Program-made: the position numbers and the translations under genes | Source of the DNA: a virus | Reading direction: 5' to 3' (one strand) | IMG/VR virus record: IMGVR_UViG_3300033143_003155 | Coordinates: 1 to 35,799 of that record | Length of the DNA: 35,799 nucleotides | Notes under the pieces: generated by a model | The model's input: only the letters and a program-made list of their open reading frames with translations | Database searches by the model: none | Told to the model about the DNA's origin: nothing | In this document: piece after piece, positions 1 through 35,799 of the stretch | Position numbering within the stretch: position 1 is the stretch's first letter | Layout of the letters: every line of letters starts with the position of its first letter

Positions 1-9
1 ACCAGTTTT

Positions 10-86
10 GCCCGCGACGCGTCCTAGTGGACCAAGTCGGCTGTCTACTGACTGTATGGAGGGTTCGATTCCCTTCGCGGGCGCCA
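10..86 (+). tRNA. tRNA-Asp (anticodon GTC)
   Basis: The acceptor strands GCCCGCG and CGCGGGC pair perfectly, followed by discriminator G and an encoded CCA. The anticodon arm is GTCGG-CTGTCTA-CTGAC, giving GTC, and the T arm is GAGGG-TTCGATT-CCCTT. The window opens with ACCAGTTTT, so another tRNA must end at about position 4. The CCAGTTTT trailer recurs through the array. Confidence 0.93.
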
Positions 87-112
87 GTTTTATAAAGTGA
101 AAAGGATAAATT

Positions 113-292
113 ATGAAAAAGTTTTTTGATAGAGTTTTTAGCGACATGTTTGATTTTGAACACATCCTAACTCCGTTTGCTGTTGAACATATGAAACGGC
201 GTTTTGTTCAAGGTACTTTTCAAACATACAGAATTTTTTATGTGTTTGGTATAAGAGTTGCTTTTTATGCAACTACAAAATTTGAGGTGTGA
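113..292 (+). CDS. small hypothetical protein (59 aa)
   Basis: A 59-residue frame starts at ATG 113 behind AAAAGGATAA and ends at TGA 290-292, just upstream of the next gene. It is rich in Phe, Tyr and Arg (begins MKKFFDRVFSDMF, ends TTKFEV). No domain or signal peptide is recognised. It fills the gap between tRNA-Asp and the next gene with same-strand spacing typical of phage genes, which supports it being real. Function unknown. Confidence 0.55.
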   Translation: MKKFFDRVFSDMFDFEHILTPFAVEHMKRRFVQGTFQTYRIFYVFGIRVAFYATTKFEV

Positions 293-294
293 TT

Positions 295-657
295 GTGAGT
301 AACACACCTTTGACTGAAGGTAAAACGCGAATGGCAGTAAAGCCTATTAATTATATGAAACCGTTAGGCCCTCCACCAGCAGGCGGATTTAAAAAAGGTG
401 AAATGGTTATAATGACCGCAGGTGATAAAGTAGGAAGAAGTATACTTGAGGATTTTGTTTACAAAGTTTACGATAAAGAAACTTTTGATTACTGGCAAAC
501 GCCAAAAGGTAAAAAAGTTTGGGCGAAGACAGGAAGCGCAAAAAATGCTTGGAACTGTCAAATGGCTTACCGTTACGGTGACAAAAAGTTTAGTGAACAA
601 GATAGATTTACTGTACATAAATTCAGTATGGTACTCGTTAAAGTTGAAGAAGAATAG
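295..657 (+). CDS. hypothetical protein (120 aa)
   Basis: The frame is read from GTG 295, which has GAGGTG about 6 bases upstream; an in-frame GTG at 289 lies too close to that ribosome site. The product begins VSNTPLTEGKTRM and carries a Pro/Gly-rich segment (PLGPPPAGGFKKGE) followed by a basic, aromatic C-terminal half. I recognise no family. It lies between tRNA-Asp and tRNA-Leu(TAG), ending 6 bases before the latter, so it is probably co-transcribed with them. Confidence 0.7.
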   Translation: MSNTPLTEGKTRMAVKPINYMKPLGPPPAGGFKKGEMVIMTAGDKVGRSILEDFVYKVYDKETFDYWQTPKGKKVWAKTGSAKNAWNCQMAYRYGDKKFSEQDRFTVHKFSMVLVKVEEE

Positions 658-663
658 TTTTAT

Positions 664-740
664 GCTCCCGTAGCCCAATTGGAAGAGGCAATGGCCTTAG
701 AAGTCATTCAGTGTGAGTTCGAATCTCACTGGGAGTACCA
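664..740 (+). tRNA. tRNA-Leu (anticodon TAG), short variable loop
   Basis: Acceptor GCTCCCG pairs with TGGGAGT (two wobbles), discriminator A, CCA encoded. The anticodon arm is ATGGC-CTTAGAA-GTCAT and the T arm GTGAG-TTCGAAT-CTCAC. The variable region is only about 5 nt, so this has class I shape, although bacterial and T4 leucine tRNAs normally carry a long variable arm. The anticodon reading is clear; aminoacylation with leucine is inferred. Confidence 0.85.
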
Positions 741-773
741 GTTTTTTAATGTTGTATTATGAGGAGATTGAAA

Positions 774-962
774 ATGGCTAAACGTCAAAATCAGGCTCAT
801 CGTGTTAAGGCTCGCCGTGAAGGCGCACTTGACCGTTTGAAGCATCCTAGCGCGGATTTAGTTGCTCGGGTTGCAAAGTTCACCAATGAGCAAAGGGAGA
901 ATCATAACGCCCGTGTTGCTAGAAACATTGAAGTATTAGAAAGCAGGATTGCTTTCGCGTAA
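774..962 (+). CDS. small basic protein (62 aa), unknown function
   Basis: The start chosen is ATG 774, preceded by GAGGAG at a normal distance; an upstream start at 759 would overlap that ribosome site. The 62-residue product (MAKRQNQAHRVKARREG...) is rich in Arg, Lys and Ala, looks mostly helical and has no signal peptide. The composition suggests a nucleic-acid contact role, but I recognise no family. It lies between two RNA genes of the array. Confidence 0.7.
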   Translation: MAKRQNQAHRVKARREGALDRLKHPSADLVARVAKFTNEQRENHNARVARNIEVLESRIAFA

Positions 963-970
963 GAAGTTTA

Positions 971-1034
971 TGGTGGGTCCTCGCTTGACCGTACCGATGA
1001 TAAGAGCAAAGGTCTTAAATATTGTCGCCCACCA
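971..1034 (+). ncRNA. structured non-tRNA RNA 1, CCA-ended
   Basis: A 64-nt segment is closed by TGGTGGG (971-977) pairing with CCCACCA (1028-1034). Inside are GGTC-CTCGCTT-GACC (976-990, sharing two G with the outer stem) and CGATGAT (995-1001) with ATTGTCG (1021-1027), which encloses TAAGA-GCAAAGG-TCTTA. GACC can instead pair with GGTC 1011-1014. There is no TTCGA T-loop or normal anticodon arm, yet it ends CCAGTTTTTT like the neighbouring tRNAs. It could be a decayed tRNA or a stable RNA like T4 RNA C/D. Confidence 0.5.
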
Positions 1035-1058
1035 GTTTTTTAATAAAGTTGTTATTGG

Positions 1059-1136
1059 GGTGTGTGTAGCTTAATTGGCTAAAGCCCCAAACTGTGAATT
1101 TGAAAGATGCGGGTTCGACTCCCGTCATTCACCCCA
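1059..1136 (+). tRNA. tRNA-His (anticodon GTG)
   Basis: The anticodon loop is CTGTGAA and the D arm is GCTT/AAGC. The extra G-1 (1059) faces C73 (1133), the histidine identity feature, and CCA is encoded at 1134-1136. The acceptor has one T-T mismatch. The flanks extend the acceptor into a perfect 12-bp inverted repeat (1051-1062 with 1130-1141), so the precursor would have an unusually long terminal stem. Confidence 0.88.
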
Positions 1137-1148
1137 ATAACAATTTAT

Positions 1149-1226
1149 GCTCTCGTGGTCCAACTGGCAGAGGCAACAGGTTTAAATTCTGTAAAGGTGT
1201 GGGTTCGAATCCCACCGGGAGTACCA
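1149..1226 (+). tRNA. tRNA-Leu (anticodon TAA), short variable loop
   Basis: Acceptor GCTCTCG pairs with CGGGAGT, discriminator A, CCA encoded. The anticodon arm is ACAGG-TTTAAAT-TCTGT and the T arm GTGGG-TTCGAAT-CCCAC. The variable loop is about 6 nt (class I shape). It resembles the TAG and CAA tRNAs in acceptor, D loop and T loop, so the three look like copies of one ancestor. Confidence 0.86.
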
Positions 1227-1267
1227 GTTTCATAATTAAGCATAGTTTCAACAGATGTTGAAACGCT

Positions 1268-1275
1268 TATAAATA
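1268..1275 (+). promoter_or_regulatory. T4-type late promoter element TATAAATA
   Basis: This is an exact match to the T4 late promoter -10 element, placed 21 bases before tRNA-Thr in an otherwise gene-free gap. T4 late promoters need only this element, with no -35. If used, it would drive the second half of the tRNA array and the DUF458 gene late in infection. The motif is short and the DNA AT-rich, so chance occurrence is possible. Confidence 0.45.
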
Positions 1276-1295
1276 GTGATAAGAAGAAAGTTTTT

Positions 1296-1370
1296 GCCCC
1301 TTAAGCATAAATGGCGATGCAGTTGCCTTGTAAGCATCATAAGTTGGTTCGATTCCGACAAGGGGCTCCA
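1296..1370 (+). tRNA. tRNA-Thr (anticodon TGT)
   Basis: Acceptor GCCCCTT/AAGGGGC is perfect, with discriminator T and encoded CCA. The D arm GCAT/ATGC is perfect. The anticodon arm GTTGC-CTTGTAA-GCATC has one internal T-T mismatch, and the T arm is GTTGG-TTCGATT-CCGAC. Anticodon TGT reads ACA. Bacterial Thr tRNAs usually have A at the discriminator, so T73 is unusual. Confidence 0.86.
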
Positions 1371-1388
1371 AATTATATGTAAAACAAC

Positions 1389-1458
1389 GTCATGCGATCT
1401 GGGATCAGATAAGTCTCCAAAACTGTTCAGCGGGGTTCGATTCCCTGGCGCGGCGCCA
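1389..1458 (+). tRNA. divergent tRNA-Trp-like gene (anticodon CCA)
   Basis: The loop CTCCAAA is that of bacterial tryptophan tRNA, with a normal T arm (CGGGG-TTCGATT-CCCTG), discriminator G and CCA. The 5' side is weak: acceptor GTCATGC pairs with GCGCGGC through wobbles and one A-C mismatch, the anticodon stem has about three good pairs, and the D loop is very short. It is either a degenerate or an unusually compact functional tRNA. A suppressor role is not indicated because the anticodon is plain CCA. Confidence 0.6.
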
Positions 1459-1477
1459 AACAAAAGGAACGTATATC

Positions 1478-1951
1478 ATGGCAAAAATTAAAGAAGTAGA
1501 TATGAAGATGGATGTTGTAAAACAGTTCATTGAAGACTCATCTGAGAGAAGTGCTGTGTACGTTGGTTGTGATTCAAAAGTTGCAACAAAAAGAGGTAAA
1601 AGAGTAGCGGTGTATGTTGTGGTTATTGTTGTACACAAAGACCAAAACTGCGGCGCAAAATTATTCAAGCAAGTGAGAGTATTGCCTGACTACGGAAACA
1701 TGAGACAACGTCTTATGCAAGAAGTTTACATGGCAGCAGAGATTGGTCTTGAGTTAGTAGATGTAGTAGGCGAGAGACCATTTGAAATTCACTTAGACTT
1801 GAACCCAAACCCAAACGAGAAGTCGTCGGTTGTAATCAAAGAAGCAATGGGTTACATTATGGGTGTATTGGGTGTTGAAGCAAATGTGAAACCTAATTCA
1901 ATTGCATCATCTTGTGCAGCAGATAGATGGGCAGTTAAGTTAGCGGGTTAA
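1478..1951 (+). CDS. DUF458/YkuK-family RNase H-fold protein
   Basis: The 157-residue product matches the DUF458 (YkuK-like) pattern: YVGCDSK near residue 28, a hydrophobic strand (VAVYVVVIVVHK), RQRLMQEVYMAAEIG around residues 75-90, IHLDLNPNPNEKSS, then KPNSIASSCAADR. The Asp residues in CDSK, HLDLNP and AADR lie where RuvC/RNase H-fold nucleases hold metal. The family is predicted to be a nuclease, but its substrate is not established. The start has AAAGGAACG upstream. It sits between tRNA-Trp and tRNA-Arg, so a role in RNA handling is plausible but inferred. Confidence 0.8.
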   Translation: MAKIKEVDMKMDVVKQFIEDSSERSAVYVGCDSKVATKRGKRVAVYVVVIVVHKDQNCGAKLFKQVRVLPDYGNMRQRLMQEVYMAAEIGLELVDVVGERPFEIHLDLNPNPNEKSSVVIKEAMGYIMGVLGVEANVKPNSIASSCAADRWAVKLAG

Positions 1952-1958
1952 AGTTAGA

Positions 1959-2034
1959 GCCCTTGTGAGTCAATTGGATAACGGCAGGCCTACGAAGCTT
2001 TGCAATGGGGGTTCGAATCCCTCCCAGGGTGCCA
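1959..2034 (+). tRNA. tRNA-Arg (anticodon ACG)
   Basis: Loop CTACGAA gives anticodon ACG; the T arm is GGGGG-TTCGAAT-CCCTC, with discriminator G and encoded CCA. Acceptor GCCCTTG pairs with CCAGGGT with one mismatch and a terminal G-T. A34 normally becomes inosine through TadA, which would have to come from the host. The gene starts 8 bases after the upstream stop codon. Confidence 0.85.
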
Positions 2035-2038
2035 GTTT

Positions 2039-2109
2039 TACAATGTAAAGTGATTAGTGAAGGGAGGATGACCGATGCCCTTGTAACATGGTCCAGGCTT
2101 TACATTGTA
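2039..2109 (+). ncRNA. structured RNA 2: 12-bp closing stem with internal pseudoknot
   Basis: TACAATGTAAAG (2039-2050) pairs perfectly with 2098-2109. Inside the 47-nt loop, GACC-G-ATG (2070-2077) pairs with CATGGTC (2087-2093) with one bulged G. The loop of this hairpin, CCCTTGTAA, contains CCCTT (2078-2082), which is complementary to AAGGG (2060-2064) upstream, so an H-type pseudoknot can form. It contains no tRNA arms, has no coding potential I can see, and lies 4 bases after tRNA-Arg. Confidence 0.6.
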
Positions 2110-2119
2110 GATTTAATTA

Positions 2120-2183
2120 GTCAGTTTAAGCGCCGCTCATGACGAATAGGTAGCGCACCACGTTCGTTAAAAGAGCGACTGAC
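2120..2183 (+). ncRNA. structured RNA 3: long stem-loop with loop-bulge complementarity
   Basis: GTCAGT (2120-2125) pairs with ACTGAC (2178-2183). After an 8-nt bulge, CGCTC (2134-2138) pairs with GAGCG (2173-2177), continuous on the 3' side. Further in, ACGAA (2142-2146) pairs with TTCGT (2163-2167) and GGT with ACC around loop AGCGC. GCGC in the bulge (2130-2133) is complementary to GCGC in the loop (2153-2156), a possible tertiary contact. It is not a tRNA and contains no protein gene. Confidence 0.5.
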
Positions 2184-2192
2184 AATAGGTGT

Positions 2193-2299
2193 CGTAGTGT
2201 GTATGAGGCGAACAAGCCATTGCACCCTCCGAAGAGTATAACTGATTATTCTATGACGTTATACGAACGGTGCCGTTAGCACGGTGATAGAATACTACG
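2193..2299 (+). ncRNA. structured RNA 4: pseudoknotted, abutting tRNA-Lys
   Basis: CGTAGT (2193-2198) pairs with ACTACG (2294-2299) to close a 107-nt domain. Inside, GTATAAC (2236-2242) pairs with GTTATAC (2258-2264). Its loop holds ATTCTAT (2248-2254), which pairs perfectly with ATAGAAT (2287-2293), making an H-type pseudoknot. GTGC/GCAC (2270-2282) forms a hairpin between the two pseudoknot strands, and GGC-GAACAA-GCC (2207-2218) another. It ends 4 bases before tRNA-Lys, so RNase P cleavage there would release its 3' end. Confidence 0.55.
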
Positions 2300-2303
2300 C
2301 TAT

Positions 2304-2380
2304 GGGTTTATCGTATAAATGGCAATTACAGCGGACTCTTAATCCGTCAGATCAAGGTTCAAATCCTTGTAGACCCACCA
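2304..2380 (+). tRNA. tRNA-Lys (anticodon CTT)
   Basis: Acceptor GGGTTTA pairs with TAGACCC, discriminator A, CCA encoded. The anticodon arm is GCGGA-CTCTTAA-TCCGT and the T arm CAAGG-TTCAAAT-CCTTG. In other phage-host pairs the lysine tRNA anticodon loop is the target of the PrrC nuclease, which may matter because this window also encodes an RNA kinase and ligase. Confidence 0.88.
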
Positions 2381-2386
2381 ATTTAC

Positions 2387-2432
2387 GGACTGTGCTGGTA
2401 ACCGTGGTTTGAGGTTATTAGCTTGTCCACCA
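2387..2432 (+). ncRNA. 46-nt CCA-ended mini-RNA (RNA 5)
   Basis: GGAC (2387-2390) pairs with GTCC (2425-2428), followed by A and CCA, exactly as at a tRNA 3' end, then GTTTT. Between the strands is one hairpin: GCTGGTAACC (2394-2403) pairs over all ten positions with GGTTATTAGC (2413-2422), two of them G-U, around a 9-nt loop. There are no D, anticodon or T arms. It lies 6 bases after tRNA-Lys and 5 before tRNA-Gly. It looks like a tRNA minihelix mimic that could be processed with the array. Confidence 0.6.
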
Positions 2433-2437
2433 GTTTT

Positions 2438-2512
2438 GCGTTTAAGGTGTCAGTGGTCGCACGACACGTTGCCAACGTGTAGGAATGGGTTCGATTCCCA
2501 TTAGACGCTCCA
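2438..2512 (+). tRNA. tRNA-Gly (anticodon GCC)
   Basis: Acceptor GCGTTTA pairs with TAGACGC, discriminator T (usual for bacterial glycine tRNA), CCA encoded. The anticodon arm ACACG-TTGCCAA-CGTGT is perfect, and the T arm is AATGGG-TTCGATT-CCCATT. It is followed by AGTTTT and, 8 bases on, by the second glycine tRNA. Confidence 0.92.
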
Positions 2513-2520
2513 AGTTTTAT

Positions 2521-2602
2521 GCGGGTGAGTCCACAAGGTGTGGAACCAGGTTTCCAACCTGACGCGAAAGCATGGCGAGTTCGATTCTCGTCACCCGCTC
2601 CA
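2521..2602 (+). tRNA. tRNA-Gly (anticodon TCC) with extended variable arm
   Basis: Acceptor GCGGGTG/CACCCGC is perfect, discriminator T, CCA encoded, close to the E. coli glycine(UCC) acceptor end. The D stem TCCA/TGGA is perfect and the anticodon loop is TTTCCAA. Between the anticodon and T stems is about 12 nt containing GC-GAAA-GC, which makes a small hairpin, as in class II tRNAs. Glycine tRNAs normally have a short loop here. Confidence 0.88.
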
Positions 2603-2612
2603 GTTTGAAGTT

Positions 2613-2813
2613 ATGGAAAACGGAGAAGATAAAAAGGAGAAGTGTAAAGAAACAATTATGGTTAATTGTTCACTCATTGATTTGAGGGTAGATACCGAGG
2701 AAATCAAAATAACGCCAGAAGATACATTTTTTGGCATAATTTTAAAAAGCAAAAACCTTAAAACGAGGTTTACATTTATTGTTGTTGTTATTGTTTTAAT
2801 ATTAATATTATGA
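2613..2813 (+). CDS. small protein with C-terminal membrane segment (66 aa)
   Basis: The most likely start is ATG 2613, just after tRNA-Gly; its ribosome site is weak (GAAG). The product begins MENGEDKKEKCKE, is acidic and Lys-rich, and ends in one strongly hydrophobic segment (FTFIVVVIVLILIL) at the very C-terminus, like a tail-anchored membrane protein. ATG 2658 is an alternative start. No family is recognised. It lies 12 bases before the macro-domain gene. Confidence 0.5.
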   Translation: MENGEDKKEKCKETIMVNCSLIDLRVDTEEIKITPEDTFFGIILKSKNLKTRFTFIVVVIVLILIL

Positions 2814-2825
2814 AAAGGGTTTTAT

Positions 2826-3341
2826 ATGATTACGCGAAAGACAGGCGATTTGTTATCCGTAACTGAAGGTTTTATTGTTCATGGTTGCAATGCTCGAGGC
2901 ATCATGGGTTCAGGTGTAGCGTTACAAATACGTCGTAGATATCCTGAGGCATTCAGGGGATATTATGAGTATGTGAAAAGAGTTGAAAATTACAATGCTC
3001 GTTTAGGTGATGCAGGTAATATTAAACTGGCAGGCAAAGTTATTAATCATTTTGTTGATAAGAAGCTTGTCATTGTAAACGCAATAACGCAGGATAGTTT
3101 TGGTAGAGATCCTAATGTTATATATGTAGACTATGACGCTGTAAGAGAAAGTTTCAAAGTTCTTAATGGTATGTTACAAGCTCGTAGAAATAACGATGAA
3201 TACGAAAAGATTAAGAAGGTTGTTAATTTCCCATTGATTGGTTGTGGTTTGGCTAATGGAGATTGGGAAATTGTAAGAGATATCATTGATGAAGAATTAG
3301 ATGATGATATTGAAAAAGTTTTGTGGATTTGGGAAGGATAA
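2826..3341 (+). CDS. macro-domain ADP-ribose-binding protein
   Basis: The 171-residue product has the macro-domain signature: IVHGCNARGIMGSGVA (about residues 17-32), IRRRYPEAF, IVNAITQ and PLIGCGLANGDWE near 136-148. The Asn in GCNARG and the glycine loops bind ADP-ribose. Known activities are hydrolysis of ADP-ribose 1''-phosphate (a by-product of some tRNA ligation routes) and removal of ADP-ribose or its derivatives from substrates; which applies here cannot be read from sequence. The ribosome site is AAAAGGG. It lies in the tRNA array, 7 bases before tRNA-Gln. Confidence 0.88.
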   Translation: MITRKTGDLLSVTEGFIVHGCNARGIMGSGVALQIRRRYPEAFRGYYEYVKRVENYNARLGDAGNIKLAGKVINHFVDKKLVIVNAITQDSFGRDPNVIYVDYDAVRESFKVLNGMLQARRNNDEYEKIKKVVNFPLIGCGLANGDWEIVRDIIDEELDDDIEKVLWIWEG

Positions 3342-3348
3342 GAATTAT

Positions 3349-3435
3349 AGGGCTGTAGGAAAACTGGCTAACCCCAACAGGCTTTGAACCTGTCGTCGAA
3401 AGACATTGTGAGTTCGAATCTCACCTGCCCTTCCA
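3349..3435 (+). tRNA. tRNA-Gln (anticodon TTG) with long variable arm
   Basis: The anticodon arm ACAGG-CTTTGAA-CCTGT is perfect and the T arm GTGAG-TTCGAAT-CTCAC is perfect. Acceptor AGGGCTG pairs with CTGCCCT with one T-T mismatch, discriminator T, CCA encoded. The variable region of about 14 nt folds as GTC-GAAA-GAC. Glutamine tRNAs normally have a short variable loop and G73, so this 87-nt gene is atypical in both. The D arm is weak. Confidence 0.8.
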
Positions 3436-3458
3436 ATTTATATACAAGTGGAGTTATT

Positions 3459-3737
3459 ATGAGTAAACGATCACAAGGTTTAGGTTTAATTTTAGGTGTT
3501 GTAGCAGTATCAATTTTATTAGGTGTAACTTATGCTAGTAAAGAGGTAAGTGAATTAGACTATAATATCATAAGACACCAAATAAATTTTAAATGTCCTG
3601 ATACTGAGAAAGATGTAAAAAGATTTTTGGCGAATGACGACATTATAGATGAAGTTGAAATGTCTATGTATGAAGAGATTTGTGATCAAGAAGAAGTTGA
3701 TAAATCAAAAGAAAGATTAATTGATTATATGAATTAA
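3459..3737 (+). CDS. small membrane-anchored or exported protein (92 aa)
   Basis: The start is ATG 3459, after GTGGAG; an in-frame extension upstream would run through tRNA-Gln. The N-terminus (MSKRSQGLGL followed by a hydrophobic stretch to about residue 25) is a signal anchor or signal peptide. The rest is acidic and charged with two Cys, probably periplasmic. No family is recognised. It lies between tRNA-Gln and tRNA-Leu(CAA), and its stop ends one base before the tRNA. Confidence 0.7.
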   Translation: MSKRSQGLGLILGVVAVSILLGVTYASKEVSELDYNIIRHQINFKCPDTEKDVKRFLANDDIIDEVEMSMYEEICDQEEVDKSKERLIDYMN

Positions 3738-3738
3738 T

Positions 3739-3816
3739 GCTCCTGTAGCCCAATTGGCAGAGGCGGTGTCTTCAAACGGCATTTATGTGTGGGTTCGAAT
3801 CCCATTGGGAGTACCA
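3739..3816 (+). tRNA. tRNA-Leu (anticodon CAA), short variable loop
   Basis: Acceptor GCTCCTG pairs with TGGGAGT, discriminator A, CCA encoded. The anticodon arm is GTGTC-TTCAAAC-GGCAT and the T arm GTGGG-TTCGAAT-CCCAT. The variable loop is about 6 nt. It is the last tRNA of the array and the third leucine-anticodon tRNA of class I shape. Confidence 0.85.
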
Positions 3817-3839
3817 TTTTAAAAGAGCTAAATATCATT

Positions 3840-4094
3840 ATGAAAGATGCAAAAGTTTCAGTAAACTACGAATGTAATCATTGTGAAGGGTCTGGCAAAA
3901 ATGGCAAGACTGTAGAAGAAGCAATGGAGTACGAAAGAAATATGCCGCTCGGCGGTGTCATAACAATGGGAGCTCCACCAGATTGTTATGATGCAAAGCT
4001 AACAAGAATCATGCAATGCCCCATCTGTTCTGGAAGTGGCAGGCTCACAAAATTTATTCCCCTTCATGTATTACTCTCAGGAAAACAAATATGA
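3840..4094 (+). CDS. DnaJ-type CxxCxGxG zinc-binding protein (84 aa)
   Basis: Starts at ATG 3840, 23 bases after tRNA-Leu. It has two CxxCxGxG-type elements, CNHCEGSG near residue 14 and CPICSGSG near residue 61, as in the central zinc domain of DnaJ, separated by about 45 residues. DnaJ has four such elements and a J domain; here there is one pair and no J domain, so it is a stand-alone zinc protein, possibly protein- or RNA-binding. Its stop overlaps the next start (ATGA). Confidence 0.7.
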   Translation: MKDAKVSVNYECNHCEGSGKNGKTVEEAMEYERNMPLGGVITMGAPPDCYDAKLTRIMQCPICSGSGRLTKFIPLHVLLSGKQI

Positions 4095-4483
4095 AATTAA
4101 AGATTAAAATGATATACGGGATTGTACCTGTCCCAGTATTTTATGTAGAGAACATAGGTAAAGAAGAATTCCCAGCAGGACGATCATATGGCCTATGGGT
4201 ACTGATCAAAAATAAATATGAAACAGACACAGGTTTACTCGCACACGAATTAGTACACTGCGAACAATTTTGGAAGCCACCTTTTATACGAGGCTTATTT
4301 TATAAATTTCATAAACCAACAAAATATCAAATGGAACTCGAGGCGTATATTGTTCAACTAGAACATGTTACAGGCCTCGATAATTATTTAAGGCTCGTGG
4401 ATAAGTTTGCATGGTTTATCACAAATAGGTATAACCTTGATGTAGATATTCATAAAGTCAAAGAGGATTTATTAAATAAATGA
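4091..4483 (+). CDS. putative HExxH zinc metallopeptidase-like protein (130 aa)
   Basis: The start is ATG 4091 in an ATGA overlap with the gene upstream. The motif LLAHELVHCEQFW (about residues 54-66) contains HELVH, the zincin HExxH signature, in a plausible helix. Downstream YQMELEAYIVQLEH may provide the third zinc ligand (the Glu in ELEA), as in gluzincin-like proteins. There is no signal peptide. The substrate is unknown. Catalysis is inferred from the motif only. Confidence 0.6.
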   Translation: MKLKIKMIYGIVPVPVFYVENIGKEEFPAGRSYGLWVLIKNKYETDTGLLAHELVHCEQFWKPPFIRGLFYKFHKPTKYQMELEAYIVQLEHVTGLDNYLRLVDKFAWFITNRYNLDVDIHKVKEDLLNK

Positions 4484-4743
4484 AAGGATCAGAATCAACA
4501 TCTAAAGAGATGCCTGAAATAGTTGAATTGAGAAGAATGATTAAGGAAGTGTCTGACAAAAATCTCGCGCCTGTTAAAAAGGCAATGGAGCATTTGAAGA
4601 ATATCATCAAGACAACAAGTCAGTTGAATGTTGTTTGCTACAATCTCAGCCACAACAATTGTCCTTGGTGGATGCGTCCTTGGCTGCATATTCAAAGGAT
4701 CATCCTCACCAGAAAACTAAAGAAAATCGCTCAAATCAAATGA
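4480..4743 (+). CDS. hypothetical protein (87 aa)
   Basis: It starts in an ATGA overlap with the HExxH gene, which supports translational coupling. The first 60 residues look helical with many Lys and Glu (ELRRMIKEVSDKNLAPVKKAMEHLKNII). A Trp/Cys/His-containing stretch (CPWWMRPWLHIQR) and a basic tail follow. No family is recognised. It is the last gene before a 220-base gap. Confidence 0.65.
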   Translation: MKGSESTSKEMPEIVELRRMIKEVSDKNLAPVKKAMEHLKNIIKTTSQLNVVCYNLSHNNCPWWMRPWLHIQRIILTRKLKKIAQIK

Positions 4744-4896
4744 GCCGCAGGGAGAGCATTTCTCAGCCACTTTGATAAACACCTGGTCGCAGTGCATTGG
4801 AGCCCTTATACGACGCGCTAAGAATCAACCACAAACAAGCCAATTCTGGCTAATACCCACACAAAAATTAATTTTCTAACTCTTTTGCCTTTTTCC

Positions 4897-4924
4897 TTGA
4901 TTAATGGTTCTCATGTGCCATACT
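4897..4924 (+). promoter_or_regulatory. possible sigma-70-like promoter in the 4744-4963 gap
   Basis: The 220-base gap contains no open frame I would call. It has a hairpin AGCCA-ATTC-TGGCT (4838-4851) without a T-run, and TTGATT (4897-4902) followed 16 bases later by CATACT (4919-4924), preceded by TGTGC. This could be the promoter for the run of small genes starting at 4964. The match is only fair. Confidence 0.3.
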
Positions 4925-4963
4925 TAGTGTATACAAAATTTAATAATGATTAGGAAATATATA

Positions 4964-5278
4964 ATGCTAAAATATGAAGATTTGTTTAAAATAGGTGATA
5001 CCATCCGTGCGTATGACTTTGAGCCTATTGATGATAGGCCTGAGATGTATGTTGAAGGTGTCATTGTTGGTATCCATGATGAGGAATTTAAAGGCTATAT
5101 CCTTGACGTTAAAGTGGATACTGTTTTTATTGAGCGTCCCAGACTTGAAGTGGTTGCTCCAATGGAAATTTCATTTATGGAATTTGTTGGCCGTTTACGG
5201 AAGGTTACACCAGCGGTTAATTTACCAGGATTTGAAAAGAATCCGTTAGATGACTTCCCAAGCATTAGAGGACTTTAA
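4964..5278 (+). CDS. hypothetical protein (104 aa)
   Basis: ATG 4964 has TAGGA at good spacing; an in-frame ATG at 4946 has none, so the shorter product is preferred. The protein (MLKYEDLFKIGDTIRAYDFEPI...) alternates hydrophobic and charged residues, suggesting a beta-rich small domain with segments YVEGVIVGIHDEEFKGYILDVKVD. No family is recognised. It opens the gene run after the gap. Confidence 0.7.
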   Translation: MLKYEDLFKIGDTIRAYDFEPIDDRPEMYVEGVIVGIHDEEFKGYILDVKVDTVFIERPRLEVVAPMEISFMEFVGRLRKVTPAVNLPGFEKNPLDDFPSIRGL

Positions 5279-5280
5279 TT

Positions 5281-5409
5281 ATGAATGGATTTGAAATGTT
5301 ATTTTGTGGTATATTATTAGGTGTTGCTCTTGCAGTTATGGGAGACAACATTGAACCTTACCTGAAAAAGATTAAAGTTTGGTTAAAGGTAAACAAATGG
5401 CTGAAATAA
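5281..5409 (+). CDS. short single-pass membrane peptide (42 aa)
   Basis: ATG 5281 lies 2 bases after the previous stop, and the frame ends at TAA 5407-5409, overlapping the next gene by 13 bases. Residues 4-20 (FEMLFCGILLGVALAVM) form one membrane segment; the tail is Lys-rich (KKIKVWLKVNKWLK). Short membrane peptides are common among phage accessory genes. Function unknown. Confidence 0.55.
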   Translation: MNGFEMLFCGILLGVALAVMGDNIEPYLKKIKVWLKVNKWLK

Positions 5410-5630
5410 GAAAATACGGTGTTGTGTGGAAATGGGGCATCGTCCCTGACGAAGAGTTTGTCATCCGCGCAATGGAGAAAGGCTTTGATGCTAAAGTGTT
5501 AAGCTGGACTTGGGATAACGAACAAGATCGTGATGTTGTTATCTTCATTACAATAGAAACAAAATGGTCACTTGCTGAAATGCAGGCGGCTGTAAATCCT
5601 TTATATTGGGAAATTAGCGAGGTTCATTAA
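5397..5630 (+). CDS. hypothetical protein (77 aa)
   Basis: The start ATG 5397 has AAAGGT at suitable distance; an in-frame upstream start at 5379 would place that site inside the gene. The product (MAEIRKYGVVWKWGIVPDEEF...) is Trp-rich and mixed alpha/beta (DVVIFITIETKWSLAEMQAAV), soluble and without Cys motifs. No family is recognised. It is followed one base later by a membrane protein gene. Confidence 0.7.
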   Translation: MAEIRKYGVVWKWGIVPDEEFVIRAMEKGFDAKVLSWTWDNEQDRDVVIFITIETKWSLAEMQAAVNPLYWEISEVH

Positions 5631-5631
5631 T

Positions 5632-5832
5632 ATGGGTGTTGAAGAATTATTTTTTGCTTATTGGGATTGGTATTTGTTAGTAGGATTTTTTGTTACTATT
5701 TGGTTTTTCCTATTGACCACTGATATCCCATCGCTTCGCTCCAAAACATACGGTCCTGGTATTTATGTAATGGCAGGTGCGATTGTTTGGTTGATGTGGC
5801 CTGCAGTTATCATATATAGGTATTCAAAATGA
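5632..5832 (+). CDS. small two-pass membrane protein, YWDWYL family copy A (66 aa)
   Basis: Two hydrophobic segments (about residues 13-30 and 43-61) flank a polar loop. The N-terminal AYWDWYLLVGF and C-terminal IVWLMWPAVIIYR recur in the proteins at 6591 and 23950, so this is one of three paralogues in the window. Both ends probably face the same side. The function is unknown; the repeat of the gene suggests a useful envelope-directed role such as membrane modification or superinfection exclusion, which is inference. The stop overlaps the next start. Confidence 0.75.
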   Translation: MGVEELFFAYWDWYLLVGFFVTIWFFLLTTDIPSLRSKTYGPGIYVMAGAIVWLMWPAVIIYRYSK

Positions 5833-6416
5833 TAATCTATTTACATGGATTCAATAGTTCAGGTAATACTGCAAATACTGAATTGTTGAAGAAAGACCTT
5901 GCTCAATACGATATTGAATTGGTTGCTCCTAAAGATTATGCACCATATAGTCCAAGGGTTGCTGTTGATAAAATCTCAAAGCTAATCGAAAAATACATGG
6001 ACATGGGTGAAGAACCTATTATCATGGGCTCATCCTTAGGTGGTTATTATGCAAGGTTTGTGGCAGATATATATGGCTTGAAATGTATCCTTGTCAATCC
6101 TTCACTAAATCCTAAAGAAACGCTAAAAGGTAAAATTGGTGAGAACACCAATTTTGTCACAGGAGAGAAATACTTATTAACAGAGCGCAACTTAAACATC
6201 CTTGAGGCAAACTTTAATATGAAAGGAAGTTTTAGTGGTGAAGGTACGCTTGTATTATTGAATGAAGGAGACGAGGTTATAGATCACAATATCGCCGTTA
6301 AGGAATTTTGGTCTGATGGTAAAGTTATTGTTTATCCGGGTGGTGAACATAGGTTTAATTTCACACCAACTGTTACCGCTGAGATTGTTAAATTTTATAA
6401 TATAATGTGGGGTTAA
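5829..6416 (+). CDS. YqiA-like alpha/beta-hydrolase esterase
   Basis: The 195-residue product closely follows the YqiA (UPF0227) family: IIYLHGFNSSG at the N-terminus (oxyanion region), the nucleophile elbow GSSLGGYYA near residues 67-75, an Asp in NEGDEVIDH and a His in GGEHRF near residue 176, completing a Ser-Asp-His triad. The length matches E. coli YqiA (193). The family has esterase activity on short acyl esters, with unclear physiology. It starts in an ATGA overlap with the membrane gene. Its role in phage infection is unknown. Confidence 0.88.
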   Translation: MIIYLHGFNSSGNTANTELLKKDLAQYDIELVAPKDYAPYSPRVAVDKISKLIEKYMDMGEEPIIMGSSLGGYYARFVADIYGLKCILVNPSLNPKETLKGKIGENTNFVTGEKYLLTERNLNILEANFNMKGSFSGEGTLVLLNEGDEVIDHNIAVKEFWSDGKVIVYPGGEHRFNFTPTVTAEIVKFYNIMWG

Positions 6417-6417
6417 T

Positions 6418-6597
6418 ATGACTGCTTTCGCAAAAGACAACACAAGTATAGACCAGGAAATTGAATGGCTCCGTGAGGAGATTGACCAAGATCAATTTAT
6501 ACTTGATACTGGACCTATATCACCTTTTCATACTCAGCGGATTATGGAAAACGAACTTAAACTAAACCAACTGCTTGAGGTACAAAAAACGTGCTAG
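6418..6597 (+). CDS. small acidic coiled-coil-like protein (59 aa)
   Basis: A frame from ATG 6418, 1 base after the esterase stop, to TAG 6595-6597, overlapping the next start by 7 bases. The sequence (SIDQEIEWLREEIDQDQFI... ELKLNQLLEVQ) has heptad-like hydrophobic spacing and many Glu and Gln. It has no known domain. The tight packing on both sides supports a real gene. Confidence 0.6.
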   Translation: MTAFAKDNTSIDQEIEWLREEIDQDQFILDTGPISPFHTQRIMENELKLNQLLEVQKTC

Positions 6598-6773
6598 AAT
6601 TTATACAAAATTATTGGGATTGGTACCTTGGGTTTTCAGTTATTTTTGGAATTGCAGGAGCGTTCAATTTTGGAAGTAAGGAAGAAGAAGTTAATAAACA
6701 TGTTATCACGGCGATTATATTTGGTTTAATTTGGCCTGTGGTGGTTGCTTCACGAATCCTTGGAGATGAATGA
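6591..6773 (+). CDS. small two-pass membrane protein, YWDWYL family copy B (60 aa)
   Basis: It starts at GTG 6591 inside the end of the previous gene, with GAGGT about 9 bases upstream. MLEFIQNYWDWYLGF at the N-terminus and IIFGLIWPVVVASRIL at the C-terminus match the copies at 5632 and 23950. Two membrane segments flank a short charged loop (GSKEEEVNKH). The function is unknown. Its stop overlaps the next gene's ATG. Confidence 0.75.
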   Translation: MLEFIQNYWDWYLGFSVIFGIAGAFNFGSKEEEVNKHVITAIIFGLIWPVVVASRILGDE

Positions 6774-6952
6774 TGGGACTTAAACTTGTAGACTTTGAAT
6801 TAAGCGACAAATATATGACTGAGGGGCGCAATTTCGTCAAACAAACGAAAGCACCTATTCAAGATGTAAAACGCATTGTTATTGTTGGGATTGCTGAATA
6901 CCTAGCAAACAAAGATGGATACACTATTTACGAATCTTGTGAGGGCGAATAA
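6770..6952 (+). CDS. hypothetical protein (60 aa)
   Basis: Starts in an ATGA junction (ATG 6773 is equally possible). The product (MMGLKLVDFELSDKYMTEGRNFVKQ...) looks like a small alpha/beta domain with a helix VKRIVIVGIAEYLANKDGY and an acidic end (CEGE). No family is recognised. The stop overlaps the next ATG. Confidence 0.6.
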   Translation: MMGLKLVDFELSDKYMTEGRNFVKQTKAPIQDVKRIVIVGIAEYLANKDGYTIYESCEGE

Positions 6953-7185
6953 TGCAACAGGTAATAATTGATAAAGCTAGAATGAACATGACAAGATGCT
7001 CTCATGACGCTTGTAAGTTTAGTAAAGATTGCGCTCGTTATGTCCCACAAGCATCGGTTGGAAATGAAGACCGTTTGACTGTTTATTATGTGAGGACTCC
7101 TAAGCTAAAAGAAAACGGTGAGTGTTCATGTATTCTACCACACAACGCAAAAGAAGATCTGAGACGTTATGAAGCTAGAATATAA
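6952..7185 (+). CDS. small Cys-rich protein (77 aa)
   Basis: ATG 6952 overlaps the preceding TAA by one base. Cysteines occur in CSHDACKFSKDC (residues 16-27) and CSC (residues 59-61), with His nearby, so a zinc or iron-sulphur site is possible. It is otherwise polar, with no signal peptide. No family is recognised. It ends 17 bases into the next gene. Confidence 0.65.
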   Translation: MQQVIIDKARMNMTRCSHDACKFSKDCARYVPQASVGNEDRLTVYYVRTPKLKENGECSCILPHNAKEDLRRYEARI

Positions 7186-7375
7186 CACCGCTAAAAAGTT
7201 ACGTTGGATTCCTTATGTAGGAATTATTCCTTGTATGATCGTTGAGATCATGGACGAGGACGAAGCAAAAGAGAATAAGGTGTTGTGGTTAAAATTATTC
7301 GCATTTAGAGCAACCCATATTGCAATTATTGTTATGAGTTTGTTCTATATATTTAAGTGGAGTGTAACGTCATGA
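7169..7375 (+). CDS. small membrane protein (68 aa)
   Basis: It overlaps the Cys-rich gene by 17 bases. One hydrophobic hairpin near residues 13-26 (IPYVGIIPCMIVEI) and a stronger one near 47-63 (ATHIAIIVMSLFYIF) frame a charged, Glu-rich loop. It is not clearly related to the YWDWYL family. The stop overlaps nadA (ATGA). Function unknown. Confidence 0.65.
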   Translation: MKLEYNTAKKLRWIPYVGIIPCMIVEIMDEDEAKENKVLWLKLFAFRATHIAIIVMSLFYIFKWSVTS

Positions 7376-8310
7376 GAAAAATGTCTGACACATTAGTACT
7401 CGCGCACTATTACACAATTCCTGAGGTTCAGGAAATGGCTGACTTCGTCGGTGATAGTTTAGAGTTGTCGCGCAAGGCGGCTGAAATTAAACCTAAACGT
7501 ATTGTGTTCGCTGGTGTTCGCTTCATGGCTGAAACTGCCAAGATCCTTTCACCAAAGTCAGAAGTTATCATTCCTGATATAGAATCAACTTGTTCCTTAG
7601 TTGAAGATACTGACTCAATTATTTTAGCCCACTGGGTAGCTAATCACCGCAGATACCAAAAAGCAGAGTTTGGTAAAGACACCACCCACATAATGTATAT
7701 CAATTCATCTGCAGAGATGAAGGCACTGGCGGATATTATTGTTACATCTGCAAACGTTGAAGACGTTGTCCGTGGTGAAATTGAAAAAGGTAATAGTGTA
7801 TTTTTCAGTCCTGACTACAATATGGGAAGGTATTTGAATAAGACCAATGGTTGGGATATGGGATTGTGGAACGCTGTTTGTGAAGTTCACGATAAATTCA
7901 AAGCCGAAGAGATAGATTTTGCTATGAAGGGTTGGACTGACGGACCTAAGTTTTTACTCGCTCACCCTGAGAGCCCGCTGCCAGTATTAGAAAAAGCAGA
8001 TCTCGTTGGCTCAACTTCTAAAATGCTCAAGTGGGTTGAGGACTATCCTCACAAAATAGCAACGATATTTGTTGCAACTGAGGACGGTTTGCTGTATAAT
8101 ATGCGTAAATTGCGGCCAGAGCTTGATATACGCCAGGCGCCAACATATAGTGGATGTCAGTGTAACTCGTGTCCTTATATGAAGATGAATACTGTTGAAC
8201 TGGTGAAAGCATCTATAGAAGGAACTGCAGGACAGGAGATTGATTACTTGTCAAGTAAAGAGATTAAGAAAGCTCGTAAACCACTAGATAGGATGTTGAA
8301 TTATGTTTGA
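7372..8310 (+). CDS. nadA: quinolinate synthase NadA
   Basis: The 312-residue product carries NadA landmarks: LAHYYTIPEVQEMADFVGDSLELS at the N-terminus, FAGVRFMAETAKIL, PDIESTCSL (Cys74), a YINSSAEMKALAD strand, TSAN, NAVCEVH (Cys170), HPE near 198-200, ADLVGSTSKM and GCQCNSCPYM (Cys262/264/267). One Cys from each of the three places would hold the 4Fe-4S cluster. The enzyme condenses iminoaspartate with dihydroxyacetone phosphate to quinolinate in de novo NAD synthesis. The start is ATG 7372 in an ATGA overlap with GGAG upstream. No nadB or nadC lies in the window, so host enzymes must supply those steps. Confidence 0.95.
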   Translation: MRKMSDTLVLAHYYTIPEVQEMADFVGDSLELSRKAAEIKPKRIVFAGVRFMAETAKILSPKSEVIIPDIESTCSLVEDTDSIILAHWVANHRRYQKAEFGKDTTHIMYINSSAEMKALADIIVTSANVEDVVRGEIEKGNSVFFSPDYNMGRYLNKTNGWDMGLWNAVCEVHDKFKAEEIDFAMKGWTDGPKFLLAHPESPLPVLEKADLVGSTSKMLKWVEDYPHKIATIFVATEDGLLYNMRKLRPELDIRQAPTYSGCQCNSCPYMKMNTVELVKASIEGTAGQEIDYLSSKEIKKARKPLDRMLNYV

Positions 8311-8425
8311 TGCGATTATAGGTTTAGGAATCATTGTTTGTTTATTCACAGGCTTTGGTTTTTGGGTTTACATGGGATATAAATTTATTGTATTTATTGT
8401 TCGTAATATAGGAAGGGATTGGTAA
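8303..8425 (+). CDS. short membrane peptide (40 aa)
   Basis: ATG 8303 overlaps the end of nadA by 8 bases and the frame stops at TAA 8423-8425. Residues 5-35 are almost entirely hydrophobic (IIGLGIIVCLFTGFGFWVY, then IVFIV), giving one or two membrane passes, and the end is basic (RNIGRDW). No family is recognised. Confidence 0.5.
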   Translation: MFDAIIGLGIIVCLFTGFGFWVYMGYKFIVFIVRNIGRDW

Positions 8426-8427
8426 GT

Positions 8428-8622
8428 ATGACACCAATTAAATATAAATTTGCTCCCCACGAAGTCCGTGAAATGCGCGACGAGACTGGCTGTGGGTTGA
8501 TGGAGTGTAAAAGAAAACTCCAGAGAAAGGAACTTGAAGAGATGCTTCAAAGACCTTGCTCAGAAGAAAAGCTTAGACGCATTGTACTAGAAATGTTTAG
8601 AGTGTTCGTTCACTATGACTGA
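8428..8622 (+). CDS. stand-alone EF-Ts N-terminal (TS-N/UBA-like) domain protein (64 aa)
   Basis: Residues 10-30 (HEVREMRDETGCGLMECKRKL) match the start of elongation factor Ts, whose consensus is VKELRExTGAGMMDCKKAL. In EF-Ts this three-helix domain docks on the EF-Tu GTPase domain. The dimerisation and core domains are absent; the remaining residues are helical and charged. ATG 8428 with GGAAGG upstream is preferred over a TTG at 8419. It may bind EF-Tu to steer translation or another EF-Tu-dependent process, which is inference. Confidence 0.72.
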   Translation: MTPIKYKFAPHEVREMRDETGCGLMECKRKLQRKELEEMLQRPCSEEKLRRIVLEMFRVFVHYD

Positions 8623-8773
8623 GTTTATTAGAAAATTATTCAGACGTAAATGTCCTCATATAAATGTTGTTATCAAAACACAACACCCAATTACATACAC
8701 TCCACAAACTGGAGTCTGTACAAATTGTGGTAGATATGTGAGAGCTAAACTTATATGGGAAAGTAAACCTTAA
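8615..8773 (+). CDS. small zinc-ribbon-like protein (52 aa)
   Basis: ATG 8615 overlaps the TS-N gene by 8 bases and the stop overlaps the start of gene 39 (TAATG). CPH near residue 13 and CTNCGR near residue 38 could form one zinc site, with a basic N-terminus (MTEFIRKLFRRK). Otherwise unrecognised. Confidence 0.6.
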   Translation: MTEFIRKLFRRKCPHINVVIKTQHPITYTPQTGVCTNCGRYVRAKLIWESKP

Positions 8774-10593
8774 TGGCTAAATCAATAGAACAAACATACC
8801 AGAAACTCACTGACATAGAACACGTCCTATTAAGACCAGGACGTTATCTAGGTTCAATCAGTCCACATACAGCTCTTACGTGGGTTGTGGATGATGGTGA
8901 AATGGTTAAGCGTGAAACAACATGGAATCCTGCATTACTAAAAATGTTTGATGAAATTGTTTCTAACAGTGTTGATGAATCAAAACTGAATAAGAAGCTT
9001 GACACCATTAAAATCTATGTTGATGTAGAGAATGGTAAAATCACAATTGAGGACAACGGTGGTATTCCTGTTAAGATTCACAAAGAACATAATCAATATG
9101 TTCCTGAGATGATATTTGGCGAGCTTCGTGCTGGTTCAAACTTTGACGATAATGAAGATTCATTTGGTACAGGTCAAAACGGTGAAGGTGCTTCACTGAC
9201 TAACATATTCGCCACGAAGTTTTATGTTGATACGGCTGACGGTAAGAAACGTTTTGTGCAAAAGTTCAAGAACAATATGCACGACAAGACAGTTCCTGAA
9301 ATCACAAAAGACAAACGCCGATACACAAAGATCACCTACTTCCCTGACTTGGAGAGACTTGGTCTTACTGCCTTAGATGGTGGTAACTATGAAAAGCTGG
9401 TAAAACGCGTCTATGACATTGCTGGGTGTAATCCTACGCTAAGGGTCACATTGAATGGTAAGTTAATTAAGATCAAATCATTCAAAGACTATGTTTCATT
9501 ATATACCAAGGATTTTGTATTCGACGAAACTGAAAATTGGAAGGTGGGTGTTGCACACTCCGACGATGGTTTTCAAACGGTGTCATTTGTTAATGGTACT
9601 GAAACAACCTTAGGTGGAACACATATAACTTATGTAATCACACAAATTCAAGATAAGATCCGTGAGTATCTTAAGAAGAAGTATAAGCAAGATGTACGCC
9701 CTGCGGATATTAGGAACCACATTACTTTGTTCGTAGACGCAAGCATTGTTAACCCACGCTACTCGTCACAAACTAAAGAAGACCTTATTACAGAGGCTAA
9801 AGATTACAAAACAGAATATAAAGTTCCTGATAAAGTAATCAACAAGATTTTAAAGTCAGACATTATTGAATCTGTTATTGAGTGGATTGAAGCAAAGAAA
9901 CTAATGGCTGAAAGAGCAGCCTTGAAGAAGGCATCAAAAACAAAACGTAAAAATGTCAGCTCGCATCGTAAGGCGAATGGTAAAAACCGCGAGGACTGCA
10001 TTTTGTTTTTGACCGAAGGTGACTCAGCCATAAACAACTTTGTTAATGTTCGTAACTCAGACATTCATGGTGGATTTCCTTTAAGAGGTAAACCTAAGAA
10101 TATATCAGAGATGAAGCTTACAGACATTTTGAAAAACGTAGAGCTTTCAAACGTCATGGATATAATTGGGCTGAACCTTGGTGAAAAGGCTGAGGATTTG
10201 AATTATGGCAAGATTGCAATTATGGCAGATGCTGACGAAGACGGCAAATCAATCACTGCATTGATGATCAACTTCTTCGCCTTATGGCCTGACTTGTTTA
10301 AGGATAAAAGAATCTATATCCTTAAAAGCCCTATTGTTATTGCTACAAAAGGCAAAAAGTCCAAGTGGTTTTACAATATGGAAAAATATTTGAAATATAA
10401 GGAAGAAGAAGTAGACACGACGTGGCAAATCAAGTATAATAAAGGACTTGGTGGGTTGTCACTTGAGGAATATAGGAAAATGGTCAATCAGCCACTTCTT
10501 GAAGAAGTGATACTTGACAAAAACGCTAAGAAACAATTAAAGACAGCATTTGGTAAAGATGCGTCCTTGCGTAAAACATGGTTAATGGAATAG
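8773..10593 (+). CDS. 39: DNA topoisomerase II large subunit (gp39-gp60 continuous form)
   Basis: The 606-residue protein has a GHKL ATPase domain (FDEIVSNSVDES with the metal Asn; EDNGGIP at 93-99; GTGQNGEGASLTN near 135) and a TOPRIM domain (FLTEGDSA near 412; ADADEDGK near 483). It forms an ATP-dependent type II topoisomerase with gp52. In T4 itself this subunit is split into gp39 and gp60; here one uninterrupted frame covers both parts, as in many relatives. The gene begins at TAATG after the zinc-ribbon gene. The RNA-repair genes separate it from gene 52. Confidence 0.95.
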   Translation: MAKSIEQTYQKLTDIEHVLLRPGRYLGSISPHTALTWVVDDGEMVKRETTWNPALLKMFDEIVSNSVDESKLNKKLDTIKIYVDVENGKITIEDNGGIPVKIHKEHNQYVPEMIFGELRAGSNFDDNEDSFGTGQNGEGASLTNIFATKFYVDTADGKKRFVQKFKNNMHDKTVPEITKDKRRYTKITYFPDLERLGLTALDGGNYEKLVKRVYDIAGCNPTLRVTLNGKLIKIKSFKDYVSLYTKDFVFDETENWKVGVAHSDDGFQTVSFVNGTETTLGGTHITYVITQIQDKIREYLKKKYKQDVRPADIRNHITLFVDASIVNPRYSSQTKEDLITEAKDYKTEYKVPDKVINKILKSDIIESVIEWIEAKKLMAERAALKKASKTKRKNVSSHRKANGKNREDCILFLTEGDSAINNFVNVRNSDIHGGFPLRGKPKNISEMKLTDILKNVELSNVMDIIGLNLGEKAEDLNYGKIAIMADADEDGKSITALMINFFALWPDLFKDKRIYILKSPIVIATKGKKSKWFYNMEKYLKYKEEEVDTTWQIKYNKGLGGLSLEEYRKMVNQPLLEEVILDKNAKKQLKTAFGKDASLRKTWLME

Positions 10594-10602
10594 GAAAATA
10601 GA

Positions 10603-11832
10603 ATGAGAGATTTAGTATTATTACGCGGTGTACCAGGATCGAAAAAATCATCTTGGGTTAATGCAATGGGATTAGAGCCATTCACTTTATCATCAGATAA
10701 TATCCGCTTGATGTTTAGAGCGCCACAAACAACACTTCGTGGACGCACAATATCTGGCGAAGATAATAAGAAAGTATGGGCATTGCTTCATACATTGCTA
10801 GAGCATAGAATGGAAAACGGCGATACAACTATTGTCGATGCAACCCATACAAACCCAGCTAATTTTGATACATACATTAGGCTTGCTAAGAAGTACCGAT
10901 ACAAAATTTATGTGTTAGACTTCCCTATTGAATTGAACGAAGCGAAAGCATTGAATAGAATGCGAGACACTTATAAATGGGTTCCTGAGGAAGTCATTGA
11001 GAAAATGCACACAGAGCTAAACAAGCCACTACCTAAGTTTGTCACAAAGATAGACTTTGATATGTTTAACGCTTTGTTTGCTCCACTTGCATTAGACATG
11101 ACAAATTCTTATGATAAGATTCACTTCATTGGTGACCTTCAAGGTTGTTTATCTCCACTAACAGCGTGGATTGATAAGAATGGTGGACTACATGCAAACG
11201 AACTTTATGTGTTCACTGGTGATCTTATTGATCGTGGTATTGAAAACGATAAGGTAGTGGAGTTCATGTTGTCAATTTGCAAGATGCCTAACGTCAAGCT
11301 TATTTGGGGTAACCATGAACAATGGTTATGGAACTGGTCTATTGACGATGGTTTCTTACCAACAGAATTCACTAGCAACACATTGCCTCAACTTATAGAA
11401 GCTGGTATTTCAAAGACAATGGTTAAAGAGATGTTAGAGTTGTTTGACGACGTTGCATGGCTTAAACACCACGATGATTTTATTTTCGTATCCCATGCAG
11501 GTGTGTCTCACTTATCAACTAACTTTAAATACATGTCGTCAAAACAGTTTATTAAGGGAGTGGGGCCTTACGCTACTGACATTGATACAATATTCACTGA
11601 GAACCTACAAGACAATGAGAAAAAGATCTTTCAAGTACATGGACATAGAAACGCGTCTAAGGTACTTGTGAGAGCGTCAGATAACTCGTTCAACCTTGAA
11701 GGTGAAATTGAATTTGGTGGGGCATTGAGAATCCTTACTCATGATGATAAAGGTTTCATGCCTACTACAATCAAGAACAACATATACAACAAGTTCCGTA
11801 AACCAAGAGCAGCAAGGAAACCTAAAAAATAA
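10603..11832 (+). CDS. polynucleotide kinase fused to ApaH-like metallophosphoesterase
   Basis: The 409-residue protein has an N-terminal P-loop kinase with GVPGSKKSSW at 9-18, DATHTNP near 86, and the lid NRMRDTYKWVPEEVI, as in T4-type polynucleotide kinases. After residue 170 is a metallophosphoesterase: GDLQGC near 177, GDLIDRG near 206, GNHE near 236, VSHAG and VHGH near 346. This combination is found in bacterial Pnkp (kinase-phosphatase-ligase), not in T4 Pnkp, whose phosphatase is HAD-type. It would heal broken RNA ends by 5' phosphorylation and 3' phosphate removal. The P-loop has Lys where Gly is usual (GSKKS). It overlaps the RNA ligase gene by one base. Confidence 0.9.
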   Translation: MRDLVLLRGVPGSKKSSWVNAMGLEPFTLSSDNIRLMFRAPQTTLRGRTISGEDNKKVWALLHTLLEHRMENGDTTIVDATHTNPANFDTYIRLAKKYRYKIYVLDFPIELNEAKALNRMRDTYKWVPEEVIEKMHTELNKPLPKFVTKIDFDMFNALFAPLALDMTNSYDKIHFIGDLQGCLSPLTAWIDKNGGLHANELYVFTGDLIDRGIENDKVVEFMLSICKMPNVKLIWGNHEQWLWNWSIDDGFLPTEFTSNTLPQLIEAGISKTMVKEMLELFDDVAWLKHHDDFIFVSHAGVSHLSTNFKYMSSKQFIKGVGPYATDIDTIFTENLQDNEKKIFQVHGHRNASKVLVRASDNSFNLEGEIEFGGALRILTHDDKGFMPTTIKNNIYNKFRKPRAARKPKK

Positions 11833-12863
11833 TGAGTCTTAGTTATCAAGTTATTTCTGAGGAAGGAAAAATGTTAGCCTTACCTAAGTGGAAGAATACA
11901 AACCACGAAGACAATGTAGCTCTAATGGATCTAATGAGGAGAACTCAGTGGATCAATGAAAGAGAGTTCGACAATGTTTCGTCATTTGCCTTTCATAGGA
12001 AAGTGTTCTATAACGCATGGTGGAATAAGGCAACTACAAAAGCTCGTGGCTTGTTCATGAATAACAAGACAGGTGATATTGTATCTCGCTCATATGATAA
12101 GTTCTTTAATATTGGAGAGCGTAAGGAAACTAATCCTCACCACATTGAAAAGACATTGAAATTTCCTTTGAAAGTTTACATGAAGGAAAATGGCTACCTT
12201 GGGATTGTTGGTTACGATGAAGAAAAGGATGAAATATTTATTTCGTCAAAATCTTCAAAGGAAGGCCCATTTGCAGATCATTTTGAATACATGTTTAACA
12301 AGCACCTTGACACTAAAGGTATAAGGGCTGAGGTTGAGTCATATTTAAAATATGGTAAATGCTCATTTGTTTTTGAAGTTATAGATCCAGTGTTTGATCC
12401 ACATATGATTAAATACAAAGAACCAGGATTGGTCTTGCTTGATATTGTAAATAGAAATGCTATATTTGAGAAGCTTGATTATACTGATTTATTAGAAGCT
12501 GCTCATTACTTCAAATTATTTTATAAAATTAAAACTGTAATAATTCCTAACTTTAAATCATTTGAGGAATGGCATTGTCTTGTCGCTAAGGATATGAACA
12601 ACCATACTGAAGGCGCAGTGATTGAGGCTGCCGATGGGTTCATGTTTAAAGTTAAGTATCCTTATTATGCCTTTTGGAAGTACATGAGATCATGTAAAGA
12701 TAAAATTAGATCACATAGAGTAAAAGGTAAACCAAAACCTCAATTTCAATATGGTGACAATGAAGGTATGGAAGAGTTTATCACATGGGCATTTGAACAA
12801 TCAGATGCAACACTTGAATTAGATATAATTCAGTTAAGGGAGATGTATGCCAACAAAGGTTAA
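11832..12863 (+). CDS. rnlA: RNA ligase, T4 Rnl1 type
   Basis: The 343-residue protein shows ARGLFMNNKTGDIVSRSYDKFFNIGE before motif I, KENGYL with the adenylylated Lys at 118, SSKSSKEGPFADHFEYMF, FVFEVIDPVFDPHMIKY (motif IIIa), TEGAVIEAADG (motif IV) and FKVKYPYY (motif V). These match the Rnl1 family, which seals 5'-phosphate/3'-OH breaks and in T4 repairs tRNA cut by host anticodon nucleases. Length (343) is close to Rnl1 (374). It follows the kinase-phosphatase at TAATG, so the healing and sealing enzymes are translationally coupled. Confidence 0.92.
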   Translation: MSLSYQVISEEGKMLALPKWKNTNHEDNVALMDLMRRTQWINEREFDNVSSFAFHRKVFYNAWWNKATTKARGLFMNNKTGDIVSRSYDKFFNIGERKETNPHHIEKTLKFPLKVYMKENGYLGIVGYDEEKDEIFISSKSSKEGPFADHFEYMFNKHLDTKGIRAEVESYLKYGKCSFVFEVIDPVFDPHMIKYKEPGLVLLDIVNRNAIFEKLDYTDLLEAAHYFKLFYKIKTVIIPNFKSFEEWHCLVAKDMNNHTEGAVIEAADGFMFKVKYPYYAFWKYMRSCKDKIRSHRVKGKPKPQFQYGDNEGMEEFITWAFEQSDATLELDIIQLREMYANKG

Positions 12864-13047
12864 ATACCAATTTTATAAGGTGTTCACTGAAGAAGCAACT
12901 TTTAATATTGACGACAAGCCTAAGATTGAGGCTCATGTTAGGAAACAGATTGAAGATAGAAACCATCCTGACGAAGATAAAAATTACATTTTGAAGTCTA
13001 TTGAATTTATTAATGATGATAAGGTGAAATTTGATGAAAGCGACTAA
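12847..13047 (+). CDS. small acidic protein (66 aa)
   Basis: It overlaps the RNA ligase end by 17 bases and gene 52 by 14 bases. The product (MPTKVKYQFYKVFTEEATFNIDD...) is charged, with a helix KPKIEAHVRKQIEDR and an Asp/Glu-rich tail. No family is recognised. Its position between rnlA and 52 with overlaps on both sides supports it being real. Confidence 0.65.
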   Translation: MPTKVKYQFYKVFTEEATFNIDDKPKIEAHVRKQIEDRNHPDEDKNYILKSIEFINDDKVKFDESD

Positions 13048-14356
13048 TTCTAAAATGGCAGGTGCTGTAACAGTTTCTGATTTTATTGACGGCCCTTATA
13101 AAGACTACTCAAAGTACGTTCTATATAATAGAGCTATTCCTAATTTGATTGATGGTTTAAAGCCGTCACAAAGGAAGATAGTGTACACTGCAACAAGAGT
13201 TGCAAACGGTAAAACAATCAAAACCGCATCCTTAGGTGGTGATGTAATAAGCAAGGCCAATTACCACCACGGTGACGCTTCCCTCAATGCCGCTATCACA
13301 GGCATGGCCCAGACGTTCAATAACAACTTACCTTTGTTATTGGGCGAGGGTTCTTTTGGTTCACGGTTGGTGCCTGAGGCATCAGCCGCACGTTACACGT
13401 CCGTCAAGCTTAATGAGAATTTCAGTAAATATTTTATTGACAATGACATTTTAAAACCTTCACCAGACCCTGAGGATCCTGAGCCACAAACATATTTACC
13501 TATAATCCCATGGGTGTTAGTGAATGGTGTTCGTGGCATTGCGGTAGGTTTTGCAACTGAAATACAACCGCGTGATCCTAAGCTCTTGGTTAAGGTGTGT
13601 AAGGATTATATTGCAGGTAAGAATATTGATAAGGTAGAGTTACCACCTTATTACGAAAGCTTTTATGGTACAATTCAAAAGAATGACAAAGACCAATGGG
13701 AATGTATTGGTAGTTATACGCAGGCTGGATTAAAACTGCGTATAACAGAAGTACCGTTAGGCTATGACATTGAGAAGTATGTCGCAATACTTGATAAGCT
13801 ACAGAGCGAAGGTAAAATAGCTTGTTACACTGAAGACAATAAAACTAAGAGTGGCTTTGATTTTCATGTTACATTAAAACGTGGCTCTAAGCTAACCAAG
13901 AATAAGATCATTACAATGTTCAAGCTTCGCAAGACATTGAATGAGAACCTTACAGTCATTGATGAAAATGGTAATTTGAAAATATTTGATAATCCCGTAG
14001 ACATGGTCAAACAGTTTTGCGACTATAGACTATTACAATACCAGGCTCGTTACGAATGGTACGGAGAACGCGATCAAGATAAGCTGCATTTATTACAAGA
14101 CAAGAGATGCTTCATTAACATGGTCTTGAATGGTACAGTTGATCTTAAAACAACTTCCGCTAAAAAACTAAGAGCATTGCTTGATGGTAAAGGATTTATA
14201 TACATTGAAGAATGTATAAGGATGCCAATATACAAGTTCTGTCAAGATGAAGTTGATGCTCTTAAAGATACACAAAAAGCATTAACCGTCGCCATTAAAA
14301 AGTGGGAAACAATGAATCACAAGAAAGCGTTTATGGAGGATTTGAATAAATGTTAA
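13034..14356 (+). CDS. 52: DNA topoisomerase II medium subunit (gp52)
   Basis: The 440-residue protein matches GyrA/ParC-type breakage-reunion subunits: AIPNLIDGLKPSQRKIVY near the N-terminus, YHHGDASLNAAITGMAQ, LLLGEGSFGSR and ARYTSVKL with the catalytic Tyr near residue 121. Length equals T4 gp52 (442). ATG 13034 is preferred over an in-frame TTG three bases upstream, with AAGGTG as ribosome site. It partners the large subunit encoded from 8773. Confidence 0.95.
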   Translation: MKATNSKMAGAVTVSDFIDGPYKDYSKYVLYNRAIPNLIDGLKPSQRKIVYTATRVANGKTIKTASLGGDVISKANYHHGDASLNAAITGMAQTFNNNLPLLLGEGSFGSRLVPEASAARYTSVKLNENFSKYFIDNDILKPSPDPEDPEPQTYLPIIPWVLVNGVRGIAVGFATEIQPRDPKLLVKVCKDYIAGKNIDKVELPPYYESFYGTIQKNDKDQWECIGSYTQAGLKLRITEVPLGYDIEKYVAILDKLQSEGKIACYTEDNKTKSGFDFHVTLKRGSKLTKNKIITMFKLRKTLNENLTVIDENGNLKIFDNPVDMVKQFCDYRLLQYQARYEWYGERDQDKLHLLQDKRCFINMVLNGTVDLKTTSAKKLRALLDGKGFIYIEECIRMPIYKFCQDEVDALKDTQKALTVAIKKWETMNHKKAFMEDLNKC

Positions 14357-14565
14357 GTCCTAGTGGAAAAATTGAATGGTCTTGTTGTTTTTGCAACTCC
14401 CTTAGTATTAAGAAAGAACGCTACGGTCCTATGGGTCAACAAAACGTAGGCTATTGTAGTGACTGTAAAGGTTGGTGGCCTTGGTCAATGAGACTTAAAT
14501 TGAGTTTTAAAGGTGATCAAAAAAGAATGGACCTTGAGGCAAGAGACATTGCAATACATGAATAG
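14350..14565 (+). CDS. small zinc-ribbon protein (71 aa)
   Basis: It overlaps the end of gene 52 by 7 bases. CCFCNS (residues 12-17) and CSDCKGWW (residues 36-43) form a typical CxxC...CxxC zinc ribbon, followed by a basic helical tail. The ligands suggest nucleic-acid or protein binding; the partner is unknown. It overlaps the next gene by 8 bases. Confidence 0.7.
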   Translation: MLSPSGKIEWSCCFCNSLSIKKERYGPMGQQNVGYCSDCKGWWPWSMRLKLSFKGDQKRMDLEARDIAIHE

Positions 14566-14785
14566 ACGAGAATTTATAACACGAATAGCCCAAGGCACTT
14601 TGTTCATATCAATGCCTAAGATAACACTCTTAGCAGGTGTGTTTCCTGATAACGATAGCGGCGTGTTGGCGTATGATAATGGAAAACCTAATCATGACGC
14701 CGTTGTAGGATCATTATATTTACAAACAGACATACCTGCACATTTGTGGGTTAAAACTGACGAAGCATGGAGACCGTTGAAATGA
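14558..14785 (+). CDS. small protein with twin-arginine-like leader (75 aa)
   Basis: The chosen start ATG 14558 gives MNRREFITRIAQGTLFISMPKITLLAG: an RRxFI twin-arginine motif followed by a hydrophobic stretch, as in Tat signal peptides. The mature part of about 48 residues (VFPDNDSGVLAYDNGKP... LYLQTDIPAHLWVKTDEAWRPLK) resembles the short beta segments that display labels in phage structural proteins, but I cannot assign it. No Tat cleavage site (AxA) is clear. Overlaps follow on both sides. Confidence 0.6.
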   Translation: MNRREFITRIAQGTLFISMPKITLLAGVFPDNDSGVLAYDNGKPNHDAVVGSLYLQTDIPAHLWVKTDEAWRPLK

Positions 14786-15279
14786 CAGAATTAAGAGCTT
14801 ACTTTTTTGGCAATATGTATTTGTCTTCAATACAGCAAGGCATCCAAGCCGCACATGTTGTAGGTAATATGGCTACTCGTTATTGGGGCATGGAACACAA
14901 TGCTGGTGGGATGTTTCATGAGTGGGCAGAGAACCATGAAACTATTATTTTATTAAATGGTGGTTATGCAGAGAACATATATGACCTTAACAGGTTCTTT
15001 GATGAAGGTGAACATGCTTACCCATACGAAATGTTTAATGAAAGTAAACAAGCGTTAGACGGTGCTGTAACATGCACAGGTATTATCCTACCAGAGAAGA
15101 TTTATGAAGGCGCTAAGGTGATGCGTAAACTTAGTAAACAATCTTGGCAGTATACTCTGTTTTCTGACAAACGTATCCTACGTGTTTATTTAGGGGACAA
15201 TGATGAAGAGAAAATTAAATATACAGAGTGGGAAGTTGAATTAATGCAAAGGCTTAATAGATTTAGGTTGGCAATATGA
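14782..15279 (+). CDS. conserved phage protein, possibly PTH2-like (165 aa)
   Basis: The start is ATG 14782 in an ATGA overlap. The N-terminus (ELRAYFFGNMYLSSIQQGIQAAHVVGNMA) resembles the first strand-helix unit of type 2 peptidyl-tRNA hydrolases, where a Q-A-A-H segment is typical. The rest (HETIILLNGGYAENIYDLNRFFDE, then TGIILPEKIYEG) is compatible with an alpha/beta fold, but I cannot confirm catalytic residues. The assignment is tentative; it may only share the fold. Confidence 0.5.
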   Translation: MTELRAYFFGNMYLSSIQQGIQAAHVVGNMATRYWGMEHNAGGMFHEWAENHETIILLNGGYAENIYDLNRFFDEGEHAYPYEMFNESKQALDGAVTCTGIILPEKIYEGAKVMRKLSKQSWQYTLFSDKRILRVYLGDNDEEKIKYTEWEVELMQRLNRFRLAI

Positions 15280-15482
15280 GTATTCTTAAAAAACTAAGAA
15301 GTAGTATTAATCATGCCTTAGAAACAAAGCATATTAAATATGCAGATGTAATGGTAGATGCTATCAAGGAGATTGGTATTTTACATGCGGCATTTGAACA
15401 TGATTTTCAACAAGGCCCTATGGGCAATCTAAAATGTGACTTATGCACTTTTACTAAGGAGCACGAAATTCATGAGCATTAA
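15276..15482 (+). CDS. hypothetical protein with C-terminal Cys/His cluster (68 aa)
   Basis: It starts in an ATGA overlap. The N-terminal two thirds are helical. The end, GNLKCDLCTFTKEHEIHEH, offers CxxC plus several His and could hold one zinc ion. No family is recognised. It overlaps the next gene by 11 bases. Confidence 0.65.
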   Translation: MSILKKLRSSINHALETKHIKYADVMVDAIKEIGILHAAFEHDFQQGPMGNLKCDLCTFTKEHEIHEH

Positions 15483-15651
15483 CGCATCGTTGAGATTGTT
15501 CATACCAAAAGTTGGAATGGCTGTATTGCAGACTAGAGAAATTGAACAGGTGATTGACCTTAGAGACGGTTACGGTGGACAAGATATAATTTGGAGTGAT
15601 TGGGAAGATGTGCCAGTAGTGCGCGAGGGTGATAATGACGAACAAAATTAG
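15472..15651 (+). CDS. hypothetical protein (59 aa)
   Basis: ATG 15472 has AAGGAG about 10 bases upstream and is preferred over an upstream start inside the previous gene. The sequence (MSINASLRLFIPKVGMAVLQTREIEQVIDLRDGYGG...) appears beta-rich and ends in an acidic tail. No family is recognised. It overlaps the phosphoribosyltransferase gene. Confidence 0.6.
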   Translation: MSINASLRLFIPKVGMAVLQTREIEQVIDLRDGYGGQDIIWSDWEDVPVVREGDNDEQN

Positions 15652-16111
15652 GTCAATGGATTGGGACCGTATACAAAATATTGCGACCAGCCTCGTTGAA
15701 AACAATTATTTTAAGGACATAGAGTATGTCTTAGCCATTGCCGAAGGTGGTATTCAATTCGCACACATGATAGCCGCAGGATTAGGCGTACCAAGATTTA
15801 ATGTTGTGTATTCATCTAAGATGGGTAATGGCGGCGGCAAAAAACGTCCTTACTTCCCAACGTTTAGATACCGTAACATTTTATTAGTTGATGATATTAT
15901 AGATACAGGACATACAATAAAAGATGTACATGATCACTACTCTTTAAAAGGTAATAAGATAACAACATGCGTTTTATATTTCAACGATGACAATGAGGCT
16001 CGGGTAGGCCACGACCGTTGCGGTCAAATTTATTATTCAGAAGAACTAAACAAAAACTATAAACCGTGGATAGTGTTTCCGTGGGAAGACGAATGGGACT
16101 ATACAAAATGA
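15635..16111 (+). CDS. phosphoribosyltransferase-family protein (158 aa)
   Basis: Type I phosphoribosyltransferases are recognised by the PRPP-binding loop, here ILLVDDIIDTGHT at about residues 84-96, and by a preceding IAEGGIQFAHMIA segment that corresponds to the first phosphate loop. The acceptor base (a nucleobase, or none if regulatory) is not visible. ATG 15635 is preferred to GTG 15629 because of its spacing to GAGG. It lies among nucleotide and DNA genes, so a salvage role is plausible. The end overlaps rnh (ATGA). Confidence 0.82.
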   Translation: MTNKIRSMDWDRIQNIATSLVENNYFKDIEYVLAIAEGGIQFAHMIAAGLGVPRFNVVYSSKMGNGGGKKRPYFPTFRYRNILLVDDIIDTGHTIKDVHDHYSLKGNKITTCVLYFNDDNEARVGHDRCGQIYYSEELNKNYKPWIVFPWEDEWDYTK

Positions 16112-16953
16112 TATTAGTAGACTTTAGTCAAGTAATTATTTCTAACTTAATGCAATCAATAAAACAAATTGATAAGGTTGATGAAGACTTCCTTAGGCAT
16201 ATGATATTCAACTCTATCCGTTATTACAAGAGCAAGTTCAAAAACAAGTACGGTGAGAAGGTGGTGATATGCTGTGACTCTAGACATTACTGGAGGAAAG
16301 ACGTATTCCCTCATTACAAAGCCAGCCGTAAGAAGGGTCGTGAAGATAGTGGCCTTGATTGGAACGAAATATTTGGTATTTTGAATCAAGTCAAAGCAGG
16401 CATGAAAGAACACTCACCTTACATTGTCCTTGAGGTTGATGGTTGCGAGGCAGATGATATAATTGGCGTGTTGGCTAAAACACAACATACCGAAGGCCCA
16501 ATCATGATTGTCTCAGGTGATAAGGACTTTAAACAATTACAGCGATTCAAGAATGTCAGTCAGTTTAGCCCAGTGATGAAGAAGATGCTCGTTGAGAAGA
16601 ATCCAAAACGCTATCTCATAGAGCACATTATGCGCGGTGACGGTGGTGATGGTATTCCCAACTTCCTTTCACCAGCAGATTCTTTTGTCACAGGAACCAG
16701 ACAGAAAGCCCTTGCTAAGAAAAAGGTTGATAAATGGGTCGAACAGAACCCAACTATGTTCTGTAATGACTTTATGCTCCATAGGTATAAAGAAAATGAG
16801 AAATTAGTGGATTTGGCCTTTACACCAGACCGCTACCGTGATATAATACTGACTGAATACGGAAATGGGGCCCTTGGTAATAAAGGTAAATTACTGTCCT
16901 ATTTCATGAAGAACGGCATGCGTTATTTAATTGACAAAATTGAGGAGTTTTAA
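16108..16953 (+). CDS. rnh: RNase H / 5'-3' exonuclease of T4 type
   Basis: The 281-residue product matches the T4 RNase H (FEN-1 family) layout: LVDFSQ at the N-terminus (first metal Asp), ICCDSRHYWRKDVFPHYKASRK near residues 52-73, LEVDGCEADDIIG near 110-122 and SGDKDFKQLQ near 135-144, then GDGGDGIPN (helix-hairpin-helix region). It removes RNA primers from Okazaki fragments, acting with gp32 and DNA ligase, both encoded here. The start is ATG 16108 in an ATGA overlap with the phosphoribosyltransferase gene. T4 RNase H is 305 residues. Confidence 0.93.
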   Translation: MILVDFSQVIISNLMQSIKQIDKVDEDFLRHMIFNSIRYYKSKFKNKYGEKVVICCDSRHYWRKDVFPHYKASRKKGREDSGLDWNEIFGILNQVKAGMKEHSPYIVLEVDGCEADDIIGVLAKTQHTEGPIMIVSGDKDFKQLQRFKNVSQFSPVMKKMLVEKNPKRYLIEHIMRGDGGDGIPNFLSPADSFVTGTRQKALAKKKVDKWVEQNPTMFCNDFMLHRYKENEKLVDLAFTPDRYRDIILTEYGNGALGNKGKLLSYFMKNGMRYLIDKIEEF

Positions 16954-16955
16954 AA

Positions 16956-18311
16956 ATGGCAAGAGTACATATATCAAAGATCTTTGAAGAGCTTGAGCAT
17001 ACCTCAGGTCGTAACGATAAGATTGCGATACTGAAACGTGAAAGGGATAAGAATAACACAATACTAAAAGACGTCTTCAGGGCAGCATTAGACCCATTCA
17101 AAGTTTATGGTATCAAGAAAATCCCTGATTATAAATCAAGCGGCCGTGGATCAAATATCAATCTATTGAAGGCTATCAAAATGCTTGACGGTTTTCATGA
17201 CCGTGTCTACACAGGCAATAGAGCTACCAATCAACTACAATTCATTCTTGAAAATCTAGCAGATGATGAAGGGTTTGTCATTGAACGTATTATAGGTCGT
17301 GATATGAAGGTGGGTGTACTTGCCAGCACTGTTAATAAGGTGTGGCCTAAGTTAATTCCTGTTTACCCTGTTATGCTATGTTCGGCGTATGACGAAAAAG
17401 CAATTAAAAAAATCACCTATCCTGGTGTAGTTCAACAAAAATGTGACGGAATGCGCGTCAACTTTATTATCGAAAACGGTAAGATGGATGTACGTTCAAG
17501 AAATGGTAAACCAATTGACCTTCACGGTCATATGTCTCGCCAGTTTGCTAAAATGTCAGCAGGTAATAATTTCATGTATGATGGTGAATTACTTGTCCTA
17601 TCAGAAGATGGTAAATCTTACTTATCACGTAAGAAAGGTAATGGCATTATAAACAAAGCAATGAAAGGAACGTTGCCTGTTGAACAGATCAAACGTGTTG
17701 TTGTTGTGTTATGGGACGTTATAGACTTAGCATCATTTCATGCGGGAATTGAAGATGCACATTATAGCACAAGATGGAAATTCTTACAGTCAATTCAAAG
17801 TAAATTGAAAAGTGATCTTGTTAGGCTTGTTCCTACTCAAGAAGTACATAACATAGATGAAGCTTATGATTTTTACATGGACATCATCCGAGATGGTGGT
17901 GAAGGTGCTATCCTTAAAAACTGGGCTAGCCCATGGGAAAACAAACGAAGCAAGCATCAAATCAAAATGAAGGTTGAGGATGAATGTGACCTAAAAATAG
18001 TATCCCTCGTGGAAGGCGAGGGGAAACATGCGGGAAAGTTGGGAAGCTTTGCTTGTTCATCTGCCGATGGGTTACTAAAGGTAAACGTTGGTTCAGGCTT
18101 TTCAGACGCAGAGCGAAAGCAATATTGGGATCCTAGTGTAGTAGGTAAAGTTGTTGCTGTCAAGTTCAATGAAGTTATTGAGTCTGAGGGTAGTGACATT
18201 AAACGTTTATTTTTACCAATATTCTTAGAAGTACGTGAAGATAAAACGGAAGCTGATACACTTGCAAAAATTGAGGCAGAGGCTTCAATAAAGGTTAGAC
18301 CTAAAAGTTAA
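16956..18311 (+). CDS. 30: ATP-dependent DNA ligase (gp30)
   Basis: The 451-residue protein carries motif I QKCDGMR with the adenylylated Lys at 162 (T4 ligase uses Lys159), DGELL (motif III), EGAILKN (motif IV) and KMKVEDECDLKIV (motif V into the OB domain). The N-terminal region is helical (ILKRERDKNNTILKDVFRAAL) as in T4 gp30. It joins Okazaki fragments after RNase H action. It starts 2 bases after rnh and overlaps the exonuclease gene by one base, so the three form one unit. Confidence 0.95.
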   Translation: MARVHISKIFEELEHTSGRNDKIAILKRERDKNNTILKDVFRAALDPFKVYGIKKIPDYKSSGRGSNINLLKAIKMLDGFHDRVYTGNRATNQLQFILENLADDEGFVIERIIGRDMKVGVLASTVNKVWPKLIPVYPVMLCSAYDEKAIKKITYPGVVQQKCDGMRVNFIIENGKMDVRSRNGKPIDLHGHMSRQFAKMSAGNNFMYDGELLVLSEDGKSYLSRKKGNGIINKAMKGTLPVEQIKRVVVVLWDVIDLASFHAGIEDAHYSTRWKFLQSIQSKLKSDLVRLVPTQEVHNIDEAYDFYMDIIRDGGEGAILKNWASPWENKRSKHQIKMKVEDECDLKIVSLVEGEGKHAGKLGSFACSSADGLLKVNVGSGFSDAERKQYWDPSVVGKVVAVKFNEVIESEGSDIKRLFLPIFLEVREDKTEADTLAKIEAEASIKVRPKS

Positions 18312-19012
18312 TGTCATTTGCTGCAATGAAAGCAGGGCATGCTCGCCCTCACTTTCAACATAAGAAGTTTAATTTTGAAGAAGTACAGACCATTGAAGGT
18401 GATGTAAGGCTGTACCAAACTCCAAAGGGGAATTATCCTTCAATCACTTCTATACTAGGTGTTGACCCAGCAAAGTTTAAGATACTTGAAAAATGGCGCA
18501 AACGTTTAGGATACGATGTAGCTGCAAAGGAAACTAAACGTTGTGCTGACCGTGGGACGGCTGTTCATGACTTGATTGAGAAATATGTTAAGAATGTTCC
18601 TAACTACGAGGAAGGCCACACTGCTAAAAACATTGGTTTATTCAATCGCAGCAGGAGCGCGGTTAACAAGCTAAATAACGTGGTTGCACAAGAGATACCT
18701 CTATACAGCCATGCTCTAAAACTAGCTGGTAGGGTTGATTACATAGGCGAGTATTGCGGTATACCTTCAGTGGTTGATTTTAAAACCTCAACCAAAGAAA
18801 AGAAGTATGAATGGATAACAGATTACTTCATTCAAGGAACTGCATACTCATACATGTTCGAGGAAATGTTTGGCTACGCTGTTAAGAACATTGTTGTGTT
18901 AATTGTTGTTGAAGGATTAACAGTCCCACAAGTATTTCAAGTTAATAGAGTTGACTATAGAGACCTACTGATTGAGAAGATAAAGTTTTATAGGAGTTTG
19001 CATAATGGGTAA
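18311..19012 (+). CDS. PD-(D/E)XK exonuclease (RecB/MGME1-like)
   Basis: The 233-residue product has YPSITSILG near residue 37, RGTAVHDLIEKY near 78-89 (the His before motif I), AGRVDYIGEY near 136-145 and SVVDFKTSTK near 150-159, giving the D...(D/E)xK core, then an IQGTAYSYMFEEMFG helix with the QxxxY element. This is the pattern of RecB/Cas4/MGME1-type nucleases that act on DNA ends or flaps. It sits directly after DNA ligase. It has no Fe-S cysteines. Confidence 0.82.
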   Translation: MSFAAMKAGHARPHFQHKKFNFEEVQTIEGDVRLYQTPKGNYPSITSILGVDPAKFKILEKWRKRLGYDVAAKETKRCADRGTAVHDLIEKYVKNVPNYEEGHTAKNIGLFNRSRSAVNKLNNVVAQEIPLYSHALKLAGRVDYIGEYCGIPSVVDFKTSTKEKKYEWITDYFIQGTAYSYMFEEMFGYAVKNIVVLIVVEGLTVPQVFQVNRVDYRDLLIEKIKFYRSLHNG

Positions 19013-19157
19013 AGGTGATAAACGTAGACCAAAACAAATTAGTATGGAAGAGAATGATCTGCGTTTTGAATTAGCGTTTAAGACTAAAGATAACCCAGAA
19101 CGTAAAGAAGAGATATTGAAAATATTAAATCAAATAGAAGAGGATAAAAAGAAATGA
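19005..19157 (+). CDS. small charged protein (50 aa)
   Basis: ATG 19005 overlaps the exonuclease end by 8 bases and the stop at 19155-19157 overlaps the next ATG. The product (MGKGDKRRPKQISMEEND... ILKILNQIEEDKKK) is highly charged and probably helical. No family is recognised. Confidence 0.6.
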   Translation: MGKGDKRRPKQISMEENDLRFELAFKTKDNPERKEEILKILNQIEEDKKK

Positions 19158-19354
19158 AGAAGATTATATTAGCACTAGCATTATTCATGGTCGCAGGTGC
19201 AGCAAACGCGGCATGGTGTAGAGCTGAATCACCTAGTGGTTTTGGTGTGGGTTATGCATTTACAATTCCTGAGGCTTGTGGTATCGCCTTGGCTCAATGC
19301 TCAAATAATACACCTTATTGGCAGTATTGCGGTGTAGTTAGTTCAGGTTATTAA
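19154..19354 (+). CDS. secreted small Cys protein (66 aa; mature about 47)
   Basis: It has a textbook Sec signal peptide: MKKIILALALFMVAGAANA followed by AWC, with ANA as the cleavage site. The mature part has four Cys and the pattern GFGVGYAFTIPEACGIALAQC, resembling the Trp/Gly and Ala/Cys pattern of DUF4189-like periplasmic domains. It would be exported to the periplasm with two disulphides. A function there is unknown. A 22-base gap follows. Confidence 0.75.
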   Translation: MKKIILALALFMVAGAANAAWCRAESPSGFGVGYAFTIPEACGIALAQCSNNTPYWQYCGVVSSGY

Positions 19355-19376
19355 TAAAACAAAAGAGAGAAAGTAA

Positions 19377-19664
19377 ATGAATGTAAGATATGTTAAGTTA
19401 AGTCATGGCGAGGATTTTATCGCCGAGGTTGAAGAGACTGACGAAGGTTATGTTATGACAAACCCTTCAAGTCTTGCACCACACCCAGATCAGCAAGGAC
19501 AATTTATTTTAGTTCCTTGGGCACCTTATTCAATGGATCGTCAATTTGAATTTGATAAAGATCAAGTGCTGTTTATTAAGAATGCACAGGAAGACATTAC
19601 CAATGCATTTGCACAAACGTTCGGTGGGATCGTAACACCAAACAAGAAGCTAATCTTGAGTTAG
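19377..19664 (+). CDS. conserved phage protein, Sm/Lsm-like pattern (95 aa)
   Basis: The start has AGAGAGAAAG upstream. The sequence VRYVKLSHGEDFIAEVEETDEGYVMTNP, then LVPWAPYSMD and VLFIKNAQEDITNAFAQTFGGIV, has the strand order of Sm-like small beta barrels and recalls conserved proteins of T4-like marine phages. RNA binding is possible but not shown. It is followed without a gap by the next gene. Confidence 0.6.
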   Translation: MNVRYVKLSHGEDFIAEVEETDEGYVMTNPSSLAPHPDQQGQFILVPWAPYSMDRQFEFDKDQVLFIKNAQEDITNAFAQTFGGIVTPNKKLILS

Positions 19665-19910
19665 ATGGAAACTAATACTTCCTTAATCCCTGTTGGTCGC
19701 TTCTGCTATAGCCGTGAGAAGCTTGTAGTAGATGGTAAACGCGTTCTTAAGCGCAAGCCATGTCCATATTGGTCAAAGAGGCCTTATCAACCATCGCAGA
19801 TGGATGGTTTTTGTGCTTACTTGATGCAAGGCGACTGGCAGGGTAAAGGAAAATTTAATTTATTATGGGATCAGGTTAAAAGTTGTGATATTAACCTGAA
19901 GGAAAAATAA
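19665..19910 (+). CDS. conserved phage protein with Cys/Trp signature (81 aa)
   Basis: ATG 19665 directly follows the TAG of the gene upstream. The signature CPYWSKRPYQPSQMDGFCAYLMQGDW followed by LLWDQVKSCDIN looks like a conserved phage family that I recall but cannot name functionally. Four Cys suggest metal binding or structural sites. Confidence 0.65.
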   Translation: METNTSLIPVGRFCYSREKLVVDGKRVLKRKPCPYWSKRPYQPSQMDGFCAYLMQGDWQGKGKFNLLWDQVKSCDINLKEK

Positions 19911-19913
19911 ACC

Positions 19914-20210
19914 GTGTATCAGGCCGCCATAAATAATAATATGAATAAACAAATCGTAGATGATATTATAGGATACCCATTATCACAAATTGAACATGAC
20001 ATAGAACACGGCGTTGCTGAATCAGGCTTCTATGCTAATGATCACGAAAAGAGATGGGAGATATGGTACGTTAGTGACGACGGTCTTACGACTGACTTGC
20101 TAGGGTTTTGTAACTATAACTTAGGTATTGAGATCAAAGAATATTGGAAGCTTGAGTTTTACCAAAGATGGAATGGATTGAGAAACGACATGCCAGGATG
20201 GCCTTGTTAA
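19914..20210 (+). CDS. hypothetical protein (98 aa)
   Basis: GTG 19914 has GAAGGAAAAA upstream and is taken as the start; ATG 19941 (MNKQIVDD...) is a possible internal alternative without a good ribosome site. The product contains several Trp residues (RWEIWYVSDDG, EYWKLEFYQRWNGL) and acidic patches. No family is recognised. Confidence 0.6.
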   Translation: MYQAAINNNMNKQIVDDIIGYPLSQIEHDIEHGVAESGFYANDHEKRWEIWYVSDDGLTTDLLGFCNYNLGIEIKEYWKLEFYQRWNGLRNDMPGWPC

Positions 20211-20236
20211 ATTAATTTTATTTTGGAGTCTACAGT

Positions 20237-21094
20237 ATGGGAATGCCCCACGAAGAATATCAGTATATTCGGTTATTAAACGAATTAATATATGACGCAC
20301 CTTTCAAAGGTGATCGAACAGGAACAGGAACTTATAGTGTATTCACACGTTCATTAAGATTCAAATTAGACGACGGTAAAAACTTTCCGTTACTCACAAC
20401 AAAAACAACCCACTGGAAATCAATTGTTCACGAACTATTGTGGTTCATCGCTGGCGATACGAATGTTAAGTATTTGCAAGACAACGGTGTGCGTATATGG
20501 AATGAATGGGCAGATGAAAATGGTGACTTAGGTCCTGTGTATGGACACCAGTGGAGAAACTTTGGTGGGACAGAACGTATTGTAGATGAGAATCATAATA
20601 CAATCGCCTATGGGGTTGAGGGTGTGGATCAACTGGCAGAGATCATTGAACGTATTAAGACAAACCCTGAGGATCGTAGGCTGATTGTCAGCGCATGGAA
20701 TCCACAACAATTGCCAGATATGAGATTACCGCCTTGCCACATGATATTCCAATTCTATTCAAGGGACGGCAAGCTTTCATGCCATATTAACCAAAGATCT
20801 TGTGATACCTTCCTTGGGGTGCCATTTAATATCGCTTCTTACGCGCTCTTATTGCTCATGGTTGCTAGGGTAACAGGTCAGGTCGCGGATGAGCTTATAT
20901 GGACAGGTGGTGACGTACACCTGTACTCTAACCACATAGAACAGGCCAAAACTCAGATGAGTAGGAGGCCATTCCCGTTCCCTTCAGTGGTTATTAATGG
21001 CGACATAAACTCAATTGATGATATAAAATTTGACGATATAGAGTTGCAAAATTATCGTCACCATGATACAATAAGGGCTAAGGTGGCAGTATGA
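20237..21094 (+). CDS. td: thymidylate synthase (ThyA type)
   Basis: The 285-residue product covers the complete ThyA family: GDRTGTGT near residue 26, FPLLTTKTTHWKSIVHELLWFIAGDTN, YGHQWRNFGG, the catalytic Cys in LPPCHMIFQFY near residue 167, QRSCDTFLGVPFNIASYALL and the C-terminal folate-contact region. It makes dTMP from dUMP. T4 td contains a group I intron; this gene is uninterrupted. GGAG lies upstream of ATG 20237. It overlaps the next gene (ATGA). Confidence 0.96.
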   Translation: MGMPHEEYQYIRLLNELIYDAPFKGDRTGTGTYSVFTRSLRFKLDDGKNFPLLTTKTTHWKSIVHELLWFIAGDTNVKYLQDNGVRIWNEWADENGDLGPVYGHQWRNFGGTERIVDENHNTIAYGVEGVDQLAEIIERIKTNPEDRRLIVSAWNPQQLPDMRLPPCHMIFQFYSRDGKLSCHINQRSCDTFLGVPFNIASYALLLLMVARVTGQVADELIWTGGDVHLYSNHIEQAKTQMSRRPFPFPSVVINGDINSIDDIKFDDIELQNYRHHDTIRAKVAV

Positions 21095-21288
21095 ATACAT
21101 ATAGAATTACCCGCTTAAATTGTGGGCGTATAGAAAACCATGTTTATGAGGCTATAGATATGAACAGTTTAATGCAATGTTACTTCTGGTCAGATCCAGG
21201 TGACATTATTAAAATTGAATTGATTGGAACAACAGATGAAGATATGAATCATATTACTGTCCCACAACCAGGTGAGCCACAACATTAA
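21091..21288 (+). CDS. hypothetical protein (65 aa)
   Basis: It starts in an ATGA overlap with td. The product (MNTYRITRLNCGRIENHVYEAIDMNSLMQCYFW...) appears to be a small alpha/beta protein with a strand DIIKIELIG. No family is recognised. It ends 3 bases before the SleB-type hydrolase gene. Confidence 0.6.
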   Translation: MNTYRITRLNCGRIENHVYEAIDMNSLMQCYFWSDPGDIIKIELIGTTDEDMNHITVPQPGEPQH

Positions 21289-21291
21289 ATT

Positions 21292-21777
21292 ATGAAGAAA
21301 CTTTTATGGGCTGTACTATTGTTATTGTCGTTCTCGGCTAACTCAGCGGAGTTTGTTGATATGCGGCAAACGAATTGCTTGGCTCTTAATATCTATTTTG
21401 AGGCAAGTAATCAAACACCTACAGGTCAGATGGCTGTTGCGTTTGTAACATTGAATAGAGTTAAAACTCATAAATTCCCTGATACAATATGTGACGTTGT
21501 CTGGCAGAAGAAGTGGGGTCCTGATAGCCGCCGTTGGGTTGCTCAGTTTTCATGGACGCTTGATGGTAAAGGTGATAGGCCATATAACCATAAGACAGAT
21601 AAAAACCCACGTTGGGAAACTGCTAAGAAAATTGCAAAAGTTGTGATGAAGTTTAGCGACGTGTTACCTGACCCTTCATTAGGTGCAACTCATTATCATG
21701 CAACCTATGTAAACCCAGTATGGGCTAAAGATTCAGTTAAGACCATTCAAATAGGTGATCACATTTTTTATCTATAA
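21292..21777 (+). CDS. exported SleB-type cell wall hydrolase
   Basis: The signal peptide MKKLLWAVLLLLSFSANSA precedes a Hydrolase_2 (SleB/CwlJ) domain: CLALNIYFEASNQTPTGQMAVAFVTLNRV with the catalytic Glu in YFEA (near residue 38), FPDTICDVVWQ, AQFSWTLDG, and GATHYHATYVNPVWA near the end. This family cuts the peptidoglycan glycan strand. Export through Sec would let it act without a holin, as signal-peptide endolysins do, or it may be structural. No holin-like gene is adjacent. Confidence 0.88.
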   Translation: MKKLLWAVLLLLSFSANSAEFVDMRQTNCLALNIYFEASNQTPTGQMAVAFVTLNRVKTHKFPDTICDVVWQKKWGPDSRRWVAQFSWTLDGKGDRPYNHKTDKNPRWETAKKIAKVVMKFSDVLPDPSLGATHYHATYVNPVWAKDSVKTIQIGDHIFYL

Positions 21778-21804
21778 AGAGTTGTAGGAATAGAAATAAA
21801 GGTA

Positions 21805-21813
21805 TGCTATAAT
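21805..21813 (+). promoter_or_regulatory. extended -10 sigma-70-like promoter
   Basis: TGCTATAAT gives a perfect -10 (21808-21813) with the extended TGn element; the -35 region is weak, as is usual for extended -10 promoters. It lies 52 bases before the HTH gene at 21865, in a gap of 87 bases following the hydrolase. It should be recognised by the host enzyme. Confidence 0.65.
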
Positions 21814-21864
21814 ACACATTCAGAAGGTAGAGTATATAACATTAAATCACAAAGGAAAATAGAT

Positions 21865-22086
21865 ATGGGTACTGCTCGTAGTAAGCTTGAAACATTGTTC
21901 GTAAAACGTAAGACACCAATGACAGTCGTTGACATTGTTAAAAAGACTGGCTTGGAGTTAAAGACAGTAAGAAACAACCTGGCTCATATGGTCACTGAGG
22001 ACTATACAGGTCCAGTACCATTAGGTTATGTAGAAGGGGCTGGTCGTACAGGCTCTTATCAAAATTGGGAATTCGCCCAGGCGTAA
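21865..22086 (+). CDS. small winged-helix-like DNA-binding protein (73 aa)
   Basis: AAAGGAAAA precedes ATG 21865. The sequence SKLETLFVKRKTPMTVVDIVKKTGLELKTVRNNLAHMV has the helix-turn-helix spacing of winged-helix regulators, and LGYVEGAGRTGSYQNWEF could form the wing. It has its own promoter and terminator, so it is expressed as a single-gene unit. Targets are unknown; it may regulate its own promoter. Confidence 0.7.
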   Translation: MGTARSKLETLFVKRKTPMTVVDIVKKTGLELKTVRNNLAHMVTEDYTGPVPLGYVEGAGRTGSYQNWEFAQA

Positions 22087-22099
22087 GTAAAGTTCTATA

Positions 22100-22142
22100 A
22101 CAATAATAAGGCGGGGTGCAATGCCCCGCCAATATTGTTTTA
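22100..22142 (+). terminator. intrinsic terminator after the HTH gene
   Basis: GGCGGGG (22110-22116) pairs with CCCCGCC (22124-22130), extended by CAATA/TATTG on the outside, and is followed by GTTTTAATT. The stem is GC-rich in AT-rich DNA, a clear rho-independent type, although the T-run is short. It separates the HTH gene from the dsbA-like gene. Confidence 0.8.
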
Positions 22143-22158
22143 ATTATTGGGAGTCAAA

Positions 22159-22413
22159 ATGTTAATACCATCAAATCCTGCTGACCGCAAGACAATTTCA
22201 AATGCAGTTAAAGAAGCTGATAATCATTTAATTATCAAAGACGCTGCGGCTGAAGGAATCAAAGATATCTTTGATAGACTTAAAGATAAGAAAATCGAAA
22301 TCACAAAAAGACAGTTCAATAAAATGGTAACTGTCTACCACAACCAAAACTTTGCGGAAGAAGTACAAAACGCTGAAGACTTTGCTGACCTATACGAGCA
22401 AGTAATGAAATAA
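22159..22413 (+). CDS. dsbA: DsbA-like dsDNA-binding protein (84 aa)
   Basis: ATG 22159 has GGGAG at good spacing. The small helical protein (IPSNPADRKTISNAVKEADNH... KKIEITKRQFNKMVTVYHNQNFAEEVQNAEDFADLYEQVM) resembles T4 DsbA in size (89 residues) and general pattern as I recall it, and T4 dsbA lies just upstream of 33, 59 and 32 as here. In T4 it binds double-stranded DNA near late promoters. The assignment rests on pattern and gene order. Confidence 0.6.
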   Translation: MLIPSNPADRKTISNAVKEADNHLIIKDAAAEGIKDIFDRLKDKKIEITKRQFNKMVTVYHNQNFAEEVQNAEDFADLYEQVMK

Positions 22414-22601
22414 TGTTTGAATATAACACCTTCAAGGTTCCTAAAACAATTAACAGTAAACATCTTATTGATGCTGTTAATTCCAAGGCAGTGGGTGGTT
22501 GGCGGCTTGTTAGTATAAACTCTAACGCGCCTAGTTATAATTTTGTTGTTATGGAACGTAAAATCCCTTGGTGGAAAACTATATTTAAAAGGAAAAAGTA
22601 A
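22413..22601 (+). CDS. small DUF4177-like protein (62 aa)
   Basis: It overlaps the dsbA-like gene's stop by one base. The pattern FEYNTFKVP... LIDAVNSKAVGGWRLVSINS... YNFVVMERK follows the strand-helix-GWxLV-strand plan of DUF4177-type small proteins, whose function is unknown. The end is basic and Trp-rich (IPWWKTIFKRKK). Confidence 0.55.
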   Translation: MFEYNTFKVPKTINSKHLIDAVNSKAVGGWRLVSINSNAPSYNFVVMERKIPWWKTIFKRKK

Positions 22602-22951
22602 TGCATACGATTACAGTAAAGAAAGATGAACTATTGGCAACAATGCGTGAGAACCGTATCGCTCATGTTGAGGAATTTCAGGACGCAACTGTAGGTTATA
22701 AGAAAGAGGTTGTTAATCAACTATCAGACGCACTTGCTAAGGCGGAGACTGGCGAAGTTTATCAAACAAGCTTCTATATCACTGAACCTGCAAGCTTTGA
22801 AAAGGACTACGATCAAACTATTGGCATGTTAGAAATGTCCGTTGACGATGAGGTCGAATTAGACGCTAATCAATACAAGCAATGGGTTATGGATGAATGG
22901 TCATGGACTGGTAACTTCAAAAACTCTACAGCATTGTACGCAGGTAGGTAA
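22601..22951 (+). CDS. conserved hypothetical protein (116 aa)
   Basis: It starts at a one-base overlap with the previous gene (TAATG). The N-terminal half is helical (ITVKKDELLATMRENRIAHVEEFQDATVGYKKEVVNQLSDAL), the middle strand-rich, and DVELDANQYKQWVMDEWSWTGNF-like sequence near the end looks conserved. It resembles a recurrent phage family of unknown function. Confidence 0.65.
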   Translation: MHTITVKKDELLATMRENRIAHVEEFQDATVGYKKEVVNQLSDALAKAETGEVYQTSFYITEPASFEKDYDQTIGMLEMSVDDEVELDANQYKQWVMDEWSWTGNFKNSTALYAGR

Positions 22952-23184
22952 TGACTGACAAACCTCTAATACCGTTAACTGATTGGCAGAAGCAACAGAG
23001 CGAGATGTATAGTGGTCTGTTGCTTAACAATAACGGCCCAATCCTTAACGGTATTGAGTGTCCTACTTGTGGCTCAGAGTTAATGGACTCTACGCCGTTG
23101 CATGTGTTAGCATGTATACCGCCAAAACTAAACGTTCATTGTTCTAGCGAGAAGTGTGACTATATAGGATACAGGTATAAATGA
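22951..23184 (+). CDS. small zinc-binding protein (77 aa)
   Basis: It starts at a TAATG junction. CPTCGSELMD (residues 29-38) and CSSEKCDYIGY near residues 65-75 form a four-Cys zinc ribbon with a strand-rich middle. Nucleic-acid binding is possible. It overlaps the next gene (ATGA). Confidence 0.65.
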   Translation: MTDKPLIPLTDWQKQQSEMYSGLLLNNNGPILNGIECPTCGSELMDSTPLHVLACIPPKLNVHCSSEKCDYIGYRYK

Positions 23185-23384
23185 CAAATATTGTAGAACA
23201 GTTAAAGATTGAGCAAGGTGAGATTCAAGTTAAGATCAATAAAATTCAAGAGGCTTGTTCACACCCTGAAGATGCTGTTGATAAAGTTCCTGGCTCAAGT
23301 ACAGGCAGCCCAATGGAGCGAGATGAATATTGGTATAATATCACATGCAATTTATGCCTTAAGAAGTGGAGAGAAGACCAGTAG
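23181..23384 (+). CDS. coiled-coil and Cys/His protein (67 aa)
   Basis: An ATGA overlap start. Residues 1-25 form a heptad-like helix (IVEQLKIEQGEIQVKINKIQEA), followed by CSHPED, then WYNITCNLCLKKW near the end; C-H...CxxC could bind zinc. Small proteins of this helix-plus-zinc layout recur in phages. Function unknown. Confidence 0.6.
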   Translation: MTNIVEQLKIEQGEIQVKINKIQEACSHPEDAVDKVPGSSTGSPMERDEYWYNITCNLCLKKWREDQ

Positions 23385-23947
23385 TGAAAATTAAAATCGG
23401 AAAACATGTAAGATGGGTAGGGCCTTATCAAATTGTTGATTGGTTCAAGCCCGTCTTTGGTGAAGAGCGTATTGAGAAGTTTACCGATGGGAAACTATTT
23501 GAAAAGGTAACGGATGTAATACAACCGTTCTTTGAGTGGGTTCATCGCTTTCAAAAGCGCAAGATTGATATTCATATTGACAGTTACGATGTATGGAACA
23601 TGGATCATACACTGGCAATGATAATCCTCCCTATGCTCGTAAAGTTACAAGCTAATAAGAATGGAAGCCCGTTGGTTGAAGATGAAGACATTCCTGAAGA
23701 GTTAAGCATCCGTAGTACCGATGCTCCAAAATGTGAAGATTGGGAAACAGATGATAATGTTCACAAACGTTGGGCTTGGGTTATGGATGAAATGATTTGG
23801 ACGTTTACACAACTTGTAGATGAAGATGGTGATAGACAATTTTTCAAATCCACTCCTTATGATAAGGAAGGCTATGAGAAATACCATAAACGTATCAATG
23901 AAGGATTGATGTTGTTTGGAAAATACTACAGAGGATTATGGGACTAA
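23384..23947 (+). CDS. conserved phage protein (187 aa), unknown function
   Basis: GTG 23384, overlapping the previous TAG by one base and preceded by GGAGAG, is taken as the start; GTG 23366 is less well placed. Conserved-looking blocks are IDIHIDSYDVWNMDHTLAMIILPMLVKLQ, STDAPKCEDWETDDNVHKRWAWVMDEMIWTF and YHKRINEGLMLFGKYYRGLWD, which I recall from many T4-like phages without a function. No catalytic motif is evident. Confidence 0.72.
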   Translation: MKIKIGKHVRWVGPYQIVDWFKPVFGEERIEKFTDGKLFEKVTDVIQPFFEWVHRFQKRKIDIHIDSYDVWNMDHTLAMIILPMLVKLQANKNGSPLVEDEDIPEELSIRSTDAPKCEDWETDDNVHKRWAWVMDEMIWTFTQLVDEDGDRQFFKSTPYDKEGYEKYHKRINEGLMLFGKYYRGLWD

Positions 23948-23949
23948 TT

Positions 23950-24123
23950 ATGGAATACTTACAATACTGGCCTGAATATTGTGTCATCGCATTATTATTT
24001 TATGTGACCGCATTAATAGCTGAAGATGTTGACAAATGGCAAGAAGCAGGTTGGTTTTTATTATCCGCTTCCGTGTGGCCTTTAATTGTTTGCAACAGAA
24101 TTTTATACGGATCTGAAAAATGA
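23950..24123 (+). CDS. small two-pass membrane protein, YWDWYL family copy C (57 aa)
   Basis: ATG 23950 aligns its start with copy B (MEYLQYWPEY against MLEFIQNYWDW); an in-frame ATG at 23938 would overlap the previous gene. The C-terminal SASVWPLIVCNRILYG matches the WPxV...RIL end of copies A and B. Two hydrophobic segments flank a short acidic loop (AEDVDKWQEAG). It lies about 17 kb from the other copies. The stop overlaps the DHH gene (ATGA). Confidence 0.72.
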   Translation: MEYLQYWPEYCVIALLFYVTALIAEDVDKWQEAGWFLLSASVWPLIVCNRILYGSEK

Positions 24124-25058
24124 GAACCTGTCACTTAACACACTACGACTTAGACGCTGTTGTATCAACCATATTTGCAAAGAAGGCATTCCCTGAAATT
24201 GAAATTTCAAAATGTGGTGGATATGGTAAGGTTGGTAAAAACTTAAAACTACTTAAGGAAACAGGTTGTGAAAGACTTGTTGTTACTGACTTGAATCTAA
24301 CAGGTCCTCAAATGGATGATGCATTAGAGCATTTTGAAGAAGTGCATTACTTCGACCACCACATAGAGTCTGAAAACTTTATAGGGATGGATCACCCATC
24401 ATTACATTTTAACTACTCAAGCAAGATGTCTGCATCGGCCATGCTCTACTTGTATTGGCTTGAAGGTGGCGGCTTAGATGGTAAGGGTGGGTCAAACAAA
24501 GCTTTAAGTCATCTTGCCATGTATACAGACGTCTATGATATGTGGAGAGTTAAAGATGACAAGTTTGGCATAGGCTATCAGCTTAACGACTTGTTTTGGC
24601 ATTACAGTTTCTTCGGCTTTGAGCCAAAATTTAAGGACGGCTTCCCTGGATTCACTGAGGAAGAAGTACGCTTATTGAAGATTAAGAAGCAAGCCCGTTT
24701 AGACATCATTGAAGAGTCACCACAACATTGGGTTAACGAGGAATCGTTTGTTATCCTGTTGACTAACAGAGACGCAATTAACGATGTACAGTTTGAACGA
24801 GATGCTGTATTCTACTTCATACTTACACACAACGGTGACGGTTACAGTTGTTCATTCCGTGCCAAGACTGAAGACCCTGATGTTAATATTAATGATGTAT
24901 TGAAATCAACACAAAAACGCTTCCCTGATATAATGATGAACGGTGGTGGACATCATAAGGCTGGCGGTGCTCAATTTGATCCAGCTATGTCAGTTCAACA
25001 GGTCATAAACTTCATTGAAGATAAAATCGAACCAAAGCTTAACAAGGCTAAAAAATGA
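24120..25058 (+). CDS. DHH-family phosphoesterase (312 aa)
   Basis: DHH landmarks are present in order: THYDLDAVVST at residues 7-17 (HxDxD metal site), VVTDLNL near 59-65, HYFDHH near 76-81 (the name motif) and, in the C-terminal DHHA1 domain, NGGGHHKAGGAQF near 281-293 (substrate-binding GGGH). The family hydrolyses short RNAs (NrnA), cyclic dinucleotide products or pApA. With the catalytic and DHHA1 motifs intact it should be active. It precedes genes 33, 59 and 32. Confidence 0.88.
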   Translation: MRTCHLTHYDLDAVVSTIFAKKAFPEIEISKCGGYGKVGKNLKLLKETGCERLVVTDLNLTGPQMDDALEHFEEVHYFDHHIESENFIGMDHPSLHFNYSSKMSASAMLYLYWLEGGGLDGKGGSNKALSHLAMYTDVYDMWRVKDDKFGIGYQLNDLFWHYSFFGFEPKFKDGFPGFTEEEVRLLKIKKQARLDIIEESPQHWVNEESFVILLTNRDAINDVQFERDAVFYFILTHNGDGYSCSFRAKTEDPDVNINDVLKSTQKRFPDIMMNGGGHHKAGGAQFDPAMSVQQVINFIEDKIEPKLNKAKK

Positions 25059-25417
25059 AAATTAAAAACATTGTAGATTTATTGATTGGTGAAATGCATC
25101 TTGGGTCACCAGGAAACAAATACGCCGTGGTGCTTAACAATAAGCTAATGAGGAACAACGTTCAAATAGCCTTCAGGAAACATATACTACATGACCTTGA
25201 GGGTTGGAGAAGTTTCAGTACAATAAAGAATAAGATTTGGGTGAACGTTAATAAAGAAACTGTCAAGAGAAAGAATGAATTAACATTTAGCTTTCACTCA
25301 GCAGATGATCTTGAGGGTGAAGATGTTAAGTGTGATAGAGTATTCATGGACGTGTTATCTTCACAGGAAGTATTACCGTGGAAGCTTGAAACTGACGACA
25401 TGATTTTATTGAGGTAA
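25055..25417 (+). CDS. hypothetical protein (120 aa)
   Basis: It starts in an ATGA overlap with the DHH gene. The product has strand-rich parts (KYAVVLNNKLMRNNVQIAF, KIWVNVNKETVKRKNELTFSFHS) and an acidic segment. I recognise no family. It lies 2 bases before gene 33. Confidence 0.65.
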   Translation: MKIKNIVDLLIGEMHLGSPGNKYAVVLNNKLMRNNVQIAFRKHILHDLEGWRSFSTIKNKIWVNVNKETVKRKNELTFSFHSADDLEGEDVKCDRVFMDVLSSQEVLPWKLETDDMILLR

Positions 25418-25419
25418 TT

Positions 25420-25665
25420 ATGATAGCAAAGAAAGAAGAGCCAAAGAAACTAAAGAGTAAAGAGTTTTCACAGGAAGTAGAGATACTTGCTGCACGAAGC
25501 GGTATTACTTTCCTTGATGCATTAGACCATTGTTGCACATCTAATAATATTGACCATGCAGCCGTAGGTCCACTGATCACAAAAAATTTAAAAGAGAAGA
25601 TTGCTAAGGAAGCAGAGCAATTAAACCTTATCCCTAAGACTAGTAGACTACCACTACAAAAATGA
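25420..25665 (+). CDS. 33: late promoter co-activator gp33
   Basis: The 81-residue protein ends with the block recognised in gp33 of T4-like phages: FSQEVEILAARSGITFLDALDHCCTSNNID, then LITKNLKEKIAKEAEQLNLIPK. T4 gp33 (112 residues) links RNA polymerase to the sliding clamp for late transcription. It is shorter here at the N-terminus. It lies next to 59 and 32 as in T4. The matching late promoter element TATAAATA occurs in the window at 31706-31727 on both strands. Confidence 0.8.
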   Translation: MIAKKEEPKKLKSKEFSQEVEILAARSGITFLDALDHCCTSNNIDHAAVGPLITKNLKEKIAKEAEQLNLIPKTSRLPLQK

Positions 25666-26279
25666 ACGCCTTCGAGGTATATGAAAAGTATCTAGCTCTC
25701 AAAGGTCATTTTGCTGGCAGGTATGATTACAACAAATACAAAGGGAAAGTAAATGTTAAGGTGTCAACATTTGAGAAGCGCCGTGATAAGTATTATTTTA
25801 AGAAAGTAGCAAAGCAGTATAATAGTAATGAGGTTGTACCCTTCCTGCTGTCAAACTTTGTAGACAATGAGGATGCATGGATTGGCGAGTTAGCCAATAA
25901 CCAAGACAGTGATAAGATATTCCTACAGTGGAAAAAACGCACTGAGGGTATGACATACCTATTTAAAGAAGAATTCAAAAAGACATTGAACTTTTTAAGC
26001 ACTGAGAATTTGACGTTTTCAGATATGTTCAAAGTTGAAGGTGCGAACCATCCGTTGCTCTTTGTCCTTCTAATGCAGAAGGAATTGAGCATTGAGACAT
26101 TCATCATTATGAATGAGGTCCTTGGGTTCATCAAGATATTCGATGGGAAATTAAAGCATGATATAGTGTGGGAAAGTTGGAGTGAGAAGTGTAAACATTA
26201 TAGGAAGTTCCTTGAAATAGATGAAAAGAATTTCAAAGAACTGATGGTTTCCATTATAAATAGTAGTAAGCAAAAATAG
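25662..26279 (+). CDS. 59: helicase loader gp59
   Basis: The 205-residue protein matches gp59: FEVYEKYLALKGHFAGRYDYNKYKGKVNVKVSTFEKRRDKYYFKKVAKQY at the N-terminus, then DNEDAWIGEL and a helical C-terminal domain. T4 gp59 (217 residues) binds forked DNA, gp32 and helicase gp41 to load the helicase. It overlaps gene 33 (ATGA) and lies 97 bases before gene 32. Confidence 0.88.
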   Translation: MNAFEVYEKYLALKGHFAGRYDYNKYKGKVNVKVSTFEKRRDKYYFKKVAKQYNSNEVVPFLLSNFVDNEDAWIGELANNQDSDKIFLQWKKRTEGMTYLFKEEFKKTLNFLSTENLTFSDMFKVEGANHPLLFVLLMQKELSIETFIIMNEVLGFIKIFDGKLKHDIVWESWSEKCKHYRKFLEIDEKNFKELMVSIINSSKQK

Positions 26280-26301
26280 TACCCGCTGTTTTCGTGGCTA
26301 T

Positions 26302-26307
26302 TATAAT
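26302..26307 (+). promoter_or_regulatory. likely promoter -10 for gene 32
   Basis: TATAAT at 26302-26307 (in CTATTATAATGGG) is a perfect sigma-70 -10 in the 97-base gap before gene 32. The -35 region shows no good TTGACA, so it may be weak or activator-dependent like a T4 middle promoter, but I see no clear MotA box. ATATAAAAC at about 26323 is an imperfect late element. Confidence 0.5.
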
Positions 26308-26343
26308 GGGACCTTGAAGGGAATATAAAACAACCACAAAATA

Positions 26344-26358
26344 CTCGTAATGATCGAG
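26344..26358 (+). promoter_or_regulatory. possible gene 32 translational operator hairpin
   Basis: CTCG-TAATGAT-CGAG forms a small hairpin 12 bases before AGGAG of gene 32, in an unstructured A-rich leader. T4 gene 32 mRNA is repressed by its own product through a leader structure followed by unstructured RNA. The position fits, but the stem has only 4 bp. Confidence 0.35.
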
Positions 26359-26376
26359 ATTAATAGGAGAAGTAAA

Positions 26377-27321
26377 ATGTCTAATTCATTTAGTGCAATG
26401 AAGAAATCAAAATCCAGCTATGAAGATTTAGCTGAAAAACTCGAAAAAACCAAATCCAATAAAAACTATACCGAAGACGAACGCTTTTATTACCCAGAGC
26501 GTGATAAGGCTAAGAATGGCTTTGCCATTATTAGGTTCTTGCCTGCGCCTGATGGTGAGGAATTGCCATGGGTTAAGCGTTATTCACACGGATTTAAAGA
26601 CGTTGGCGGTTGGTACATTGAAGAATGTGCTACTACAATCGGTGAAGAGTGCCCAGTTTGTAAGGCTAACAGTTTGTTAGTTAGTGAACATGGCTCTTGG
26701 AATGATACACCAGCGCCTGTAAAAGCAATTGTCCGTGCTCGTAAGAGAAAGCTTCAATACTACGCGAACATTTATGTTGTTCAAGATAGTAAGAATCCTG
26801 AAAATGAAGGACAAGTACGTTTGTTCAAGTTTGGGATGAAGATTTTTGATAAGCTTATGTCAGCAGTTAAGCCTGAGTTTGAAGATGAGTCACCAATTGA
26901 TCCGTTTGATTTGTGGTCAGGTGCAAACTTCAAATTGAAGATCCGTGTTGTTGATAAGATGACTAACTATGATAGCTCTGAGTTTGAGGCAACTTCACAA
27001 TTGCTTCCTACTGATAAGGAACTTGAAGCAGTATGGAAATCACAACATTCATTAACTAAGTTCGTTGAGAAAGATCAGTACAAAGAATACAACGAACTTG
27101 AAAAACGTAGAGCTCGTGTAGTTGGCGGAACTGTTAATGAAGACACTGCAGAGGATCGTACTGAAGACGCCGCATCCGTTGGCAATTCAGCACAGGATAA
27201 GTTTGGTGGTGATAATGATGCAAAAACTGAAGAAGTTTCAGGTAGTAGTGATACTGCAGAAGCTGGAGCAGATGGTGATGATACAATGTCATACTTTCAA
27301 GAGTTAGCTGATCAAGACTAG
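26377..27321 (+). CDS. 32: single-stranded DNA binding protein gp32
   Basis: ATG 26377 has AGGAG at good spacing. The 314-residue protein has a basic N-terminus for cooperative binding, the aromatic OB core (RFYYPERDKAKNGFAIIRFLPAPDGEELPWVKRYSHGFK), a zinc site (His in YSHGF, then Cys in EECATT and CPVC) and an acidic C-terminal tail (DGDDTMSYFQELADQD) that contacts partners. It binds single-stranded DNA and coordinates gp59, RNase H and ligase, all in this window. T4 gp32 has 301 residues. Confidence 0.95.
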   Translation: MSNSFSAMKKSKSSYEDLAEKLEKTKSNKNYTEDERFYYPERDKAKNGFAIIRFLPAPDGEELPWVKRYSHGFKDVGGWYIEECATTIGEECPVCKANSLLVSEHGSWNDTPAPVKAIVRARKRKLQYYANIYVVQDSKNPENEGQVRLFKFGMKIFDKLMSAVKPEFEDESPIDPFDLWSGANFKLKIRVVDKMTNYDSSEFEATSQLLPTDKELEAVWKSQHSLTKFVEKDQYKEYNELEKRRARVVGGTVNEDTAEDRTEDAASVGNSAQDKFGGDNDAKTEEVSGSSDTAEAGADGDDTMSYFQELADQD

Positions 27322-27366
27322 AAAGTAAGTTATTGACTTTATCAGAGGTTATGATAAAGAACGAAA

Positions 27367-27396
27367 AGAGGCTATAGAAATATAGCCTCTTTTTTT
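27367..27396 (+). terminator. strong intrinsic terminator after gene 32
   Basis: AGAGGCTATA (27367-27376), GAAA loop, TATAGCCTCT (27381-27390) and six or more T. It has a perfect 10-bp stem with a GNRA loop, the classic strong phage terminator. It lies between convergent genes, gene 32 and the leftward tape-measure gene, whose stop codon is at 27395-27397. On the other strand the stem is followed by TTTTC, so it may work both ways. Confidence 0.93.
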
Positions 27397-29068
27397 ATGT
27401 TCCTTGAGGAACGTATTTGTTGCGAGCGCTAGGAGGAGCCATAAGCTGATTAGTGGTATTAGAGCTCGTTGAAATAGCATTGATTGTATTGCCGCCGCTT
27501 TCTTGTTTTGCGTTGCCTTTCAATTCACTATTATCTTTAGCAATATTATTAGCTACATCTGTTGTACCTTGTCCACCCGCGTCTGGTGTTACTGCGGTGT
27601 CTAATGACAGTGAAGATGATAGTTTCTCTTTGAGTGAGTCACCTCCAGGCAACCATGAAGGAATCATATTGATAATTAATTCCTTAGCCCCATTTAGTAT
27701 TCCTGTGAACACACTACCTATCTTATCACTAATGCCTGGGAACACACTTTCAATCTTACTCCATAAAAATCTTATAGGGCCTGTCATTATATCAAACATC
27801 TTTGCGCCCATACCAACTATTGTATCTATTGTCTCACCTATGATAGGATTATCAGTTAAGAAACCTTTCACTACGTCTACAAGACCATCAAACACATCTC
27901 CAAGAGAAGTGAATATCATAAACATTTTATCAGAGATCCATGCAGTTATCTGAGCAAACTTTTCCTTGTCAATAAGACCAAATGATAGGAACTCAACTAT
28001 GCCCGCACCGAAGGCTTTGATTGCTTCTACAATAGAGCCAGTTTCCTTCCATGCTTTAAAGCCGTCTAGTATACCATTAAACAACGAGCCAACAATTGCA
28101 AGTGGTAAGAATACTTTTGTTAATACTTTTAAGAACAGTGGACCTATTGCAGCAAAGAAGCCGCCAATCATTGATTTAAGACCACCTAATAATTTTGTTA
28201 TTCCTAAGAATCCTAATAAGCCACCGCTACCAGTTTCATCTTCAATATCTTCATCAGAGCCACCCTTACCACCTGCTTTAGCTGCCTTGTTTGCACGAGC
28301 AAGTTCTTCACGGCGATTTTGTTCGGCGTTAGCTTCACCTTCAATCATTGCTTCGTGCATACCTTCAGTTGCTTCCTTAATAGGGCTTAAGTCCATACTA
28401 AGTTGTTCAGGTATCTTCTCTATCAAGTCTTGATTTTGTTCCGCTGTACTATTGTCACTGATTTCCTTTTCAGGCTCTTGACTTTCAGTAAGCATATCTC
28501 CACTTGATTCCTCTTTGTCAGGATCCTCTTTAGTAGCGGCAGCGAGTAACTCTGCTCTTGATTCCTCAATACGCTCAAGGTTTTGAGTCTCTAATGCTTT
28601 CTTATCTTTGTTACGATCCTTAAATATTTCAATAACCTTACCAGCACCAACCGCAAGGATTGGACTATCAGCAAGGACACCAGCTATAACACCGCCGATG
28701 CTATCTATGTTATTGATTAAACCATCACCTATTCGTTGTGATAATTTTGTATTTTCTTGTGTGGTTGATTTTAAGCTCTTAAGATGTGCTGCAACAATTT
28801 TCCTATTGCCTTGGTCTTTCTCTGCTACCAATGCTTTCTCAAGTGCTTCAATCTCTTTGATTGATTTCTTTTGATCACCTCTTGAAGCTTTCCTACTGTC
28901 AGCAGCTATCGTCGCCGCTCGCTCCAATATACCTTTTGAAAGGTCAGACATACCTTCACCACTCTCATCAAGAGACTTCCTCATCTCTTCCAAGGCTTTG
29001 GTATATTCTATTTGGTTAGCTTGAGAGAACTTTTCAATCAGTTTCTCAAAATCGTTATTTTCGGCCAT
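27395..29068 (-). CDS. 29: tape-measure-like tail protein (557 aa)
   Basis: The N-terminal third is helical and charged (FSQANQIEYTKALEEMRKSL, AATIAADSRKASRGDQ), then come several Gly-rich hydrophobic stretches (GGLLGFLGITKLLGGLKSMIGGFFAAIGPLFLKVL, IVEFLSFGLI) and a polar, Ser/Asn-rich end. This composition and the size (T4 gp29 is 590) fit a tail tape measure that sets tail length and occupies the tube lumen. It lies directly after the gp26-like gene with its frameshift extension. The name follows T4 and is tentative. Confidence 0.65.
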   Translation of the reverse strand: MAENNDFEKLIEKFSQANQIEYTKALEEMRKSLDESGEGMSDLSKGILERAATIAADSRKASRGDQKKSIKEIEALEKALVAEKDQGNRKIVAAHLKSLKSTTQENTKLSQRIGDGLINNIDSIGGVIAGVLADSPILAVGAGKVIEIFKDRNKDKKALETQNLERIEESRAELLAAATKEDPDKEESSGDMLTESQEPEKEISDNSTAEQNQDLIEKIPEQLSMDLSPIKEATEGMHEAMIEGEANAEQNRREELARANKAAKAGGKGGSDEDIEDETGSGGLLGFLGITKLLGGLKSMIGGFFAAIGPLFLKVLTKVFLPLAIVGSLFNGILDGFKAWKETGSIVEAIKAFGAGIVEFLSFGLIDKEKFAQITAWISDKMFMIFTSLGDVFDGLVDVVKGFLTDNPIIGETIDTIVGMGAKMFDIMTGPIRFLWSKIESVFPGISDKIGSVFTGILNGAKELIINMIPSWLPGGDSLKEKLSSSLSLDTAVTPDAGGQGTTDVANNIAKDNSELKGNAKQESGGNTINAISTSSNTTNQLMAPPSARNKYVPQGT

Positions 29069-29246
29069 TAGTTAACTCTTCCTTTTCTTTTTGTAGATGT
29101 CCTATCAACATATCTATATAAACGTCTCTTTCAAATGGTATCATACTCTCGATAGACTCAAGACTGAAACCATGACTATAGAATAAATCGAAATTGGTCT
29201 TATAGAAGTTAACGATACTATCGCCACCCAGCCCTATCCGAAAAAA
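29055..29246 (-). CDS. -1 frameshift extension of the gp26-like chaperone (61 aa added)
   Basis: On the minus strand the gp26-like frame reads CAG AAT TTT TTC GGA TAG. The heptamer T TTT TTC (29240-29246) is a canonical -1 slippery site; slipping yields the frame starting CGG ATA GGG and continuing 61 codons to TAA at 29055-29057. The added peptide begins RIGLGGDSIVNFYKTNF, contains FYSHGFSLESIESMIPFERDVYIDML and ends in charged residues. This frame has no start codon with a ribosome site, but resembles the small downstream product seen in T4-like phages. It overlaps the tape-measure start by 14 bases. Confidence 0.72.
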   Translation of the reverse strand, partial: FFRIGLGGDSIVNFYKTNFDLFYSHGFSLESIESMIPFERDVYIDMLIGHLQKEKEELTNGRK

Positions 29247-29995
29247 TTCTGTAATCCCTCCAACTTAATCTTTTTCTTATAGCCACATGCCTTACACTTG
29301 AATGGAGCTTCCACTGTAACTTTAGGCATTGTATCAAAGAAAGTTTTAATCTTTTCAACTTGTTTCTCAGTCAAGTTATCAAGGAAGTCTATAACTTCCT
29401 GTGGTGATTGATCCTTAGTTAAAAATACTTTATCCTGTGTATACACGGATTCGATAAACCCTGCCATTAACGTAACACCATCTTCGGCTGAGTTCTCTTT
29501 TAGCTTATCAAGATCAAAGTCATCTAACATGCCAAGCTGAGGGTATCTCATAACAACGCCTATATCATCATTAAGCATTATCTTTGAAGTGTGCTTCTTA
29601 TCCTCAACAACCTTAACCTTTTCAAGATCAATGGTCACCTTATTACTTGTGTTACACGCTGTCTCAGCAGGAATAACATCATCCACTTTAACCATGTTCT
29701 TACATTTATAATTTGCAGTGACAACCTCACCTTTAGACTTCATACGCAAGTGAACAAATATCCACTCAATGTCTATGATAGGTAATGTCTCAACATTCAA
29801 TGAGCCGAAGGTACATGCATCGACAATAGATGTGATTGCATTTATAACTTCTTGAGTTTCATTATTCTTTAAACCCTCAAGAGCCATTAGTAATACTTTC
29901 TCTTCCTTAACATAAAATGGTCTATATTTAATTTTTTTGTTACTTGATGGAAGCGTTAGACTGTATTTGCTTGTATTTACAACAGGTAAAGCCAT
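29234..29995 (-). CDS. 26: baseplate hub / tail assembly chaperone, gp26-like (253 aa)
   Basis: The N-terminal SKYSLTLPSSNKKIKYRPFYVKEEKVLLMALEG is the signature of the gp26-type family of T4-like phages. It also has DIEWIFVHLRMKSKGE, FKCKACGYKKK (a two-Cys knuckle, with Cys also near residues 99 and 113) and the end LEGLQNFFG. In T4 gp26 acts in baseplate hub assembly. The C-terminal slippery site lets a fraction of ribosomes add 61 residues, as tail chaperones do. It starts 22 bases after the tail-tube-fold gene upstream. Confidence 0.72.
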   Translation of the reverse strand: MALPVVNTSKYSLTLPSSNKKIKYRPFYVKEEKVLLMALEGLKNNETQEVINAITSIVDACTFGSLNVETLPIIDIEWIFVHLRMKSKGEVVTANYKCKNMVKVDDVIPAETACNTSNKVTIDLEKVKVVEDKKHTSKIMLNDDIGVVMRYPQLGMLDDFDLDKLKENSAEDGVTLMAGFIESVYTQDKVFLTKDQSPQEVIDFLDNLTEKQVEKIKTFFDTMPKVTVEAPFKCKACGYKKKIKLEGLQNFFG

Positions 29996-30017
29996 GATGA
30001 TTAACCTCTATAATTTA

Positions 30018-30647
30018 TTAGAAAAAGTTATTAACAGCACTACTTATGCTATTAACTGCCGCTCCTTCGTCAATAAAGCTTGGGGCTAAATCATTAATGA
30101 ATGACTCGGCTCCACCTATACCAGGGATCTTCTCCCAGTTCCTATATGTGAACGTAACGCCGAAGGTTTCAATCGTATCTACTTGATCGTAACCTAATGT
30201 TATTTCACTAAGGGTAGTAGGGTATGCTTCTAATAGTTTCACTCCATGAACTATTTTACCCGCATTATCGTACTGCATGATTACTATATATGACGTATAG
30301 TTTTCGTAGTATTCAAAATTCTTTGTTTCTTGGTCAAACGTGTTATGTATCCATGCATCAAAATAATTTCTTATATTAAATTCACTATCACTATAAAAAC
30401 CTAATGATGCTTCCGTATAAATCAAATCATTAGGCATCTTACGTATAGGTCCTGCTGTACGTTGTTCGCTTGTGCCTATTGACAGCGCAGGAAATGCCGC
30501 TTGGTGACAGTTAAGCTCTATGTCTTTCATCTTGGTAGTAAGAAGGTTAGTCAGCATTACATAAGGAATACCAAACTGCACCCAATACCTATTAGGACGA
30601 GCATAATCCTTTACGAGACCTTTCATTGCGGTTATGTTTAATGACAT
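30018..30647 (-). CDS. tail-tube-fold protein, gp54/gp19-like (209 aa)
   Basis: PNRYWVQFGIP near residue 17, the LTTKMKDIELNCHQAAFPALSIGT strand and the late GVKLLEAYPTTLSEITLGYDQVDTIETFGVTFTYRNWEKI block are typical of T4-type tail-tube and tube-initiator domains. Gp19 of T4 has 163 residues and gp54 320; this protein (209) may be the baseplate tube initiator or a tube paralogue. It overlaps the gene upstream by one base. Confidence 0.65.
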   Translation of the reverse strand: MSLNITAMKGLVKDYARPNRYWVQFGIPYVMLTNLLTTKMKDIELNCHQAAFPALSIGTSEQRTAGPIRKMPNDLIYTEASLGFYSDSEFNIRNYFDAWIHNTFDQETKNFEYYENYTSYIVIMQYDNAGKIVHGVKLLEAYPTTLSEITLGYDQVDTIETFGVTFTYRNWEKIPGIGGAESFINDLAPSFIDEGAAVNSISSAVNNFF

Positions 30648-31207
30648 TAGCTATACATCCTTCTACTTAATTGATAAACCTTATTGTTACTAGAGCCAAC
30701 AAACCTTGCCGTTGGTAGGAATACAGCATTTTCCCAATCCGATGCAGGTATAAGAGCAAACTTTGTTTTCATGTGACTGTATAAATAATTTTTAATTGTT
30801 GGTTGGAACTCTTTATATTTAGCAACGCCCTTAAGGAGGCTATACGTTACACGGAGTCTTGTTGTTTCATCCATCTTCTTATTTGTTGCAAAGGCCATAA
30901 GCTTGTTAAGTAATAACAACCTAACCTTAGGCTGTAAGTAATGCAAGTTTAGTCCTTGAAACCCTGAGCCTGTTCGATCAATAACAATAACAAGAGGGTT
31001 CCTATCATAATAAGGCAATACAGTTTTAAGCTTAGGGCTATATACGAAGTGATACATCCTTCCTAACAAAGGCTTTGACTTGATAAGGCTTTTGTCAACC
31101 TTACCACCATTAATTTTATTTTTAAGCCATTCCTTAGAGCGTCTTGAGTTGCGAGCAACACTGTCCTTCTTAATACCGCTTAAATTGTCAACAATTGAAT
31201 CTGCCAC
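30647..31207 (-). CDS. conserved phage protein, unknown function (186 aa)
   Basis: The start is GTG 31207 (preceded by AGGATA on the minus strand), 2 bases after gene 4. Basic N-terminus (KKDSVARNSRRSKEWLKNKIN), then LLGRMYHFVYSPKLKTVLPYYDRNPLVIVIDRTGSGFQGLNLHYLQPKVRLLLL, a block I recall as conserved in T4-like marine phages but without a function. Its place in a structural operon suggests a morphogenesis role. Confidence 0.65.
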   Translation of the reverse strand: MADSIVDNLSGIKKDSVARNSRRSKEWLKNKINGGKVDKSLIKSKPLLGRMYHFVYSPKLKTVLPYYDRNPLVIVIDRTGSGFQGLNLHYLQPKVRLLLLNKLMAFATNKKMDETTRLRVTYSLLKGVAKYKEFQPTIKNYLYSHMKTKFALIPASDWENAVFLPTARFVGSSNNKVYQLSRRMYS

Positions 31208-31209
31208 GT

Positions 31210-31680
31210 TTAAAATATCCTATTCTTTGATGGGAAAAACTTCTTATCCTTCCATACACCTCTTTCCGTCAATACCATGAACTCCATATTGTGTAAGTCT
31301 GCAAACTTACGAGCATGGAACCATTTTGCTTGATTGACACCATATGTCTTAACTTCATTTATGAAGCGGCGCGTCTTACGCTGCCTTTTCTTAGGTTCAA
31401 TTGATTGAGCATAAGGCTTAACTTCAATTAGTTGTTGTACTATGTTGCCTTGCTTATCTTGCATCTCTGCCCAAAAGTCAATATGGTATCTGTGTATCCT
31501 ATTGTCTACTGGACTCACATAAGGAATGATATACTCCTCAGAGTTCCATTGCAACACATTAGATGATGAGTCAAGCCGTTTCATCACCTTCAATTCCCAT
31601 AATGATCTATAGGTGACGCTGTTCACATCACCTCGGTATTTGCTCCTATTCTTTACAACGTACTTTCCCTTATATGACAT
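31210..31680 (-). CDS. 4: head completion nuclease gp4 (TnsA-like fold)
   Basis: The 156-residue product matches gp4: YRGDVNSVTYRSLWELKVMKRLDSSSNVLQWNSEEYIIPYVSP, then RIHRYHIDFWAEM and LIEVKPYAQS, giving the E...D...ExK arrangement of PD-(D/E)XK enzymes of the TnsA type. T4 gp4 (150 residues) completes heads before tail joining. AAAGGA precedes ATG. It is the first gene of the leftward late operon, read from the palindromic late promoter. Confidence 0.85.
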   Translation of the reverse strand: MSYKGKYVVKNRSKYRGDVNSVTYRSLWELKVMKRLDSSSNVLQWNSEEYIIPYVSPVDNRIHRYHIDFWAEMQDKQGNIVQQLIEVKPYAQSIEPKKRQRKTRRFINEVKTYGVNQAKWFHARKFADLHNMEFMVLTERGVWKDKKFFPSKNRIF

Positions 31681-31705
31681 CTATTAATCCTTTTAAAAGT
31701 ATGCC

Positions 31706-31727
31706 ATAATATTTATATAAATATTAT
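31706..31727. promoter_or_regulatory. divergent T4-type late promoters in a 22-bp palindrome
   Basis: A perfect AT-only palindrome centred between 31716 and 31717 contains TATAAATA on the plus strand (31716-31723) and, overlapping by two bases, on the minus strand (31710-31717). Each is an exact match to the T4 late promoter. It sits in the 78-base gap between gene 4 (leftward) and the gp48-like gene (rightward), so one site should serve both structural operons. Confidence 0.85.
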
Positions 31728-31758
31728 AGGTACAAATAAGATATTAACAGGACAAATC

Positions 31759-32724
31759 ATGGCATCTTTCATAAAAGACATTAATTTATCAAGCCTAACG
31801 GCCAAAATACAGCCTGAATCATTTGGATTGATCAGAAACAACGCCGATCTGAGTAGGGCGGTCAATCTTGTTGCTGGTATTATTGACAGCGACTATCTGA
31901 GTAATGGCAAACTGACCAAGAAGGATAAAACACCAACCGAATTAAAATATCCAATAGATATTGTAGCCAACAAAGAACACGACACATATATGAAGTTTTC
32001 GGCTGTAGAGGAAAGGCACCAAACTCCATCAGGAAAAGATAAAGACGGTACTGAGGTTAAATCAGTATTATCACCTCAAACAACAATCTTATTATATAAC
32101 CCAGGTCAATTAGCAATCAGCTATGAAAAGAGATGGGCTCAAGAGGAGTTAGGTGTTGCTGGCGGTATAAACACCCAAGGCGGAGTTATGGAGGCTATCA
32201 AGTCAGGTGTTAGTCAACTCGTAGGCAGGGGTGAGGACTCAATTGCAAGATCAGCATCCTCAGGAACTGGACTAAACTTATCAGGCGCATTAGAGCACAC
32301 AAGACAATCAGTTGTCAACCCTAACTTGAAATTACTCTTCAAGGGAATCAACATGAGGACATTTCAATTTTCATTCATGTTCTCTCCTCGTAGTGAGGCG
32401 GAGGTGTTACAATCTCTTGCAATTGTAAAATCATTTAAGTATTATTCAGCCCCGTGGATTGAAGGTCCGTTTCATCATTACCCTGCCTTATTCAATATTC
32501 AATTAATGAAACGCCCAGCAACAGGTGGCGCCGTTGAGAACCTATTCAAGTATAAGAAGGCGGCATGTACATCTGTTACCGTAGACTATGCGCCAAATAG
32601 CATATGGGCAACATTTAAAGACGGCACACCAGTTTCATTCCGTATGGACTTATCATTTACTGAAACAGATGTTGTGACACGTAAAGACATTGCCCCACGT
32701 AATGAAACAGAAGTAGGAGCATAA
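31759..32724 (+). CDS. 48: baseplate tail-tube cap/initiator protein (gp48/gp54-like, 321 aa)
   Basis: AGGACAAATC precedes ATG 31759. The middle of the protein, LLFKGINMRTFQFSFMFSPRSEAEVLQSLAIVKSFKYYSAP, followed by YPALFNIQLM, matches the tube-like domain of gp48 and gp54 in T4-like phages, which form the first rings on the baseplate. The position just before gene 53 and the hub genes fits. I cannot separate 48 from 54 with certainty. Confidence 0.75.
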   Translation: MASFIKDINLSSLTAKIQPESFGLIRNNADLSRAVNLVAGIIDSDYLSNGKLTKKDKTPTELKYPIDIVANKEHDTYMKFSAVEERHQTPSGKDKDGTEVKSVLSPQTTILLYNPGQLAISYEKRWAQEELGVAGGINTQGGVMEAIKSGVSQLVGRGEDSIARSASSGTGLNLSGALEHTRQSVVNPNLKLLFKGINMRTFQFSFMFSPRSEAEVLQSLAIVKSFKYYSAPWIEGPFHHYPALFNIQLMKRPATGGAVENLFKYKKAACTSVTVDYAPNSIWATFKDGTPVSFRMDLSFTETDVVTRKDIAPRNETEVGA

Positions 32725-32727
32725 CGT

Positions 32728-33204
32728 ATGCCATTTTTCAGCAAATTCCCAACGCTTGTATATAAAGATCATCTTGTAACTGATATAACACGGTCAATAA
32801 AGGTTAAGAACTTTGTTAAAAACAATATTTCATTGTTTGAGCCTTATCGTGTTAAAGACGGTGAGACACCAGAGTCACTTGCATATGATTTTTATGGTGA
32901 TGCAGAGAAGCATTGGATAATCCTTGCAACAAACAATATCATTGATCCATTCTTTGACTGGGTTATGGCCGACAATCTCATTGCTAAATATACAACAAAG
33001 AAGTATGGTGTAGGTAATGAATATGTAGAGCACCACTCTACCCTTGATGGGCTTATTGTTGAATCAGGCACACCAGGCTCAAACATTATCACAAACCTTG
33101 ATCACGAGTTAGAAAGTAATGAGGCTAAGCGCGTCATTAAAATCGTCAAGAGACAATACGTAGAAAAGATTGAGAACGAGTTCATATCAAAAATAAAGGT
33201 CTAA
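32728..33204 (+). CDS. 53: baseplate wedge protein gp53
   Basis: FFSKFPTLVYKDHLVTDITRSIKVKN and YRVKDGETPESLAYDFYGDAEKHWIILATNNIIDPFFDWVM, a LysM-like segment, are typical of gp53, which joins wedges to one another. Length is 158 against 196 in T4. It is 3 bases after the gene upstream and 3 before the hub gene. Confidence 0.9.
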   Translation: MPFFSKFPTLVYKDHLVTDITRSIKVKNFVKNNISLFEPYRVKDGETPESLAYDFYGDAEKHWIILATNNIIDPFFDWVMADNLIAKYTTKKYGVGNEYVEHHSTLDGLIVESGTPGSNIITNLDHELESNEAKRVIKIVKRQYVEKIENEFISKIKV

Positions 33205-33207
33205 TTC

Positions 33208-34443
33208 ATGGCTGAAACTAAACGCATACACCACCCAGGGAAGTATAAGATCAAAGAACTTGATTTGACGTCTACTCTCAACGGTAAAGACAAAGACATT
33301 ATCAATATCTTCGAAGAGATAGTAATATACGAAGATATATTTTCAAATACCATGCACGGCCACGTTGTTATACAAGAAGCCGTTGGTCTTATTGAGGGCT
33401 TCCCTATCATAGGTGACGAACAGCTCTATATTAAATTCACACCGTCAGACAATGGTGACTTCGTAGAGTTCAGCAAAGTTCTTGAGGTGTACTCAGTAAC
33501 AGACATTGTGGCAATCAGTCAAGACGTTAGACAATATGTACTCCACTTCGTGACACCAGAATTCACAAAGAATAAGAACAACCGTATATCAAAGGCATAT
33601 AGCGGCTACACATCAGACATCGTACGGAAGATATTGCTTGATACGATGCACATTGACCCAGACTTTGTTCATGTTGAATCAACTAAGCATACAAGACAAT
33701 TGGTTATTCCTAATTGGAACCCATTCAAGGCCATCAAATACCTTGCCGAAACGTCCCTAAGCGGTAAGTATAGCACGCCTGATATGCTTTTCTATGAGAA
33801 CTGCCAAGGGTTCAATTTCAGGTCAATAGCTGATATGATGTCGCAAGAGGCTAAGGAAGTCCTGAAGATAGAGCCTGATAACATCGACCCTACATCATTA
33901 GACGGTGCTCGTATCCGCGCTCTAAAGACCGAGAAGATGTATGACGTTCAAGAGAATATGTCAAACGGCATGTATGGCTCTCAGTTAATCACTCACGATA
34001 TAATCAATAAGTCTTATGCCAAGACCAACTTTGAATATACTGAATCATTTGATGATATGCCTCATGTCGACGGATCATCATCTGCACCATTAAACGATAA
34101 TACAGGTGTCGCCATAAATAAAGTCTTTTTGACAGGTATCAATTATGGAGGCTCAGAGCATGTACAGGAATTCCTCCAATCACGTTATTCTAGGATGAGC
34201 CAGGTTAATAATTATATTCAGCTAGTGACCGTACCAGGATCAACAAATCGTACAATAGGCGATATTGTGACACTAAACGTTAGATCAACATTAGTAGCGA
34301 ATGACGGCTCACAACATGACAAATATCTATCAGGCAATTACCTTATCACGAATATTAAGCACGTCTTATTAAAAGACTCATATGAACAGACATTAGAGTT
34401 ACACAAAGATTGTTTCAAAGAAGAATTGGAGAGTTTATCATAA
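33208..34443 (+). CDS. 27: baseplate hub protein gp27-like (411 aa)
   Basis: The N-terminal beta part (KELDLTSTLNGKDKDIINIFEEIVIYEDIFSNTMHGHVVIQEAVGL), then FPIIGDEQLYIKFTP and a middle helical segment SGYTSDIVRKILLDT, PNWNPFKAIKYLAETSLS, fit the gp27/gpD hub family that forms the trimeric ring above the spike. T4 gp27 has 391 residues. Overlap with the next gene is one base, consistent with gp27 and gp5 forming one complex. Confidence 0.82.
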   Translation: MAETKRIHHPGKYKIKELDLTSTLNGKDKDIINIFEEIVIYEDIFSNTMHGHVVIQEAVGLIEGFPIIGDEQLYIKFTPSDNGDFVEFSKVLEVYSVTDIVAISQDVRQYVLHFVTPEFTKNKNNRISKAYSGYTSDIVRKILLDTMHIDPDFVHVESTKHTRQLVIPNWNPFKAIKYLAETSLSGKYSTPDMLFYENCQGFNFRSIADMMSQEAKEVLKIEPDNIDPTSLDGARIRALKTEKMYDVQENMSNGMYGSQLITHDIINKSYAKTNFEYTESFDDMPHVDGSSSAPLNDNTGVAINKVFLTGINYGGSEHVQEFLQSRYSRMSQVNNYIQLVTVPGSTNRTIGDIVTLNVRSTLVANDGSQHDKYLSGNYLITNIKHVLLKDSYEQTLELHKDCFKEELESLS

Positions 34444-35543
34444 TGACAACCGCAACAGAATATATGGGAATGGGTATGCACTGGTGGACAGGCGTAGTCG
34501 AAGACCGTAAGGATCCATTAAAGCTAGGACGCGTCCGTGTGCGTATATTAGGACTTCACTCAGAGCAACGTATTGAAGACGACATTAATGGCGTAGGTAT
34601 TCCTGTTGATCAGCTTCCGTGGGCATTCCCGTTACAAGGTGTCAATTCAGCAGGCATGAATGGTATAGGTCAATCTCCTTTAGGCTTTGTTGAAGGCTCA
34701 TGGGTTGTGGGGATATCAAGAGACGGTGATGCATACCAAGATCTTATTGTATTAGGCTCACTCGGTGGCATACCAGCGAACGCACCCATACAAGACGGAT
34801 TTAATGACCCAAACCTTGTATACCCTAAAGTTGATTTCCTTGATGAGCCAGATACCAATCGTCTTGCGCGTAATGAAAAGATTGAAGAAACCGTTGTACA
34901 AACTAAATTAGATTCCGTTAATAAAGGTATTCCGAAGGCTCAAAGTGGTGAATGGGATGAGCCAGATACCCCTTATGCGCCTGAATACCCGTTCAATCAT
35001 GTAAATGAATCTGAATCAGGCCATATATCCGAGGTTGATGATACACCAGAACACGAACGCCTTCACACTTATCATAAGGCAGGTACATTCGAGGAAATCC
35101 ATCCTGACGGCTCAAAGGTTACCAAAATCGTAGGTGATGATTGGAATATATACCTAAAAGACAAATCAGTATACATAGCAGGAAACTTATCTATCACTAT
35201 TGATGGTAATGCAGAGTTATACGTTAAGGGAGACTCAGACCTCAAGGTTGATGGTAATGTCGTACAGAATATAGCAGGTAACGTCACTCAGAACATATCT
35301 GGCAACGTTTCACAAGACATTGATGGTAACGTATCAGAACATGTAGCAGGTTCAGCGGATATCAATATTGACGGTAATACAACGGTCGTGTGTCCTAATA
35401 CGCATGTGACAGGAGACGTAACAACTAAGGGCAATGTAACCCTTGATGAAGGAAGTGGAAAAATTGTTACCACAGAACATATCTGTGCATTTACAGGCGC
35501 ACCCCACATAGATGGTTCCTCATCTTGTAAAGCTAAGAAGTAA
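34443..35543 (+). CDS. 5: baseplate central spike protein gp5-like, without lysozyme domain (366 aa)
   Basis: The start is ATG 34443, overlapping the hub gene by one base. Residues 10-110 are the OB domain (HWWTGVVEDRKDPLKLGRVRVRILGLH, LPWAFPLQG, SWVVGISRDGDAYQDLIVLGSLGG). After a linker comes a series of VxGNVxxNIxGNV repeats (about residues 245-330) that build the triple-stranded beta-helix spike, ending with Cys/His and GAPHIDGSSSC. T4 gp5 (575 residues) has a lysozyme domain between these parts; it is absent here. A separate SleB hydrolase is encoded at 21292. Confidence 0.9.
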   Translation: MTTATEYMGMGMHWWTGVVEDRKDPLKLGRVRVRILGLHSEQRIEDDINGVGIPVDQLPWAFPLQGVNSAGMNGIGQSPLGFVEGSWVVGISRDGDAYQDLIVLGSLGGIPANAPIQDGFNDPNLVYPKVDFLDEPDTNRLARNEKIEETVVQTKLDSVNKGIPKAQSGEWDEPDTPYAPEYPFNHVNESESGHISEVDDTPEHERLHTYHKAGTFEEIHPDGSKVTKIVGDDWNIYLKDKSVYIAGNLSITIDGNAELYVKGDSDLKVDGNVVQNIAGNVTQNISGNVSQDIDGNVSEHVAGSADINIDGNTTVVCPNTHVTGDVTTKGNVTLDEGSGKIVTTEHICAFTGAPHIDGSSSCKAKK

Positions 35544-35566
35544 TTATAGTCTAGGACTAAGACATC

Positions 35567-35799
35567 ATGCCAAACCCAGGTCAAGCTTCAATAAAAGCAA
35601 TAATCATTAGTACACCACTCTCGGTAAAAGGCTTTAATACAACATTCGTAGATGGTATATTCACTAACCAATTAGCACAAGGAATATCAGATGGTTGGGG
35701 ATCATTATATCCTACTACACCTAGTACATGTGAGAATGGAATAGACGCCGCTTTATCATCATTTATTAATAGTGGTTGGGAAGGTCAAGATTATATACG
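35567..35799 (+). CDS. partial gene running off the window end
   Basis: ATG 35567 with TAGGAC upstream opens a frame that continues past the window end (77 codons seen). It begins MPNPGQASIKAIIISTPLSVKGFN and contains FVDGIFTNQLAQGISDGWGSLY. It follows the spike gene, so a baseplate or spike-tip role is likely. The type cannot be judged from this fragment. Confidence 0.6.
   Translation, partial: MPNPGQASIKAIIISTPLSVKGFNTTFVDGIFTNQLAQGISDGWGSLYPTTPSTCENGIDAALSSFINSGWEGQDYI

Follow-up and report, generated by a model that had tools for sequence, protein, structure and literature searches.

Annotations of phage tRNA arrays usually list the tRNAs and leave the gaps between them empty. The locus studied here raises the question of what such a gap can hold: between tRNA-Lys and tRNA-Gly, 46 nt are predicted to fold into a hairpin that closes with an acceptor-like stem and an encoded CCA. 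Is this a discrete small RNA, the relic of a tRNA gene, or a spacer?

The phage and its tRNA array

The window is the whole 35.8-kb viral record IMGVR_UViG_3300033143_003155 of IMG/VR (positions 1-35,799). The phage is T4-like, with genes for topoisomerase II, RNA ligase, a polynucleotide kinase-phosphatase-like protein and T4-type baseplate and tail proteins. Its topoisomerase II shares at most 47% identity with the best phage match; Stenotrophomonas phages RAS14 and CM1 and the huge phage LR756502 are among the nearest known phages by this protein. Neither topoisomerase II nor the macro-domain protein led to close relatives, and there was no close match in IMG/VR.

A dense tRNA array occupies positions 1-3816, with nine tRNAs called by ARAGORN. 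At least three further tRNA-like genes went undetected by this program (10-85, 1388-1458 and 2521-2601, weak matches to the tRNA-Sec model). RNase H-like and macro-domain proteins are encoded within the array and quinolinate synthase NadA further on (1478-1951, 2826-3341 and 7357-8310); many other phages have relatives of the RNase H-like protein in their tRNA arrays. The features around the gap are:

2304..2380, plus strand: tRNA-Lys (ctt), upstream neighbour of the mini-RNA
2387..2432, plus strand: CCA-ended mini-RNA, 46 nt, sequence GGACTGTGCTGGTAACCGTGGTTTGAGGTTATTAGCTTGTCCACCA (fold and chance tests)
2387..2390, plus strand: 5' strand GGAC of the acceptor-like stem (pairs 2387-2428 to 2390-2425, probability at least 0.99)
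2394..2403, plus strand: 5' strand of the inner stem, GCTGGTAACC (pair probabilities; two G-U pairs)
2404..2412, plus strand: terminal loop GTGGTTTGA, neither anticodon-like nor T-loop-like (RNA fold)
2413..2422, plus strand: 3' strand of the inner stem, GGTTATTAGC (pair probabilities)
2425..2428, plus strand: 3' strand GTCC of the acceptor-like stem (pair probabilities)
2429..2432, plus strand: single-stranded ACCA, a discriminator-like A and CCA (RNA fold)
2433..2437, plus strand: trailer GTTTT, also present at tRNA genes of the array (motif occurrences)
2438..2512, plus strand: tRNA-Gly (gcc), downstream neighbour of the mini-RNA

A predicted CCA-ended hairpin between two tRNAs

In the predicted fold, an internal loop (TGT/TT) separates the 4-bp GGAC/GTCC stem from an inner stem of 10 bp, two of them G-U; a 9-nt loop caps the inner stem, and the terminal ACCA is left unpaired. 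Its energy of -19.6 kcal/mol (z -3.7) was equalled by none of 200 shuffles, and every pair has a predicted probability of at least 0.99. The two G-U pairs mark the pairing of the inner stem as RNA-type, and the transcribed strand folds better than the other one (z -3.9 vs -2.5). A preliminary description of this locus had claimed a 46-nt CCA-ended GGAC/GTCC hairpin with a 10-bp interior, closely spaced between its neighbours and sharing their GTTTT trailer. Fold, z and shuffles bear out the hairpin; ARAGORN coordinates agree with the spacing, which is 6 nt from the end of tRNA-Lys (2380) and 5 nt to the start of tRNA-Gly (2438); and the trailer is indeed common, with CCAGTTTT at four nearby tRNA ends.

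How often would such a structure arise by chance? We counted hairpins whose body of 28-60 nt closes immediately 5' of N-CCA and whose energy is -0.40 kcal/mol/nt or lower. The window holds one on the plus strand and none on the minus strand; the sole one is the mini-RNA, which is also the top CCA-closed structure of both strands by energy per base. Across 200 shuffled windows the mean was 0.135 such hairpins per strand, or 0.08 at the value of the real element, and none of these chance hairpins had GTTTT next to it.

On the plus strand, CCAGTTTT occurs six times, always within the tRNA array: at the ends of four tRNAs, one of which is truncated by the start of the window, at an element spanning 972-1034 and at the mini-RNA. 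Since the motif is common to the four tRNA ends, the mini-RNA bears the local signature of a tRNA 3' end.

Its ends, discriminator A, CCA and GTTTT also match those of a tRNA gene, as they would if an internal deletion had taken out the D, T and anticodon arms, the rest folding by chance. Another phage array (L044) has a tRNA-Lys with GGAC/GTCC-A-CCA ends and a GTTTT trailer, the window has a second odd CCA-ended stretch at 972-1034, and no relatives conserve the element. Leftover sequence, however, would not be expected to form a nearly perfect stem of 10 bp with z -3.7, and CCA-ended mini-RNAs with conserved pairing recur elsewhere (see below). We consider a tRNA-gene remnant possible, if on balance unlikely; it is the strongest rival because the window copy comes without conservation evidence, with a passive spacer ranked behind it.

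Stability by itself does not set the hairpin apart, since inter-tRNA spacers fold well in general. Among 94 non-coding gaps in arrays of related loci (gaps without a T-loop motif, called with ARAGORN, a program that overlooks unusual tRNAs), z averages -1.6 and is below -2 in 36%; the window gap with the mini-RNA ranks fifth by fold z. Folded gaps this common suit a hairpin that separates pre-tRNAs and guides RNase P and 3' nucleases, the released piece having no further job. Yet many neighbouring tRNAs of these arrays are only about 2-12 nt apart, and an encoded ACCA at the end of the closing stem is not needed in a spacer but is recurrent. We find this explanation rather unlikely. The distinguishing mark of the mini-RNA is its acceptor-like closing stem with an encoded ACCA, fitted between two tRNAs.

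Four T follow the hairpin, as might be expected of an intrinsic terminator or attenuator between the tRNA genes. That would call for a G+C stem with a T-run at once after it; here 5 nt (ACCAG) lie between the stem and the T-run, the run has four T only, no terminator-like site was found at this position and tRNA genes continue downstream. We attach next to no weight to this alternative.

Comparison with known RNA classes

At 2387-2432, neither ARAGORN nor the Rfam tRNA model (RF00005) matched a cloverleaf with T-loop and anticodon arm. None of 4227 Rfam models matched the mini-RNA, and the window gave no non-tRNA match; a permuted tRNA-like layout, with T-arm, acceptor 3' strand and CCA upstream of the acceptor 5' strand, was not matched in the window either. 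Armless mitochondrial-type tRNAs have a 7-bp acceptor stem and a 7-nt anticodon loop with U33. The mini-RNA is of similar length and has an acceptor-like end and one arm, but its acceptor stem has 4 bp and its 9-nt loop GTGGTTTGA lacks the U33/purine-37 pattern. Together with the silence of both tRNA searches, this makes a charged and decoding minimal tRNA, as in some animal mitochondria, highly improbable.

Among phage RNAs, the T4 stable RNAs C and D are non-tRNA species of unknown function encoded among the phage tRNA genes, and so resemble the mini-RNA in place; they exceed 100 nt, whereas the mini-RNA has 46 nt. To our knowledge, neither M3 RNA nor C4 antisense RNA is a 46-nt element with a CCA end that lies packed between tRNA genes. 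They are likewise small phage non-tRNA RNAs, and they are RNase P substrates (PMC11143913), whereas the window RNA is only expected to be cut. GOLLD and ROOL are also phage RNAs without known function that lie close to tRNA islands (PMC12286853), but they have several hundred nt and an elaborate structure, and the window is without Rfam matches other than tRNA.

Bacterial RNase P processes phage RNAs such as M3 and C4, and it cleaves hairpins ending in RCCA (PMC11143913, PMC12710915). In model minihelix and hairpin substrates, a stem with an RCCA 3' end suffices for cleavage (PMC11143913, PMC12710915). These are laboratory constructs, whereas the window RNA is a natural gene layout; its predicted fold offers the same arrangement, a stem followed by single-stranded RCCA (here ACCA).

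Search for relatives of the mini-RNA

A pattern search of IMG/VR with the conserved stem and loop of the mini-RNA found no match, and blastn against 50,697 phage records gave chance matches only. Its single-sequence covariance model was run over 945 kb of tRNA-array loci, where the best match (E 0.42) fell in a locus that has no tRNAs, and over 46 whole viral or phage records, where it found nothing. Because no sequence relative was found, the mini-RNA is without covariation support of its own. A search of the open-access literature found no description of such mini-RNAs.

Two lookalikes were set aside. L048 1930-1982, which initially resembled a 53-nt mini-RNA, is part of a permuted tRNA-like RNA by comparison with L019 and L049, and the similarity in L044 and L045 is the 3' end of an ordinary tRNA-Lys.

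A family of mini-RNAs in other phage arrays

We scanned the gaps of arrays at loci found via the RNase H-like protein and in the phages nearest by topoisomerase II. These gaps and the searches that followed from them yielded four elements:

RAS14 element, 50 nt, GCCGATTAAGGGAAAGCCCGGAAGAGGCTTCTTCCGCCCTATCGGCTCCA: 8 nt after tRNA-His in Stenotrophomonas phage RAS14; identical in CM1
LR756502 element, 46 nt, GTCGGGTAAGGGAACTCACGGTGGGAGCACCGCCCCCTCGGCTCCA: 4 nt after tRNA-Ile in the 642-kb huge phage LR756502
L128 element, 49 nt: at 3915-3963 of IMG/VR contig L128, 6 nt after one tRNA-Lys and 4 nt before another
A3Wally element, 49 nt: directly abutting a tRNA, unannotated, in Microbacterium phage A3Wally (MZ150783.1, from 91945 to about 91993) and a sister phage

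The RAS14 and LR756502 elements are alike in sequence. A pattern drawn from both had five matches in IMG/VR, four by chance and one real (L128), and blastn with the L128 element led to A3Wally and its sister phage. The A3Wally element is recovered at E 8e-10 by a covariance model built from the first three members (RAS14, LR756502 and L128). In an alignment of the four distinct sequences fitted to the model, 96.6% of cells pair, compared with 43-54% in slid controls, and four pairs show compensatory changes with both sides altered. The A3Wally member ends in TCCT, not CCA. An unpaired TAAGGGAA is kept across the family (TCAGGGAA in A3Wally), and its retention suggests that something binds there.

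A search of Rfam with the family found no match. Bacterial genomes gave five pattern matches, none beside tRNAs or with a convincing fold; the best scored 22.3 bits vs 50-72 bits for family members, and all were taken as chance. Plasmids held no match of weight. Judged from sequence and predicted pairing, these small, mostly CCA-ended RNAs between phage tRNAs are a conserved and previously undescribed family, present in phages of Gram-negative and actinobacterial hosts.

Does the window mini-RNA belong to it? The family covariance model R2, with its TAAGGGAA bulges and 6+4+5-bp layout, did not report it up to E 5 in a search of 1.06 Mb, in which family members scored 61-72 bits. The layout agrees: 46-50 nt, an acceptor-like stem directly before N-CCA, and a place between or next to tRNA genes. 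Family members resemble the window RNA in this length, in an acceptor-like closing stem with bulges and, mostly, in the CCA end; however, their conserved TAAGGGAA and CGG..CCGCCC are absent from it, and U precedes CCA in the family but A in the window. Before the internal loop, the acceptor stem of the window RNA has 4 bp, compared with 6 bp for family members and 7 bp for tRNAs. By these comparisons the window mini-RNA is family-like in size, topology and position, and is not a sequence member. Because minis recur in phage arrays, one family of them with compensatory changes, a functional class is credible.

Proposed maturation and function

Our best reading, to which we give a probability of about 45%, is a discrete CCA-ended minihelix RNA within the phage tRNA transcript, matured by tRNA enzymes and probably acting by acceptor-end mimicry. 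It builds on what is observed: the sequence, predicted fold, position, non-randomness and recurrence. In its favour we count the fold and chance tests, CCAGTTTT, the tight packing between tRNAs, the G-U pairs and the better fold of the transcribed strand, and also the lack of a terminator-like site, the recurrence of the family and the acceptance of RCCA hairpins by RNase P. Against it count the lack of a detectable relative, the miss by R2, the 4-bp acceptor stem, the TCCT end in A3Wally and the well-folded spacers of arrays generally.

The proposed part concerns the transcript, its cuts, and the stability and function of the product. Host tRNA-processing enzymes would cut the long tRNA transcript, RNase P acting both at 2387 (as on a hairpin substrate with RCCA) and where tRNA-Gly begins; exonucleases would shorten the GTTTT trailer back to CCA. 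We infer this release because the stem with ACCA fits RNase P hairpin substrates; the product would be a stable stem of 46 nt that ends like the acceptor of a tRNA. Such a minihelix would then most likely act in trans, mimicking the acceptor end to bind and occupy a protein that recognises tRNA ends: candidates are processing enzymes, nucleases that trim ends and defence enzymes that target tRNAs. Acceptor-end mimicry is preferred because the acceptor-like end is common to the window RNA and most of the family, while the loops vary.

The best-known minihelix identities are G3:U70 for Ala, G-1 for His and U73 for Gly. The mini-RNA has A-U as its third pair, no extra G before G1 and A as discriminator. 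With these identities absent, the preliminary suggestion of a synthetase substrate becomes unlikely for the Ala, His and Gly enzymes. The decoy for defence nucleases, put forward in the same description, survives in part: anticodon mimicry is unlikely because the window loop is not anticodon-like and the family loops vary, whereas acceptor-end mimicry is possible.

More speculatively, phage arrays might encode a whole class of very small CCA-ended acceptor-end mimics that mature like tRNAs and occupy host processing, quality-control or tRNA-targeting defence enzymes. It would include at least one family in phages of Gram-negative and actinobacterial hosts, with the window RNA as an independent or highly diverged representative; we regard this wider proposal as doubtful. 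If made, CCA-ended minis would rank among the smallest natural tRNA-end mimics and would be a plausible means to act on RNA-processing or tRNA-cutting defence enzymes. Their existence and effect are directly testable, since the family is present in the isolated phages A3Wally, RAS14 and CM1.

Other candidate RNAs in the window and in related arrays

Several further stretches were noted along the way. The second CCA-ended non-tRNA stretch of the window, at 972-1034, has the CCAGTTTT end and a weak fold, pairing either as GGGT/GCCC-A-CCA or as a 7-bp stem that includes the CC. Between tRNA-Arg and tRNA-Lys, at about 2040-2110, lies a hairpin with the core GGAGGATGACCGATGNCC...CATGGTCCAGG (also given as GGAGGATGACCGATGCCC..CATGGTCCAGG), without match in Rfam. 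The core is present again in Achromobacter phage JWAlpha (L008 1484-1559), where a tRNA-like sequence follows directly downstream, and in IMG/VR contig L090 (6499-6577); the closing stems of the three hairpins differ yet pair. From this hairpin to tRNA-Lys, about 190 nt without a long ORF (2111-2303) contain a stem AGTCAGT..ACTGAC and may be a further RNA.

Permuted tRNA-like RNAs occur at six IMG/VR loci (L019 13135-13234, L048 1871-1989, L049 12768-12877, L094 ~586-700, L095 ~5742-5850 and L097 ~7538-7658). Their order is outer stem, CAGCAAA, T-arm with GGTTCGATTCC, acceptor 3' strand, CCA, short linker, acceptor 5' strand, D-arm-like hairpin and outer stem. The outer and acceptor stems vary in sequence with pairing kept, the outer stem covarying; no tmRNA-like stop codon was found in them, nor a match in Rfam where checked.

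On average, phage tRNA genes are separated by strongly folded gaps (in the L002-L089 arrays, and also in A3Wally, L143), and for this reason phage tRNA arrays seem, on predicted folds, to hold many undescribed RNAs. Four tRNA-like genes ending in CCA or similar escaped ARAGORN (L004 8107-8192, L006 8519-8651, L048 902-983 and L007 11508-11603); their T-loop reads AGCGTTA or ATCGTTA, not TTCGAAT. On the minus strand of L092, 69 nt at 2769-2837 match the whole length of the tmRNA model while leaving no space for a tag region, at a score below cut-off (16.9 bits, E 0.0018). On the minus strand of L121, right after the RAS14 mini-RNA and before tRNA-Val, stands another likely RNA with the closing stem ACTATCAAATG..CATTTGATA.
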